This document shows positions 1 through 64,000 of a stretch of DNA of 64,000 nucleotides, in pieces. The stretch is from assembly GCA_024195585.1 (NCBI GenBank), contig SWBL01000098.1:62001-126000 (forward strand), read 5' to 3'. This stretch comes from Aureobasidium sp. EXF-3400 (Eukaryota; Ascomycota; Dothideomycetes; Dothideales; Saccotheciaceae). The notes below the pieces were generated by a model. That model worked only from the letters and a program-made list of their open reading frames with translations. It ran no database searches and was not told the DNA's origin. Position 1 is the first letter of the stretch; every line of letters starts with the position of its first letter. Position numbers and translations under genes: made by a program.

Positions 1-1990
1 GAATGTATGTACTCTTACCACCCATGTTGGGCCCCGTGATCACCAGGAACTCGGAGTCTTCCCGTTTGAGGGTCACATCATTGGCCATGAAGGTGATTTC
101 GTCTTGAGCCTCCATGCAAGGATGACGAGCTTCAATCAGAACAGTGTCACCAGTACCACGAGGGTGCATCTTTGGTCGACAGTAGGGCGTGGGTGCATGA
201 AGAGCAACGTGAGCGAATGAGACGATAACATCCATATGTGCGAGAATGCCAGCAAGCTTTTCGACGACTGGACAGTATGAAGCTGCGACTCCTACAACTT
301 CCTGTACTAAGCCGCTCTGCGTGCGGTTGTAATTCTCAGAGAGCTGATCATGCTCTCTGCGAGCCGCCTGCAGAGTGGTTGTGGTGAAGTAGATACCGTT
401 CTTCTGCGTCGAGCATTCCTGATACTGCTTCTTGTTGCGGATTGTGCCAGCCTCTGCTCTTGTGACACGGAAGCACCAACCATGAACTTTGTGGTTCTCA
501 AGGAAAAGTTTCTTCTCGGTATCAAGACCAAGATCGTCTCCAACTCTGCCATGTTCCTTGTCCATGCTATAACGAAGTTTGTCGAGCTTTGTTCGGATTA
601 TCTTCAAGCTTTCGTCAAAGTCAGACTTGATGATGAACTCATGGTTCTCTAGCGCATCAAGATCCACTGTGGTTTCCACCATCTCTTGCAGCTTGCCCAG
701 AGCATCAGCACACTCGCGCAGCTTGTTGGTGTATTCACTGTCGAGAGGATCCTTGTACTCTTCGTCCATGACGGCCTCAAGAGTCCCAATGAAACCGGGT
801 ATGCGGATAGCAACCTGGTACACGCGAATGACATCTTCCAGGGTGGCATTCTTGCGTTGGAACTTCTTGGCCAGTCGGTAAAGGTCGGGTATGGACCTGA
901 GGTGATCTGAAGACATCGACTCGGCGAGCTGAGTATCGTTGACAAATGCTTCTACGAGTTGCAATCGACGCTCAATATCTTCCAGATTCATCAAGGGCTG
1001 CTTGAGCCACTGGGCGAGTAGACGACTACCGATAGGGGTCTTGCAGTGATTGAGCAAGCCATACAAGTTCATCGTCTTCGAGCCGTCCTTTGGTCCAGGC
1101 ATAAGATTGAGGGCCTTCAAAGCAGACGCGTCTAGCTTCATATACTGCGATAGGTCGTGTTGGTATAGTTGGTATTGGCCGAAGTTTGAAGTATCGTTCA
1201 TAGCGCCCAGGTACTTGACAAGAGCAGCTGATGCCCCCATGGCCAATTTTAATTCCGTCTGTGGGAGTGTCGAGGTGCGTTCTTCACGCAGCAGCCTGTT
1301 CAAGTCCTGCTCGATGTCTTTGCTGCTGAAGTCCGCTGATGGGCGTTCAGACACAGCGCATTGGCAGTTGTCTGCAATAGCTCGTAGCTTAGCTAACTCT
1401 CCATCTTTCTTCTGTCCGTCATATTGAACAAGGACTTCTCGAACACCCAGTTGAATGATCAAGCTTTCGAAGTTGGAGTAAATGTCGTTGTCCACAAACT
1501 CACTCACACCAAGCTCACGAACGCTAGCATCTGCAAAGCAGACACCAACATTTCGTGCTTCGGATGCTTTTGCTGACACTTTGACAGCGAGAATGATGGG
1601 GGCGGCTTCCATGCTGCTGCCAAGCTCGTCTTCAACATCCTGAAGGTTTCCGGGTGAAGCTCGTTTAGTGAGATTGAACTTGTTCTTGCCGGCAGATTCC
1701 CAGATCTCAATGCGCTTACCGAGACGGAATAGAGCCTCGCGTAAGAAGTTACGGAAAACGGTTTGTGATAGTGTGACCGATGGGAGTCCAGGGTCGCGGC
1801 CGAGCTGCTTGATTACTGAGGTTGTCTTGTATTGATTTTGAGCGATGAACTTGGCATCATCGCCATGTGCTGTGTAGTAGTCGTTTCTGTCAAAGAGTCG
1901 TATCGTGTCGTCGTCTGTTCCTGACAGACTTTTGAAGAACTTAATGAAGCCGTACTCGTCGTCCACTTTGAGCTCAGGTCTTGATGCCAT
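1..1990 (-). CDS. MSH2: DNA mismatch repair protein MSH2 (3' partial)
   Basis: MutS-family ATPase of nuclear mismatch recognition (partner of MSH6 or MSH3). The reading frame runs unbroken from the ATG at 1990 to the left edge, giving 663 residues. The N-terminus has the expected mismatch-recognition region (ELKVDDEYGFIKFF near residue 6), followed by the connector, lever and clamp regions. The last visible residues are the Walker A motif GPNMGGKST (residues 653-661), so the edge cuts inside the ATPase domain and roughly 280-300 residues are missing by comparison with family length. No intron is needed in the visible part. It diverges from the RNA-repair gene at 2710. A cluster of ACGCG elements about 130-165 nt upstream fits the known MBF control of MSH2 in yeast; that it operates here is inference. 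Confidence 0.96.
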   Translation of the reverse strand, partial: MASRPELKVDDEYGFIKFFKSLSGTDDDTIRLFDRNDYYTAHGDDAKFIAQNQYKTTSVIKQLGRDPGLPSVTLSQTVFRNFLREALFRLGKRIEIWESAGKNKFNLTKRASPGNLQDVEDELGSSMEAAPIILAVKVSAKASEARNVGVCFADASVRELGVSEFVDNDIYSNFESLIIQLGVREVLVQYDGQKKDGELAKLRAIADNCQCAVSERPSADFSSKDIEQDLNRLLREERTSTLPQTELKLAMGASAALVKYLGAMNDTSNFGQYQLYQHDLSQYMKLDASALKALNLMPGPKDGSKTMNLYGLLNHCKTPIGSRLLAQWLKQPLMNLEDIERRLQLVEAFVNDTQLAESMSSDHLRSIPDLYRLAKKFQRKNATLEDVIRVYQVAIRIPGFIGTLEAVMDEEYKDPLDSEYTNKLRECADALGKLQEMVETTVDLDALENHEFIIKSDFDESLKIIRTKLDKLRYSMDKEHGRVGDDLGLDTEKKLFLENHKVHGWCFRVTRAEAGTIRNKKQYQECSTQKNGIYFTTTTLQAARREHDQLSENYNRTQSGLVQEVVGVAASYCPVVEKLAGILAHMDVIVSFAHVALHAPTPYCRPKMHPRGTGDTVLIEARHPCMEAQDEITFMANDVTLKREDSEFLVITGPNMGGKSTYI

Positions 1991-2709
1991 GATTGCGTAG
2001 GTGGTACAATGAACTGGCAGGGCTGATGATCTGACGCTCCAAAGGACGCAATTACAGGGCAGAGAACACAGAGGTATGCACAAAAGACAATGTCTTGATA
2101 AGAGTGTTAGATGGCGAAAAGGTACGCGACTCGACGCGACCACTTTACGCGTGACGCACAGACCGCCTCTCCAAATCCGGCTATACATTCCCCAAGGCCT
2201 GCATCTCCGAGCAAGAACTTCATCCAGCGTCAGTCGTTTACTGACAACACTCAAGGATCGCTCGAGAGAGCGGCTGTCTCTACACAGCTCAATAGCCTCT
2301 CTATGGCTTATTCGTTGATGCAGTATTTAACTGGAAGTCCTGTCGGAAGTCTCTCACGTTCAAGCTAATTCGTAACTACCACGCCCCCGATGCAGAAGTC
2401 AGCGATACTGTTGCCTCGATAAGTGATCGCTTCTCAGGACAGTAACCAAGTCAAGCCCACATCCGGCAATGAGTTCGAATAGCTTGCACTTGGTTGCAAA
2501 CCTGTATGGAGACCGACAGATGCCTTTCAATGGTTCCCGAATAGGAACAGCGGTGTTGACTGCGGCGTTGAGTGCAGCTGACTCATGGCAAATTTTGCCG
2601 AGTCACCGCCTGACTTCCCTGCCTTTTATAATCTCTCGATGAATACGCAGTGTCAACATTGACGTACTTATCAACAGTCAATATCAACCTTAATTCGAAC
2701 TTGCTCACC
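1991..2709. other. Divergent promoter between MSH2 and RNA-repair gene
   Basis: A 719-nt non-coding stretch between two divergent start codons. Short open frames here lack any recognisable protein character. The notable content is the ACGCG cluster listed separately. The sequence just before 2710 (ctcaccATGg) is a good fungal start context. Confidence 0.7.
2124..2152. promoter_or_regulatory. MCB/MBF-like ACGCG cluster
   Basis: Three ACGCGW elements lie within 29 nt: ACGCGA at 2124-2129, ACGCGA at 2134-2139 and the palindromic MluI box ACGCGT at 2147-2152. Such boxes bind MBF (Mbp1/Swi6-type factors) and drive G1/S expression of DNA replication and repair genes. The cluster is 134-162 nt upstream of the MSH2 ATG and about 560 nt from the RNA-repair gene ATG, so MSH2 is the likelier target. 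Binding is inferred from motif match only. Confidence 0.5.
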
Positions 2710-5547
2710 ATGGATCTGGAGATCGTCAAATCACTTGGTTGTATCGTCCTTAGAGGCAATTGTATCGATGAGATCGCTCGAAATTCACCTTCAACCCCTT
2801 CGCAAAAGCCAAAATATCCATACCATGTTACGGTGTTTACAAAATCCGAAATTCAGGAGTTCGACGACGAACAAAAGCTTGAACTCGAGCAATACTTCAA
2901 CAACCCACCCGACCTTACAACACCAATCGATTTGGGAGTTGGGATACAAGGCTCTGTCGCATTTAATGTGCTCTTTTGGCCACAAGGAGACAGAATCAGA
3001 TCCTTGTTCGGCTTAATCAGGAAGAACTTCCATATCACCTTGTCGATGAAGGACAATCACGACATCGAGAAAGGCATCCAGGCAATAACTCATTGTAAGA
3101 CTCTGACCATAGAGCAAGTTGATCAGATCATCTCAACTTGTTTGAAATTCGCGTTCACCACTTCGACCTCCCAAGGATATGTACTAGAAGTGGTCAGGCT
3201 CATTGCAAGATCTCACGTCTCATGTCTATCAGAGCAATCGTTCGACAAGACATGGCAACTATTCTTCAAGCTTTCATCTAAGGCAGAGAGCTCTGAATTC
3301 GCTTTTGATTACCTCAAATCGTATCCAAATAGTATTGCTGCACTACTGCGCGCCGCTCACTGTTGTGAAATGCCGCAACAAGCAAAGCAGGCCATGTTCA
3401 TGTTTGCTCAAGCAACGCATCTGTTGCCGGACGGTGATTCAACCATCAAAACACAGTGCATCGAGGCGTTGGTACGATGTTCGACGTATACTGAATTCGG
3501 CCCGTTTTTTCTGGATCACGAAGCCGAAGATTGGAAGCAAAATCGAACTCTCTTTTCTACATACGGAGGTGCATTTCGGAACCCCCAAGTACGCCGATTT
3601 GTAAAGAGAGAGGTCAAAAGTATCATGGCTAATACTGACTTGGCCTCGGCTCTGCCCTCTGTGGCCTCAAACCAAGATGTGTTTACGCCATTGGAAGGAG
3701 AACTTTACAGGTTACCGAGATTCTTTCGTTGGTTGGCACCATTCAGACTTGCTGTGATGAGCACGCCGCGTTCGCGAGAAGACATCCAAGCACTGGTAGC
3801 TCTGGGTATTACACTGGTTGTCACCTTGACGGAAGAAGGACCACTACCACCAGAATGGTTTGACAGCACACCTTGTCGAAATCTGTTCCTGCCAGTACGC
3901 AATTACCAAGCACCCTCGAATCAGCAGGTAGACATATTCATCAAGTCTATGGATGACTTGCCGACCGAAGAAGCTGCCTTGGTCCATTGCGGTGGTGGCA
4001 AAGGTCGTGCTGGAACTTTCGCTGCATGCTATCTCATGGCCCGAGGATATGATGACGTCCCTCCTCAAAGACATGACGACGAAGAACATATTCATATGTA
4101 TCCTGGAGACGCTATGAAGCTCTTGCGTCACCTGCGACCTGGCAGTATCGAGACGATTGAACAAGAGACATTTGTCAGGAACTATGCTCAATACCTCATC
4201 AGCGGCCGAGAGGAAGTTGCTTCTGTGGAGACTCTACCCCACGAGCCATCAAATCCACTTGAGCTTGACGGAAAGTTGCCCAGACTTCCTTCGCTAGTCG
4301 TATGCTGTGGCGTACCCGGTTCAGGAAAAAGCACGTTTTCATCACAGCTCGCAACTCTTGGATATACTATCATATCGCAGGACGAGTTAGGAAGCAAAAC
4401 TGCTTGTCTCAACGCTTTGTCCAATGCGCTCGAGACCGGAAAGAAGATTATCCTGGATAGATGCAACCCATACGTTGAGGACAGAGAGCAATGGTTGGCA
4501 CATGCATTCCATCCGGATAATGCGCTTTGTGTCTGGTTTGATGTCAGCCCTGAGGTCTGTGTCAGAAGAGCGGATTCTCGCACAAATCATCCGACCATTG
4601 CGCCGGGAAAAGCGAAGAAAATCGTCAACTCATTCGTCAAAACATTTGTCCCACCGACCAGAAAAGAAAAATTTGCTTGCATTGCTCGAGTGTCATCAAA
4701 TATTGCTGCGTCTGACCTTCTATTGAGACTTGGAGTTTCTGTGAAACCCATCGCTCAAGCAGGTGTGGTTGATCGGTCAGAACAAGAAGCAGACGACGAA
4801 TCATGCCTTAAGACGGCTTCTGATGTACCGGAGAGACCCTACATCTACAAGTTTCCTCGAACCAGGCATCTTTTCAACATCGGCTCTGCGTCGCGTGATG
4901 ACCTGATTCTCTCCTCTTCCGACGCTGCGGCCTTCCTCCAATCATCCGACCATTCTACCACAGTTATTGTCGAGGAGAAAGTGGACGGCGCGAATCTAGG
5001 CATCAGTTTTGACTCCTCCGGCACTATCAGAGTGCAAAATCGGTCGCACTATGTCAACAGCACATCGCATGCACAATTCAAGAAGCTGGAGAAGTGGTTG
5101 AATGATCACTACGAAAGCTTGAGCAATGTACTTGACGCAAAGGGCAGTCAGCCTAGCAGGTGGATACTTTATGGCGAGTGGTTGTTCGCCAAGCACTCCA
5201 TTCACTACACCAACCTCCCAGATCTGTTCCTCGCCTTCGATCTATTTGATTCCGAAGCAGGCAACTTTCTAAGCAGAGAAGCACTCAGCGAGAGACTCGA
5301 GGGTACGAATATACACCAGGTTAGGAGTGTCGAGATAGAGAAGCTAGATGAGCAGTCGCTAATCGACATTGTGCGGTCACGGGAGTCAAGCTACTACGAA
5401 GGTATCATAGAAGGAGTTTACCTTCGTAGGCAGAAAGACGGAAAGACCATTGATCGCGCCAAGATCGTTCGGTCGGACTTCATCGCAGGAGACGAACATT
5501 GGAATCGCAGAGGCATGACACCGAATGTAGTGATGGGATATTACTGA
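2710..5547 (+). CDS. Multidomain RNA repair protein: 2H phosphoesterase, DSP phosphatase, kinase, RNA ligase
   Basis: A single-exon gene of 945 residues. The open frame continues upstream to a GTG at 2650, but the first ATG is at 2710 in strong context. Domains in order: a 2H phosphoesterase-like region with two H-x-T motifs (HVT at 39-41, HIT at 108-110); a helical, possibly TPR-like region about 120-310; a cysteine phosphatase with HC-x5-R (H426, C427, R433); a P-loop kinase (GVPGSGKST, 534-542, then a DRCN motif near 583) resembling T4-type polynucleotide kinase; and a covalent nucleotidyltransferase RNA ligase domain with motif I K757-V-D-G760, a FDLFD motif III-like segment near 843, EGIIEGV motif IV near 897-903 and AKIVR motif V near 917. 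Inferred role: heal 2',3'-cyclic phosphate and 5'-OH RNA ends, then seal them, as in tRNA or mRNA repair. Yeast Trl1 has ligase-kinase-CPDase order and no phosphatase. The substrate is unknown. Confidence 0.88.
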   Translation: MDLEIVKSLGCIVLRGNCIDEIARNSPSTPSQKPKYPYHVTVFTKSEIQEFDDEQKLELEQYFNNPPDLTTPIDLGVGIQGSVAFNVLFWPQGDRIRSLFGLIRKNFHITLSMKDNHDIEKGIQAITHCKTLTIEQVDQIISTCLKFAFTTSTSQGYVLEVVRLIARSHVSCLSEQSFDKTWQLFFKLSSKAESSEFAFDYLKSYPNSIAALLRAAHCCEMPQQAKQAMFMFAQATHLLPDGDSTIKTQCIEALVRCSTYTEFGPFFLDHEAEDWKQNRTLFSTYGGAFRNPQVRRFVKREVKSIMANTDLASALPSVASNQDVFTPLEGELYRLPRFFRWLAPFRLAVMSTPRSREDIQALVALGITLVVTLTEEGPLPPEWFDSTPCRNLFLPVRNYQAPSNQQVDIFIKSMDDLPTEEAALVHCGGGKGRAGTFAACYLMARGYDDVPPQRHDDEEHIHMYPGDAMKLLRHLRPGSIETIEQETFVRNYAQYLISGREEVASVETLPHEPSNPLELDGKLPRLPSLVVCCGVPGSGKSTFSSQLATLGYTIISQDELGSKTACLNALSNALETGKKIILDRCNPYVEDREQWLAHAFHPDNALCVWFDVSPEVCVRRADSRTNHPTIAPGKAKKIVNSFVKTFVPPTRKEKFACIARVSSNIAASDLLLRLGVSVKPIAQAGVVDRSEQEADDESCLKTASDVPERPYIYKFPRTRHLFNIGSASRDDLILSSSDAAAFLQSSDHSTTVIVEEKVDGANLGISFDSSGTIRVQNRSHYVNSTSHAQFKKLEKWLNDHYESLSNVLDAKGSQPSRWILYGEWLFAKHSIHYTNLPDLFLAFDLFDSEAGNFLSREALSERLEGTNIHQVRSVEIEKLDEQSLIDIVRSRESSYYEGIIEGVYLRRQKDGKTIDRAKIVRSDFIAGDEHWNRRGMTPNVVMGYY

Positions 5548-7841
5548 ACAAAGAACGATCGACGCGTCACAAGGACTGAAAGAGGTTCCTCTGTCGCACA
5601 TACGATCAAGGGACGCATGACAACTGGGTGATGAGTTAATGATGAGCATTGCTTTAGCTATTCATTGCATTTCTACGAATTCGCTTAGTCTAATTGTCAA
5701 TATAGTCGACATTCATTATCCGTCGTCGAGCTACCCAGATGTACTCCCATTCCGAACAAAAAGCATTTTCGGAGAAACAACCGAAGACGATATACTTCCA
5801 TGGATATTCAATTTCCTGTTAGATGATATGTTCTCAGCTACAACATGATAATCATCAGCACACCAACACGATATTCTCTTATCTAAACTGCATCATAAAA
5901 TAGTCAGGAGCTTGCCGTATTGAGCAAGATACTTGGTCAGAAATTGAAGTCAGCAGGCACACCCTGGCCATGAGATTTAATTTGTCAGAGCTTGCTTAGC
6001 AAACACACACTCTGCTGCAGATATTTAGATAGACTTCCAAGTTTCTGTGATGTGTTCGGCCAGAGCTGAATCGCAAGTTGTTTTTGTCAAAATCAAAGTG
6101 GATTATTCTGGTTCTATCGCGCTACTGCAGGTCGTGCAAGACGCGGACCCAAGCGTCACCCCCGCGGTATCGATGGCGCCGGGGGAGTGGCGGTTGCCTC
6201 AGCCCGGACCCTCAAAACACTTCATACATATTAAACGCTTCCCTTATGTGCGTCTTGCATCAACCTCGATTTGCCACGATTATGGCTCCATCCACCGGTG
6301 TCACTTTTCCGGCTGGTCGCCTAATGATAGGATATGAGACCGGGATATCGTGAACTGAGCGAGGTCGTCACGGAATGCTATCTGGTGGCTTCAAGCCCGA
6401 ATGTTGTATTGGCACGTCGGGTGTAAAGAGCAAACAGCTTCATCCTTGCTTGCTATATTATTGACCCAAGCAAAATTCGAAAACTGATTGATCTTCATCC
6501 GCCTGAGTGGCCGTAGGGGACCCAGGATCCGACGGAAGGAGCTGATCATGAATTCGTCAACTTGACCCTGCCACCCCAAGCGCCGGATCTTCATCGATAC
6601 GACCAGCCACAGTCGCACACAACCACGTTTCTACGTTTACGCATGGTTAGGCCTTGGAACTGCCGTGTAACGCTTTCCGAGTTGACACCGGGATAAGACG
6701 AAGCCGAGAAAGATCCTTCATCGGAAACCGCGCTTCCGGCTCAAATTGACGATAGCAGAGAGAGCGAAGAGTTTCATTGATTTGGTGAGGACGCTACAAG
6801 GCACTTATACTGATGGACTCATGTCTGCCCATCTACAAAGCGCCCCAGAGTAGGACTTGGCGATGATATGTGCTCAGGCCAACCAACAACCTCGTGTGCA
6901 GTTTCCTCAGAACTAGCAAAACTCGCCACAGACACAGCTTCATGCAGCTATGTTTGGCTAAAGTTGAAGCCACAGAGCTGTCAAAATCCATAATCGTGGA
7001 ACGGACCGGACACCCTCTCCACTGTTGCGCAATGTCAATCGCAATGGAGCCAAGCGTCATGCCACTGGCTGCGAGCAATGACCCATTTGACATGCACGTT
7101 TGACCCGAAACACCAACGGTGTTCGAGTAGCATCGCAAATTTATATTGAACCACGAGATCCTAATCTACAACAAGGACCGATTAATTGACAGAGGATCTG
7201 GGTCTCTTTATATCGCTGCACCTCATATCCGTTTCTGTCATATCTCACATGGCTATACCCTGTTTCTGCCTTCGCGGTCCACGACCATCCCCACAAAACT
7301 CTAGCCATGACGACTAATCGTCAACGCAGCAGTAACGCGCATGATATGCAGGACCAGCTGAGCAAAGCCTTGGAGTGGTCCTGACCATGCCTTTGGCATC
7401 GGAAACGGTCTCTACTAAATTGCACACGCTGCACCCATTGGTCAGTCGAAATCAAAATAACCACGCTTTCAGTGGCCGATCATCGCGCTTACACGAAAAT
7501 TCGTTGTATTTGACTTTTTGCCATATGGATTGCCTCGTCGTCTCTGACGGTAGTTTCGAAACTCGGTTGAGAGCGGGTATGTTGCTTTCTTGCAAGTTGA
7601 GAGGTCACTACTTGTGTGCCACTATCTGCTGTCCGAACCGAAGTGTACATTGCTACCCTACCAGCCGTGTTTTCACTTCGCCTCGAGCCATCCACTACCC
7701 GATATACTATGGTGTAGTTTATTAAGCCTCAACTCGATTGCCGTCTGCCGCCGTAAGCCACATCGAAGGGAAGCGATCCCGCCCTGAAACCGTTTTCGAC
7801 ATAAAGCCTGCCCTCCAGGCATTGGAGGACCTGGATTTTGG
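5548..7841. other. Intergenic region, no supported gene
   Basis: About 2.3 kb with only short frames that carry no recognisable motif. A TATA-like tttatatcg at about 7208-7216 precedes a 24-codon open frame starting at 7307 (MTTNRQRSSN...); this could be a first exon or a decayed start, but I could not find a continuation. A GC-rich patch lies at about 6160-6200. Confidence 0.6.
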
Positions 7842-9259
7842 ATGTCACTTTCTATGTTCATGGATCCCGGAGCAATAGCAGCAGTTGGAAAAGCCTCCCT
7901 GGTTCTGAACCAGGCGGCCTATGCCTTTATACCTATCACATCAGTAGCCCTATCGTTGCGCCTGTATGTAAGGATATCTATCGTCAAAGGATTTGGACTT
8001 GACGATGTTTGCTTGATCGTCGCACAGGTCAGTCTGGGGAATTCATTGGCTGTGGAGCTCTACTGACTTGTCATTCTAGATTTGGTACATCGTGTTTTGT
8101 GGGTTTGCCATCAAATTGATCAATCTTGAACATGATCCGGCCACGCTCAAAGCCATCTCTGGCAGCATCAAAGAGGCAATAGGTGTGATCGAAAAGATAT
8201 ATACCGTGAGTCCGTCTGCTGCTTCAGACATCGAGCAACTTGCTAAACTCTCCTCAGAGCTCTGTTCTATTCACCATGTTCTACGTCTTTTCCCTGGTTT
8301 TCCTCAAACTCTCGCTTGCTTTCTTTTACCTCCGGATCGTCATTCAACGATGGCAGAGATGGGTCATCTACATTACTGTCACCGTGTTTTCTCTCTACGG
8401 CCTTACCTACGCTTTCATCTATCTGTTCCGTTGCGGCTCGAATGTCAACGATCAACTATTCTACCGAGCAGAGGGAAAGTGCATACCGGATAACACATTG
8501 TTTATCATGACATATGTGTTTGGAGCCGTGGACACATTGACGGATTTCATCTACGCCTTTCTCCCAATCTATGTCCTTTGGAACTCGAACATGCCGCTGG
8601 GGATGAAGTTTACCGCAGGCTTCCTACTCTGCATTGGATCCGTCAGCTCCATCTGCGCACTGATCCGTGTGGCTACCTTGTCAAATCTGACTTCCGTCAC
8701 TGGGTTCTTCAAGCAGGCGGTGCAGACAGGACTCTGGAGTGTCATTGAGCCCGGTCTTGCGATTATTGCCACGTCACTCGCGGCATGTAGACCGCTCTGG
8801 AGAAAGTTCTTCGAGGACACGAGTACGGGTTCCTTCATCAGGAAGACATTCATGTTCAAGTGGTCATCGGGCAAGGACAGTGGAGTATCATCCAGCAGTG
8901 CTCGCTCCACCGACAAGCCCTTGACAATCGGCCGCGCTAATGGACGAGCCAACGCATTTGGCTTCGTCGAGCGAGCCGAAGCAAACAAAGGCTTCCGACA
9001 ATTCAACGACGAAGAGTACGGAGTCTCTATGGCAACTGTCGCCGTCGGGGACGAAACAGAAATGAACGAGCTGCAAGATCTCAGCGGGCTGGGAGTGCAG
9101 GCAGAGGACTTACATGAAGACGATGGGAATGACAGGAGGTCGTTGGTCAGAGCATCGATGACACCCAGTGAGCGGCAAGACAGATCGAACAGTCAACATC
9201 GACAGAGCAAGTCGAAGATCTTCAAGACGAGGGATATTCGAGTGGATATAACGACTTGA
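7842..9259 (+). CDS. Rhodopsin-domain (SAT4/PTH11-like) integral membrane protein
   Basis: Three exons: 7842-8027, 8080-8205 and 8258-9259, joined by two 52-nt phase-0 introns (branch point tactgac in the first). The product is 437 residues. It has the seven-helix layout of the fungal rhodopsin-domain family: GFGLDD after the second helix, the KLSLAFFYLRI segment, a conserved-cysteine loop (RCGSN and KCIP), ICALIRV, and WSVIEPGLAIIATSLAACRP before a cytosolic tail of about 130 hydrophilic residues. Members are plasma-membrane proteins; some (PTH11) sense surface cues, but ligands are mostly unknown. A second family member lies at 20571-22050. The Ser-rich, charged tail could be a phosphorylation platform. 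Confidence 0.88.
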
Positions 9260-9580
9260 TTATGTCAAGAACACTTTTACATAGAACATGCCTGTTTTTC
9301 TTTGTCCTCTTAGCGTTATGATAATGTTCATTCAAGATAGAACTTTCGGATGCGCGAGTAACTTTCCAACACAATCACTTTTCAAACATCGCCGTGGTCG
9401 TCGTAAAGCAGAGAGAAGAATTGCTGACCAAAAGCTTCAAAGACAGCGGACAGCACGGGAGCGGAAACACTCAATGCACAGACCATCTCAAGTTCTTGGC
9501 GCTACAACAGCACCTCGAGAGTCCAACATAGCGCAACCGAACCACCAGCCAGACTCACACCCTCTCACACACCACACACA
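9260..9580. other. Intergenic region
   Basis: About 320 nt between two same-strand genes. It presumably holds the 3' UTR of the rhodopsin-domain gene and the promoter of NDUFS6; an ACACAC-rich leader lies directly before the ATG at 9581. Nothing else is recognisable. Confidence 0.6.
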
Positions 9581-10408
9581 ATGCTGCCAGCACGCCTAAC
9601 CAGCCGCTGCCTCCGCAGCAGCAGCACCCGCTGCTTCACCACCTCCCGCGTCTTCCGCGCCGACAACCCCATCCCGGCCAACGACACCAAAGACCGCTCG
9701 ACACCCTCGCCGGTCAGCAGCACCAATGCTATGCCCACGAGCAGCGAAGGCAACATGGATAAGCCATTGCAAGAATCTGTTGCTGAGGGTGAGGAGCGCA
9801 GGACTATGCAGGCGCCCAACAGGGAGGGTGTGTGGAGTCGTAGCCAGCAGGCTAGAGAGAAGGCTATGGTGGGACCTAGATTTGAGCAGATGATCATGTA
9901 TGATCAGGTAAGGATTCTCCCTTCTACTTTCCCGAAAAGACAAGCAAAAGAAACAGAAAGAGGAGGAATTGGGATAATTGGATACCCGGACATGGAGAAG
10001 AGAGAATTGGAGAAAGTCAGAGGAACAATTGCTGATACAAAGACGCAACATAGCCTCGCCCATTGGCAGCCATCGAGCTCATCCACAAACAGCCCGTCCG
10101 CTGGGTCAAGGAAAAGTCCGTCAAGTGTGACGGCGGCGGTGGTCCTCTCGGTCACCCCCGTATCTTCATCAACGTCGACAAACCTCAAATATGCGGCTGC
10201 ACCTACTGCGGTCTTCCCTACGTGAGTTCCCTCCACAGCACAACCCGGGGTTTCATCTTTTCTGACTTTCGTATAGGCCAAGGAGTCTAACCGCAAGTAC
10301 CTCGAGTCTCTGCCTTCAACTCCCTACCCTCTCAAGCCTACTGGTGATGAGGCAGAGGTTCCTTTTGGCTACCAGAGCAACACTGGAAAGCCCTTGGAAC
10401 AGCGATAG
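9581..10408 (+). CDS. NDUFS6: Complex I subunit NDUFS6-like (zinc-finger CHCC), mitochondrial
   Basis: Three exons: 9581-9907, 10054-10221 and 10277-10408, giving 208 residues; both introns are phase 0. The acceptor at 10053 (acatag) is preferred over the later cattggcag because it keeps the frame and yields PRPLAAIELIHKQPVRW, the conserved entry into the domain. The zinc-binding residues are C134, H143, C158 and C161 within the CDGGGGPLGHP...CGCTYC segment, characteristic of the 13-kDa accessory subunit of NADH:ubiquinone oxidoreductase. The first about 25 residues are Arg/Ser-rich without acidic residues, as in a matrix-targeting presequence. In the family this subunit acts late in assembly of the N-module. 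Confidence 0.93.
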
Positions 10409-10700
10409 ACTGTTGATGCACTTTTCCTTTTGCCATTATATAACCTTTTACTCTTTTAGCCTTGCGCCCTTGCTCTTTTGTTGCAAGTGTATATCAAAAC
10501 CTTCAATCATGAAAAATGTAGATGTCACATGTCCATACAACAGCGGATGAGGAATATGGTGCACGAGTTTATGACTTGTAGGAGAGAATGCACTTCTGTC
10601 GGGATCATACATGCGGCGAGGGTATTAATTCCCATCATCTTTTCCCTTTGCTTGTTCCGACCGTATCTCTCATTCTTCATTCCTTCCGCTCTTGCTTCGC

Positions 10701-11232
10701 TTACTTCATCTTCTCGCCCTGAATAGTAGCAACAATCTTCCTCTGATGCTTGCTAGCCCTAAACTCCAAAAACCACACTCCCTGCCATGTTCCCGTATTC
10801 AATTTTCCATTCGTGATGGGCACACTGACGCTGGCTCCGATGAGTGCGGATTTGATGTGGGCAGGCATATCGTCAAGTCCTTCGTCTGAGTGGCGGTACA
10901 GGTTTCCCTTGCGATCTTCGGGGGCGATGCGGTCGAGGGCGTCGGACATGTCGTCGCTGCAAAGCTTTGTATTAGCTGGTGAAAGCAGGAGGTAGCAGAG
11001 GTGCCAAAAGCGGGGGAGGAGAAGGATAGAGAGGGGAAGTAGAAACATACCGAACATCCTCATCATAATTCTCATTCAAACTCAACGCGCAACTAGTATG
11101 CTGCACAAACAGTTGCAGAATACCAACTTTATACTCTTTAATCTCTGGCACCTTCTCATACACTGTATCAGTGATGAGGTAACTGCCTCTTGCCTTTGCA
11201 GGAAGAGTGAATTGTTTTTGCGTCCAGGACAT
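10701..11232 (-). CDS. YjbQ/UPF0047 family protein
   Basis: Two exons, 11232-11051 and 10956-10701, with a 94-nt phase-2 intron; 145 residues. It is a full-length, compact member of the YjbQ (UPF0047) family, recognised by [15 protein letters not shown] (His45 in QHTS), DVRDDM at the splice junction, and the block [19 protein letters not shown], followed by [12 protein letters not shown]. Bacterial homologues are described as secondary thiamine-phosphate synthases, but the physiological role is uncertain. The frame is open upstream to an ATG at 11427, which would add a hydrophobic 65-residue leader; I chose the ATG at 11232 because bacterial and fungal homologues begin close to this point. 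Confidence 0.9.
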
Positions 11233-11977
11233 GATGCTGGTTCCTTGGGAAGAGTATGAGGTAGTGGAGGTGGGGTGCGACCAAGGTAACAGTGATATGC
11301 TGTAGGAGAGCAGGGAAAGTGGTGAGTAGAGGATTGGTCCGATGAGAGAGGGAAAGAAACAGAGGGTGAAGAGGCAGAGCAACAGAGGAAGGTGGTATGG
11401 GTTTGTTGCGTGTGTGGTGTTTGGCATTTGTGGATGAGGGTGGATGGGAAGTTTTGGAGGGTCAGCGCGACGTCATATTTTTGTGGTTCTCCGAGCTCGA
11501 AATGCGGCGTCGGCTGCTGACTGTGACTTCTTATTACCTTCTTCTCTTGCCAAAATACCTGATAATCACAAAATGGAGGGAGCATTTAGAAGTGTTTGGA
11601 AGAGATTGAATTTCGTGTGATAGCAAATGCAGTGAATGAGGCGCCGTGCGTCCATGTTGGACTGTGTTGTTACATGCGAAGAAAAGAAAGCGCTGCTGCC
11701 CTTGTGTGTATAAGCAAAAGAAGAAGGGGCAGGCAGGCAGCAAAGTAAGCAAAAAAAGCAGAAAACGAGAAACCTCCATCGAAGGAAGGAAGCACAACCC
11801 CGAACGCTGGCAACTTCCATCCAGCAAACCTCCTCGAGCAGCGGTATGTTCATTTCTCTCCTCTCATCATCCCTCCTCATCCCTCAGAACCCCATTCCAC
11901 GAAAGAGAAGGCATACCCTTATGAAGAGCACAAGCTTCATCAACGAGAAAAAGATCAAAGAACATCAAACCCCATCT
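11233..11977. other. Intergenic region
   Basis: About 745 nt between two minus-strand genes. It contains the promoter of the YjbQ-like gene and purine- and pyrimidine-rich low-complexity patches (for example 11670-11780). The frame extension upstream of the YjbQ ATG is the only coding alternative seen. Confidence 0.5.
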
Positions 11978-13423
11978 TCACTTCTTCTTTGTCTTCTCCA
12001 GCTTGTCACGCACAAAGTACGCATTGCCATATCTAGGATCGACCTTCCATTTTCCCGGCTGCAAATCCTCCTCAATGGTTCGGAAGCTGCGCAAAGTGTT
12101 TGAGTCATCAGGTTCAATGACCCAGAACAACTGGTCGGGAGAAGCGGCCTTGGGCACCATTTCATTTGGCTTGTAGACACCTTCCTTGTGGGCGATCTTG
12201 GCATTATCTTCGTCGACTTGTTTCTTGGTGCGGCCCACCCAGATGCGGTCGGCTTTGGGCTTGGTTGAAGAGGCGCTGCTGGCGGTTTCTGCGTGTACGG
12301 GAACGGGATAGTTGGGCATTGCATATGCGACTGGAACGGCGGTGGCGGGCACGCCGAAAGGGAAGGGAACGTAAGTCATGGCAGGCATGTTGACTGGAGG
12401 TGCGGGTGGAGGAGGTGCGACAGCCTTCTCGATAGTTGGTGGCTCAGATGCAGCACGAATCGACTTCTCGCGAACGCGCTCGTGGACATAGTGATGATGG
12501 TGATACTCTTCCTGCTTGGAATGTGCCGAAGTAGCAACTGCAGGAGGAGCAGGAGGTGCAGGTGCCGCGGGAGCTGGAGGAGCAGCCATGGCGGCAAACG
12601 GCTGGGGTGGATACATGTAAGTGTAACCAGGTTGAGGGTAAAGCGCGTAAGCGACAGGCTAAGTTGAACAAAGGTCAGTGAACTGCGCAGAAGATCTCAA
12701 AGTCAAACAACTTACAACAGCGTCTTGAGGACCAGGTTCTCTCATGGCAACATAACTGTAGGCGTTGTCGTGGTCAGACACCTCGCTCTGAGTGCGGGCC
12801 TGAGTTTGAGTCGAGCGATTTGAGATGGATGACTTTGGGGCGATGGTTTCGGTTGGAACAGGGACACACTCGCGTCTCTTGCACCATTCCTCGTAGGTGA
12901 ACCCGCCGACCTCTTCCATCTTGCGCGAAGGCTTGACTGGGACGGCAATAAGAATCGGAGAAGCACAGATGTGATGAGACTCGACCGGAAGTGAGAGTTT
13001 GCCCTGGCAATGGCAGCGTTTGTGAATGACTTCCTTTTCTTCCACCCGCGGCGGCGGCGCGTCTTCGCTATAACGTCGGCGTCGGCGTCTGTGCTCGCCG
13101 TGATGGCGATGATCAGGAGACTTGGGATGAGGATGATAGTGAGAATGATGGTGGTGATGATGCTCGTGTCTAGAGCGGTGACGACGATGATGGTGACGAG
13201 AACTCGAACGATGACGAGAAACCCTCACAGGTGAAGCAGAGCGCGCCGGCTCAGTCACTGAACTCACGCTGCTTGTCTGGCTATCACGGGTCCAACCCCA
13301 ATTGCTGCTCTTTTCTTTCGTCACTGTTTTCTTGACAATGATCTGAGATGTATCGGACTCTGTTTCAGACTCTGAGTATGGCGTGGGCGAAGCGCCTCTA
13401 TAACGTACAAACTTGCGTCCCAT
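11978..13423 (-). CDS. Unknown protein with His-rich and Pro/Ala-rich regions
   Basis: Two exons, 13423-12716 and 12658-11978, with a 57-nt phase-0 intron containing a cactgac branch point; 462 residues. The start chosen is MGRKFVRYRG at 13423; the frame stays open to 13660 but that part reads like leader sequence. The N-terminal half is Ser/Arg/His-rich, with a run of His residues around residue 90 and HRR repeats. Next comes a Cys-containing stretch (KRCHCQGK) and a GGFTYEEWCKRRECVP segment, then a Pro/Ala-rich linker. The C-terminal about 85 residues (from RIWVGRTKKQVDEDNAKIA to the end) look like the folded, conserved part, including LFWVIEPDD and KWKVDPRYGNAYFV. I do not recognise a family. 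The His-rich tract may bind metal or act in condensates, which is speculation. Confidence 0.72.
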
Positions 13424-14134
13424 AGTTGCTGCTGGTGATGATACAGATACAAGAGGAAGAAAGCTGCTCACACAAGAGAACAGCATAATCAGACTATCAA
13501 ATGTTGGCTGCCGCACAAGGAAGAGAAACACGATTAAACTATCAATGTTGACGAGAGCAGCCTGGTTACTCGGAGACTTTGTATCTCCTGGACAACGAGC
13601 ATTCGACATTTTCCGCCTCGTGTGATTTTGATTGCTTGCTTGCTTTATGACTTGCATCAAGACTTTTTCTGGAGACAGTTTGGCATAAGGCTGTGTTTGA
13701 AGGGCTTTATGGTCGAAACGTACTTTTTTCCATCCCTGGATTCGGACGGTCCATCTGATTTGATATCAAACATTCACCCTGTCCCACGACTAGGTAGATT
13801 TGCTCCATCCCTCGTATGGGCCTAGTACCTATCATCTATACACCGTGCTACGTGGTTAGACAACGGCCTACATGGACAAGCTGTCTGACGTATCAAACGC
13901 TGTGGCACGCGGTATATCACTACCTAAGTTTCGAGGTCTCTGGTATGATCGAGGCAGTACACTATTAATACACAATCTAAATATCCTACCACACCATTCC
14001 AACATTTTCTCATGCAACTCATGCTCATAGATTTGGTACAGATGGTACCAGCCCGCCCTTTAATGCATACTCTTCCATCATAACGCCATGTCGCATAATC
14101 TGCCATTTTTCTGTTCCACATTTGCATACCTTCA
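13424..14134. other. Intergenic region
   Basis: About 710 nt holding the promoter of the His-rich protein gene (minus) and the 3' side of the SDR gene. No coding or RNA signal was recognised. Confidence 0.5.
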
Positions 14135-15528
14135 TCACCCAGCCCTCCAGCCCGCCATGTTCGGAGCACCAGATGCATGCTGTTCTCTACGCTTCTGCTC
14201 CTCTTGCTCACTCTCATCAGCCATTCTCTTATTAGACGCAGCTCTCTTCAATGCTGTCATCGTATGCTCCCAAATCTTGGGTCCAGCATTCAGGTCGCGG
14301 TATTTCCTAATGATCGCCATGTCGCCTGCTGGCCTGCCATCCCAGTCAAGCAGGTAGGCTCCGCTTCCCTTCATTCCATCCATACCAACGGCGATATCCA
14401 GACCTCCATTTAGTGGGATCCCGGCTGATCCTTCCTTGGCTTTGTACATTGAGCTGGTGATCTGGAAAAGATGTCTCTCGCCGCTTTCCCTGAAGTTGAG
14501 AATCCAAGGTGTCATGACTGAATACAATACCTTGACTCCCAGTCTAATGGGACCAGTAAGTTGATTGGTGATTCCAGATTTGACGGTGCCAGGGTAAGAA
14601 TGACTGAATGACGTTTGAGGGTACCTCTTGGAAAGTTCCTCCATCATAAAGTCTGTCATCATGACACAGTGAGATAAGCAGGCGTGCAGTGTATAGTTTG
14701 TCTTAAGGTCCATGTTGTCCAGGTCAATGTCGGCTTCTGAGCCTGCGGCGAGGACGGTCAAGACACGTGATAGTTCCTTGTTCTTTCCGGCTGCTGAGAG
14801 CTCGGGCATGAGGTTCATGGTAAAGCGTATCCGAGCGTAATAGTTGACGGCCATTTTATGGTCAAGTCCTTCTGGGGTTTCTGTTTATCTACTGTTAGCA
14901 GTGCGTGGAAATTAAGTCAAAGATGACAACTCACCTTTTCGACCGCTCAGTGACATGTAACCAGCAGAAAGAAAAAGGATGTTAATCTTCTTTTCTCGTC
15001 GCTGCAGCTCCTCGCAAACCTCGTCGACATTCTTCAGTATACTGATGTCCTTCTTGATAAAGATGGCTTGTGATCCAGGATTCAAGTCTTCGAGCTCTTT
15101 GCAAAGCTTGTCTGCCTTGTCTTGACTCCTGAACATCACTGTCAGCATACCACAACATACAGCGAGAGCTGCGAAGAGCGAACTCACCTGCCGATAATGT
15201 ATGCTCGCGGTTTCGTTGTCCTTAGAAACAATTCCTTGACAGTGCTTTCGGCGACACCATGCGTACCTCCAACTAAATGAAGTCAAGCGCAAGTCAGCAT
15301 TTGGCATTTTGCAAGGCGGGCTGTTGAAGCGGCAAAGGCGAGACGCCAACGACAAAAAAAAAACATACCAAACACAGCTACCAGTTCCTCCAAATTGCCA
15401 GCCTCGATATTCGACGCGCGGATGGTGTCCAATGAGACCATGCCTTGGTTTTCGGAAAAGATGAGGGATGTCGGTGTTGTGACGTTTGCAGCTGGAGGCG
15501 TCCAGCCTGCGCGCTCATCGACCGACAT
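14135..15528 (-). CDS. Short-chain dehydrogenase/reductase (SDR) family protein
   Basis: Four exons: 15528-15369, 15272-15188, 15128-14935 and 14880-14135; 394 residues. The apparent frame begins at TTG 15543, so the ATG at 15528 is used. The Rossmann entry is split by intron 1: VFVGGTHGVAEST (GGTHG at 55-59), followed by RAYIIGRSQ and an LFLSAGYMS segment equivalent to NNAG. The usual Ser and YxxxK pair is not evident: the relevant stretch reads NYTLHACLSH. As far as I recall the same change is common in one fungal SDR subgroup that ends this region with a YPGTV/HSFPG-type motif (here SYPGTVKSGI). The substrate cannot be predicted and a non-standard mechanism or a structural role is possible. 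Intron 1 has an unusual T-run just after its donor. Confidence 0.83.
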
Positions 15529-16342
15529 CCTGACCGTAGGCAATATGTAGCTCTGCTATAGGGAGAACAAAAGTCGCGTGTAGTCAATTTTGCCTTGGGA
15601 TTGGATGTTGCCAAGTTATCGCTTTACAACGGATGATGGTGTGGTATGGCTGCGTGGATAGTTCGAGAAACTGCTTGCAGATGATTGGGACAAAGAAGCA
15701 AATTTTTGTTTCCTCAACAAAATGGAGAACACTGGGATATTCTATGCGGAAAATTGACGGTCGAGAGATTGTATTCTGTCTCTTTCGAACAAAGGAGCAG
15801 GCAGAGTAATCAACCAAGCAGCGTCCTCGTACACTCGCATCTACCCGAGCAACGTTCCCATCGATCTCCAGGAATTTGGATGGAACAGGGTGCGGAGATG
15901 GGCGCGGCTCCGAGCAATGACGAAGTGGCGGCTTGAATCATGAATCTACATCTATCGATGCATCGAGTTTCTCGAGCTCATCGACGTTCTAACAAATGCT
16001 TGCACAAAACTCACGCGTTGTTCAGCAGTCTCATGAGCATCCATCATACTAATCAGGGTGATCGTTATCGTAATGTGAAGACTAATCTAAGATTGCACTA
16101 TGGGTATCCTGCAGGTAGAGGTAGGGAGAAAAAACACAAGAGAACACGATGGAGCACATTAAAGCATTAGCGGGGTTGTCTTCTTCCCTGCAGTAAGTCT
16201 TGACCTTGAAAACCAAGAACTCACCGGTGCAAGAAGTCGTCTCCCAAGAAAATAACAGGAGCATCCGAACCACTGTACTGCAAGCTGCGCCTTCCACAAC
16301 CGCTTGCGGTGCACGTTCCGAGAGATGGGAGAGCATGCTGAA
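15529..16342. other. Intergenic region
   Basis: About 810 nt containing the SDR promoter and the 3' flank of RTT109. Short frames only; nothing recognisable. Confidence 0.5.
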
Positions 16343-17989
16343 TCAAGAATTGCTGGCCTTTAGCTTCTTTCGAATCATGGCTCCTCCCAGGACATTGACC
16401 GTGGGCGGATTCACAGCGGCCGTCGGCTGAGCTTCGTCATCTGCGTTCTTCCTCTTCTTGCGAACCAACATGCCGGACAGGTCATTGACCTGGCCAGATA
16501 TTGGTGTTGCAGCTTGCCCTGCAGCAGTAGTCTGGTCTGCAGCCTGATGCGCTCCATTGACTTCCTTGCCCCAGTCTGCAGCGGGAGCCGTGATGGCTAT
16601 GACTTCACTAAGCCATTTGCGCGTACTGCTAGTCGCAGCATTCACATCCGAAAAGTCGAGACGCAACAGCAAGTCGTGGACTCTGGTGTAGGATGAGTGA
16701 TCGAGTACAATCTGACCACGACCCTTCTGTGGCCACTCTTTGCTGCTTGACTTGTCTGAACGCGACGACAGGTTCGAAGAAGATGACTTGATCTTTGGTT
16801 GGCGGGGTATGATCGGACCCGATAGCTTTTTCCTTCTCGAACTCTTTCTTGGACTCGACTTTGCGGTCTCGGAGGCTTGTCCAAGACTTTCCTGGCTCGA
16901 GAAGATTTGGTCTGCTCCAAGCAGATCGTCTGCATTGAAAGAGGTGGCTGGTGTCAGGTTGGTGACAGAATCTTCCAATGACTGGATGGTAGGTTGTGTG
17001 GGTGTGAAGACAAGCCAGATAAAACCAACCATTCGGCCAGAGGAGCACTCTTGTCTGAAAGCCATAGTATCCCAGAATTGGTCCAATGTCCTTATACTCT
17101 TCCACATGCCGTTGCCTTTCTTGCTTGGCGAGAAGAAGGATTGGCTTGGTTGTGAGTCTGGTAGTTCGGCGTCGAGTTCGTCAAGGTAGCGAGCTTTGGG
17201 GTCGTCGGGGAAATGTGGCACGAGACAGCGAGGCGGGGCAGAGGGATTGGGAGCGATTTCGAGGAGTGGGTGGCCGTGTCGCCATTTGCGATTATCAAGC
17301 GGGTCGGAGCGATACGAGTTTGGGAAGAATTGAGTGGTCTCGTGAGAGTCGAAGCCAGGGACGATGACATGGGCGCGAGTGGTATAGGCGTGGTCGGTGT
17401 GGAGTCTCAGGACAGGATCGAGGGTCTTGCACCACCACTTGACGAGTTGACGGTCATCCAAGACATGCTTTGCGCCGTGGTCGACACTCCCGGGAAAGAG
17501 GTATTGATCCTGGGCTCTAGCGAAGAGCGAGACGACAAGCAGAATGCCAGGTCTCTGCCTGGTCTCAGCCAACCATTTTATGAAAGTCGAGGTGAGTGGA
17601 CGGATAGGCGACTGGCGCGGTTGTGTGGGTGATGCGGGTAGATGGCCGGTCGAGTCGGCTTTGGAGACGAACAGCGTTGTCAAGGATGCAGTAGTGTAGA
17701 CGAGGACCTCGATGGCGAAGACGAAGACATGGCCGGTTTGAGGATGCGAGACGGAGGAATCGGACGACTTGGAAGAATTGGTAGATGTAGAAGCGACAGA
17801 GAGGGTAAGAAAGTGAGATTCGCAGAAGGTGCGCTGAGGCCTCGTGGCCGGGGCAGCAGCGAACAGGGCGTCCGACTTGGTTGGCCGCGTCGAGAGATGG
17901 TGCACTTTGTATCTAGATCCAGCTCCGAGCACTGTCTCGAACCGTGAATACAGTTCTGCCCTGCTGAGCGCCGACTGATCCTGTTCCAT
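16343..17989 (-). CDS. RTT109: Histone H3 lysine acetyltransferase Rtt109
   Basis: Single exon, 548 residues (yeast Rtt109 is about 436). The protein acetylates newly made histone H3 (K56, also K9/K27 with Vps75 or Asf1) and is fungal-specific within the p300-like structural class. Diagnostic segments are DRQLVKWWCKTLDPVL near residue 180, a DNRKWRHGHPLLEIAPNPSAPPRCLVPHFPDDPKA-type core, and MAFRQECSSGRMVGFIWLVF near 330. The loop between about 350 and 420 is Ser/Lys-rich and longer than in yeast. The C-terminus has two similar basic patches (GMLVRKKRK and GAMIRKKLK) that look like nuclear localisation or chaperone-binding tails. It diverges from the mL57 gene; one ACGCGA element lies in the shared 252-nt promoter at 18150-18155, consistent with S-phase expression. 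Confidence 0.94.
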   Translation of the reverse strand: MEQDQSALSRAELYSRFETVLGAGSRYKVHHLSTRPTKSDALFAAAPATRPQRTFCESHFLTLSVASTSTNSSKSSDSSVSHPQTGHVFVFAIEVLVYTTASLTTLFVSKADSTGHLPASPTQPRQSPIRPLTSTFIKWLAETRQRPGILLVVSLFARAQDQYLFPGSVDHGAKHVLDDRQLVKWWCKTLDPVLRLHTDHAYTTRAHVIVPGFDSHETTQFFPNSYRSDPLDNRKWRHGHPLLEIAPNPSAPPRCLVPHFPDDPKARYLDELDAELPDSQPSQSFFSPSKKGNGMWKSIRTLDQFWDTMAFRQECSSGRMVGFIWLVFTPTQPTIQSLEDSVTNLTPATSFNADDLLGADQIFSSQESLGQASETAKSSPRKSSRRKKLSGPIIPRQPKIKSSSSNLSSRSDKSSSKEWPQKGRGQIVLDHSSYTRVHDLLLRLDFSDVNAATSSTRKWLSEVIAITAPAADWGKEVNGAHQAADQTTAAGQAATPISGQVNDLSGMLVRKKRKNADDEAQPTAAVNPPTVNVLGGAMIRKKLKASNS

Positions 17990-18241
17990 CTTGCTAGTAA
18001 TGCTTGAACAATTAACTCAACTGCTGGCAAGGGAAACAAATAGCAACGAGTAAACATTGCATTGAACACCGGCCGCGATTGCCGAAGTTTTTCCTCTCCG
18101 AGGTGCCTGCCAGTCCAGAAAGATTCACGATTCACTCCGACCGGCGACCACGCGACGGGGAGAAGCTGCAACAATCAAAGGAGAAGAGGAGGAATCCAGG
18201 AGACATAAAGCTCATACGACATATCTACACACATTGCCACC

Positions 18242-19092
18242 ATGAGCGCACCCGCACTATCACCGCCCGCCATCGTCGGCGCCGCCCTCAGAACATCCAT
18301 GACCCGTCCACAACTCTCTCGTTGCGCCGGCCGCCTCACACAATCCACAAACTCCCACAGCTATGCCACCACCGAGTCTGAATCCACCACCAAATACACC
18401 CCCCGCTGGGCAGCAACTCCCTCACGCATGGCCATGCCCGTCCGCGCACGACCAGGCCCTCGCCAACGCCAATCTGCTCCATTCGTAGTAAACGAGGATG
18501 CCTCCCTCCTCGACACAGCATACAACTCTTTCCTCGGCAAGAACGGCGACACCATCCTGCCCGAAGAGATCAAATGGCTAGCCGTAACACACAAGTCCTT
18601 CGATCACGCAAGAAGAGGTTTCAACGACAAACTCGCCTTCCTGGGCAAGACTCTGTGCAATGTGCAGTGTTCGCTTGCTTTACTCGAACAGCCCTCTCGT
18701 CCTGAAGATCGTTTCCCCGTCGAACGCATACGCAACCAGCACAAGTCGTATGCGCATCCTGCTATGAGGGGTTTGCATCATGTCTCCGACTTTGCAAAGC
18801 AGCAGACGCTGAGCAAGGAGAGATTGGCTTCTCTGGCGCGGCAGTACGGTCTGAATGCTGTTGTGAGATGGAAGCCTAGAAACGTGAGTCCTCTCAAAAT
18901 CTTGGATCTGGTTCGCTGGGCCAAACGCTGACATTATTTTTACAGGTTGACAACCTTTCATCATCCGGTGTCGATGTCGTTCTTGCCCACACTCTCTACT
19001 CGATCGTAGGCGCCGTAGCCATGGAGAAGGGAGGAGAGTTTGCAAACAAGATTGTGAGGGAGAGGATACTCAACCCTCTGGGTCTTAAGTGA
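18242..19092 (+). CDS. MRPL15: Mitochondrial large ribosomal subunit protein mL57 (RNase III-like)
   Basis: Two exons, 18242-18883 and 18946-19092 (62-nt phase-0 intron); 262 residues, close to yeast Mrpl15 (253). The first about 45 residues are a presequence rich in Arg/Ser/Ala. The body is an RNase III fold recognised by LPEEIKWLAVTHKSFDHARRG. The catalytic signature, normally NERLEFLGD, is NDKLAFLGK here (128-136), so the acidic residues needed for cleavage are gone; this matches a purely structural ribosomal role. mL57 pairs with mL44 in the yeast mitoribosome. A general RNase III-like protein is the alternative, but length and position of the domain favour mL57. It is convergent with bL27m. 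Confidence 0.82.
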
Positions 19093-19355
19093 TTTGTTAC
19101 GAGAAAAAGCGAGCCTTTGTATTTGCATATACCTGTACAATTTTGTATAACAGCCAAAAACACACCTTTAGACATCTTTCCACATGTTCAACGAGAAGAA
19201 TATGTGACATGTCTTGCTTCTTTTCAGTGTCTGCAGCATATCTCTTGACTACAACACTTTCCCAGCTTTTCTACATTTACAGAAAAACACCATCTTGCTT
19301 GACCAAGAAGACCACAAGAAAAAACGCCCTTTATATTCCTACACATTCTCCTCTC

Positions 19356-20318
19356 TCAACGTCTTCTCGTCAAACCCCTCCTCTCAGCATTCTTAGCCTT
19401 CCTGACATTCGCCTTCCTCCAAGCCAAAAATCTGCTGCCAGGCTTAAACGGCGTAACCCTAATACCAGCTCTCTCAGCAGCCCTTCCAATCTCCCAATTG
19501 GCAGCACGGTACTGGTATCCAGGTCTGAGTGTAGGTGTAGCTCTAACAACCTCTCCGGTTCTCTTATCTTTAACCACCACTTTAGCTCTGTTTTCTTTGG
19601 GTTGTTCGCGGATGGAAGGTGCCTCTGCTGTTGCTGCACCTCCCTCTGTGAGAAGGTCGCCGTTGAGTTGGGTTTCGAGAGAAGCAGACTCCATCTGGTG
19701 GGCTAGCATGCCCAGGCGTCGTCGGCGGACTGCATGGGGTGGTTGTGGCAGCACCTGTGCGCGCTCAAACACTACACCGATGTATTGGCGTTTAGGGTGC
19801 TTGAGGGGGTCTTTGTAGTATTTGACGTAGCCGGGTTGAGTGGCGTAGATGGTGTGGTCGCGGCCCATTGCGCAGTTGTCGCCGGGGAACCATTTGGTGC
19901 CGCGTTGGCGGAAGATGATGTTGCCTGGGATTACGTATTGTTCTGTTTTGCTGTATCAGCTTTTTGTCTTGCTTCTTGTCTTGCCGGTCGTGAGGGTTTC
20001 ATGTATTCGTGAGGGTCGAGTTATGCTGGTTGTTGGAAACAAGGAAAAAAAGGTGGTGTAGATGTGTATAGCTCGCTCAAGATGTAGTGTGGAAATCAAT
20101 CACATACCTCCACTCTTCTTAGCACCCAATCTCTTTCCTGCACCGTCCTTTGCAGAGTTGGCGGCTCCCTGGGCCTTGTGCGAGGCATGGCGCACAGCGA
20201 TGCTGGTGGTGTTGGCGAAAGCTGGTGACGACAGGCGCAAAGCCGAGAGGGCCGTCTCGATGGTGGCAATGGCTGGTGAAGAGCCCGTGGGCAGTGCGCG
20301 TATCCTTGGAAGCAACAT
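19356..20318 (-). CDS. MRP7: Mitochondrial large ribosomal subunit protein bL27m
   Basis: Two exons, 20318-20108 and 19942-19356, with a 165-nt phase-1 intron; 265 residues. The spliced protein has a mitochondrial presequence ([10 protein letters not shown], no acidic residues early), then the bL27 core across the junction: [22 protein letters not shown], followed by [20 protein letters not shown]. bL27 lies near the peptidyl-transferase centre, and KSGG plus [10 protein letters not shown] are its signature. A C-terminal extension of about 150 residues is typical of fungal Mrp7. The frame is open to an alternative start at 20462, but the ATG at 20318 gives the expected presequence. The acceptor cag at 19943 restores the conserved Glu-Gln-Tyr. 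Confidence 0.93.
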
Positions 20319-20570
20319 GATCGAGCTGTGTGTGATTGCGCTGTCCTGCTGTCGATTCAATGTCTCTCTGCTCGCTCGACTTTCGACTTTCTGCCGCCTC
20401 CGCAATCCGCGTTGAGAACAAAGATTGTTGTTGGCAACGCTTTGAACACTTAACTTGACCATTCACTCACACATTTGCCATTTCTCTTCGCAATTGACAT
20501 TATATAATTAGACTTGATAGGCGCCAGGAAGCCCAATTGATTGCTATCCTCTGGATACAGAGCGTTTTGT

Positions 20571-22050
20571 CTACTGATCACCGTGTCTCCCTTCATTCGA
20601 CTGACGCCTTATATCTAGCGCGGCCATCTGCTCGTTCAACTCCTCTTCGGCCATGTGTGCTGTTAACGGACTCGTTGTCGTCGGTACAGGTCCCGTTATG
20701 GCGCCTTCCATGTCGAGTATCGTCTGTTCGCTCCAGCTTCTGGTTCTTTCTCTCTTCATGTCCGGCTTCATGAAGCTCTGCCGTGTACCGACCAGTGTCA
20801 ATTCATCAGAACCTTCGAGCTCTTCCGTTATCTTTCCCAGTCTATCTGTACTGGACATGGATACTGCAGTGGCAACTGACTCTCTCTGCTGTTCCATTTG
20901 TCCCTTCTCGATGTCCGGCTCAGAAGCTTCGGTTGTAGCTACCGTGTTGAGAGTAAGACTCCATCGAGGTGCTTGTCGTTCTTTGGTCGCTTGAGGGAAG
21001 AAGTAGACGACCAGTGGCTTCAAAGCGAGCATCGAGGCGCATATTATGCCCACGTTGGCTTCGACCATTGACCACGTCACTGCTTCTGCTGAAGATGCCG
21101 TAAAGTCGTGTCGAGCGTATGCGTTGTGCACCAGCACAAGTCTGACAACTGATACTGCGCATGTACTATGCTCACGTCAGTTTTTCAGCCACCAAGTAAG
21201 CAGGTTGTAGCTCTTACAAGAAACCTAGCAGGAAGACGCCCACCAATGCAATCTTCTGCCTCTTCGGCAACTTCAGACGCGAGATGACTGGCATAGGCAA
21301 TGCCAGCACAGCAAAATCGAGCACGATGTTCACAGCCGACACGCTCAACCAATACGTCCTCGTACTGATGCACTTTCCAGGTACTATAGGTAGCCAGATC
21401 TTCCTGACCGGGTTGCAGAAGAAGATGGAAGCAAACACGCCCCAAAGTACAGAAGGCACGAGAGCCGTGAACAGGAGCCATGTAAGCCGTCGCATCGTAC
21501 GGGTGGGAAAGATACGAAGGTATTGAGTGAGGATCGAAGCTTTGGTGACGTGAATGAGGACGACATAGAGGACGTTCCAGCTGAGGAAGAGTTTGGCTGT
21601 TGTTGAGTGTAGGTCGAGAGGGTTGACCCAGGCGTAGCTGCCAAATCCTGTCACGACCATGGCCACGGTAAGGCCAAGGACGACCCAGGATAGGAACTGT
21701 AAGTTGGTAAGCCTAGCTCCGTCATGATATGTGAACCGGTGTGCGAGACGTGATGAGGTGCATTGTGTAGGCGGTGGTATCATCAGGAAAATGATGCTTC
21801 AAAGAAGTTGGGTCCTTGAAGAAAGGCAAGGTAGGTACACTCGAAGCTTCAACCTTGCACGACAAGGAGCAAGCACACTTACAAGCGATACCATGATGAC
21901 AAAATCATCGAAGCCCATAGCCTTGACGAACTTGCATCGTACTATCAGTCTCAGAATCACCACAGCAGTCGCTAGTGTGGTTGTGATGATGGTAGGTGTG
22001 AGAGCATCCCAGCGGAGATTCGGCTTTTCGTGGTGTGCTTTCGTCGTCAT
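20571..22050 (-). CDS. Rhodopsin-domain (SAT4/PTH11-like) integral membrane protein
   Basis: Three exons: 22050-21883, 21696-21218 and 21165-20571; 413 residues. The 186-nt first intron is phase 0, the 52-nt second intron is phase 2. The ATG is at 22050; a TTG two codons upstream is not used. The family features are GFDDFVIMVSL after helix two, FLSWVVLGLTVAMVV, KASILTQYLRIFP, FFCNPV with KCIS in the conserved loop, FAVLALPMPVI, then LLGFFTCAVSVVRLV across intron 2 and EANVGIICASMLALKPLVVYFFP. The cytosolic tail holds Ser/Thr-rich and acidic segments. It is a different subgroup from the protein at 7842-9259 by loop sequences. Ligand and pathway are unknown. Confidence 0.88.
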
Positions 22051-23034
22051 ACTCAATCAAAAGTCGAAGGTAGTCATCAACGTATCTGGGGACAGTAGTT
22101 AGGGAACAGAGAGTGATAGAAAGATGATAGGTGATGTTGTGTCAAGTTAGAGAATATTGATTGTAGAGATGGATGTGATACAGATACAGAAGGAGCCACG
22201 CAAGTGCCTGTTCTTTCCTCGGCCTCAACCGCTATCGAAATACACAAGACACCGACCTTCTTCCAACAACAGCTCAACCTTTTTCCCTCTTTGGAGTTGT
22301 GTTGTCATCGTCTGTGCAACGTTTGTGTACCCCCTCCTTAGCTAAGCATGTGGTCCACCAAACCATGTGACTCTACCTCCTTTGAGTCAAGTCATGTCTA
22401 CCCTCATCCAAAGCCAAAGCTTGGTCAACGAATCATGCTTGACGGAACAGAACTTTGACAACGAATATCTGGGGTACAAGCTTTGGATAGCATCGTGCGG
22501 GGGGCAGATAAGTGGATGGCGTGAGGTCGCTGGGAGTAGGAGGCTTTGCTTTCAGATATCTCCCTCTTCTCAAGCAAGACTCGAGTCGAAGAGCTGAGCA
22601 GCTTGAGGTGGGCCACCGTCCTTGAATTGTTCCTGTGAGTGAAACACCAGGTGTAGACACCATGCTCTTGCTTGGGAGAGACATGTACGTAGCAGCTGAT
22701 TGGTATATAGTGTTTGCCGACATCAGCCGGTCAACAGTAGATCCTTCAGTGGATGAACTAGTGTTTGCTCCCATGGGGGACGGAGAGGGCTCCCCTCTCA
22801 GAAGCCCAGAGCGATGTGACGCTTGATGTTAAGCTTGGTCGGGCATGCCGAACCCAGGGTTGTGTCGATAGCTGTGTACGATTACCCTAGGTGATCGCGC
22901 GGCAAGATCGGGTCGTAGCCATATGAATTCCGGAGAGTCTTGTGACGGCACTCGGTAGGTATGCTGTATCCATGCGATGCTGAAGAGGTGGTCCAGAATT
23001 GAGGTTGCTTCATAGCAAGAGGCGAATCAGTCGA
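22051..23034. other. Intergenic region
   Basis: About 980 nt containing the rhodopsin-domain gene promoter and the 3' flank of the small gene at 23035. No motif-bearing frame was seen. Confidence 0.5.
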
Positions 23035-23271
23035 TCAGTTGCGGGAGAAGAGAGCCATCTTTGCTTGGAGGTATGCTTGAACAGCAGCATCATTTGCTTG
23101 TTGCGATCTGCCAAAGCTGACAGTGTGGGCAGGAAGAGATTGTGTCCAGGCTTGGACGGCCGACGGATTGTATCCGCCCTGAGGATGGGCTGGCATTGCA
23201 TGAGTGGTTGGTGGCGAGGAGCTCATGTTCTGTCGAGAAACGCTGGTTGAAGACTTGGTGAACGACGACAT
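23035..23271 (-). CDS. Small unknown Ser/Gln-rich protein
   Basis: A 78-residue frame with an ATG at 23271 in acceptable context. A TATA-like sequence read on the minus strand (tatattatatag) lies about 55-70 nt upstream at 23328-23340, which supports a real short transcript. The protein is hydrophilic, without signal peptide or membrane segment: a Ser/Thr-rich first 25 residues, then PQGGYNPSAVQAWTQSLPAH and SFGRSQQANDAAVQAYLQAK, which reads like a small amphipathic helical domain. I do not recognise it. Confidence 0.45.
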   Translation of the reverse strand: MSSFTKSSTSVSRQNMSSSPPTTHAMPAHPQGGYNPSAVQAWTQSLPAHTVSFGRSQQANDAAVQAYLQAKMALFSRN

Positions 23272-25335
23272 ATTGATGTAGTAAAGATATATGAAGCAAC
23301 AGGAGGATCTACACGCTGGGGTGTCCGGCTATATAATATAGTTTTGATGACCGGGTAAGATGAGGATAAGATAGCTGAACAAACTTCTGACAATTTGGAG
23401 ATGAAAGGAGAGTATGCCTTGATACTGACAGGTCTCAATGGCCGGGCAGCCTCGTGTATTTGTGTATGCTCCATCAACTTGACTGACGTAGGTTTCGGAA
23501 GCCAAACGGTCTGATTGTTGAACAACCTCGAGATGCGGCGCACGTCCCGAATGACATGCCTAAACCTGCCACGACATGGTAACCAGCAGGAGTAACCGCG
23601 TTTGTATTGCAAATATCATGCCTCATGCAACCATCGACTCACGATGAGAGCCTGGCTGGTTCGTGGTCAGGTTGTATGAGTCGAGAGAAGGAAGCAAGAA
23701 ACGGCCGTTGTGCTCGCGTGTTTCGAGGGTAAGCTTCTTGGGGCCGCCGTTCGGCAACGCCTGACCAGGCCAAGAAGGACCCATCTGACAAATATTGTGC
23801 ATGAACAAGCAAAGGAACTGTAAGCGTCGTGTTATCTCTGACATGGAATCTCTCATTCATGCTGCAACCGAGACGCTCTTGCTAGAAGCGAGGTGAGATA
23901 GCGTCCTGAAAGACTTGACGCAATCTAGCTGGTTTCAGGCTTGTGTGCACGATCTGGACTAGACGTCGAGAAGCACTCGGGATCAGGGTCTTAACACCAC
24001 GCGATGATGGCAGTACTCTTTCGTATTGGAGATTGATACCGTCTCGCGTGTAATTGCAACCTATCTCGTGGTTGCGTGATATCTGCCTGGCACATGCGAT
24101 TAGCTTGACAAATACACTGCTTGAAAGCACAACATCGCTTCTCGCAGGAGGATGAATTGTGCAGATCTCTCTCATCATCGCGAATTCATCCGCTTTCAAG
24201 CTCTTGGCTTTTGGCTTTTTGGTAAAGCCGTTTGCTTGCAGCTATTCATGGTGATGCCGAAGGAACAAAAAGAAGGATCGCAAATCCGGCAATGAGCCGT
24301 CTATTGGAAAGAGTTCAATCTTCGAGGACATCGATTCCAAATCCCTGAATGCGCCATCTTGGCAGCTCGAGTCTAAACTTGCCGTGTCTCAAAGAACGCC
24401 TTCCACCATCCCATGTGTTTTGTCGGCTTTGTGTTATGGCGCACGTTCTTCTCTTTGGAATGGGGTCCAGATTCCACAAGATATGCTTGTTTTGCGTGGT
24501 GCGACGGGCTACAAATTTGACAAAAACACCATGTTGTGGTCTTCATCCAGGCGTTGTACAAATCCCATTTGAAGTTGAGAGAAGCTTTGCTGCCTGTGTC
24601 GATTGTAAAAAGAACCAGCCAATCAGCAGACGCCTTGCGAAGCACTTCCAAATACTTTTCTTATAGGGCTGCAGGTCAATATTCAGATACGAAGCCGTTG
24701 TTAGAGTCAATGACCGACATATCCCACTGCGTTTCTCGGCGCATCATGAGCTGTTCCATGGACGTGTCAATGACATGTGGAATATATTATTGACCCTGCA
24801 TGCTGACGACGATCAAATACCTCATCCCGCAGTTGCCTTTTGTTGTTCGTCTCCGCCTTCTCTTACCGCAAGATGGCCAGGTCTTAAGCCGAAAGCCCTC
24901 TTCGGTTCACAGCCGACCGACGGCAAGTAAGCATACCGTACATCGTACACCGTGTAGCTTACATGCAAAAAAGTCATGCATGGTTGTTTGTCAGGCTGGG
25001 CGACTCTCTCACCGCCAGAGGTGGATATCCATCAAGCCACCATCGGTGTGGTATGCGCTACTCTAGGACGTTGCGACGCTTGTGCGAAGATGACTCCACG
25101 AGCTCCTTGCTGAGTGTGGGTCGGTTGAGGAGCCGACCGCTATACAATTGGTAAATGAGCCCTAACACGCATGTCGATCGGGTGCTCTCGGACATCGCAG
25201 TAAGCTTTGTTGAAATAGAGTGTCGCAGAATGCTGCCTGTTAGAGATAGAGAGCGCCATCTCAGAGTAGATTGCTCCACCTTGGCAATAACGATCGTGTG
25301 GTATATTGAAGAAAGAACTGCTGATACTCGTATTT
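23272..25335. other. Intergenic region, no supported gene
   Basis: About 2 kb of moderate composition. On the minus strand at 23620-23860 there is a coding-like stretch (LCLFMHNICQMGPSWPGQAL) behind a possible acceptor at about 23820, but no partner exon or start could be found. Nothing else was recognisable. Confidence 0.4.
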
Positions 25336-25581
25336 CTAATGTAGGATTAAGCTAAGGGCTGCAAGCATGATTATCCAGAGCGCTGTGCATCTAATTCCCA
25401 GAGCCATGGGTGACCTCTGATTACCAAGAAACAAAAAACCGAAACCAAAAGACCAAAAAGCAACGAAGCAACATACCAAGACCATGCTGCTGATGACAAT
25501 TAAAAAAATCCTCCAGTCCTTACGGTCCAAGCATAACGGTGAGAATAACAGCTGTTCCTTCCACCCAGGAACCTCCTGCAT
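25336..25581 (-). CDS. Possible small membrane protein (doubtful)
   Basis: An 81-residue frame from the ATG at 25581, only 48 nt past the stop of the TmpA-like gene on the same strand. It has one strong hydrophobic segment (WRIFLIVISSMVLVCCFVAF) and a second near the C-terminus. The middle also reads as a pyrimidine-rich intron on the minus strand (gtatgt donor near 25475, atcag acceptor near 25417), so this could instead be a spliced 3' UTR or a different short gene. The frame may be fortuitous. Confidence 0.22.
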   Translation of the reverse strand: MQEVPGWKEQLLFSPLCLDRKDWRIFLIVISSMVLVCCFVAFWSFGFGFLFLGNQRSPMALGIRCTALWIIMLAALSLILH

Positions 25582-25628
25582 GCCATAATCCAATAGTAGC
25601 CCAAGGTTAGCGTCGTATCCACTTCTCT

Positions 25629-27491
25629 TCAGGAGTCGAATATGGCACCAAACACCGGAATGCCACGCGATTCAAGGCCGCCAACAACCAGTCTGGTGAC
25701 ATTGGCGTTCGAAATGATGACAATTGCTTCTGACTGAGACTCAACATATCTGGCGTGGGCCAATCTGAGAATATCACCCCTGCCAGCTTTGGAGGTATCG
25801 ACGATGCATGCACCGGAGTCTGCTGTGTAGACCGAATTGATGATAGTGTCGCCGAAGGATGCTCTAGGGTTGGAGCCCATCCAGAGCACATGCATCGGAT
25901 GTTCGGGGCAACTCTCCAAGAGTGAGAGACATGGGCCAATGCCAGTGCCGGTTGCAACGACAAGAACCTTCTTGAACATGAGAGCGACGCGCATGACGCC
26001 GTAGATAGGTGCGCCCTTGACCCAGATGCGAGTGGGAGGATTGTCGATGAAGTTGGATGTCCAGTCTCCAGCTCTTGACATGAGCACTCTGAAGCCCTGT
26101 TCGTCGCCAACTCTGGAGATCGTAGCAAATGAATGTGTTTCCTTGAAGGGCGAACCAGTGATTCGAATGCCTTGGCACGTGTCCATGCGCTTATAGTCAA
26201 AGTATAGAAGAGCGGCTTGGGGTGAGAGGATCTGAACATGGACATCACGTTCTCTGAGGCGACTCCAGGGATATATGATGGCCAAAGTGATGACGGTCAA
26301 GCACCTAATAAGTGAATCATATTAGCAAGCTTCTTGACAGTAGGCTCCCAGCATAGTCATTGTCCAATATTTGCATCCATCACAATGCGAAGTGGCGATT
26401 AGAACGGAAAAGAGTTCCACTGAGAGTCTCTCTTGAGGAGGCTCTCAATGGAAAAGGGCAGTGAGACGGACAGCATAATGCATTACAGCAGCTGTGGATG
26501 ATAATAGACATTGACTGATGGGATGGGTCAAATCTGATACGTACCAAAACAAGGGGCTTTCAGCCAGGAGAAGACCAGTGGACTCGTCAAAGAGGCGATC
26601 CGAGGTGACGACGGAGGTACTTAGCTGTGCCCACAGGAGGCCAATGCAAGTCCAACCCGCATAGCGGTGAACAGCCTCGAAGGCGTTGTGGTGGGCGACA
26701 CGGAAAGCAGGGAAAGCAGACAAGCTGATGGCGAGGAGAAGTATGCTGATTAACACGGCGAAGGCGAAAGCAGATCTCTTGTTCGGGTCACTAAGATCCG
26801 CGCCCAGGAGAAAGGCAAAGGCCAGGTACCAGAGCATTCCAGCTGTGGCACATCCAGAGTGAAAGCCACCGTAGGAGTAGACTTTGGCTCCTACCCTGCG
26901 GATCGAAAGGGGTGCCGACGGCTTCAGAGCACATACGGCGCGGTACATGGCATTGACGACATGCTCGTTGCGGACAAGGATGGCAATGCAGAGGTTGATA
27001 GAAGCGCCTGTGGCGGCGTCGGAGCTGGTGATGCAAGTGAAAGAGGCGGCCAGGACGAGGGCAACGAGGTTGGCAAGGATGGTGAAGGCAAAAATCATTC
27101 TGTAAAGGGAGAAGAAGTCCCAGAAACGCCTGGTGGTCTCGGTGCCCAGCTGTGGAGGGAGGTCCTGGGCGCAAGCAAGCCACTCGAGCTCGCCCTTGTC
27201 AGTGACGATGGGCTCTTGGACCTTCTCACAGAGCTGCTTTTGCTCTCCAGGGATGGGAGAAGGGACGAAAGGAGACTCAAGGAGAGAGAGCAGCTGCTGC
27301 TTCTCGTCCAGACCGAAGTTGGAGAAGTGCTTGGTCTGGAGGCGCAGGGAGCGAGCAACGCGTTTCTCTTCATGAGAGGGACCAATGGAGCCGTAGTTAG
27401 TTCCAGGCTCAGAGTTGGCGCGTGGACGGATGATATCAATCTTAATGGCCACTGTAGCGGCAGGGGGTCCTGAGAAGCGGCGGGCGGACAT
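25629..27491 (-). CDS. tmpA: TmpA-like integral membrane flavoprotein (ferric-reductase-like)
   Basis: Two exons, 27491-26545 and 26304-25629, joined by a 240-nt phase-2 intron; 540 residues, close to A. nidulans TmpA. After a cytosolic N-terminus of about 125 residues come about six membrane segments (near 131-155, 160-175, 212-231, 241-260, 279-296 and 316-330). Candidate haem-ligand histidines are H211 and the HHNAFEAVHRYAGW block (267-280). The C-terminal half resembles the FAD/NAD-binding module of ferredoxin-reductase-type proteins, with ATGTGIGPCLSLLES as nucleotide-binding loop and a final GIPVFGAIFDS motif. TmpA is reported to regulate conidiation through a diffusible signal. The neighbour at 29399 is an AMP-forming ligase, and I recall related fungal proteins in which the two modules are fused. 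The true redox substrate is unknown. Confidence 0.8.
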
Positions 27492-29398
27492 CTTAGGGTC
27501 ATATTGTTAGGCAGACGTAGGTGAGCGTACGGTAACCAGAGCCATTGACTTACGGTTCCAAGAAGTAATGAGGTAAAGTAGAACTCTACAGATGCTTCCC
27601 TACGGCAGAGCTGTCTCTCTTAGGTATGCGTGTCCAATCAATGGGCGGTGAAAGATAATGCGGGCAAACCGGGCGCAGCTGAATATAAGAACACAACAGA
27701 CAGAATACTGACAGAGCAGAAGAATGCGCGAACAACGAATAAGAGAGACTTAGGTGGGCATAGGTCGCATGTCGTAGGTCTAAGGGCGGAATGGTTGGGC
27801 GAGATGTGAATTTTCCGAGTCTTCCTCCGCTTTGACCACTACCGCTAGCCAATTGCTTAATCGAATAGCCACGCGTATCAATCCCGCAGAGCTGACAGAC
27901 TAAGCTCCGATAAGATAATCCGAGGGAAGGTGCGAGTTGGTCCAGATGACTTCGATGCCATGCAGTTGCCGATTTGGGATTTCCAGGACTTCCTGATGGT
28001 AAGTATATCCTCACCTTGGTATATCGACAACGATCTCGCTGTTATACGTCCTCAACTCTTGTCGGAATACAGGCTTTGATCGTTCGTTACTGCACTCAAC
28101 TGCATTCCATCTGCAGCAAACGCTGGAGAAGCTTGCATGCATGGCTGATTGTTCTGTCCCTACCTTGACATTTTGACAGAATTTCTAGACTGACTGTCAT
28201 TCAGATTGTTGCTGTGGTTTGGTCCTTCTATGGTGCTCTCCGGATGTGTCGACAGTTGCTGTGTAATTCGAACGCCTGACAACTGTACTTCCCACAAGGG
28301 CATGACTTCTGATTATGTAGTCGACCGATATCTTACGGCATGCTTGGTCCAGGCCTACGTTACCACATACAGAGAGTCAGACAGTTGGTTGGCGATATTG
28401 ACCCGTCGAGATCGTTGACGCGTTGGCAAGCATAGTAATCCATGAAGAGGTCGAAGGTCAACAACTATTGCAAGCTTCACATGGAAGGCGTCTAAGATAG
28501 GGTTAAACGCCGGTATACACGAGGCGCCGATTGGTCGACGAGGGCGCATTCTGTGGAGAAACTTCGGTATATATCGCCAGCGAGACATCGCCAGCGTTTC
28601 TGCTTGTCCATCTTGTGCCTGCTTCAAACCACATAATACTATCAACTCAAACTTCAATTCATCGGTCTAAGTATATGTATACTGATTGTCTGCATTTTCA
28701 ACAATATGCTGCTTCCATACTTCTTGCGCTTCATTCAGGCGCCCATCAAAATGCAAGAAGCATTGTTGAGATCTTACACCTCCGCTGAAAGCCCAATATC
28801 CTGTCAACAATTTATTCGTCTCACCGGACATGCTGTGGAATCTGTACTGTATTCTGCCTGTTGATGGCACCGTCAATGATGAAGATTATGTTGGGAGATG
28901 CCCAAATTGACATTGCTGTTGGTTGCGTTTGAGTCGTTTGCTTGCCCGTACCAGGGCTCGGCATGCGATGCTGCGGCTCAACTTCAACTCTGGCGGTTTT
29001 TTCTCTTTCTAAAAACATCGCCATCGAGTACCAGATGTAAGTCATTTCTTTGTTTCAATTTCGCTTTGCGCCGCATCATTCACCAGGTCAATCACACTGG
29101 CTGCCCCTATTCTATATTGCTGATCCTCTACCGATCTTTCGACTATACCGCGACATGATTCACGCAAACCATTTCATGCGCATAGGTGATGCGCAGAATA
29201 TCTTGTTCCTACCCCATCCCGCAGCTCTCCCCTATTTCCGCCTCCCTGCTCTCCGCGAGACCTCTACTAGACCTGCTACATTCCCATACACCCGCCTGGC
29301 TTACCCCTTTTCCTCCAATGTTCCACACCACCCCCCATGCCCACGTCTGTTGGATGATTGCACGAACAGAGCTAATCAAAGCGTCGGCAGTGTGAAAG
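27492..29398. other. Divergent intergenic region
   Basis: About 1.9 kb between the TmpA-like gene and the AMP-ligase gene, which diverge. Several short frames exist (for example 142 codons at 27586-28014 on the minus strand) but they lack motifs and biased composition. It presumably contains both promoters. Confidence 0.5.
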
Positions 29399-31330
29399 AT
29401 GGCATTAGGCTCGCAAGCTCTTTGTCCTTGTTACAAGGACCTGCCTCGCTTCGTCCTGGACACTGGGACATACGATGAGAACAAACCAGTTCTCGTCGAT
29501 GCCGCCGCCCCTGAGAGGGCCATCACCAAGGCACAGGCCAAGGTGATGGTGGAAAGGACGGCGCAAGGTCTGCAAGCAGTGGGCCTCAAGCGCGGAGACA
29601 CGGTCTGTGTCGTTCATTTGAATGACGTACGTCAACATGGAACGTATCGTCGAGGACGCCCACTGACAAATATGTGTTAGATCATGTACCCGGTGGTTTT
29701 CTTGGCCATCATTATGGCAGGGGGTGTGTTCTCGGGGGCTAACCCCATGTACAAGGCAGGCGAGCTCCGCCACCACTTCGAGGTCTCGGAGACCAAGTTT
29801 GTCTTCTCTGATCCCGCCTCCCTCGCTGCGGTCTCCGAGGCCTCTGACGGTCTCTTCGATGCCGGCAACATCATCGTCTGGGGCGACGAAGTGGCCGGGT
29901 CGTCGGTGGGTACCCGGTACTCGCTCACCGATCTCATGGCAGGCCTTGCTGGCGTACCGGTCGTCGACCCGGTCTTCTTCGACGACGAGACCCGGGCTGC
30001 AGACACTGTCGCCGTTCTCATGTCGACGAGCGGCACCACAGGCTTGCCCAAGATGGCTGCCCGATCACACCTGAGTCTGGTCACCGAAAACTTGGCCTTG
30101 CAAGACGGTGTCGCGAACTACGAGGTTGCCCGTTTGCTCTTCACCCCTTTCTTTCACGGATTTACCGCCCCGCTTGCTCTGCTCGATGCTCTCGTTCATG
30201 GCCGAACCACCTATGTCATGCCTCGGTTCAATGTCGAGAGCTGCCTTGAGTACGTCGAGCGTTACAACATCACAGAGATTGCGGCACCCCCTCCCGTTCT
30301 CCTGGCATTCAAACGGGTACCCGAGGCCGAACGCACTGCACTTCGCTCGATTCGTCTGATCTGGAGTGGTGGCGCCCCCATGTCGGCCAGCATGCAGAAT
30401 GAAGCTGTTCGCATGTTCTACCCGTATGCACGTATCGTTCAAGTCTACGGTATGACAGAGGCAGGCTGGATCACGACATTCAGATTTCCAGAGCTCGACG
30501 AGACTGGTTCTGTTGGTCGTCTACTACCTTCCTATGAAGCCATGTAAGCTCCTGACCACATCTCAGCCTACCACTTCACCACTAACAATCTCACCAGGAT
30601 CACCAACTCGGAGGGCAAAGACATCACAGCAACCCGAAAACCAGGCATGCTCTTCGTCAGAGGACCTATCAACATGCTCACCTACCACAACAACCCCACC
30701 GAAACCTTCAACGCTTTACGCAACAACTGGCTCCGCACAGGCGACGTCGCCCACTTCTCCCACGACCACAAACTCTACATCACCGACCGCCAAAAAGACA
30801 TCATCAAATACCGCGGCTGGCAAATCTCACCCACAGAACTAGAAGCTTGTCTACTTTCCCACGAGCTGGTGGCTGATGCAGGTGTTTTTGGTTGGTACAT
30901 TTCAGATGTGGATAATGAAATCCCTATCGCGCATGTGGTGCTCAAGAATGGTGTTCCTCTGTATCATGAGCAGTTCAGCATCATGGGGGTGTTGATTGAC
31001 TATTGCAAGGACAAGCTTGCAAAGTACAAGACTGTGGCGCTGGAAATGAGGTTCAAGGAAGCTATTCCCAAGAATCCTGCTGGCAAGATTTTGAGGAACG
31101 CAATGAGGCATGAAGAATTGCTTTGGAGAGACGTCAGAAACTGGATGCTTAAATGCAGGGACTGGAACGCAGGTCCGCCTGAGGAATCTGAGATTGTTTG
31201 GGAAGAAGATGAGGAAGGCGTGTGGCAAGATGAAAATGTTGACGAAGGTCCATACGTCAACGAAGAGAGCGAAGAGGAAAAGGCCGAGAATGAGATTCTG
31301 GCGAGAGGCCTCGACATACTAGGCCTGTGA
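29399..31330 (+). CDS. AMP-forming acyl/aryl-CoA ligase (4CL-like)
   Basis: Three exons: 29399-29626, 29681-30543 and 30598-31330; 607 residues. It belongs to the ANL superfamily: P-loop STSGTTGLPK (191-200), FFHGF, SGGAPMS, YGMTEAG, TGDVAHFSHDHKLYITDR, GWQISPTELEA, and the catalytic lysine K527 in NPAGKIL. Enzymes of this type adenylate a carboxylate and transfer it to CoA. The N-terminus is short and lacks the first strands of many 4CL-like proteins, so a missing upstream exon is possible. The last about 65 residues form an unusual acidic tail (EEDEEGVWQDENVDEG) ending in LGL, so there is no PTS1 peroxisomal signal. It diverges from the TmpA-like gene. The substrate cannot be deduced. Confidence 0.88.
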
Positions 31331-31525
31331 GACCTGATGAGCGGATCGTCTCTCTACTGCTTTTCTGTTTTACCGCGAGATACCCTTTTAATACACTAAT
31401 GGTCAAAAACATGATTAACGATATTGAACGATTGTCTCGGTTGATTGCAGCAAGGGTATAGAAATATTAGAAGTAGCAATCAGGCATGATCATCATCATA
31501 GAAGCAACAACACACGCTTCTTCTC

Positions 31526-32794
31526 TCAGCGCCAGAACCATCCGGCACCGTCCTTGTTATCATGCAACTCGTGTCCGCTATCTCCGCTTTCCGACTTATT
31601 CTCGTTATTCGGACGTCCAGTCGATTCCTCTTCTCTGTTTTCCTCAGTGCCGTCAGAGAAGCGTTTCTTCAGCATACGCTTCGTATACACGGATCCGTCA
31701 GGCATAGTGCGCGTCTCAGTGGTGGTCATGACCGAGATGACACTAGGCTTCTGTATCTCCTCGTTGGGGGGCTGAGGCGTCGATAGGGGAATGGTGGGAG
31801 TAGATGCTGACTTCGAAGCCTCTGCTTCTTCCTTTCCGTAGTCGTCCTTCCACAAGTTCTCATACATATCCAACTCTGTGTCGGGCTTCAAGTTGCTTCT
31901 GACGACCAAGTCTTCTGCATCAGGCGAAGCCACTATTCTCGCCAGCTGGGTGAAGTCCTCGTACACGGAACGGCCGTATGGCGTCCAGAAGTTACTAACT
32001 CCAGACACGATTTTGCCAAAGACGCGATCGAGTTTCTTAGTTTCGAGGGGGGTGATGTTGTACAGACTAGGCAGTTGAGGCGGCAGAATCCCTCTGCACT
32101 GCAGACCGAGCATCCAATCGATTCCTGGTTGAGCCCAATGGTTGTACAAGGTTTGGTTGTCAGGATCGGAGGCAGCAATCGAGTCTTCGGCTTTCCAGGC
32201 TTCATGAGCAACTTGTGGTTTGTCAAGGTGGGCACAGAGCAGATCCTCGAAAGCAGCACGCCACTTGCCACCGTGTTGATGAGCCTCAGAGTGCTGTTCG
32301 AGCTGAATGGGCGAGTATGGGCTGTGTCTGAACCAGTCGATGCCCAGCCAAGTTGTGTTGCTGGTTGTAGTACGGATAGGAAACTTGCTGTGAACAGGCA
32401 TCATACCTTGACCATGATCCTGGTACAGACTGAGAATCTTTCTGGGATCCACTCCGAAACTGGCATTGCGAGCTTGAAGAAGCAGCACACGTGCTGCTTG
32501 ACGGGCTTCTTCGCTGATGGGACCACCGAGGTAAGACCTTCTTTCTGGAGCACCTAAGAGAGAAGTGAAGAGTGGTGGAAAGTCTTCTTCTAGACGCTTG
32601 CGTAACTCTCGCATTTCGTCTGACCATCTCTGTTCTTCGGCACCGAGAGAGGCAGAACTGAAACCTGGAAGGGAGTTGATTCCTTCGACCAAAGCATTGA
32701 TTTGTTCATCAGCAAAGCGGCGGAAGTCAGCGAAGGGGTCATCATCACGTCGAGCTTTGTCTGATTCGGATGAAGAGGGCCACCAGGGAGCCAT
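31526..32794 (-). CDS. Unknown conserved-looking protein
   Basis: Single exon, 422 residues from the ATG at 32794 (the frame is open upstream to 33076, but that part has leader character). It begins MAPWWPSSSESDKARRDD, with short amphipathic segments FRRFADEQINALVEG and EEQRWSDEMRELRKRLEED, then a mid-region rich in Trp/Tyr (TTWLGIDWFRHSPYSP, HWAQPGIDWMLGLQCRG). A predicted helical block follows (LDRVFGKIVSGVSNFW). Near the end is a TTTETRTMPDGSVYTKRM segment resembling the modified-tail motifs of HAX1/MLF-type proteins (weak, from memory). Signal peptide and membrane segments are absent. The function is unknown; the composition suggests a soluble cytosolic protein. Confidence 0.7.
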   Translation of the reverse strand: MAPWWPSSSESDKARRDDDPFADFRRFADEQINALVEGINSLPGFSSASLGAEEQRWSDEMRELRKRLEEDFPPLFTSLLGAPERRSYLGGPISEEARQAARVLLLQARNASFGVDPRKILSLYQDHGQGMMPVHSKFPIRTTTSNTTWLGIDWFRHSPYSPIQLEQHSEAHQHGGKWRAAFEDLLCAHLDKPQVAHEAWKAEDSIAASDPDNQTLYNHWAQPGIDWMLGLQCRGILPPQLPSLYNITPLETKKLDRVFGKIVSGVSNFWTPYGRSVYEDFTQLARIVASPDAEDLVVRSNLKPDTELDMYENLWKDDYGKEEAEASKSASTPTIPLSTPQPPNEEIQKPSVISVMTTTETRTMPDGSVYTKRMLKKRFSDGTEENREEESTGRPNNENKSESGDSGHELHDNKDGAGWFWR

Positions 32795-33611
32795 GGCTGA
32801 AAACAGTACTGCGGTGCTTTGCCCCGGAAGTGGAGAATGAAGGAAGCTGAGAAAAGTAGGATTGTTTGTTCTGTGGAAGTCTAGGTTACATGTCACGAAT
32901 GAGAAGTGGCGAAAAGACCAGCTTGACAAAGTGTTCTGGAAACAAAAAGAGAAGGAAGCACGAGCAGCTCCTGCCTGCTCCAAGTTTTTGAGTTTGGCAC
33001 GAGCGGGGTAGCGCCGGAATGGTATAGAGACATTACACATTGTGCAACTCGTAAACGAGCACTCGGATCCTTTCAAGCAGCGACTAGGAGGCTCATCTGC
33101 TAGAGGCAGCAGTTCGATTACTGTACAGACCGTTTGCTAGCTACGCCGTGCCACCCACCTTTATCAAGCCACTGTCCTACGCAAGGCTAGATCCCCAAAC
33201 TGAAGATGAGAACTCGCGTGTGCAGTTGGTCACATGGAGTAGGTCTCAAGAAAAGAAGTTAAGTGATAATAATAAGGCTGTTGTGTGTGATTTACGGTGC
33301 TACAGCTACTAATCTAAAGGAGCGAGTGTGCTACCAGGCAACGTTAATAAGAATACCGAATGTGTCCAGCAAAAAAGGGAAAGGCAAAAAAAGAATCCGA
33401 AAGTCCAAAACATGAAGATTACGCCCATACAAGTCCCATCTCTTTCCATGCCATGTGCCGTGTTCGAAAATGAAAGTCTGCGCCAAAATGCCATCGTAAT
33501 CATACCCGCTGTAATAAGAATGCTCGGAATCAAAAACTCGAAAGGTACGCCATGTCGCTTGAACCCACATCGTCGTGTCTGGCTTTTCGCCGCCTGGGAC
33601 GAAATTGATCA
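32795..33611. other. Intergenic region
   Basis: About 820 nt between two minus-strand genes. It includes the leader and promoter of the gene at 31526 and the 3' flank of the KEN-box gene. Nothing recognisable. Confidence 0.5.
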
Positions 33612-34902
33612 TCACTCGTCCTCATCATCATCGGCGCCTCTCTTGCGCTTTCCGCCAGAAGACAAAGCAGGACTGGCAGACTCGTCTTCGAAGATGAAAA
33701 TATCATCCTTGAGATCTGCCATACATGTCTTCTTGGGTGGAGAGATGATGATGGGTGGGTTGCACTCGAGGTCTTCCTTCTCGATGGGTGCCTCAAGAGT
33801 GCAGGTCTCGGGTAGTTCGTTAACTACAACGATCGAGTCCTTTGTCAAGCCTTCTGGAATGAACTCGGTGGTGTCGAGCGAACCGAGGGGGGGACGTGCA
33901 GCCTCATCAGTCTCCATGTCAGCTGCTGATTTGAGCGAACGGCGAGATGATCGAGGAGACGAAGAGGAAGATGCGACAGGGTCGTAGTCAGCAGGAGCAA
34001 CATTCTCCTTGCCTCGATCCTCATTAGCCTTTGCGATTGATTCATCATCGGAAGAGAGATCCAAAGTCAGGGTTGAGTGCTCCATAAGGTTCTCGGCTTC
34101 CTCTTCGGCAGTGTCCTCGTGAATGGCGAAGAACCATGAGCTGGGCATTGACTCCTCGATAGAAGACGCAGGCTTCGGCAAAGGTGCAGGCGCAGGCGCA
34201 GGGGTCTTCAAGGAGGCGGTAAGAGCAGCATCAATGCTAAAAGGCAGTCCAGTACGGGCAGATGCTCGAGAAAGTGTGGAGGGGTCAATGCGAGTGATGG
34301 GAGTGTGGGCGCTGAGTCTGCGACGGTCGCGTTTTGACTTGGGGGATCTTCCGGCAGGAGCAGTGAGTGGTGTTCTTGTGGAAGACTTTGTCACGCCAGA
34401 GTACTTCATCGGAGTGGACAGACGCGAAGGGACGATGGCTGGAGGGGGCATAGAAGTTGTAGGTGTCGTCTTGGTAGGGTTGAAGGTGAAGTTGAACGAG
34501 GACGGCAGAGTGCTTAGGCCTTTGGGCTTGAGTGATGTCGAGGGCAAGTCCAACTTGGTGCGCTTCATGGGGGACAGGAACATGTTTGGGTTCACATTCT
34601 CGGCGTCGTCGTTCTGTGAGTCGAAGTCGTCAAAGGAAGGAGTGACGCGACGTTTTGCAGAAGGCTTCAGGCTGGGTGATGAGGTCGGAACAAGCATCTT
34701 TGCCTTGCCAGATAGCGGACTGGGAGTTTTGATTATGCCTTCATTCACGCTAATGTCAGCCATGCATACATCAAACACACCATCAAGTGCCATATTGAAG
34801 CCTGAACTCACCATTTTGACGGTTCTTGAGACCAGATAGATGAGCCAGACGGGGGCTGTCGAGCACGCCGAAAGGCTGTCTAGGCATCGATACAGTTGCC
34901 AT
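33612..34902 (-). CDS. KEN-box nuclear protein of unknown function
   Basis: Two exons, 34902-34812 and 34738-33612; 405 residues. Splicing adds a conserved-looking N-terminus (QPFGVLDSPRLAHLSGLK) that an unspliced ATG at 34814 would miss. The 73-nt phase-1 intron has a gctgac branch point and an AAG acceptor at 34739; the nearby TAG acceptor at 34750 would give a stop. The protein is mostly disordered, Ser/Pro-rich with many S/T-P sites (possible CDK targets), a basic segment GRSPKSKRDRRRLSAHTP, a central SSWFFAIHEDTAEEEAEN block, a KEN degron-like motif (K274-E-N, in GKENVAP) and a C-terminal KRKRGADDDEDE. This looks like a cell-cycle-regulated nuclear protein degraded through APC/C, which is inference. 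I do not know the family name. Confidence 0.75.
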
Positions 34903-36100
34903 GATCGCTTGCGATAGCTATCACGCCGATCAGGTAGTCGAGCCGGGGTGTTTACGATTTGTTTACTTGGCGGTCACAGTTTTCGTGTCAACGACGATGA
35001 GGATAACGATACTGGAAATGGCGAGGTGGTCTGCCAACACGTAGAAAGAGTGTAAGCGCCTTGGATGAGAGAGCGAATGGAGAGGATAGTGGCAGCGGTA
35101 GACGAGGGGGACCTGGATGTCCTGTACTCGTCTCAGGTCGCGTTCGCTCCCTCCTCGCGCGTCGTTCGTGTTGGTCTACTCCTCCCGGAATTGGATCTCC
35201 CCTCTTTCTCGGCACCTCATCCAGCACTGTGATTGGTCTTTGGCTGCTCCGTGCATAAATTGCGGTAAGCTTCGTGCATAGCGCGACTGTGTCTGTGCCA
35301 CCCAACGTTTCCCCAGTAGCGTTTGTCCTACCAACACCAACCTCCAATTGGTAAGGTCAGAGATTGAGACAGGTTATCTCATGAGAGAATGACGCCGTGG
35401 TGTTGCAATGGATGCGAAGCTCCGCTGCGGGTAACAATGAGAATGTCATCGCTCTACTTTATTACAGCCCAAGAATGCCTCTCCTGCCACCTACGATGGA
35501 ACTTCTGTTGGAGTACTTCGATGAATCAAAGGCGTCCGATAACCCAACGGCCTGCAGCTTTCATAACTTGATTGTTCCCGCCACGACCAAGATCTTGTTC
35601 GATTCGGATCCTAGTGCCGATCTGCCTTGAATAGGCTCAATCTTTCTTGAGATAGGAAGCTGAAACATACCAATATCGCTGTTGGCGCGTAAGAATTGTC
35701 CTACTGACTACAAACGGATGCGCATGTATTGGACAGTTCCTACAACAACCAATCTGATATCTCGGGCTGTCTGCGTACCAGGTACAAGCACAGGTTCTAT
35801 GAGCAACTTAGCAAGGCAACATATGGGATGCAAGCACACTGATAGCATGATCAGCATGTCTAAGTGTAAAGACCTAGGATCAGCGGCTGCGCAAGGCGAG
35901 TCCCGGCGTCTATGCCGAGCCAACGAACACCTGAAGCAGGATATCCATTGAGCAGAATCTTGACTTCAACATAGCACTATAGATAGATATCAACGCTCTG
36001 TCGTTGCAATTCAGTCCCACCAACTTCAACCTTCTGGTATGATGGTTGGAGAGAAATCAGAGCTCACAAAGGACTCGGACGATAGACTGCTCAATCTTTC
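34903..36100. other. Gene-poor region
   Basis: About 1.2 kb holding the promoter of the KEN-box gene and then non-coding sequence. Short frames (for example 35397-35630) have no recognisable motif. Confidence 0.5.
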
Positions 36101-36660
36101 TGGTCCGGCCCCGCTGCACACGCTCGGGTACGAGCAATCAACGAACGGACTCGGGTTACGACACTGCAATATGCAGACTGAGCTATTGGGCGTACTGGGG
36201 TCATGTTGAGGCCACGGACAAAAGCACGAGTATCGCCAGTACATAGCACGAACGGCGGGACATGGGCTTGTTTGCTCTTGTGCCGGCGCCCGAGGCTTGT
36301 GGTCAGGCTCGGGCTACGGTACCAGAGCCTATAGACAGCTTGACTCAGTGAATTGATGTCCACCACTCGAACCTCGGAATCCAAGCATCAAGGTCGTTAT
36401 TGCACACTACGAACGACAGAGCATGGACTTGCTTACTCTTATGATGACGCCCGAGGCTCGTGGCTAGACCCGGGCTACACTCCTGGAGCCTACAAACAGC
36501 TCTACCAGGTGGACCGAAAATATGAAACAAAGCACGAGAACAAACAGCTGACAACGCGAAAGACGAAGCCTAATGAGTACTTTGCCTACCAGCCAACGCT
36601 GAGTCCTATGAGCTCGGAATCAAAGCACGAGGACGAACATTGTGGACTCCGATAATTCGT
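36100..36660. repeat. Degenerate tandem repeat cluster
   Basis: Two diverged units of about 162 nt align well: about 36245-36345 and about 36405-36505 share ACGAACG, GGACATGGGCTTG/GCATGGACTTG, GCCCGAGGCTYGTGG, YCGGGCTAC and GAGCCTAYARACAGCT, with many G/A and C/T differences. Partial further copies: CTCGGAATCMAAGCA at 36373 and 36613, AAAGCACGAG at 36222, 36530 and 36622, and CTCGGGTTACGAC at 36151. The bias to transitions resembles RIP-type or long decay of a duplicated sequence. It could be a non-coding minisatellite or the remnant of a repeat-encoding gene. Confidence 0.5.
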
Positions 36661-37271
36661 GCGTGGCATCATGAGGTCTGGCCTGTACAGACAAGCCAGA
36701 TATGTGTTCAAAGGACTGACGAGGCGAGAGCTCCTACTCTCACGGCCACACCCATGCGAGAACGAAGCCATCAAAATGCATGAATCATTCCAGATCAAAG
36801 GTCAATCCATAGGAAGCCGATGATATTACGACTCTCAGTGGATGCTTCCCATTTATCAAAGGAACCGTGCATTCTTATAGCTGAATGTGTAACATACTTT
36901 TGCACATGGAGAGGACCTGGAACTCTGCTCGATGATCAATTGAGGCTTAGACTTGCAACGCGCGACTGCAGATATACAAAACACTTTCGACAAACAGCAT
37001 TCAGTTGGCCAGAGGTAAGAGTGATAGGTTTTCAAGATTTTGAATTGACAGCAAGCCCAATAAAAAGCCCTTGCAGGAGGGTATATAACCGTACATCCTC
37101 ATCTATGTGAGATGAAGGGTATCATTAGAAAACAGAAAAGAAGAACAAGCAAAATGTGTAAACACCAAAAACAAAAATGTACTAGATATACAAAGATTGT
37201 TTTCGTCTGGCTTCAGATGACCTCGGGAAACATTATGATCATCTTAGCACCAATCGCAGCATGTGAGGCGC
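36661..37271. other. Intergenic region
   Basis: About 610 nt up to the stop of the GPI-anchored protein gene; it is likely to include that gene's 3' UTR. No coding signal. Confidence 0.5.
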
Positions 37272-37833
37272 TTAGAGGATGAGGGCAGCCATGCCGAGGG
37301 CGGCAGCGGCGGCACCAGCAACGTTCATGGCGGAAGCAGCGCCGGTGAAGTGGGCGGGCTTGGTGGAGGTAGCACCAACACCGGTGCCAGAGGCCATACC
37401 CTGGGTCTTGGTGGCAATGGTGCCGTTGTTGTAAGGAGCAGAGGGAGCAGTAACAACAGGGGCAGCAGGGGCGGAAGGAGCAGAAGCAGTGCTCTTGAGA
37501 GAGGTGATGGTGCACGAGCAGTCCTCAATGGTCTGATGTTACTGATCAGTATTTATGTTCAAAGTCAATCGAGGCTTCAAGTAACTTACGAGGGTGGTGG
37601 CAGCAGTCACGGTGATGGTGTGGGAGCCAGCGGTGACAACGGTAGCGGCAGGGCAGAAGGTGGTCAGGCTAGAAGATAACAGTCAGTAACGATGAACTTT
37701 GAGGTGTGTTAGGAAAAACTTACTGGGTGACAACCTCAGTGACGTAGACGGGGGCAGCAGCGGCGGTGCTGTTAAGAGCCATAGCAGAGGCAGAGGCGGC
37801 GAAAGCAGCAATGGCGGCAATGGTGAACTGCAT
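37272..37833 (-). CDS. Small secreted GPI-anchored wall-type protein
   Basis: Three exons: 37833-37724, 37668-37590 and 37532-37272, with introns of 55 and 57 nt; 149 residues. Signal peptide MQFTIAAIAAFAASASA, then VYVTEVVTHLTTFCPAATVV and TVTAATTLTIEDCSCTI, a pattern frequent in fungal cell-wall proteins (clock-controlled CCG-6-like, by recollection), with few cysteines. A Ser/Ala/Pro-rich linker follows, with a likely omega site in GAASAMNVAG and a hydrophobic tail AAAAALGMAALIL. The composition (GCC/ACC/CTC-rich codons) is strongly biased compared with neighbours, suggesting high expression. The upstream region has (TTGA)n-type short repeats at about 37934-37950. Confidence 0.85.
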
Positions 37834-38525
37834 TTTGATGGTGTTGGGTTGGTGGTGGTGGTTTAGGAAAAAAGGCGAAGGATTATATTATTGGGTTGAT
37901 TGCTGAAGCGAGTGTGAGACCGAAGTCGAAGTTGGATTGATTGATTGATTAGTGAGTGGATGAAGAGAGGAAAGCATTTACATGGCAATAGGTCGAGTCC
38001 TTATATACCAAAGTTGCCATGGTCTAATATTTGCTCGCATTGACACTTGGCGTAAGCCTCACCCTCAGCCGGCTCGTCCGCTAATTGCTAGTGCACACGC
38101 CCAGATCCCATCACAATGTGTAGAAGAGGCCCCGGGATTGGATAGTCAGAGTCGGTCTCACCTTTATGCTCCCAAATTTGCCCGGCCGTTGCTGTCATTG
38201 ACCTTACCCTGAGCAGTTCCCGCAACGACTTCTCAACCGTAGCAACTTCCGGCATTATCGCTATCGCAACTGCACTTTTTTCTGAACCATCATGTCTTCA
38301 CAGCAACGAACAGAAGATCGAAATAATTGTCGTCCAGGGCCAGGTGTGGAGGTCAGGGCCAGGCTACCCCGTATTGAAGATTCAGGTGGCGACAGCCATG
38401 CGCCAGTGCAATTTCCCATATTCCTAATGCGAGCCGTCGACAGTCGCATCCTTCCAGCCAGTGGCTGAGTCTTTTGACGAATGCTGAGGAACATGTCTAG
38501 CGCAGTTGTCAGTGAACTATTGACT
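37834..38525. other. Intergenic region
   Basis: About 690 nt upstream of the GPI-anchored protein gene. It includes a tandem TTGA/GATT tract near 37934-37950 and no convincing coding sequence. Confidence 0.5.
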
Positions 38526-39600
38526 CTAAAAATTGCCACTTGGGCGTGCCTGGCTGACATCCCCGCTTGCGCTCTGCACTTTCGGACTATTTTGGTGATT
38601 TCTGGTGGTTAAACTTCGACGTTGAGCGCCACCCTTCTTCGCTTTCGATGTCTTGGTCTGCAAGGGCAGCATGGGTTCCTGCATAAGCCTGAAGTATGGT
38701 GAAATGACAGGCAACATTCCGAACTGCCTCACTACGAAGAATAAGACCATCTTGAATGTAACAGTAGGCATCTCAAGGCAATGCGCGAAGTTGGAATGAG
38801 TGCAGTTTTGAGAGCAGTGAAGCATTGAAGCAGCATGCCCTAACTTGCAAATGAGACACTTTCGTCGACTCATGGCTAAGAATATCCGACAGGCTGAAGG
38901 GCTGAAAACTTAGCATCGTGTGAGACCTGTGAGGAAGCGCCAGTCAGATGGTGCAAGCGAAGCAGGTGGACTGAAAGAGCAGCTGGTTTCCCCACGGCTC
39001 TCCAGGAAGGCTGCGAGTTTACCAAAGCCTCGTCCAGTTTTTTTATCGAGATGCAGCACACGTCAGCTGGCCTTGGCCTGAGGCAACAATTATTGGACGT
39101 TTGAAACCACGACTCGAAAAACTCTTGCGGCGTATCCGAAACATGTTGAAAATCTTCGCGGTCGGCGAGAGGTACTATTCCCGCGAGTTCTAGCAACTCC
39201 TGCCTCGATCTCCAGACTTGGTCAAAATCTTGCGATTGCACTCGTGATGTGTCGGCGGGAGAATTGCAAGGGAGAACCCTTGTGAGTGCTGCTGTTCGAA
39301 CCGAGCTCTGCACATCCCCCGCACCCGGGAAATTGATCTTGGTTGATGGCTTCCCAATTCGTGGTCTATGCGCTCGCGGAGCTGTTTGGACGGTCTGAGG
39401 AACTTGCGACCAAGGAGCCTTCTGCCTGCGGTACGGGATGTCTTGAATCTTGGAGCGACTTGTTGTTGCCACCAATCGTTGGGATTTCCTTATCGGATCA
39501 GATATAGCCCTATGACGGAACGGTCATCCAACTCAAGTGACCAAGGACAGGACTCCATTCCACCCTCCTTTACCAATGCCTCATCTCGGCTGCGGCTCAC
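38526..39600 (-). pseudogene. Possible decayed or intron-rich gene with zinc-knuckle-like segment
   Basis: Three minus-strand stretches look coding but do not join cleanly. From about 39600 to 39490 one frame reads RRPHSVSRSRDEALVKEGG and then ELDDRSVIGLYLIR before a stop. A different frame, open from about 39509 to 38876 without any ATG, reads IRKSQRLVATTSRSK, then DFDQVWRSRQELLELAGIV. A third frame from an ATG at 38873 has KCLICKLGHAASMLHCSQNC, a Cys/His pattern like a zinc knuckle. Either one or two frameshifts have broken an old gene, or short introns join them (one option is donor gtaaag near 39569 and acceptor catag at 39510, which keeps the frame). I cannot decide, and the whole could be fortuitous. 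Confidence 0.3.
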
Positions 39601-41077
39601 AGAGTGCGGTCGTCGCAATACGAACCGTCTATTTGTGAATCTCCGTATATCTCATTTCCTTGCACCCATCAGCGGCCCTTTGTTCTTGTCGTTTGCAATA
39701 ATGGTCTTGATGCGAAGCTGACCTCCTGATCGCCTTCTTACGCGAAGTGCGAGATGGGTGGGTGATTTGTCTGATGAGTTCGACGATCGCGACGCTCAAG
39801 CAAGCGTTCCTTCGACTGACGACAATCACTTTCCAGAAGTCGGTCAGTCGCGCGGCACCAGGGGATCTTCATACTCATTCTTTTGTATCAATATCGCTTC
39901 GGGCGCATAATACGGAAATAAGGACGAACCTCGAAGGCAACGTGCTCAACAATCAAACCAGGCCCATCCGAAAAGGACTTCTCAACATGTTAGCAACGAC
40001 TGTCTTTGTTTCTTTCATGCACCTACTATCGGTTGTCATGAGACTGGCATGACTCATGAGTCAAACCAACTTCTTCTGCCATGCGTTCGATGCTCATGAC
40101 CCCGATCGATCCTCCGCACATATCATCGAAGCATCGACACAACTCGAGGCGAGCTGACCGCCCATCACAAAACGTCAAAACTGACTCCCGATCGAGCTCA
40201 GAGGATCGTGACTTTTCACTCCACGATGCTCCGATGCAGTAACACCCTCAAACCGGTAAAATTCTCTTTGCATGCAAAAAGCGAAAGCGTGCATGAAACC
40301 AAATTCAAGTATTTTCACAGCCACACTTTGCACCTGCTGCATGAGGAGGGATCGAAGGAGATCTCTGTCTGCTTACCCATACCCCCCTTTCGAATTCCGA
40401 TGCCTATTCAAGTCTCTAACCCACCAGTTAAGGTTGTTCGATGCCAGCAGGGGTTTACGATCCCGGAACCATACATATCTACCAGCCGCTTGTTATTGTA
40501 TCAACTATTAGATCGCGGCTCTGTCGGAACAAAGGCCATGCATGTGGGCGCGTGCGCTCGTTCATGCGCGGCAGGGAGAAGGCAGGCGATGACGGGAACA
40601 TGAATAGTTAGGAGGGAAAAATGTCGAACGAGTAGGAGGCCTTTGCCGTTCATGCTGATGGAGACGACAAGAGTATGACGGGTGGATGACTTTTGCTAGA
40701 GTCACTACTGCAGATGTCACCACAGCGGCAATAATGGGTGTGTGTCACGCTCTGAAGTCAGGAAACACCGCTATGACTGGACAAGTAAGTAGCAACCGTT
40801 GTGAAACATATCTCCAATGACTTGAAATTTGTCCAAGCTTGTTCACAGGTGAAGAATATAACGAGTTTGGTATAAGAGTAAAAGGGTTTTGTTACATTAA
40901 CAAGAAAATAAACTGTTTGGGGTATATACTGTCGTGGACACAAAAAATTCAAGCGCCTGCTGTACAAAATCAAACCAAGTATGCGTCATGAATATTCGTG
41001 TTCTCATCGTTCCATGGTGTAGATAACCAGAACGTATAACAGACAAAGGAGAATGATTATGGCATGATGATGCCATT
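39601..41077. other. Gene-poor region
   Basis: About 1.5 kb with short, non-convincing frames on both strands. No RNA gene or repeat was seen. Confidence 0.5.
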
Positions 41078-41700
41078 TTACAAGCAAAGATGTGATGCAA
41101 TGAGCTCTGCATCCTCAACGTGAGAACTGTGTCGTCGTCTCTTTTGCTCTTTTAGCTCATGCTCCACATCCATCAATCGCGTCGCAACCCATGATCTCAT
41201 TCTGTTGTCGTTCTTGACAGCATCACAGTTCAGAAGGTCGGTAAGGGTAGTCTTGATCCTTGATGAGATGTCTGCAAGCTTGGCCTCATCCATGCTCAAT
41301 GGTGGTGGTGCTGATGGCTCCTCTGGAATAGGTGCGATGCTTGTCCTGTTTGGGGAAGTAGGTGGTGACAGCGAGCCTCGTCGAGAGCCCATGGAAGATG
41401 ATCGAGAGTGCCTCCTCTTTCCAGATGAGGATGAAGGTTTTGTTGAGAAAGAAAATTCAGGAGAAGGCGCTGTGAATGAGGAGGAAGGAGACGTGTTTGC
41501 CGAGGATGAAGTGCTGGAGCCAGGGCTGCTCGAAGAGCTTGAGACGTTCGAGTCGACTGACAATCGTCGACGAACATTGGTCTGCTGTGAGTGCAGAATC
41601 ATGTATGCTTGGATGAGCTGGGTCTTGGAATTGTTAGTCAGGTATTCCTTCAGAAGCGTAGCTGGTTATAACACACCTTTTCTGGGCTTGCTGAAGACAT
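41078..41700 (-). CDS. Small Ser-rich protein, unknown
   Basis: Two exons, 41700-41677 and 41623-41078, with a 53-nt phase-0 intron (branch point ctgac/ctaac); 189 residues. The spliced start is MSSASPEK joined to TQLIQAYMILHSQQTNVRRRLS. The middle is a long Ser-rich, phospho-protein-like stretch (SVDSNVSSSSSSPGSS), with SPPTSPNRTS and a basic RRHSRSSSMGSRRGS. The last about 75 residues look folded and helical: DEAKLADISSRIKTTLTDLL, then CDAVKNDNRMRSWVATRLMDVEHELKEQKRRR. Family unknown; the N-terminal TQLIQAYM and the C-terminal helix appear to be the conserved parts. Confidence 0.68.
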
Positions 41701-44700
41701 TTTTGGTTGGACTGAATTGTTGATCGGCGATGAGTTACTGATTGAAAGAAGGCCGGCTTCGATCAAGTTGATATGTGATACTGCTTTGCCAATGGTTGAT
41801 GAGGATGAGGTGATGGAAGGAATGCAGTTGGCCAAGTGAGCACGAAGGATTGCTTTAACAGACGGTGGAGACGTTTGAGATAAGAAAGTCGATATCAGGT
41901 GAATGGAAGTTGGAAGACAAGGCTGCCAGGGCACACCAGCGGATATATGTACAGTTAGGTACCTGATGAAGCTACTATTGCATAATGTTTGCGAAGGAAA
42001 TTAGCGTTGGCTATCGTGCAGCAGTATCCACACCTTCTTGACTGGAAACGCTTGTCAAGGATCTCACAAAGCGGATGGATCGTGGAATGCAGGGGAGTCA
42101 GTGGGACGCGAAGGCGCTGACGTGCCTGCTGATCGACCGCCATCACGAAAGTTGATTTCTGTGTAAACTCTGACGAAAGGTGGGTCGACTTGGCTTCGAA
42201 GAAGGTTATGAATCGTCGCGATAGGGTGCGCATCCAATAGGCGTGCCAGGAGACGACCCGGTGTGTCCACTCCTGATCGGGCGATTTCCATACATCCTTC
42301 TGATCTGTGGCTCAGTTTGAGGCTCCAAAAGAGAAGCCAAGGGTCTCTGGTCATGCGAAACCATGTTTTGGGTGCTTGGATCTGTGGGGCTTACAGCCAC
42401 ACTTGTTGGCAGCACTTGGCCGCCACGTTTGCTCTGTGGCATTTCCACGTCTATCTTTGTACTCCGTACTCAGAATCGGTACGGAGTACTTGGTTGGAGG
42501 CTTACGCACGCGCTTCGTTTCACACTTCATTTCCTTTGTCGTTTCCTCTCTCCATTAGTTGAGTGTTTCCTCGACGGCGGTAGGTGATATGCTCCCGTCA
42601 GTGTGATGTCAGCGTCGTTTTTCTCGTTTCTCGTTCTGATTGAGATTCTCGTTTTCACGGAGAAGATGCGGCTCAATATCGCGACGCATCACAGCTACAT
42701 TCTCTCATATCGACTAATTGCATGTACTCCGTACTGATCGGAGCAAAGCGTCCAAACGGAATCCAACACCGTGCCGTCGCTATGCATAATAGTGGAGAGT
42801 AGGAGAGCCTTCCGCCGACATGGTGGTGTTGACATGGTCGTTCAAATCCCAGCACAAGGATACATTCTTTAGCCTGGAGCAAATTATTGCCGACTCCCGA
42901 CTACCACTACATTCCGGCGGTTCAGCCACACTCCACCTCCTGCATAAACCGTTGTGCTTATGCTCTGTACAATTTCACTGTAATCTGGAGAGTTTCATCG
43001 CTTCGACTTTGGTGAAAAAAAGAGACGAAAGCACGAGGCTTTGTCGGAAAAGCGTCCTTCATCGGCATCGACTTGACACACCTGGGGCAAGATCAACAGC
43101 ACTTTCTGTCGAATGCTTATAAACATGGCTATCGACGAACAGCCTTGGAGGTCACCGAAGCTCGTAACCCTATCTTTTGCGACAGACTCTCCTCGGCAAC
43201 TTGCAGAAAGAGAGCCCAGATACTCGGTCACTTTCCTCTCCTCACTCTATCCACGCCGTTCCGATGCCCGGTATACTCTATCGATTTGCTTCTAACTCCC
43301 ATGAAAGGGGCACTGTGGATGCCACACACATCCGGTCATCCGTTTCGCTGTGAAAGACGCAACTCACTGATGCCGAGCGCTCCCTAACTACCTGCTTGAG
43401 ATCTCACACATCATCAGAAGGCATGGAGGATGTGTGCCGACTTCCCCGGATATAACTGATGTCTTTAATCCGCGATAGATACTATTCAGGATACGCTTTC
43501 CGCTGGCGCAAGCATAAGACCCCTGTGCTGGCAGGCTGAAGCAGAGGAGTCACATGCTCCTGCTCCGCGCAGTATCACGCCAGGCACCCGCCGTGTCTTT
43601 GGCTCCAGTCTCCAGGTAGTCAGATGCCAAGCGCCCCGATGGATGTCTTGCAAAAGCAAAGAAGAATGGCGCATGGCGGGTGTGCCCACTGCCAACTTCC
43701 CCACATCAACTAGCCAAGCTCATTGACTCGCACCGACAGGCGACAGCTCACTCAAGTCAACCTTAATAAGGCAAATCACAACCTCGATCGCTCAAGAGCT
43801 GGCCTGTACGTACGAAGAAGAAAAGACAGTGCGTGGACCTCAAATCGGTTTGATGGCTGTCTTTGAGATGCTTGGATCAGCTCATCGTAGTCCTTTGCCG
43901 ATAAGAATCGCAACAAGGAACAATCTCTCGCAGGCTCGATCACGCGATAAACGAAAGTTCCTGCGTATCTTCGAATTGGTTTCTAGCCTTTGTCTGACCA
44001 CAAAATGCCTCGTCCGAACTTCAGGGATGGACGAAACTCCGTCGATCAGCTCTAAGGACAGAGGGCCTGAGCCAAAGCACCAACTCTTAATTGCACGACC
44101 AGAGCACATGACCTGTCAACAGGAAGCTACGGCATACGGCACAGTACGACCGTTCTTAGACTGCATACCAGTGCTGCGGAGAGAGCTTTACCCCGCCGAC
44201 CTTGATGGACGCAGTCAACCGCTTGCTAGTTTCCCTTGGGTAGCTCCAGCACACGAATGATATTGTACCTCGGGCTTGGCTGTTCCTGGCATCACCTCGA
44301 CTGCATCTTTACGTTTCCACCTTGAGCCCAAAACAGAAGTCCTTCTCGTGTGCTCAGACTGTCACAGCTCCTCGGTGAGTTGTTCTCCTATAGTAGCCGT
44401 GCTTATGGTTTGAGCTATAGACATGCAAGGTTGCTTCAGAAGCATAGCAATAGTGATCTTATCATAACGCTCTTCCCTTAATACAATACGAATTTCTATA
44501 ACGTATTACGAGTCACTATAAGTGAACAACAACCGACTGTACAAAATGAAAAGGTTGAAACACTAACACACGATAATATCTCCAAGCTCTGATTGTCTTG
44601 CGTTATCCTAAACCAGACATCGCAGGATATGATAATGTGATAACAAGTGGTGCCAAGACATTGTGCTGTGTGTATCACCCTGTTCTGGGTGTTTGTCTGG

Positions 44701-45160
44701 CGTGCACCGTGATTTAGAGGCACGAGTAGACAATTATGTGGATACCGATGGACTGCTAGGGTATTAGCACGATATCAATCATATGTTGAATGCTCTCTAG
44801 TCATCCTTTAGCGCTGTTGTGGATCTTTTGATAGAAGAGCTCTCGACTTGAGCAGAGTAGCACGAAAATCAATGAGCAACGCTGAGTATCAAGAGCATAA
44901 GTGGTCGAAACGTACAATTGCACTATTTTCGAAAGACTGCGTTGAACATTGTCCGTATAGTCTCTCACTATACACTTGTGATAGTATATAACCCACAGTC
45001 ATGTCGTTGGTCACGTCGATGGAACTGGTCTAGAGTCCGATATGCTCGCTTATGTAAGCGGCGGTCAAGCTTTTCGATGTCATTGTCATGAAGAAAAATG
45101 ATCAGTACAAAAGATTGAAAGCGGTGCAATCAACACATATACCATCCTGCCCGGAGTTAC
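41701..45160. other. Gene-poor region of 3.5 kb
   Basis: No supported coding sequence. A perfect 11-bp inverted repeat lies at 42459-42489 and a third copy of its arm at 42724-42734. Sequence around 44470-45000 is AT-rich with small imperfect palindromes. The longest frame (143 codons at 43829) starts with GTG and has no motif. Confidence 0.55.
42459..42489. repeat. Perfect inverted repeat GTACTCCGTAC / GTACGGAGTAC
   Basis: Arms of 11 bp at 42459-42469 and 42479-42489 are exact reverse complements, separated by 9 nt. The same 11-mer arm recurs as a single copy at 42724-42734. It contains TACTCCGTA, a motif I recall as enriched in ascomycete intergenic DNA. It could be a regulator dimer site or a foldback remnant. 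Confidence 0.6.
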
Positions 45161-46714
45161 ATGATACGTACGAACACACTCTTTCGATCGCCTGGACTTG
45201 TTATCGTCACCCTCTCACTATTACCAAAATTCACTGCTGGAGCGGCGGCGTGTTTCTCCCAAAATTTTAGACCACTGCAACATACTCACGCATCAGTTTC
45301 AAGGCAGAGGTGCTACATGATGGATCCAGATCAAAACACCGCGAAAGCGCGGGCACAAGACGCAAAATATTACCAAACAAAGATCTTGCCCATAGATGCC
45401 ACGAAATTGGGTCGTTTCTCAGACAAAACCACTAATTCAGGAATGCCACTGGAGGATTGGGATCTAGAACTGGACACTACGACACAAGATGGACTCGACC
45501 TTCAACTAGCGGCCTCAAATCTCAAGTACTCGGATGTTCCAGTTGCATTTCCAACGGAGACGGTCTATGGTCTTGGTGCAGACGCAACTCGCAGCGCAGC
45601 AGTCAAGGGAATCTACAATGCCAAACAGAGACCATCCGACAATCCTCTGATTGTACATATAGCATCACTGAAGCAACTGAGACGGCTGCTGTCCAACTCT
45701 GACTCACCATCTGACATTGACCCTATCCCGCAAATATACCATTCACTCATCCAACGTTTCTGGCCAGGCCCAATCACAATCATTTTACCAGTGCCAGAGG
45801 ACTCGAAGCTGGCGCCTGAAGTCACGGCTGGATTACGCACATTTGGCGCAAGAATGCCACGAAATCTGCTTGCGCTGGCATTGATCAAGACTGCAGATGT
45901 ACCAGTAGCAGCACCATCAGCCAATGCTTCGACCAAACCGTCGCCTACAGCAGCCGAACACGTGCGATACGATCTAGACGGCCGTATTGAGTTCATCGTG
46001 GATGGTGGCCCATGCGACGTCGGCGTGGAGAGCACAGTAGTTGATGGTCTGAATTCACCTCCTGCGGTACTTAGACCAGGTGGCATTGGAATCGATCTGA
46101 TCAAAACAGTGCCTGGCTGGGAGAAAACAGTGATAGGCTACCACGACGTTTCTATGAAAGGAGATGCCGCGCCGAGAGCACCAGGTATGAAGTATCGACA
46201 TTATTCACCAAAAGCGCCTGTCATGTTGGTTGAATCCACCGGAGGCAAGCAACCCTCCGTCGCAGATCTGGCACGTCAACTCGGAGCAAATGGCAGTCTA
46301 GGTTTGGTCAGGACGAAAACCTGGAAGGGGCTGTTGGCAGGCGGAATACACGAGAGCGCCAAGGACGGGGTGGATGACGGACTGAGTCCAACGGAGTCGA
46401 CCCCGAGAAACGCAGACATCTCCGCCTCACCTCTTGAAGCAATGATTCGGGAAAGCGCTTATCAGCTCAAGCAACTGCACGCAGAAGAAGTCGCTCTGAA
46501 TGCTGCCGGCAGGAGTTTCACCGTGTGGGACATGTGCATAGGCCCAGACACGGCGAGTGTGGCGCGTGGCCTGTTTTCAGCATTGAGAGAACTGGACCGC
46601 AAGAATGTGGATGCAATCATTGTGGAAGGGATCAACGACGGAGAAGGCGACATTGCGGCGGCAGTCATGAATCGGCTGCGCAAAGCGGCCGAGGTCAAGC
46701 TCGAGCAGCTTTGA
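45161..46714 (+). CDS. SUA5: Threonylcarbamoyl-AMP synthase Sua5 (tRNA t6A37 formation)
   Basis: Single exon, 517 residues. Makes threonylcarbamoyl-AMP from Thr, bicarbonate and ATP for t6A at position 37 of ANN-decoding tRNAs. YrdC domain about 95-300: VPVAFPTETVYGLGADAT (PTE begins at 131), KQRPSDNPLIVHI near 155, FWPGPITIILP, AAPSANASTKPSPT and STVVDG. The C-terminal Sua5 domain runs from about residue 330 to the end, with the linker RAPGMKYRHYSPKAP before it. The first 52 residues have Arg/Lys and no acidic residue, like a mitochondrial presequence, and are followed by MM at 53-54. Initiation at both places would give mitochondrial and cytosolic forms, as known for Sua5 in yeast; here it is inference. 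Confidence 0.94.
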   Translation: MIRTNTLFRSPGLVIVTLSLLPKFTAGAAACFSQNFRPLQHTHASVSRQRCYMMDPDQNTAKARAQDAKYYQTKILPIDATKLGRFSDKTTNSGMPLEDWDLELDTTTQDGLDLQLAASNLKYSDVPVAFPTETVYGLGADATRSAAVKGIYNAKQRPSDNPLIVHIASLKQLRRLLSNSDSPSDIDPIPQIYHSLIQRFWPGPITIILPVPEDSKLAPEVTAGLRTFGARMPRNLLALALIKTADVPVAAPSANASTKPSPTAAEHVRYDLDGRIEFIVDGGPCDVGVESTVVDGLNSPPAVLRPGGIGIDLIKTVPGWEKTVIGYHDVSMKGDAAPRAPGMKYRHYSPKAPVMLVESTGGKQPSVADLARQLGANGSLGLVRTKTWKGLLAGGIHESAKDGVDDGLSPTESTPRNADISASPLEAMIRESAYQLKQLHAEEVALNAAGRSFTVWDMCIGPDTASVARGLFSALRELDRKNVDAIIVEGINDGEGDIAAAVMNRLRKAAEVKLEQL

Positions 46715-47793
46715 GAGGCGAGCGGCGGTGCTGGGTGCGACATCGAATTCACAAATCTCGCATGCTCCGGAATGGCCTCCGAATCGCAAACTGAAGTAAG
46801 TCGACGACTTCGCGCTAGCTTTCCGTCACGATCATCAACATAGTATTCTCCAAATTCCACGATTAGCCTATCTAACTCGTATCTATCTCTCAGTATCTTG
46901 TCGTCTGTGGTCTCAGCTGTATCGCCGTTGTTTGGACTGTTATGTTCGTTCCATACAACACACGTTAACTAAATCCAAGGAATTTTCTCCGTGTAGCACT
47001 GTAGAATGTGTTTGAACCTGACAAGACCCCAAAGATGATCGATAGCCTCAACGTCCGTTCTTTATGTGGGCATCCGGATGTTATATGGTGACAAGGAGTG
47101 CACTCCCCAACCCAAGTCGAGAAGAGTTAGTCGTAGGAAGAAGCCCATAGACAGTTTTGACATGATACTAAGTAGAATGCCATGATTCAACGGTTAACCG
47201 AGCCGCAGAATTGCAGTGCGCTCATCGCCGGTCGGCCATGCCCTTGTTGGGCCACGATTTTCGAGCGGCGGGTCCAAGTCCGCCGCTGTTTGGGCGTCGA
47301 CACACATCATTGCGTGGGGAACAATGAGAGCCTAGTCCCAGTGTCCGGCAGAGCAGTTTCCTCTTGCGCAGAGGATGATTATGGGTCGGAGATGGGACCG
47401 ACTTTTGTACTTCTGCATGTTGTTGCCGCCGAGCTCATCTAACCTGGCCCACTTGGCCGTCATTGCGTTCTGTTTTGTCCAGTTGTTGAGAACGAGTTTC
47501 GATTTACCAGATACACCAAACGAAGCGCATAGGCGAGAGTCGGTTCATATGGCAGTGTGCTTGCGGAGCAGATTCCAGCTGTTCTTATAGGAGTAGAGAG
47601 CATCGCCCAGGACCTGTTCGTGATCAAGAACGGTCGTTCGGGCCTGTCATCGTTACATGGGCAGGGACTAGCGTGCCTGGCGTCCTCATAAAGTAGTCAT
47701 TGTCCTTCTGGATCCTCTCGACGAAATCTTCCCCAGTCTGTCTTCTACACAGCCGCGTTCAACTGCATTCAAGTCTCGCACACCTCGACACAT
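46715..47793. other. Intergenic region
   Basis: About 1.1 kb with no recognisable frame or RNA gene; includes the SUA5 3' flank and the promoter of the pyroglutamyl-peptidase-like gene. Confidence 0.5.
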
Positions 47794-48753
47794 ATGCCGA
47801 CGACAATGACCAAACCCGTCTCTATCCTGGTCACAGGCTTCGGGGTAAGTGCAGTCCCTCTGCGTCAACGATTACAATGCCTTCGCCTTTAGCGTGTGAG
47901 CGATGAGACATTGGTGGCATGTCCGGCACGAGAGGTTGTCGGGGTAGCCAACTTCTCCGGACGAGCTTCAAGCGTCAAGGATGGCGAGCAAACATGACTG
48001 CTACCATTGAGATCGTCGCTGATATTCATCCCACTACAGCCCTTTGATGAAGCTGGACCCGGCAATCTGTCATATTCGGTCGTGACGACGTTGCCCAAAT
48101 TTCTGCCGGCTACTCGGTCAAGCCAGGTCCCCGTGCGCATCGTCGCTCACCCTTACGACATACCCGTGATATACAGCGAGGTTCATACACTTGTACCGCG
48201 CCTCTACGATGCCTACAGCCGTGAGGTCGACATTTGGCTGCATCTAGGCATGCGCCCTGGCCAAAACTCGTACTCGATCGAACTAGTCGGCCACAGTGAT
48301 GGCTTCGATGAGGAGAAGGACGTCACAGGCCAAACGATTTCCGCAGCCGAAAGCAACTCGTTCTTCCCGGACTGTCCGGCGCGCCTTGAAGGTACACTCG
48401 ACAACGAAGACATCTTTTCCCGTTGGCGCTCCAAGTTGCTCGACGCGCCAGAGGTCTCGCCGCAACTCGGTTCTGTACGCATCCGCAAAAGCACCGATCC
48501 AGGCCATTTCATCTGCGACTTCCTTTACTATTCAGTCCTCGCTGAACACTGGAGGAGAAAGAATGGTGTCGACGGTGGTCCGCGTCCGCCAGACTTGATG
48601 CCTGTCGCGTTTCTGAACGTCCCGACAGATAATACTGTAGAAGAACTGCGGAGAGCTAGACATGTCACCATGTGCCTCTTGCAAGCTCTAGCTGAGAGTT
48701 GGGCTTTGAAAAGAGACGGAATAGGGAACCATAACGGGGAGTCCGCGTCTTGA
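47794..48753 (+). CDS. Pyroglutamyl peptidase I-like protein (C15) lacking catalytic His
   Basis: Two exons, 47794-47844 and 48040-48753 (195-nt phase-0 intron); 254 residues. Splicing creates ILVTGFGPFDEAG, the start of the C15 fold. Pyroglutamyl peptidase I removes N-terminal pyroglutamate with a Glu-Cys-His triad. Glu is present (E98 in SIELVGHSDGF, aligned with the TLEKCGHNKGY segment of known enzymes). The Cys is present (C176 in GHFICDFLYY). The His of the closing FxHVP motif is Asn here (N210 in AFLNVPTDN; codon AAC, one base from CAC). This predicts an inactive or altered enzyme unless another His substitutes. The EELRRARHVTMCLLQ helix near the end is standard. Confidence 0.85.
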
Positions 48754-49662
48754 CCAGAGCTCGCCATCTGTGGGAGACAAAAGAGCATCAAGGCGACCAA
48801 CCAGATACCAGCAGGTCAGTTGGTGTGCTCAGCCATTCCGTGCGAACCAATGAACACTGCAGAGTAGTCTGTGATTGTGCGAGGGGCCGAATACGAGAAG
48901 ATGTTGGTGCATACCCGACTGTATCGCTCATGACTAGGGGTCGTGTCATCATCCATTGAAAGGGTCGATGTCGCAGTCTGTTTTTCCAAGGCACGTCAAT
49001 TCTCAAACATGAATCCAGGAGCCGAGAAGGTCGTAAGATGCTCGGGCGTGTTACCGTGAAGAAATCAGGCAGAGCGTTTGAAGAGACTAGGCGGATGGTT
49101 CTTCTGATCAAATAGACGACCGGTCGCTTCAGTTTTCGAGTATCGAATGCGCCCAGGCCTTCGCCTTGGTGTGCTGTTCATCCAAATTTACGGAGATGAC
49201 CTGGTAAATGAATTGATAAGCAAAATACCTGCATGCAGTAACAACATTGTACAGTCTCGATGCTTGGAAAGCTCTTGAACTTGATGCTCGCATGATTAGT
49301 CGTTGAGAACTAACACCAGCGACCTTTATACTTGCCTCAAAATCACCACAAGGTCATGACAACTGGAGTGCAGGAACGTGCATCATGACAAGAACTACTG
49401 ACAGGCGATTATCTAGGTCGCAGGGATGGGACAAGGGAAGAACGACGTTGCGGGATGAGACTCGTGGTTACCGAAAAGGAATAAACTGTCGCGGTGGCGG
49501 CCAACCCTCCGAAAAGCCAAGCACTAGAACTACCGAGACCCTCTCAAGACTGTCCGACACCAGACTGCAGCGGCACTGGCGCTCAGAGCTCTACACATGC
49601 GGAGAACTTTTTCGAGGGCAAACCCTCCCTGTCGTTGCACTTGGACAAACCAGGCTGAGTCG
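48754..49662. other. Intergenic region
   Basis: About 900 nt between convergent genes (C15-like plus, GNAT minus). No further gene recognised. Confidence 0.5.
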
Positions 49663-50389
49663 CTATCCACTTATCCGCTTTGCCGTCCTCAACATGCAAC
49701 AATGCGTGATTTTGGAAGGATGGCCATGATCACTGATGTCCAATGAGACTTCACCAACCTGATAGCGCTCTTCGTCAGCCCAAGCCCAGAGTCTGATAGA
49801 CAACAGTACTTACCTCGCTGAACCCATGTTTAGCATACAACGACCTGGCCATGACCGAAGACACGAGATATGCCGGTAGCTCTAGCTCGTCCGCTTTACG
49901 CAGCCCCCAGATCAAGCCTGCAGTTCCAGCTCCCTTGCGCTGAGCTGCTGGCAGCGTAGAGAGCACTCTCAATGCTGCATGCGCTTTCCCAGCCAATATC
50001 TCACGCTTATTCTTCATCGACGCAGCACGAAAATCGTTAATCATAGCATCGTTGATACCGGGGATGTGGCCCTGCTCCGCACGTTTTGCCTTCGCCCTAT
50101 CCTCCGTATCCAGTATTTCTTGAATGGTCACATCCTTGGTCTGATAGTACCAGCAAGCGACGGCTACAACGTCTTTGGTGTTGCTGTCGCGTATGAGGAT
50201 GTAAGAGGTGGAAGGATCTGACAGACCGTCGCGAGTGGTCTTGCGCATGTTTGCTTGTACAGAGTCTGTGAATCCATCGGGATAGATCAGCGACAACACG
50301 CTGTCTGCCGTTGAAGTCAAGGCTTCCCAGGACACTTTGATGTAAATGTCAATCTCATCCTCCTTCATAGGCGCTATTTCGAAAGACAT
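49663..50389 (-). CDS. GNAT-family N-acetyltransferase
   Basis: Two exons, 50389-49814 and 49758-49663, with a 55-nt phase-0 intron (branch point ggctgac); 223 residues. Without splicing the frame would end early at 49775 with YQTLGLG. Splicing replaces this with VGEVSLDISDHG and KITHCCMLR, which resemble the end of many fungal GNAT proteins (GEIEFDLSxxGG, HVxMxR). Acetyl-CoA binding is indicated by LPAAQRKGAGTAGLIWGLRKAD, with the QRKGAGT pyrophosphate loop, then AYLVSSVMARSLYAKHGF. The early IYPDGF segment and the insertion DTEDRAKAKRAEQGHIPG are typical of this subgroup. The substrate is unknown. Confidence 0.84.
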
Positions 50390-51951
50390 GCTCGCTGTTG
50401 TGACAGGGCCAATGTGTTTTCAGTCGAGGAAGGTTTGATCGTAGTATGTCAGGTTGTCTAGAGAAGCAAAAAGTCATCGACTATATGTCAAAGTCGGGCC
50501 TGCCAGAATGACTCCAAGAGTCGAAAATACCTACATGCGGTGTCCTGATGTGGCAGGTACAATAGCAGGTACAAGCACCATCACTTCGCAATGAGTCACC
50601 AAAGCTCTGAGCGCTATATAAGTGGTAAGATGATCACCACTGCATGCCGCGCGTTGTTCTGGCTCAAAAGCCATCTCCATTGGAAGCACGATCGACGGCT
50701 CCTGCCCTCTCAAAGCCTTCCTAGAGCGATCTGGGCATATGCCTTTATTTCTGTTAGAGCCTTTCCTCCTTCTACTTTCCACGTCAACTCGTTCGTTGAG
50801 ATAATGCCTCTCACAAGACATCTCGGTCATAGCAAACGTATTGGTTGATGATTGTAAATTCAGCTTTTGACACTTCAAGCCTGCACCTGGACCCTGAAAT
50901 GCTGACTCTTGACTCGTGAACAGTCTTGCTGCAGCGCTCGCCAAAAGCAGCCAGCCTCGATACTACTCATGTCACGGTCTCCAACGAACTGTTAAGCTTG
51001 AAAGCAGGATAGTCACTATCTGACACTCAGATCTTTGAGAGAGAGAGAGGAAGCAGTCATGGAGTTCGAGGAAGCTAAGAGCAGATAAGAAGTTGCCTAT
51101 TGCCGTCTTGTCCACTGCTTGTATGCGCCCTATCTCTTGGCAAAGCAAGCTGGCAACACTTGCAACGCCTTCACGTCGATGTCTTGCAAGCAGCATGGAT
51201 GGATGAGATACGTTATCTCGAGGATTCCATCGGGCAGTGCCGTCGCCAATGTCGATGATTGTCATACTGCACTTCTGTCGCTTATTGAGGACAAACGATT
51301 GGAAGATACACAAGCCAGCGACAGCGAGGCTTGAATTCACTTGGCATCGCAACGGGGTTTTCGCTCCATCAAACCTTGACTGAGAAAGAAGATCTCATTT
51401 ATCCGGGATCTCTGCGCGAACGTTTTTGTAGAAGTCAAGATGCCAGCATCATTTCACAAGTCTGCAGTCACAAGGACGTTTCAATCATGTCTCGAGCACT
51501 CCGACACGTCCCAGGAACTTGGTTTTCCTATCGCTGCCCCATCAAATATTCTCGCTAAACATGCACACTCTTTTTCGCGTTGAAGCTCCGTCCCTAAACT
51601 AAACCGATAAGAGCCGACGGAGCTCACCGCTATGACATCTAATTGGTCGTCCCACGGTCTGGGCAAAATTCTAGAAGCTGATAACGGCAGATCTCTCTTC
51701 GCGTTTCATAACGAGCTGCCAAATTCAGAGGTGCGACGGTGGCCTGGCGGGGTTCGCGAGGACGCACGCGCAAAAATAAAATATCCACGACGCCCTGCCA
51801 GTTTTGAAGTGTCGTGTGCTCAACTTCCTCTCTTCTTCCGACCTTCACACTTCCCTCTCGTCCCTTTCATTGACCCTTTCTCCCTCTGCCTTGTTGCAGT
51901 CGTTCTCCAGCCAACCAAATCCAGACCGGCTACTGACGAAGGAAAAGAATC
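50390..51951. other. Intergenic region with CT-rich leader
   Basis: About 1.56 kb. The last about 70 nt before the permease are pyrimidine-rich (see next entry); the remainder shows no convincing coding sequence. Confidence 0.5.
51826..51902 (+). promoter_or_regulatory. CT-rich promoter/leader tract of the permease gene
   Basis: A run dominated by C and T (CTTCCTCTCTTCTTCC, CTTTCTCCCTCTGCC) ends about 50 nt before the ATG at 51952. Such tracts often mark the core promoter or transcription start of well-expressed filamentous-fungal genes. Confidence 0.4.
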
Positions 51952-53566
51952 ATGGCAGAGTTCCACGACGAAGAGAAGGCCGGAAGGCTGTATCCTGACG
52001 AGAAGGATGTCAACGTTGATGTTGGCAGCGCTCAGGGTTCTACCGAGCTTGTCAATGAGGTGCCAGTCCAAAGTGGTGGTATTCTCGGCACGCTTTGTGG
52101 TTGGGAAGCTACCCTGGATCGCAAGCTGGGCATTGAGTCTCAGGCTATTCGACGCAAGTTGCCCGAGGAGAAGGTGCCTCAGAAGTGGCACAACCAGGCA
52201 GTCATGGCTCTTTTGTGGAGTGGTGGTATCATGAACCTGTCTTGCATGTCGACCGGTTTCCTCGGCCCCAACTGGGGTCTCACACTCGGCCAGAGCATAT
52301 GCATCACCATCTTTGGTACCCTCTTGGGAGCCAGTGTCGCTGGTTGGTGTGCTACTCTCGGTCCCGGAACCGGTCTTCGTTCAATGTCCATCACTCGTTA
52401 CAGTTTCGGCTGGTATCCTACTAAGCTCATTGCTGTCCTCAACATCATCTCACAAGCTGGTTGGAGCGCCGTTGGCTGCATCACTGGTGGTATGTACACC
52501 GACTGATAACCAAAAGACAGATGCTGATCGTATAGGTCTCGCTCTTACTGCTGTATCTGATGGCAAGGTTTCGTCTGCTCTTGGTTGCGTCATCATCGCT
52601 CTTGGTAGCAGTGTCATCAACTTCTGCGGTCTCAAGGCTATCCTGTACTACGAGAAGTACGCCTGGTTCGTCTTCTTCATTGTCTTCATGATCATGTACG
52701 GTATGGCTGCTCCTCACGCCGTCAACACTCCCGGTACGGAACTCCACGGAGGTAACCTTGCTGGCAACGTCCTCTCCCTGCTTTCGGTCGTCTATGGCAG
52801 TTCCTGCTCTTGGGCCACCATTGCCGCCGACTACTACGTTCATTACCCTATCAACACTTCCAAGGTCAAGGTCTTCACTCTCTGCACCCTTGGTATCAGC
52901 ATTCCCACCTGCATTGGTATGGTCCTCGGATGCTGTGTTGGTTCTGCCATGCAAGTCAACACGGATTGGAGCGATGCATACAACGACGATGGTCTCGGCT
53001 ACCTGATTCAGAAGATGCTATTCCCTCAGGCTTTCGCCAAGTTCATCCTGGTCTTGCTTGTGCTCAGTGCCGTCGGCATGAACGCCCTCAATCTCTACTC
53101 ATGCGCCTTGTCGATTCAGCAATTCGCTCGCCCTTTGGCCAAGATTCCTCGCACCTTCTGGGTCCTCGTCGTCTTCGGTGCCGTCACCGCTATCGCCGTC
53201 GCTGGTCGTGATCACTTGCTCGAGTACCTGGAGAACTTCCTTTCACTGCTTGGTTACTGGGGTACTTCGTACTTCGTCATCGTTTTCCTCGAGCATTACT
53301 GGTTCCGTAAGGGTGACTTTGCCAACTACGATCTCGATGGCTGGAACACTCCTTCAAAACTGCCTATTGGTCTTGCTGGTCTAACTGCTTTCCTCATCGG
53401 TGTCGTTGGTTGGTGTCTCGGTATGGTCGAGACTTGGTTCACCGGTCCCCTCGCTAAACACATTGGTGAGAGCGGTGGTGATATCGCCAACGAGCTCACC
53501 TTTGCCTTCACCCTCCTCGCTTACATTCCCCTCCGCCATCTCGAGTACCGCTACTTCAAGAAATAA
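51952..53566 (+). CDS. FCY2: NCS1 purine/cytosine permease (Fcy2/FcyB type)
   Basis: Two exons, 51952-52489 and 52536-53566, joined by a 46-nt phase-1 intron; 522 residues. Proton symporter family for cytosine and purines at the plasma membrane, about 12 membrane segments. Diagnostic segments: ETLDRKLGIE-like WEATLDRKLGIESQ near 50, the MNLSCMSTGFLGPNWGLTLG helix 1 (from about 94), GLRSMSITRYSFGWYP, NIISQAGWSAVGCITGG at the splice site, SSCSWATIAADYYVHYP, and FLEHYWFRKGDFANYDLDGWN near the C-terminus. The N-terminal cytosolic tail (about 50 residues, Lys and acidic residues) is where family members are ubiquitinated for endocytosis. Codon bias to C-ending codons suggests fair expression. Cytosine versus purine preference cannot be read out. 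Confidence 0.92.
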
Positions 53567-55449
53567 GCGGCTCGGATGATGATTGGAACAACATGAAAAA
53601 TTCGATTCTAGAGGACGCCGTCGGACGAATAATCTGTATATACGCGATTTGCTTTTTTACTGTTTGCTTTGGTGGGAAAACAGGGGATGATTTTGGACCC
53701 GAGTTCCTTGATACCCAACTCAATCACTTTCAATAACCATCGATAAAGATGAATCCGTGATATACGTGTCCGTCATGCATTTGTCTGTATTGGATCTCGT
53801 TAGTTCTTCGTAACTACGTTATCCGTGTTAGACTGCGTGTGGTGCGTGTGTCGTGCGTTCAGTTGGTTTTGGTGTGATTTCGGGGATATCACTGCGCTCT
53901 GTTCGAACTCTGATCGCTCTTTCCTGCTCAACAACAGTTTCGAAGACGACCTTCTGGTTTCTTCGACCATCACGACCGGATCCGCAACACTCGCAAGATT
54001 TTACCAAAGCACCGATGACGTGGCTCCGAAAAGCGCCGGATATCTCCCTTGCAAATTCTTCACTCTTCTGGCAACCACGATCCCACGATCCATCCTAGCC
54101 TCGCAACATCCCTCGATATCGAGTATCTTTCGGATGTGTCGCCCAACGCCGTGATGCGCTGCACTTCAGGCGCGACAGTCTATTCTTCAACAGGTCAGTG
54201 ACTTCCATCTCCCATTCCCTCAAACATCACCCATTCCTGCGAAGGATTAAAACATTTTTAACCCCGAGTCTTTTCGATGAAGATCAAAAACGCAACACTC
54301 TAATTTTTTCATGACGCACACCCATCACTCTCTTCTTCCTGATCATACATGACTTGATCACAGGCTGACCAGAATGATTAGATGCGAATGTCAAGACTTG
54401 ATAAATATGACGTCTTGTCTATCCACACACTGTGGACACCATGACACACGTTTACGAACTGCGGATCTCTGCGGTGTTTCGCTCTGACTGCGTCGAAACA
54501 CAACACCTCTGCTCTTGCTCAAAATCCACATCTCACATCTTTCGCCAAGCCATATGTGTCAGCGCGCACGGCCTTGAATATCGGAAGCGAGAAAAACGCA
54601 CATCATAAGAAGACGAATTCTTCTCCTCTTTGAACGCATCAAGCAACCCTCTCTTCTGCGCATCCATCCTCTCTTTGGAGCCGGACGTGAAGATATGAGA
54701 TGATGCGCTCTTGGTTTTGGCAGCGGAATTATCTACCGCATCAATACATCCACCGTAAGTCTACCATCAACCTATGCACATCTTCACCTCTTCCCAACCT
54801 CTCAAATGATGAGACAACCAGCTGGCACCAGTCCTAGAAAGACTTGTACTCTTTTTGCTGCGGAATAGCTTTGCACGGGACTAGACTCCCTACTTCTGAT
54901 TTTCACCACCTCCAACACATTCATCAACCACTACAACTCAGGTTGAACATAGAGACTAACCTTTGTCTCAGATATTTTCAAGCATCTCACGATATCGACA
55001 ACACGCAAGACAGCATTGCGCAGCTGATCTTCGCCAACGTAGGCAACCACAGGTAGGTGGGCAAGTAACGAAGCTTCCCGTATCACAAAGCCGCAGATTC
55101 AACATCTTGCGGTCGCAATTAATGACAAAGGTCACTTGCATGTCAACAATACTCTCGTTGATCAAAGTGCGCAGAACAAAAGGTAGGTCATGTTCTTCAT
55201 TCCATACTTTCGATGTTGTATTTAGTCACAATGAACAAAACCGCTTTTACCGAAAACATATCTTGCTCCTTCTCTTCTTGTGTGTCTTTCATCATCATCA
55301 TCTCTCTTGCTTGAACATTTGTTTGAAAGAGCTTGGTTACACATCTCTTCATCTATACACACTCGATCTGTCGTCTCGTTAGCATATGCCTTGTGGAAGG
55401 GATGTTCACCATCCGACCTTGCAGGATAAAGTACGTCGACATGAGTGTT
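53567..55449. other. Intergenic region of 1.9 kb
   Basis: No convincing coding sequence, tRNA or repeat was found; the permease terminates here and a minus-strand gene ends at 55450. Stretches are T/C-rich. The frame at 53825-54154 is probably spurious. Confidence 0.5.
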
Positions 55450-56386
55450 TCATCTCTTGGTCTTCTTCTGACGCTTAGAGGGTGTGGGGAGCTCAGGCCA
55501 GTCCTTCTCAAACTTCTTGTCAAGGCGTTCGTCGTCATCATGTTTCTCGTACTCGAAGTCATCGTCATTCTCATCAGCGCGGTCGTAGACTTTATCCTCA
55601 AAAACATAGTCGTAATCGGTCATGCGACGGCGCTTACGGTTAGACACAAGCGAGAAAGGGTCCTTGAAGTCCTCTTCATCAGGCTTGGAACTGTCGTCGT
55701 GGACAAATTTTTCCTTGCCTTTGGCACGAGCGGACTTGACTTTGGTGTTGACAGCCTTGATAGAGGACTTTGCATTCTTGGTGAACTTTGTGGCAGCCTG
55801 TTTTCCCAAGCTCTGGGGGGTGGGGAAGGTTGCTGCGTTGTCCATTACAGCAGAGCGAGCACGATCGATGGTAGGGGTGCTTTGTTCATGGCGAGGGGTG
55901 ATGAGACCAGCGGCGGGTGGAACTCTGAACTTGCGAGGCCGGATACAGGTGTTGGGCTTCTTGATCTCATCATCGCTGTCGTCGTCGATGACGATAACGT
56001 CAGATAGAGCGGTGCCGGCTGAATCTCCCTTTGCAGAACCAAGAGTAGAGTCTTCGCCAGCACCAGAAGCAGAGCCAGGAATGGAAACAGAGCTTGAAGC
56101 AACACCATCGCCTATCCACTACTTCCGTGTCAGAAAATAGGTACAGAAGAAAGAAGACGAAACCAACCTTCTGCCATAGCTGCTCAATACGACGACCTAA
56201 GTCCTTGCCATCGACGGGAGCGGTACACAACTCAGAAGCTATAGATCGTTAGACTCTTTGCGAAAGAACAAGAGGTTTTAGAAACTACTTACGCCATTTC
56301 TCAATCGCCTTGTTAGCGAACGAAGGTGTAATCGTTACGTTATCAAGGACGACTAGCAGGAACTTGATGTCAGTGTTGGCTGCCAT
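55450..56386 (-). CDS. Unknown nuclear protein with SUMO-interacting-like motif
   Basis: Three exons: 56386-56293, 56238-56168 (71 nt) and 56118-55450; 277 residues. The N-terminal about 55 residues are a small helical domain (DIKFLLVVLDNVTITPSFAN, then GKDLGRRIEQLWQK) that vaguely resembles Myb/SANT-like short HTH domains of fungi. It is followed by a disordered region with a classic SUMO-interacting motif (VIVIDDDSDDE, 96-106), basic clusters (NRKRRRM and PSKRQKKTKR at the C-terminus, a nuclear signal) and a DDDFEYEKHDDDER acidic stretch. It faces a paralogue-like gene at 56657 head to head. Intron 1 is phase 1 right after a Trp codon and intron 2 is phase 0, as in the neighbour. No known family name. 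Confidence 0.78.
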
Positions 56387-56656
56387 CGTGCCGGCAGGTG
56401 TAGGTGTAAGATGAGTTGGAAAGAAGGAGAGATCTTTAGGTGTGAGAGTGTTGGAACAGCTGTTGCGGTCAGAGAGACAAAAAGTGAAATATCCATGGAT
56501 ATTTATCTTTCACTCACTTTGACCTCTACCAGATTTCCTGCTGCTACCGCCAGACTCTTCACTCTTCACTCGATCGCAATTTATGCGTCTACGAGTTTGC
56601 CTTACTCCTCTCCATTCTTTCTTCTTTCTATTACCTGTTCGTCTGTCCCGAAAATC

Positions 56657-57418
56657 ATGCCTACCAAAGCAGAACTAGTTAGCGAGATCTATCTCTTACT
56701 CGCGGCTATCCACCTCCATGGTTTCGTCATGAGTCAAGAGATGGCATCAAGGATCTTTGATCGCTGGCGTACGTTTACAATTTTCAATTACACTTGACAT
56801 GCAGACACGCTAACTTGTTGTATAGCAGTTGTCATAGGCGAACGTCCAGACAGCCCCGAAGACATCATAGACAACTTCAACGCTATCTTACAGCAGGTAA
56901 ATGGATCTTCCATTCCAAGTCAACCTAATTCCACTTACCTGACTGTACTGCTATAGAGGCCCGCAAGAATCCTCGCTAAAGATCCTGCAGAACATGTTGC
57001 AAAGACAGAGACACCCGAACACTCTCAGAGTGAGAAAGTCGTCGAGAAAGTCATCAAAGACAGCAGCAAGATCGAACCATCCCGTACCCACAAACCTGTC
57101 AAGAACAGCAACAAAGATAAAGACACACCCTCGCCCTTCAGTCTGGCCAGTCACTCCAGAAAGCCAACATTCAAATCTACACCCAAAGTCACATCCAAGA
57201 TCGCATCCAAAACCACATTCAAAGCCACTCCCATTCCCACTCCTCGCACCGCCAAACTTGAAGTCCCAGCCACCATCCACAAAAAGGAACCCACCGACGA
57301 ACCATCTCTAGCCATCAAACCAATCTTTGCCGTCAAAAGAGATTTCATCAACTTGGCCGACGACATTTCTAGCGATGAGGAGGATGACACGCCCTCGAAG
57401 AAGCCCAGAATGGGATAG
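56657..57418 (+). CDS. Unknown nuclear protein, head-to-head paralogue of the 55450 gene
   Basis: Three exons: 56657-56768, 56826-56896 (71 nt) and 56957-57418; 214 residues. The ATG-started part of exon 1 is only 37 codons and exon 3 has no early ATG, so the gene is only visible after splicing. N-terminal domain: AELVSEIYLLLAAIHLHGF, then ASRIFDRW, then SPEDIIDNFNAILQQ. Intron 1 follows the Trp codon in phase 1 and intron 2 is phase 0, both as in the divergent neighbour. The long tail is Lys/Ser/Thr/Pro-rich with KTETPEHSQSEK, several TPK/TPxP sites and a closing FINLADDISSDEEDD (191-205, SUMO-interacting-like) plus SKKPRMG. Likely nuclear; function unknown. Confidence 0.75.
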
Positions 57419-57710
57419 AGAGTACCTACCTCTGCTTTGCCTGTTTCGCTATCGTATGAAGAGAGGTGTGGATGAAGGTGAAAGTGAGTGAGCTGTCTAC
57501 AACAAGTGAGGGAGGAAGCTAACCATGCTGCGGGATTTCGAAGGAAGCAACGATGGACCGATGAATGTCGAACGGAGAACAGAAGGAAGTCAGGAAGCAA
57601 AAACGCGTTTCGTATGTAAAAGTCGTGGTATCAAAAATGTAAACTCCAAAAGCCTTGCGCCGCAAAACCCCAATGTTCAAACAAAATCACCAACTTGATC
57701 AAGCCTTTGG

Positions 57711-60700
57711 TTACTCGATCAAGTCATCGTCATCATCCGCCATACTATCCATCAATGCCTGAACATCCTTATCATCAGCCATACCACTGAAATCATAGTC
57801 CTCCATTTCCTCATCAATATCCATTCTCGTGCCCTCAGCATCCGGATCTTCGATTCGCGTAGACTCGAGTTCTCGCCTTAACTGTGCATTGACAGGATCA
57901 TTCTCAGCATCGGCTTCAACCTCTGTGGCTTCTTCTTCCTCCTCTTCTCTTACTTCTGCGCCTGTCACGGACTGTGCTGTCTCATCGAAATCTGTTCGTT
58001 GCACAACAGTCGCGTCTTCGATTACAGTTTCTTCGCCACCGTGGCCACCTCTTTCTGCTGTTGCGATGTCGTGCATGAGTTTGAGTAGTGTTGTTTGCAT
58101 CTTGGTGAGAGCGTTGCGACTAGTCGCATCGGAAGCAACCTTGGACTCGATCGCTTCTGCGACTAGCTCGAGGACGGTACGGAGGAGTCCAGGATCCGGA
58201 GAAGAGACGGACAGGTGAAGCTTGCTCAACATCGAGAACAAGACTTTGCGTTCGTCCTCTGCAATTGAGAGTTAGCGCAATATCTAAGTTAATATAAGGG
58301 CAGAAGCACTTACTGCTTGTTTGACTGGTCACCAGCTTTTCGAGTATCTGCTCTGCAAGCACGAAGTGGATCATGTCGCTGTCGGGAGCAGCTCCCTCTT
58401 CTACTCTGAGCCTGCCAGTCTTTGCTTCTTCGCTGCTGCCGATAACCTTTCGGGGGTCTGTCCAATCGACAAGCATGCCACCGACCACACTCAGTGTTAC
58501 CATTTCGCTCTCTTCAACATCCTCATCTTCGATGAAAGCTTCTCTGAGAGCAGCAAGGCGGGCAATGACTCCTGTGGCGATGGTGGCCATTCTCTCTGCG
58601 TTCGCTGCTCTTGAATGGCAGTATACCGGCAGGAAGTATGTCAGTGCTTGTCTGAGGGATGCATTGTTGCTGGTCTCTGGATCGAAGAATGCAATGACCA
58701 AGCCCTTGAGCAAGTCGGGATCAGTGATCAACTGAGAAAGCATGAGCTTTGACAAGGCCGATGCGCCAGTCGACTGAACATCCACATCTTCCGACTTCAA
58801 CGACTTGGAGAAGGTCTTAAGAACAGGCTTGAGAAGTGGTGATGGCTCGGTACCGGAAACTGTGGCAGACGTCTCGTCGCCATCTCCTGATGATGCAACA
58901 GGGGCGAGTAATGATGGATGTGTTGTGAGGATATCTGTGATTATCTGAAGTGCAATAGTTTGCAAAGATGCGTGGCCCTTGGCGAAACAATGCAAGAAGA
59001 GGGTAATGTTCTCTTGCGCAAGGTTCTATTATGAATTAGTGACAAGTCATCCGAACGATGTTGTGATACATACCTTTCCAAGTAAGCAGCAAAGGCCCAG
59101 ACAGACCAGACCGCGCTCTCTTATGGGCGCTTCCTGGCTTCTAACGGCGGGAATGACGAGGTTATTGAGCATAGTCACTAGATGGACAGTCTGCTCGAGC
59201 TCGCATTGGATGTTCTGAAGCATGCATTGTGCGATGTGCAGGCATTTCATGTTGACCATGATTTCACGGATGGCCTTTTCCTCATCGTCGTCTTCCTCTT
59301 CCTCATCATCATTATTCGAGTGTTTAGAGTTTTTACCTCGTTTCGCTGAATCATCGTTGCTGACTTCACTCCTGGCGGAATGGAAACTCTCTTCTCCTGT
59401 CGAGCTCTTTGTCTTGTCGGCTTCGTCACCCATGATAGTATCATGAACTTCAGCAATGGCCTCAAGAACAATGCCACAGAAATCACTCTCGCCTTTGTCG
59501 CTTCGATCGTCTCCGCTGACTAGACGTAGTGTTTCTACGGCAAGTCTGGTCGACTCTTCCGGTAGTTCAGGCATGGTAAGAGCCTCGCGCATGAGGCCAA
59601 ACATCTTTCTACGACCAACTTCGTCGCTGTAGTCAAAGCTGATGGCCATGTGAAGCATTTGCTCAACGATGAATTCGCGCTGAACGCTCTCTTCTTCCAT
59701 GTCTTCATCGCCATCTCCATCCGGTCCACCAGAAGCAGCTCCACGCACGCACTCGATCAGCTTGTTGATCTGGATCTCGAGCAGGAAACCAAACTTTGTA
59801 ACTTCGGGCATCTTCATCTCCAGCATGTCCAGTAGTCTTCCGTCTCCTTGAGCATCTTTGGCGCGGCAATAATCGTTGAATGTGCGAGCAACGAAAACGC
59901 TCTCTGGGGAGATTTCGTCCCAAAAGGCTTCAGAGTCGAAAGAGACGTATTCTCTGTAGTCAGGACGACCGTCCCAGAACTCGCTCATGGCTTCGAGTGC
60001 CACACCTCCGGTGTTTCCAGAGTTTGCGACGTCGATGCGCTCGAGCAATTCGAGAAGAGCTTCGAGGCTAGGATCGGCGGCTTTTGTGACACCAGGCTTC
60101 TTCTTGCCATCTTCCGTCTCATGTTCCGGGGCAGTGGCTGCGGGCAGCGCGGCGCAGTCCTCGATCCAGCGTTCTCGGAACAGACGAGCAGTGGCTTTGC
60201 GGACCGTCTCGTCGCGATCGCGGAGACCCCATCGGAGCAGCTTCTCTCTGTGGGTCAGACTGAGATGTCTGAAATCGCCCAAAGCAGGCAGAAGACGAGC
60301 ATACAATGCGCGTCGTGTTGCAGCATCCAAGTCTCTTGCGCGTTCGAGTAGGTATGGGAGGGTTGTCGGTGTGAGGGGCAGGTTGAGGAGGAGGGCGCGG
60401 CGGACTTCGGCGGAAGGGTCGTTCTGTAGGACGTTGAGCAGTTTCTCCAAGACGCCGGAGCTGGAATCGTCATCGTCGCTATCTTCGTCCTGCTGGTCCT
60501 CGTCGAGCTCGGCAGCAAGACGACTCAAGCCGTATATGGCGTGCATTCGGACCGATGACTCCTTGTCGTGAATGCGCTTGAGCAGGGCTAGACGAAGCAG
60601 GTGGAACATGTGGTCGTCCAGAGTATCGAGAGTGTTGATGATGTGAGCGCTAATCTGAGTGGCTCTAAATCGCACAATCTTGTCTTTGGTCGAGAGGAGC

Positions 60701-61197
60701 TGTAACAGAGTGTTTAGAATGGCGTTGGTCAGGCGTGAGGTAGGCGTCTCTGGTAGAGCGCCATCTTGATCAGCCACAAGTTGGTTGTCCTTCTCGCTGG
60801 CTACTCGCAAGAAGATGCCCAGGAACTTGACAATACGATCGCCGACGGTCTCGCTCTTCTTGATCGGCAGGACGCGCAAGACACAGCGGACGACCTCTGT
60901 GTTGAACTCATCCTCGTCGTTGTCGTACTCGGCCTGCTTCTTCTTGGAGCTCAGAGGTTCGTAACAGCAGGCCTCTTGGATCTTTCGCAGGTTGATGACG
61001 AGTTTTCGGTGGCCAGTATTTGACTTCTGAGCATCTGAGAAGACAGCAGCGACATGGTTTCGCAGCTTTGTGGTTGGCCCTTCGTCGGGAATGTTGCTGG
61101 CGGGCGATGAGGCAGCAGCTCTGACGGTTCGCGAGGTTCGTGGTTTTGATGCAGCAGCGGCGGCTTTGGCTGATGAGCCGGCAACTCTTCCAGGCAT
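57711..61197 (-). CDS. YCG1: Condensin subunit 3 (CAP-G/Ycg1/Cnd3)
   Basis: Three exons: 61197-59074, 59025-58314 and 58258-57711, with introns of 48 nt (phase 0) and 55 nt (phase 1); 1127 residues, normal for fungal CAP-G. The apparent frame starts at GTG 61215; the ATG is at 61197. This HEAT-repeat subunit pairs with Brn1 in condensin I and binds DNA. Recognised by FLGIFLRVAS, IVRFRATQISAHIINTLD, DKESSVRMHAIYGLSRLAAE, DPSAEVRRALLLNLPLTP, RDRDETVRKATARLF, and the later LAQENITLFLHCFAKGH and LRQALTYFLPVY. An acidic loop (EDSDDDDSSS) sits between HEAT repeats near 235. The C-terminus is strongly acidic (VEADAEND, DMDIDEEMEDY), ending DDDDDLIE. Confidence 0.93.
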
Positions 61198-61780
61198 TGT
61201 TGTCGTAGATGGCACTCACATGCGTGAAGCAGAAGGAAACAACAGCCGCCTTGTAAACAAAGAAAGACCATCCGACCGTGGAGAAGCCACGGCTACAACT
61301 GCCATACTTTGATACAGTATCCCGACCACATATGGCAACTATAGCCGTCCTCTTCCTTGGAACTTCAAATGTTCCCTGTGTACGAAGAGGATGATGATAT
61401 CAAGCATATAACCAACCATTCTACTTTACTCTAACTACAACAAAAGCAACCTCGCAGAAAAAAAACAAATGCTGAAAACAACGATAGATATAGATTATCG
61501 ATACATATGTAAAACAAAAACTCAACAAGAACGAGAAACCAGCCGCCCTAGAAAAGAAAAAAAGAAAAATACCATGCCAAATAACAGCCAAAAGAAATGT
61601 CATCAACATATGCTGTACCGCACTTCCTCCTGTATGTTTGGCGAGTCTTGCCCCCCAAACCCAAAATGACTCCGCCATGATTGATCGTCTCGCCCTAGAC
61701 GCCCCTGAAGAAAATTCTCCCATGCACTAACGCCGGTTCCCATGCTTTTCTTTGGACCATATCTGTGCAATGCTGATGTC
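61198..61780. other. Intergenic region
   Basis: About 580 nt containing the condensin gene promoter and the 3' flank of the histidine kinase gene, with A-rich patches at 61460-61580. No further gene seen. Confidence 0.5.
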
Positions 61781-64000
61781 TCAAGTCCTGCTTGCTCCGC
61801 CGCTCGTTTCAGCAGCCGCTTGAGAAGCAGTCTTTTTGATCTGCGCGACGGCAGGGAAGTACTCCTTGATACCCTTATCCAGCGTCTTCAACCCGAGCGG
61901 TTTGACGTAAAACTCATCAGCTCCGGCTGAGAAGCTGTTTTGCTTGTCAGCCAAAGTATCCTGGCCCGTTACGATGAACAATGCTGATCTAGGCAATGCT
62001 TTTTCCTTTTCTATTTCACGGATCCGCCGCGTTGCTTCGATGCCATCGCATACTGGCATTTGAAGATCCATGAGGATAAGGTTGATGGGTTGTGCGTCCA
62101 GGGACGACTCGAACACACTAACTGCTTCTGTGCCGTCCATGGCGGTGAGGTATTTGATTTTGCGCTTCTCGCAGTACATGCGCATGATGCGTAAATTGAC
62201 GACATTGTCATCAACCAGAAGAGCCATCGGCTCTGCATCAGCTGGGTCGATACCGTCTTCTGTTCCAGATGTGCGGTGAGCATCGTTGCGATTAGCCAAT
62301 CCTGTGGCGGTTTCGCCAGCTTCAGGATCAGAGTGTAGTCGCTTGTAGACGGAGTCGAGTTCCGTAGTGATCTCCTCTAGACGAGATGTCAGGAAAGGTC
62401 CCGAGAAGAAACGCACTTCGTGAGCGCCATGAAGTCTCTCTATAGATGCACCAGCAGGTACCAGACACACGGCAACTTGCCTCGTGTCGATTTGCGAGAC
62501 GTAGCGACGGAACTCATCCGCATCCGGGGTGTAGGTCAATATGATGAAGGAGTCCTCGGGCGTCTCTGCATCGTCGAACCCGTGGTGAGTTAGATAGGAT
62601 GCAAAATGTAGTACAAGCTCTGGTCGCTGCGACTTGGCTGGTACAACGTGGAATCTCCTAGAGATGTCTTTGAGATCTGCGTCGAATGGTACTGGCCGCT
62701 TGACCGGACAAGCAAATCCGGGGTTGAGGAACTGGGCGCGGAACAATGATCCATGATCATCTCCGCCTTGTTTGGAAGATACCAATGTTACACTGCCGTT
62801 CATAGAATTGGCGATCTTCGCCGATAGAGTGAGGCCAAGTCCTGCACCTCTTGTGTGTGTATCGACCTTCTCATAGGCTTCGAATATTCGTTCCTGGTCC
62901 TCGAGAGCAAGACCACATCCAGTGTCCTTGATCTCAAAGATCAGTTTTGTGTAGTCAGTAGATGCCATTATAACAACAATGACAGCTCCGGCGTCAGTAT
63001 ATGATAGAGCGTTCTGAATAAGCGCCTGGATACACTCCTTTAAGAGAGAAAGGTCCATGACTATCATGCTTTCATCACTTCCGAGTCTGTTTTCGAACAT
63101 AACAGAGATCTCTGATAGCTCGTGCTCAGGGATTGACTGCTGCACTTCGTATATGATCTCTGCTTCGATCAAATTGAGGCTCAAGAGCGAAGCCGGTTGT
63201 ATGGAGCCGCCAGTCTCTTCAGCCCAACGGTTGAGTTTGAGCATGTTATTGACAGTAGACATGAGTTCTCGGCCAGAATCGCGGATGGCACCGAGGACGG
63301 AAGAGGGGTTTAGCCCGGATACACCGGCTGAGAGCATGTCCCGGCTCGCCAGCTCTTCAAAGAGCAATTCACATGAGCCCAAGACACCGTGGATAGCTGT
63401 TCATACATAGTTAGACAGGAAATTACAGGCAAGTAGTGGGGGTCTTACGTGTTCTTAGCTGATGAGTTATGCCTCTGAGGAAGGCCTCCTTGGCTGTTAG
63501 CGCCTCCCTAAGCCGGGTTTCTTGAGTAGAGTCTGCCATCAGACTCGCGCATTTTTCCAGAAACCATGAATCCACATCGTCAAAGACGAACTGGACATTT
63601 CTTGATGCAAGAACAAGGTATTTAGTGGTTGGAAATCTCTGACATGGGTGTGCAATTGCACGGATGGTAGCTTCCGAAGTAAGTTGAGCGTGATTATGAG
63701 TGACGATCAGATTTTCAATGAGTTCCGAGTCTTCCCATAGACCGTCCTGGAAGTCATCGAAGTTGACCGGGGTGTGGTTGGGCAGAGAAACTGTGTTATT
63801 GGGAGGAGCGTCTTGGATGTCAACGACAGCGTCAGGATAGACCTGGGCAAGAATATCAAAGACATGATCCTTGACGGCACCAGGGGAGGTGAGTTTGTGT
63901 GTTTGGGCGACAAGATCGGCCATGACTTGACGCTGTTGTCTGCGGGCTTCCCTCGCGCGGGCTACTATCTCGCTTGTAATCATGTCGGCGAAACGGACCA
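61781..64000 (-). CDS. Hybrid histidine kinase with receiver domain (5' partial)
   Basis: Two exons within the window, from beyond 64000 to 63449 and 63396-61781; the 52-nt phase-1 intron splits the H-box. Autophosphorylating sensor kinase: the spliced H-box is AFLRGITHQLRTPIHGVLG, followed by an N-box (CIQALIQNALSYTDAG), G1 (FEIKDTGCGLALED), F-box and G2 (GAGLGLTLSAKIA), and a C-terminal receiver domain with LLVDDNVVNLRIM, LILMDLQMPVCDG (phospho-acceptor Asp) and EFYVKPLG. Before the H-box is a GAF-like region of which the last about 180 residues are visible (DLVAQTHKLTSPGAVKDHVF, then FVFDDVDSWF). The ATG at 63983 is probably internal, since the frame is open to the edge. It feeds a multistep phosphorelay to Ypd1; the stimulus is unknown. 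The C-terminal tail after the receiver is only about 20 residues. Confidence 0.92.

Follow-up and report, generated by a model that had tools for sequence, protein, structure and literature searches.

Can one fungal polypeptide carry out every step needed to mend a broken RNA? The question is raised by a gene of Aureobasidium, a black-yeast-like fungus, which lies on the forward strand near the start of the window, the whole stretch of 64,000 nucleotides analysed here (bases 62001-126000 of contig C98, in an assembly of 53.4 Mb and 717 contigs). Its reading frame runs, with no in-frame stop, from the ATG at 2710 to the stop codon at 5545-5547, and encodes a product of 945 amino acids. An earlier note, made from the letters of this DNA, had placed five modules in this single chain; the frame is indeed intact, and the four enzymatic modules score above the curated Pfam cut-offs. 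The features discussed in the text are the following.

2710..5547, + strand: predicted RNA-repair gene of the SAK family, 945 codons plus stop, intron-free reading (open reading frame, relatives, Pfam, dN/dS)
2737..3060, + strand: 2H-SAK phosphoesterase, residues 10-117 (Pfam PF22547, 5.3e-19, 69.1 bits against a cut-off of 27)
3085..3699, + strand: helical stretch, residues 126-330 (helices at high pLDDT in the full model)
3715..4176, + strand: PTP-SAK phosphatase, residues 336-489 (PF22784, 193 bits against a cut-off of 27)
4294..4593, + strand: 5'-OH polynucleotide kinase, residues 529-628 (AAA_33, 3.6e-13, 50.5 bits against a cut-off of 27)
4300..4380, + strand: stretch absent from the public 613-aa protein P0022, 81 bases, residues 531-557, P-loop included
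4840..5544, + strand: Rnl2-type RNA ligase, residues 711-945 (PF09414 at residues 751-920, 3.1e-31, 109.3 bits against a cut-off of 27)

Catalytic modules of the protein

The modules follow one another in the order 2H, helical, PTP (DUSP23-like), kinase (PNKP-like) and Rnl2-type ligase; profile HMMs, proposed in the note as a check of each segment, support 2H-SAK, PTP-SAK, AAA_33 and RNA_ligase alike. The active sites that had been read from the sequence are all in place. The two H-x-T motifs of the 2H module, H39-x-T41 (2824-2832) and H108-x-T110 (3031-3039), are 69 residues apart; the phosphatase features C427-x5-R433 (3988-4008), along with N398 (3901-3903) and E481 (4150-4152), and combines the PTP fold, the Cx5R motif and the general acid of DUSP23-like phosphatases; the kinase contains a Walker A motif, G534-S541 (P-loop 4309-4332), and D558 (4381-4383). 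In the ligase, where K757-x-D759-G760 forms the KxDG motif (K757 codon at 4978-4980), motifs I (KxDG), III, IIIa, IV and V of the Rnl2 type were all found; we take K757, E823, D844, E901 and K918 to be these nucleotidyltransferase motifs, respectively. No NCBIfam profile scored above its cut-off for this protein, and no PADLOC defence model was listed for it.

The full-length structural model has a mean pLDDT of 86.4, and Foldseek matches it to DUSP23, PNKP and a Naegleria RNA ligase, the last of these (5cot, 1.6e-5) at the ligase module; a separate comparison pairs the kinase module with the PNKP structure 3u7g (9.5e-14). The mutual placement of the modules is uncertain at the pTM obtained, 0.57. 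For the 2H and helical parts the structural reading is that of the full model; a single-sequence model of residues 1-337 gave a pLDDT of 42.9. The helical segment of the earlier note stands as regards its helices, which are seen in the model, while its TPR-like identity is a weak call: matches to designed TPRs are weak only, with sub-stretches failing to pass on their own, and TPR_14 matches 1 of 28 family members. The stretch is perhaps TPR-like, and a role as scaffold or RNA holder is possible on the model.

Membership of the SAK family

The Aureobasidium protein is a member of the named 'Swiss Army Knife' (SAK) family, reportedly introduced by Burroughs and Aravind in 2016, and not a new architecture: the signature domains (PF22547 2H-SAK and PF22784 PTP-SAK), the AAA_33 kinase, the PF09414 ligase and their order are all shared, with no clear difference. 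The order is not peculiar to this gene but usual in the family: in 28 members chosen by hand (this protein and 27 relatives), each of the four profiles, 2H-SAK, PTP-SAK, AAA_33 and RNA_ligase, is matched in all 28 (E <= 0.01). Searches that each scored about 8000 candidates found at least 497 relatives of the 945-aa query at E <= 0.001, at least 589 of a rotifer query and at least 27 of a split form described below; among the best 120 relatives of the 945-aa query, many are full length, with identities from 93% down to 34%. The sources named include Aureobasidium, Delphinella, chytrids, many Agaricomycetes, Pseudogymnoascus, bdelloid rotifers (a full SAK, P0122, in Adineta vaga) and two Adiantum ferns.

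Conservation was evaluated in those 174 of 195 collected proteins, our query among them, that measure 780-1400 aa. In 149 of the 174, and this copy is one of them, none of the eleven chosen catalytic letters is missing. The PTP cysteine C427 is found in 174/174 and the arginine R433 in 173/174, as is K540 of the kinase; in the ligase, K757, E823 and E901 are kept in 174/174 each, and the whole set of K757, E823, D844, E901 and K918 in at least 172/174 each. The 2H is the most variable module, with H39 in 162/174, H108 in 169/174 and loss of an HxT histidine in 11/174, counted among rows ungapped at those sites. A further 23 divergent proteins (P0197-P0219), some of which may be fragments or gene-model errors, comprise 15 with the usual 2H-PTP-kinase-ligase order, some in part, four with phosphatase, kinase and ligase without a 2H (P0206-P0209), one with kinase and ligase (P0216), one in which the ligase comes first (P0217), one with 2H, phosphatase and kinase without ligase (P0197) and one with phosphatase and kinase (P0200). 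Given the HxT losses and the four proteins devoid of a 2H, this module is not required in every member; from the conservation counts and the reduced forms, the phosphatase-kinase-ligase core looks more essential.

Profile searching of the genome revealed two strong SAK copies. The second, on contig C31, is intact, encodes 949 aa and is 72.9% identical over 944 codons; together with the many full-length relatives, it rules out both a chance frame and an artefactual fusion of two transcripts. Between the two copies dN/dS is 0.093 overall, 0.097 in the 2H, 0.112 in the helical stretch, 0.083 in the PTP, 0.080 in the kinase and 0.044 in the ligase, as against 0.372 and 0.225 in two linkers, figures which are rough, dS (1.81) being near saturation. 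The comparison shows purifying selection on each of the modules. From the same dS value we infer that the genome is that of a hybrid diploid. Ten further PTP-SAK matches in the genome are weak and presumably correspond to other phosphatases; two further PF09414 matches are DNA ligases with BRCT domains.

The shared upstream region contains at 2533-2548 an inverted repeat, GTTCCCGAATAGGAAC, whose pattern matches once in the window and which the homeolog keeps with one change. The divergent neighbour at 1-1990, on the minus strand, features MutS domains I-IV and was called MSH2 by eye; this stretch is 84.7% identical to the one adjoining the second SAK copy.

The public protein for this locus, P0022, is only 613 aa long: it begins at M306 (3625) and, within 3625-5547 of the window, skips the 81 bases listed above as though an intron had been called. 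Because relatives keep the unspliced frame, we consider the public model a mis-annotation, one that conceals the 2H module and disrupts the kinase. A corrected public gene model would make the family easier to spot.

Proposed chemistry of repair and its alternatives

In our judgement the protein is probably a self-contained RNA break-repair enzyme, of which we infer substrates, order of reactions and role; module identity, catalytic residues, purifying selection, coexistence with Trl1 and Tpt1 and distribution among the listed relatives are the computed basis. Cutting by a ribonuclease would leave 2',3'-cyclic-phosphate and 5'-OH ends; the 2H domain would open the cyclic phosphate, leaving a monophosphate that is probably 2', and the DUSP23-like phosphatase would strip the latter to give a 2',3'-diol, a job done with NAD+ by Tpt1 in the Trl1 pathway. 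Phosphorylation of the 5' end would fall to the PNKP-like kinase, and sealing of the break to the minimal Rnl2-type ligase, once adenylated at K757. The 2H step and the Tpt1-type step would both take place inside one chain, with no need for Tpt1. The note was right about a healing and sealing chain whose active sites are intact; that the added phosphatase could make the cycle self-contained, as it suggested, is accepted as a possibility, and the role in damage repair as probable: RNA hit by ribotoxins, antiviral nucleases or stress would be mended beside Trl1, and not in its place.

Which phosphate is removed can be approached through the general acids of the phosphatase. According to the available part of PMC9038691, Glu134 is the main general acid of DUSP23, and Asp65 of the WPD loop is its substitute; in our alignment, N398 of the SAK protein falls at Asp65 and E481 at Glu134. 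Among 189 family proteins of 740-1400 aa, a set that contains this one, 170 feature the N398/E481 pair, 7 have D and E, 12 have D and another residue, and none lacks both acids. The 12 proteins form one deep group in the tree and, since the states follow clades, few events must be counted, not 12. The persistence of at least one general acid in 189/189 is what one would expect if the departing alcohol, a ribose 2'- or 3'-OH, has to be protonated, and favours an ester substrate over a phosphoanhydride, that is, a putative 2'/3'-monoesterase rather than a 5'-triphosphatase. The rule is not strict, because PTEN and CDC25, which are monoesterases, are also without a loop acid, and the pattern would fix neither RNA as the substrate nor 2' versus 3'; the target of PTP-SAK might also be a different end, or a protein.

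The opposite assignment, an RNA 5'-tri- or diphosphatase like DUSP11 or the triphosphatase of capping enzymes, in a protein handling triphosphorylated 5' ends, strikes us as unlikely. DSP-fold RNA 5'-triphosphatases do exist, and PTPs without a WPD motif include, in the excerpt of PMC9038691 at hand, the RNA 5'-end enzymes MCE1 and DUSP11/PIR1, as well as PTEN and CDC25; in agreement with this, Asn replaces the loop Asp in 170 of the 189 proteins. However, every protein lacking the loop acid retains the Glu134 equivalent, the closest solved relative in the structure comparison, among the matches listed (mostly PTP folds), is DUSP23, and a triphosphatase would seem redundant beside a 5'-OH kinase.

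The self-contained repair enzyme that we prefer resembles Trl1 in joining a kinase, a 2H-type CPDase and an ATP-dependent ligase in one chain for RNA healing and sealing, but Trl1 has the order ligase, kinase, CPDase and draws on PF09511, PF08303 and PF08302, as opposed to 2H-helical-PTP-kinase-ligase. The 'reverse Trl1 order' of the earlier note is literally true, yet misleading, since the families involved are PF09414, AAA_33 and 2H-SAK, and not the three of Trl1. None of those three was listed for the SAK protein at E <= 1, although few matches beyond about 0.1 survive the HMMER filters. Elsewhere in the family a weak kinship is visible, PF08303 being matched in 4 of the 28 members (best 6.4e-4) and PF09511, below its cut-off, in P0206. 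The genome contains two copies of the Trl1 CPDase domain, and one of two Trl1 copies was read: within the retrieved part of its frame it features the PF09511 ligase at 14-247, the PF08303 kinase at 339-497 and the PF08302 CPDase at 500-755. No phosphatase domain was listed in this genome's Trl1 at E <= 1e-5. Tpt1 is found in two places, each as two exon matches. The different domain families and the separate, complete Trl1 rule out a rearranged Trl1.

A second ligase for tRNA splicing or HAC1-type splicing, backing up Trl1, is a distinctly improbable role. The domain content implies the same overall chemistry, and tRNA halves could presumably be sealed, but full Trl1 and Tpt1 are both present, three of the modules (ligase, kinase, 2H) come from Pfam families other than those of Trl1, and the ascomycete copies found do not form one clade, which would be odd for an essential splicing factor; the splicing of specific RNAs, which the note had also put forward, is unsupported, given the same Trl1 and Tpt1. 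It is more improbable still that one or more modules are relics in what is mainly a kinase-ligase or a regulator: degeneration affects the 2H more often than any other module (11/174), and forms lacking the 2H (four) or reduced to kinase and ligase (one) occur among the 23 divergent proteins, but this copy has all the chosen catalytic residues, and selection between the genome copies is purifying on every module.

The Trl1 pathway needs Tpt1 afterwards, and T4 Pnkp/Rnl and bacterial Pnkp1-Rnl-Hen1 are made of separate polypeptides with other phosphatase folds. Both of the latter share with SAK a kinase, a phosphatase and a ligase; SAK differs in that a single chain unites a 2H with a phosphatase of PTP fold, and in having no methyltransferase among its Pfam matches. 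As far as the accessible passages of the sources go, Pnkp1-Rnl-Hen1 mends ribotoxin-cut RNA (PMC4411300), and in an alternative route the 2H enzyme leaves a 2'-phosphate which KptA/Tpt1 removes with NAD+ (PMC9503650).

Distribution, relatives and meaning

Phylogeny was evaluated on 35 rows picked by hand from 218 proteins, in a quick tree, the tested clades being named after earlier trees had been seen. The Aureobasidium/Delphinella branch falls with chytrids (98*) and that of Pseudogymnoascus with Basidiomycota and rotifers (98*). A single ascomycete clade is rejected (p-AU 8.2e-11), as is a single clade of Ascomycota and Basidiomycota (p-AU 5.6e-84), while a single basidiomycete clade is not (p-AU 0.144). 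Since the ascomycete copies are not one clade, the simplest reading suggests that SAK moved horizontally between distant organisms; ancient duplication followed by loss is a further explanation compatible with the tree. For the two Adiantum proteins, P0053 and P0069, a single fern clade is likewise rejected (p-AU 3.6e-4), and these copies may reflect contamination or separate transfers; simple contamination is less likely for P0069, which sits on a 139-Mb contig. Near Aureobasidium, three proteins (P0049, P0052 and P0054, one of them named Delphinella) form a subclade with a degenerate 2H and both D398 and E481.

Relatives were also found in viral data sets. Among viral structural models, Foldseek matches a Terrestrivirus protein of 859 aa (2.2e-62, 27% identity over 979 columns; whole-chain TM 0.3, rmsd 34) and a Bodo saltans virus protein (1.6e-36). 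An IMG/VR scan, in which 80 of 82 confirmed loci were kept, produced 49 loci with the ligase alone, 30 with the ligase and a kinase-like frame, and one, L095 (3938-6386), with a split SAK: a 2H-PTP-kinase gene of 565 aa on the minus strand and a ligase gene of 257 aa on the plus strand, overlapping at their 3' ends. The viral origin of L095 is IMG/VR's own call; NCLDV capsid and VLTF3 models have no match in its 30.9-kb record, a fragment, and the capsid model matched no control either.

In bacteria, 80 of at least 113 confirmed loci were kept (L015-L094), many on short contigs, with patterns drawn from ligase and P-loop alone. The ligase part, present in all 80 and 30-43% identical to the SAK ligase in the best segments, belongs to stand-alone proteins of about 225 aa sharing this module; a SAK-type 2H, PTP or kinase was found in none of the 80 at E <= 0.001. 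A bacterial operon with all SAK parts is thus missing among these ligase loci, which is no proof of its absence. An ATPase and a PIN-like gene, searched with models built from six of the 80 loci, which match by construction, are both present in 70; four loci have the ATPase only, two the PIN-like gene only and four neither, some of them at contig ends. In the one locus tested with PADLOC (L063, 4071-6666), HEC-03B (1.4e-134, best of 82 families) and HEC-03A (5.7e-27) were recognized, and nothing was reported for the ligase gene. HEC-03 may comprise three genes, the third being an RNA ligase; no joint mention of HEC-03 and RNA ligase was found in the literature searched, and the HEC-03-like genes near the ligase are candidate defence genes. 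The companionship of a nuclease-like gene and a SAK-ligase relative would fit an origin in conflicts.

In bdelloid rotifers, RNA-ligase genes of foreign origin are, in the part of PMC11258130 available, strongly induced by a fungal pathogen, with repair of ribotoxin damage as the suggested role; the same part gives bacterial or phage sequences as their best BLAST matches and no enrichment under desiccation, so that the pathogen-induced ligases may not be SAK. Radiation induces two foreign RNA-ligase genes, as stated in an excerpt of PMC10809525.

SAK is a named family, apparently without a biochemical test: no paper was recognised as assaying a SAK-type protein in a literature search that covered subscription journals poorly. 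New here are the pattern of general acids, the position of the Dothideales copies in the tree and the split two-gene relative, along with the giant-virus fold matches, the ligase kin beside HEC-03-like genes and the faulty public annotation. We put forward, as a tentative reading held with less than even confidence, that PTP-SAK is an RNA 2'-phosphatase, a PTP fold doing Tpt1's job in one chain, that SAK is a mobile NAD+-independent kit which has travelled between fungi, bdelloid rotifers and giant viruses in the course of conflicts with RNA-cutting enzymes, and that its ligase shares ancestry with the ligases of HEC-03-like bacterial loci. The intron-free gene, with its defined active-site residues, makes the replacement of Tpt1 by the PTP domain directly testable, and a one-chain repair enzyme, if such it is, would be a handy reagent. 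A single chain able to restore breaks with cyclic-phosphate and 5'-OH ends without Tpt1 would amount to a complete pathway of RNA repair in eukaryotes that stands apart from tRNA splicing; the patchy distribution of the family is in keeping with RNA repair being a defence trait that organisms exchange.
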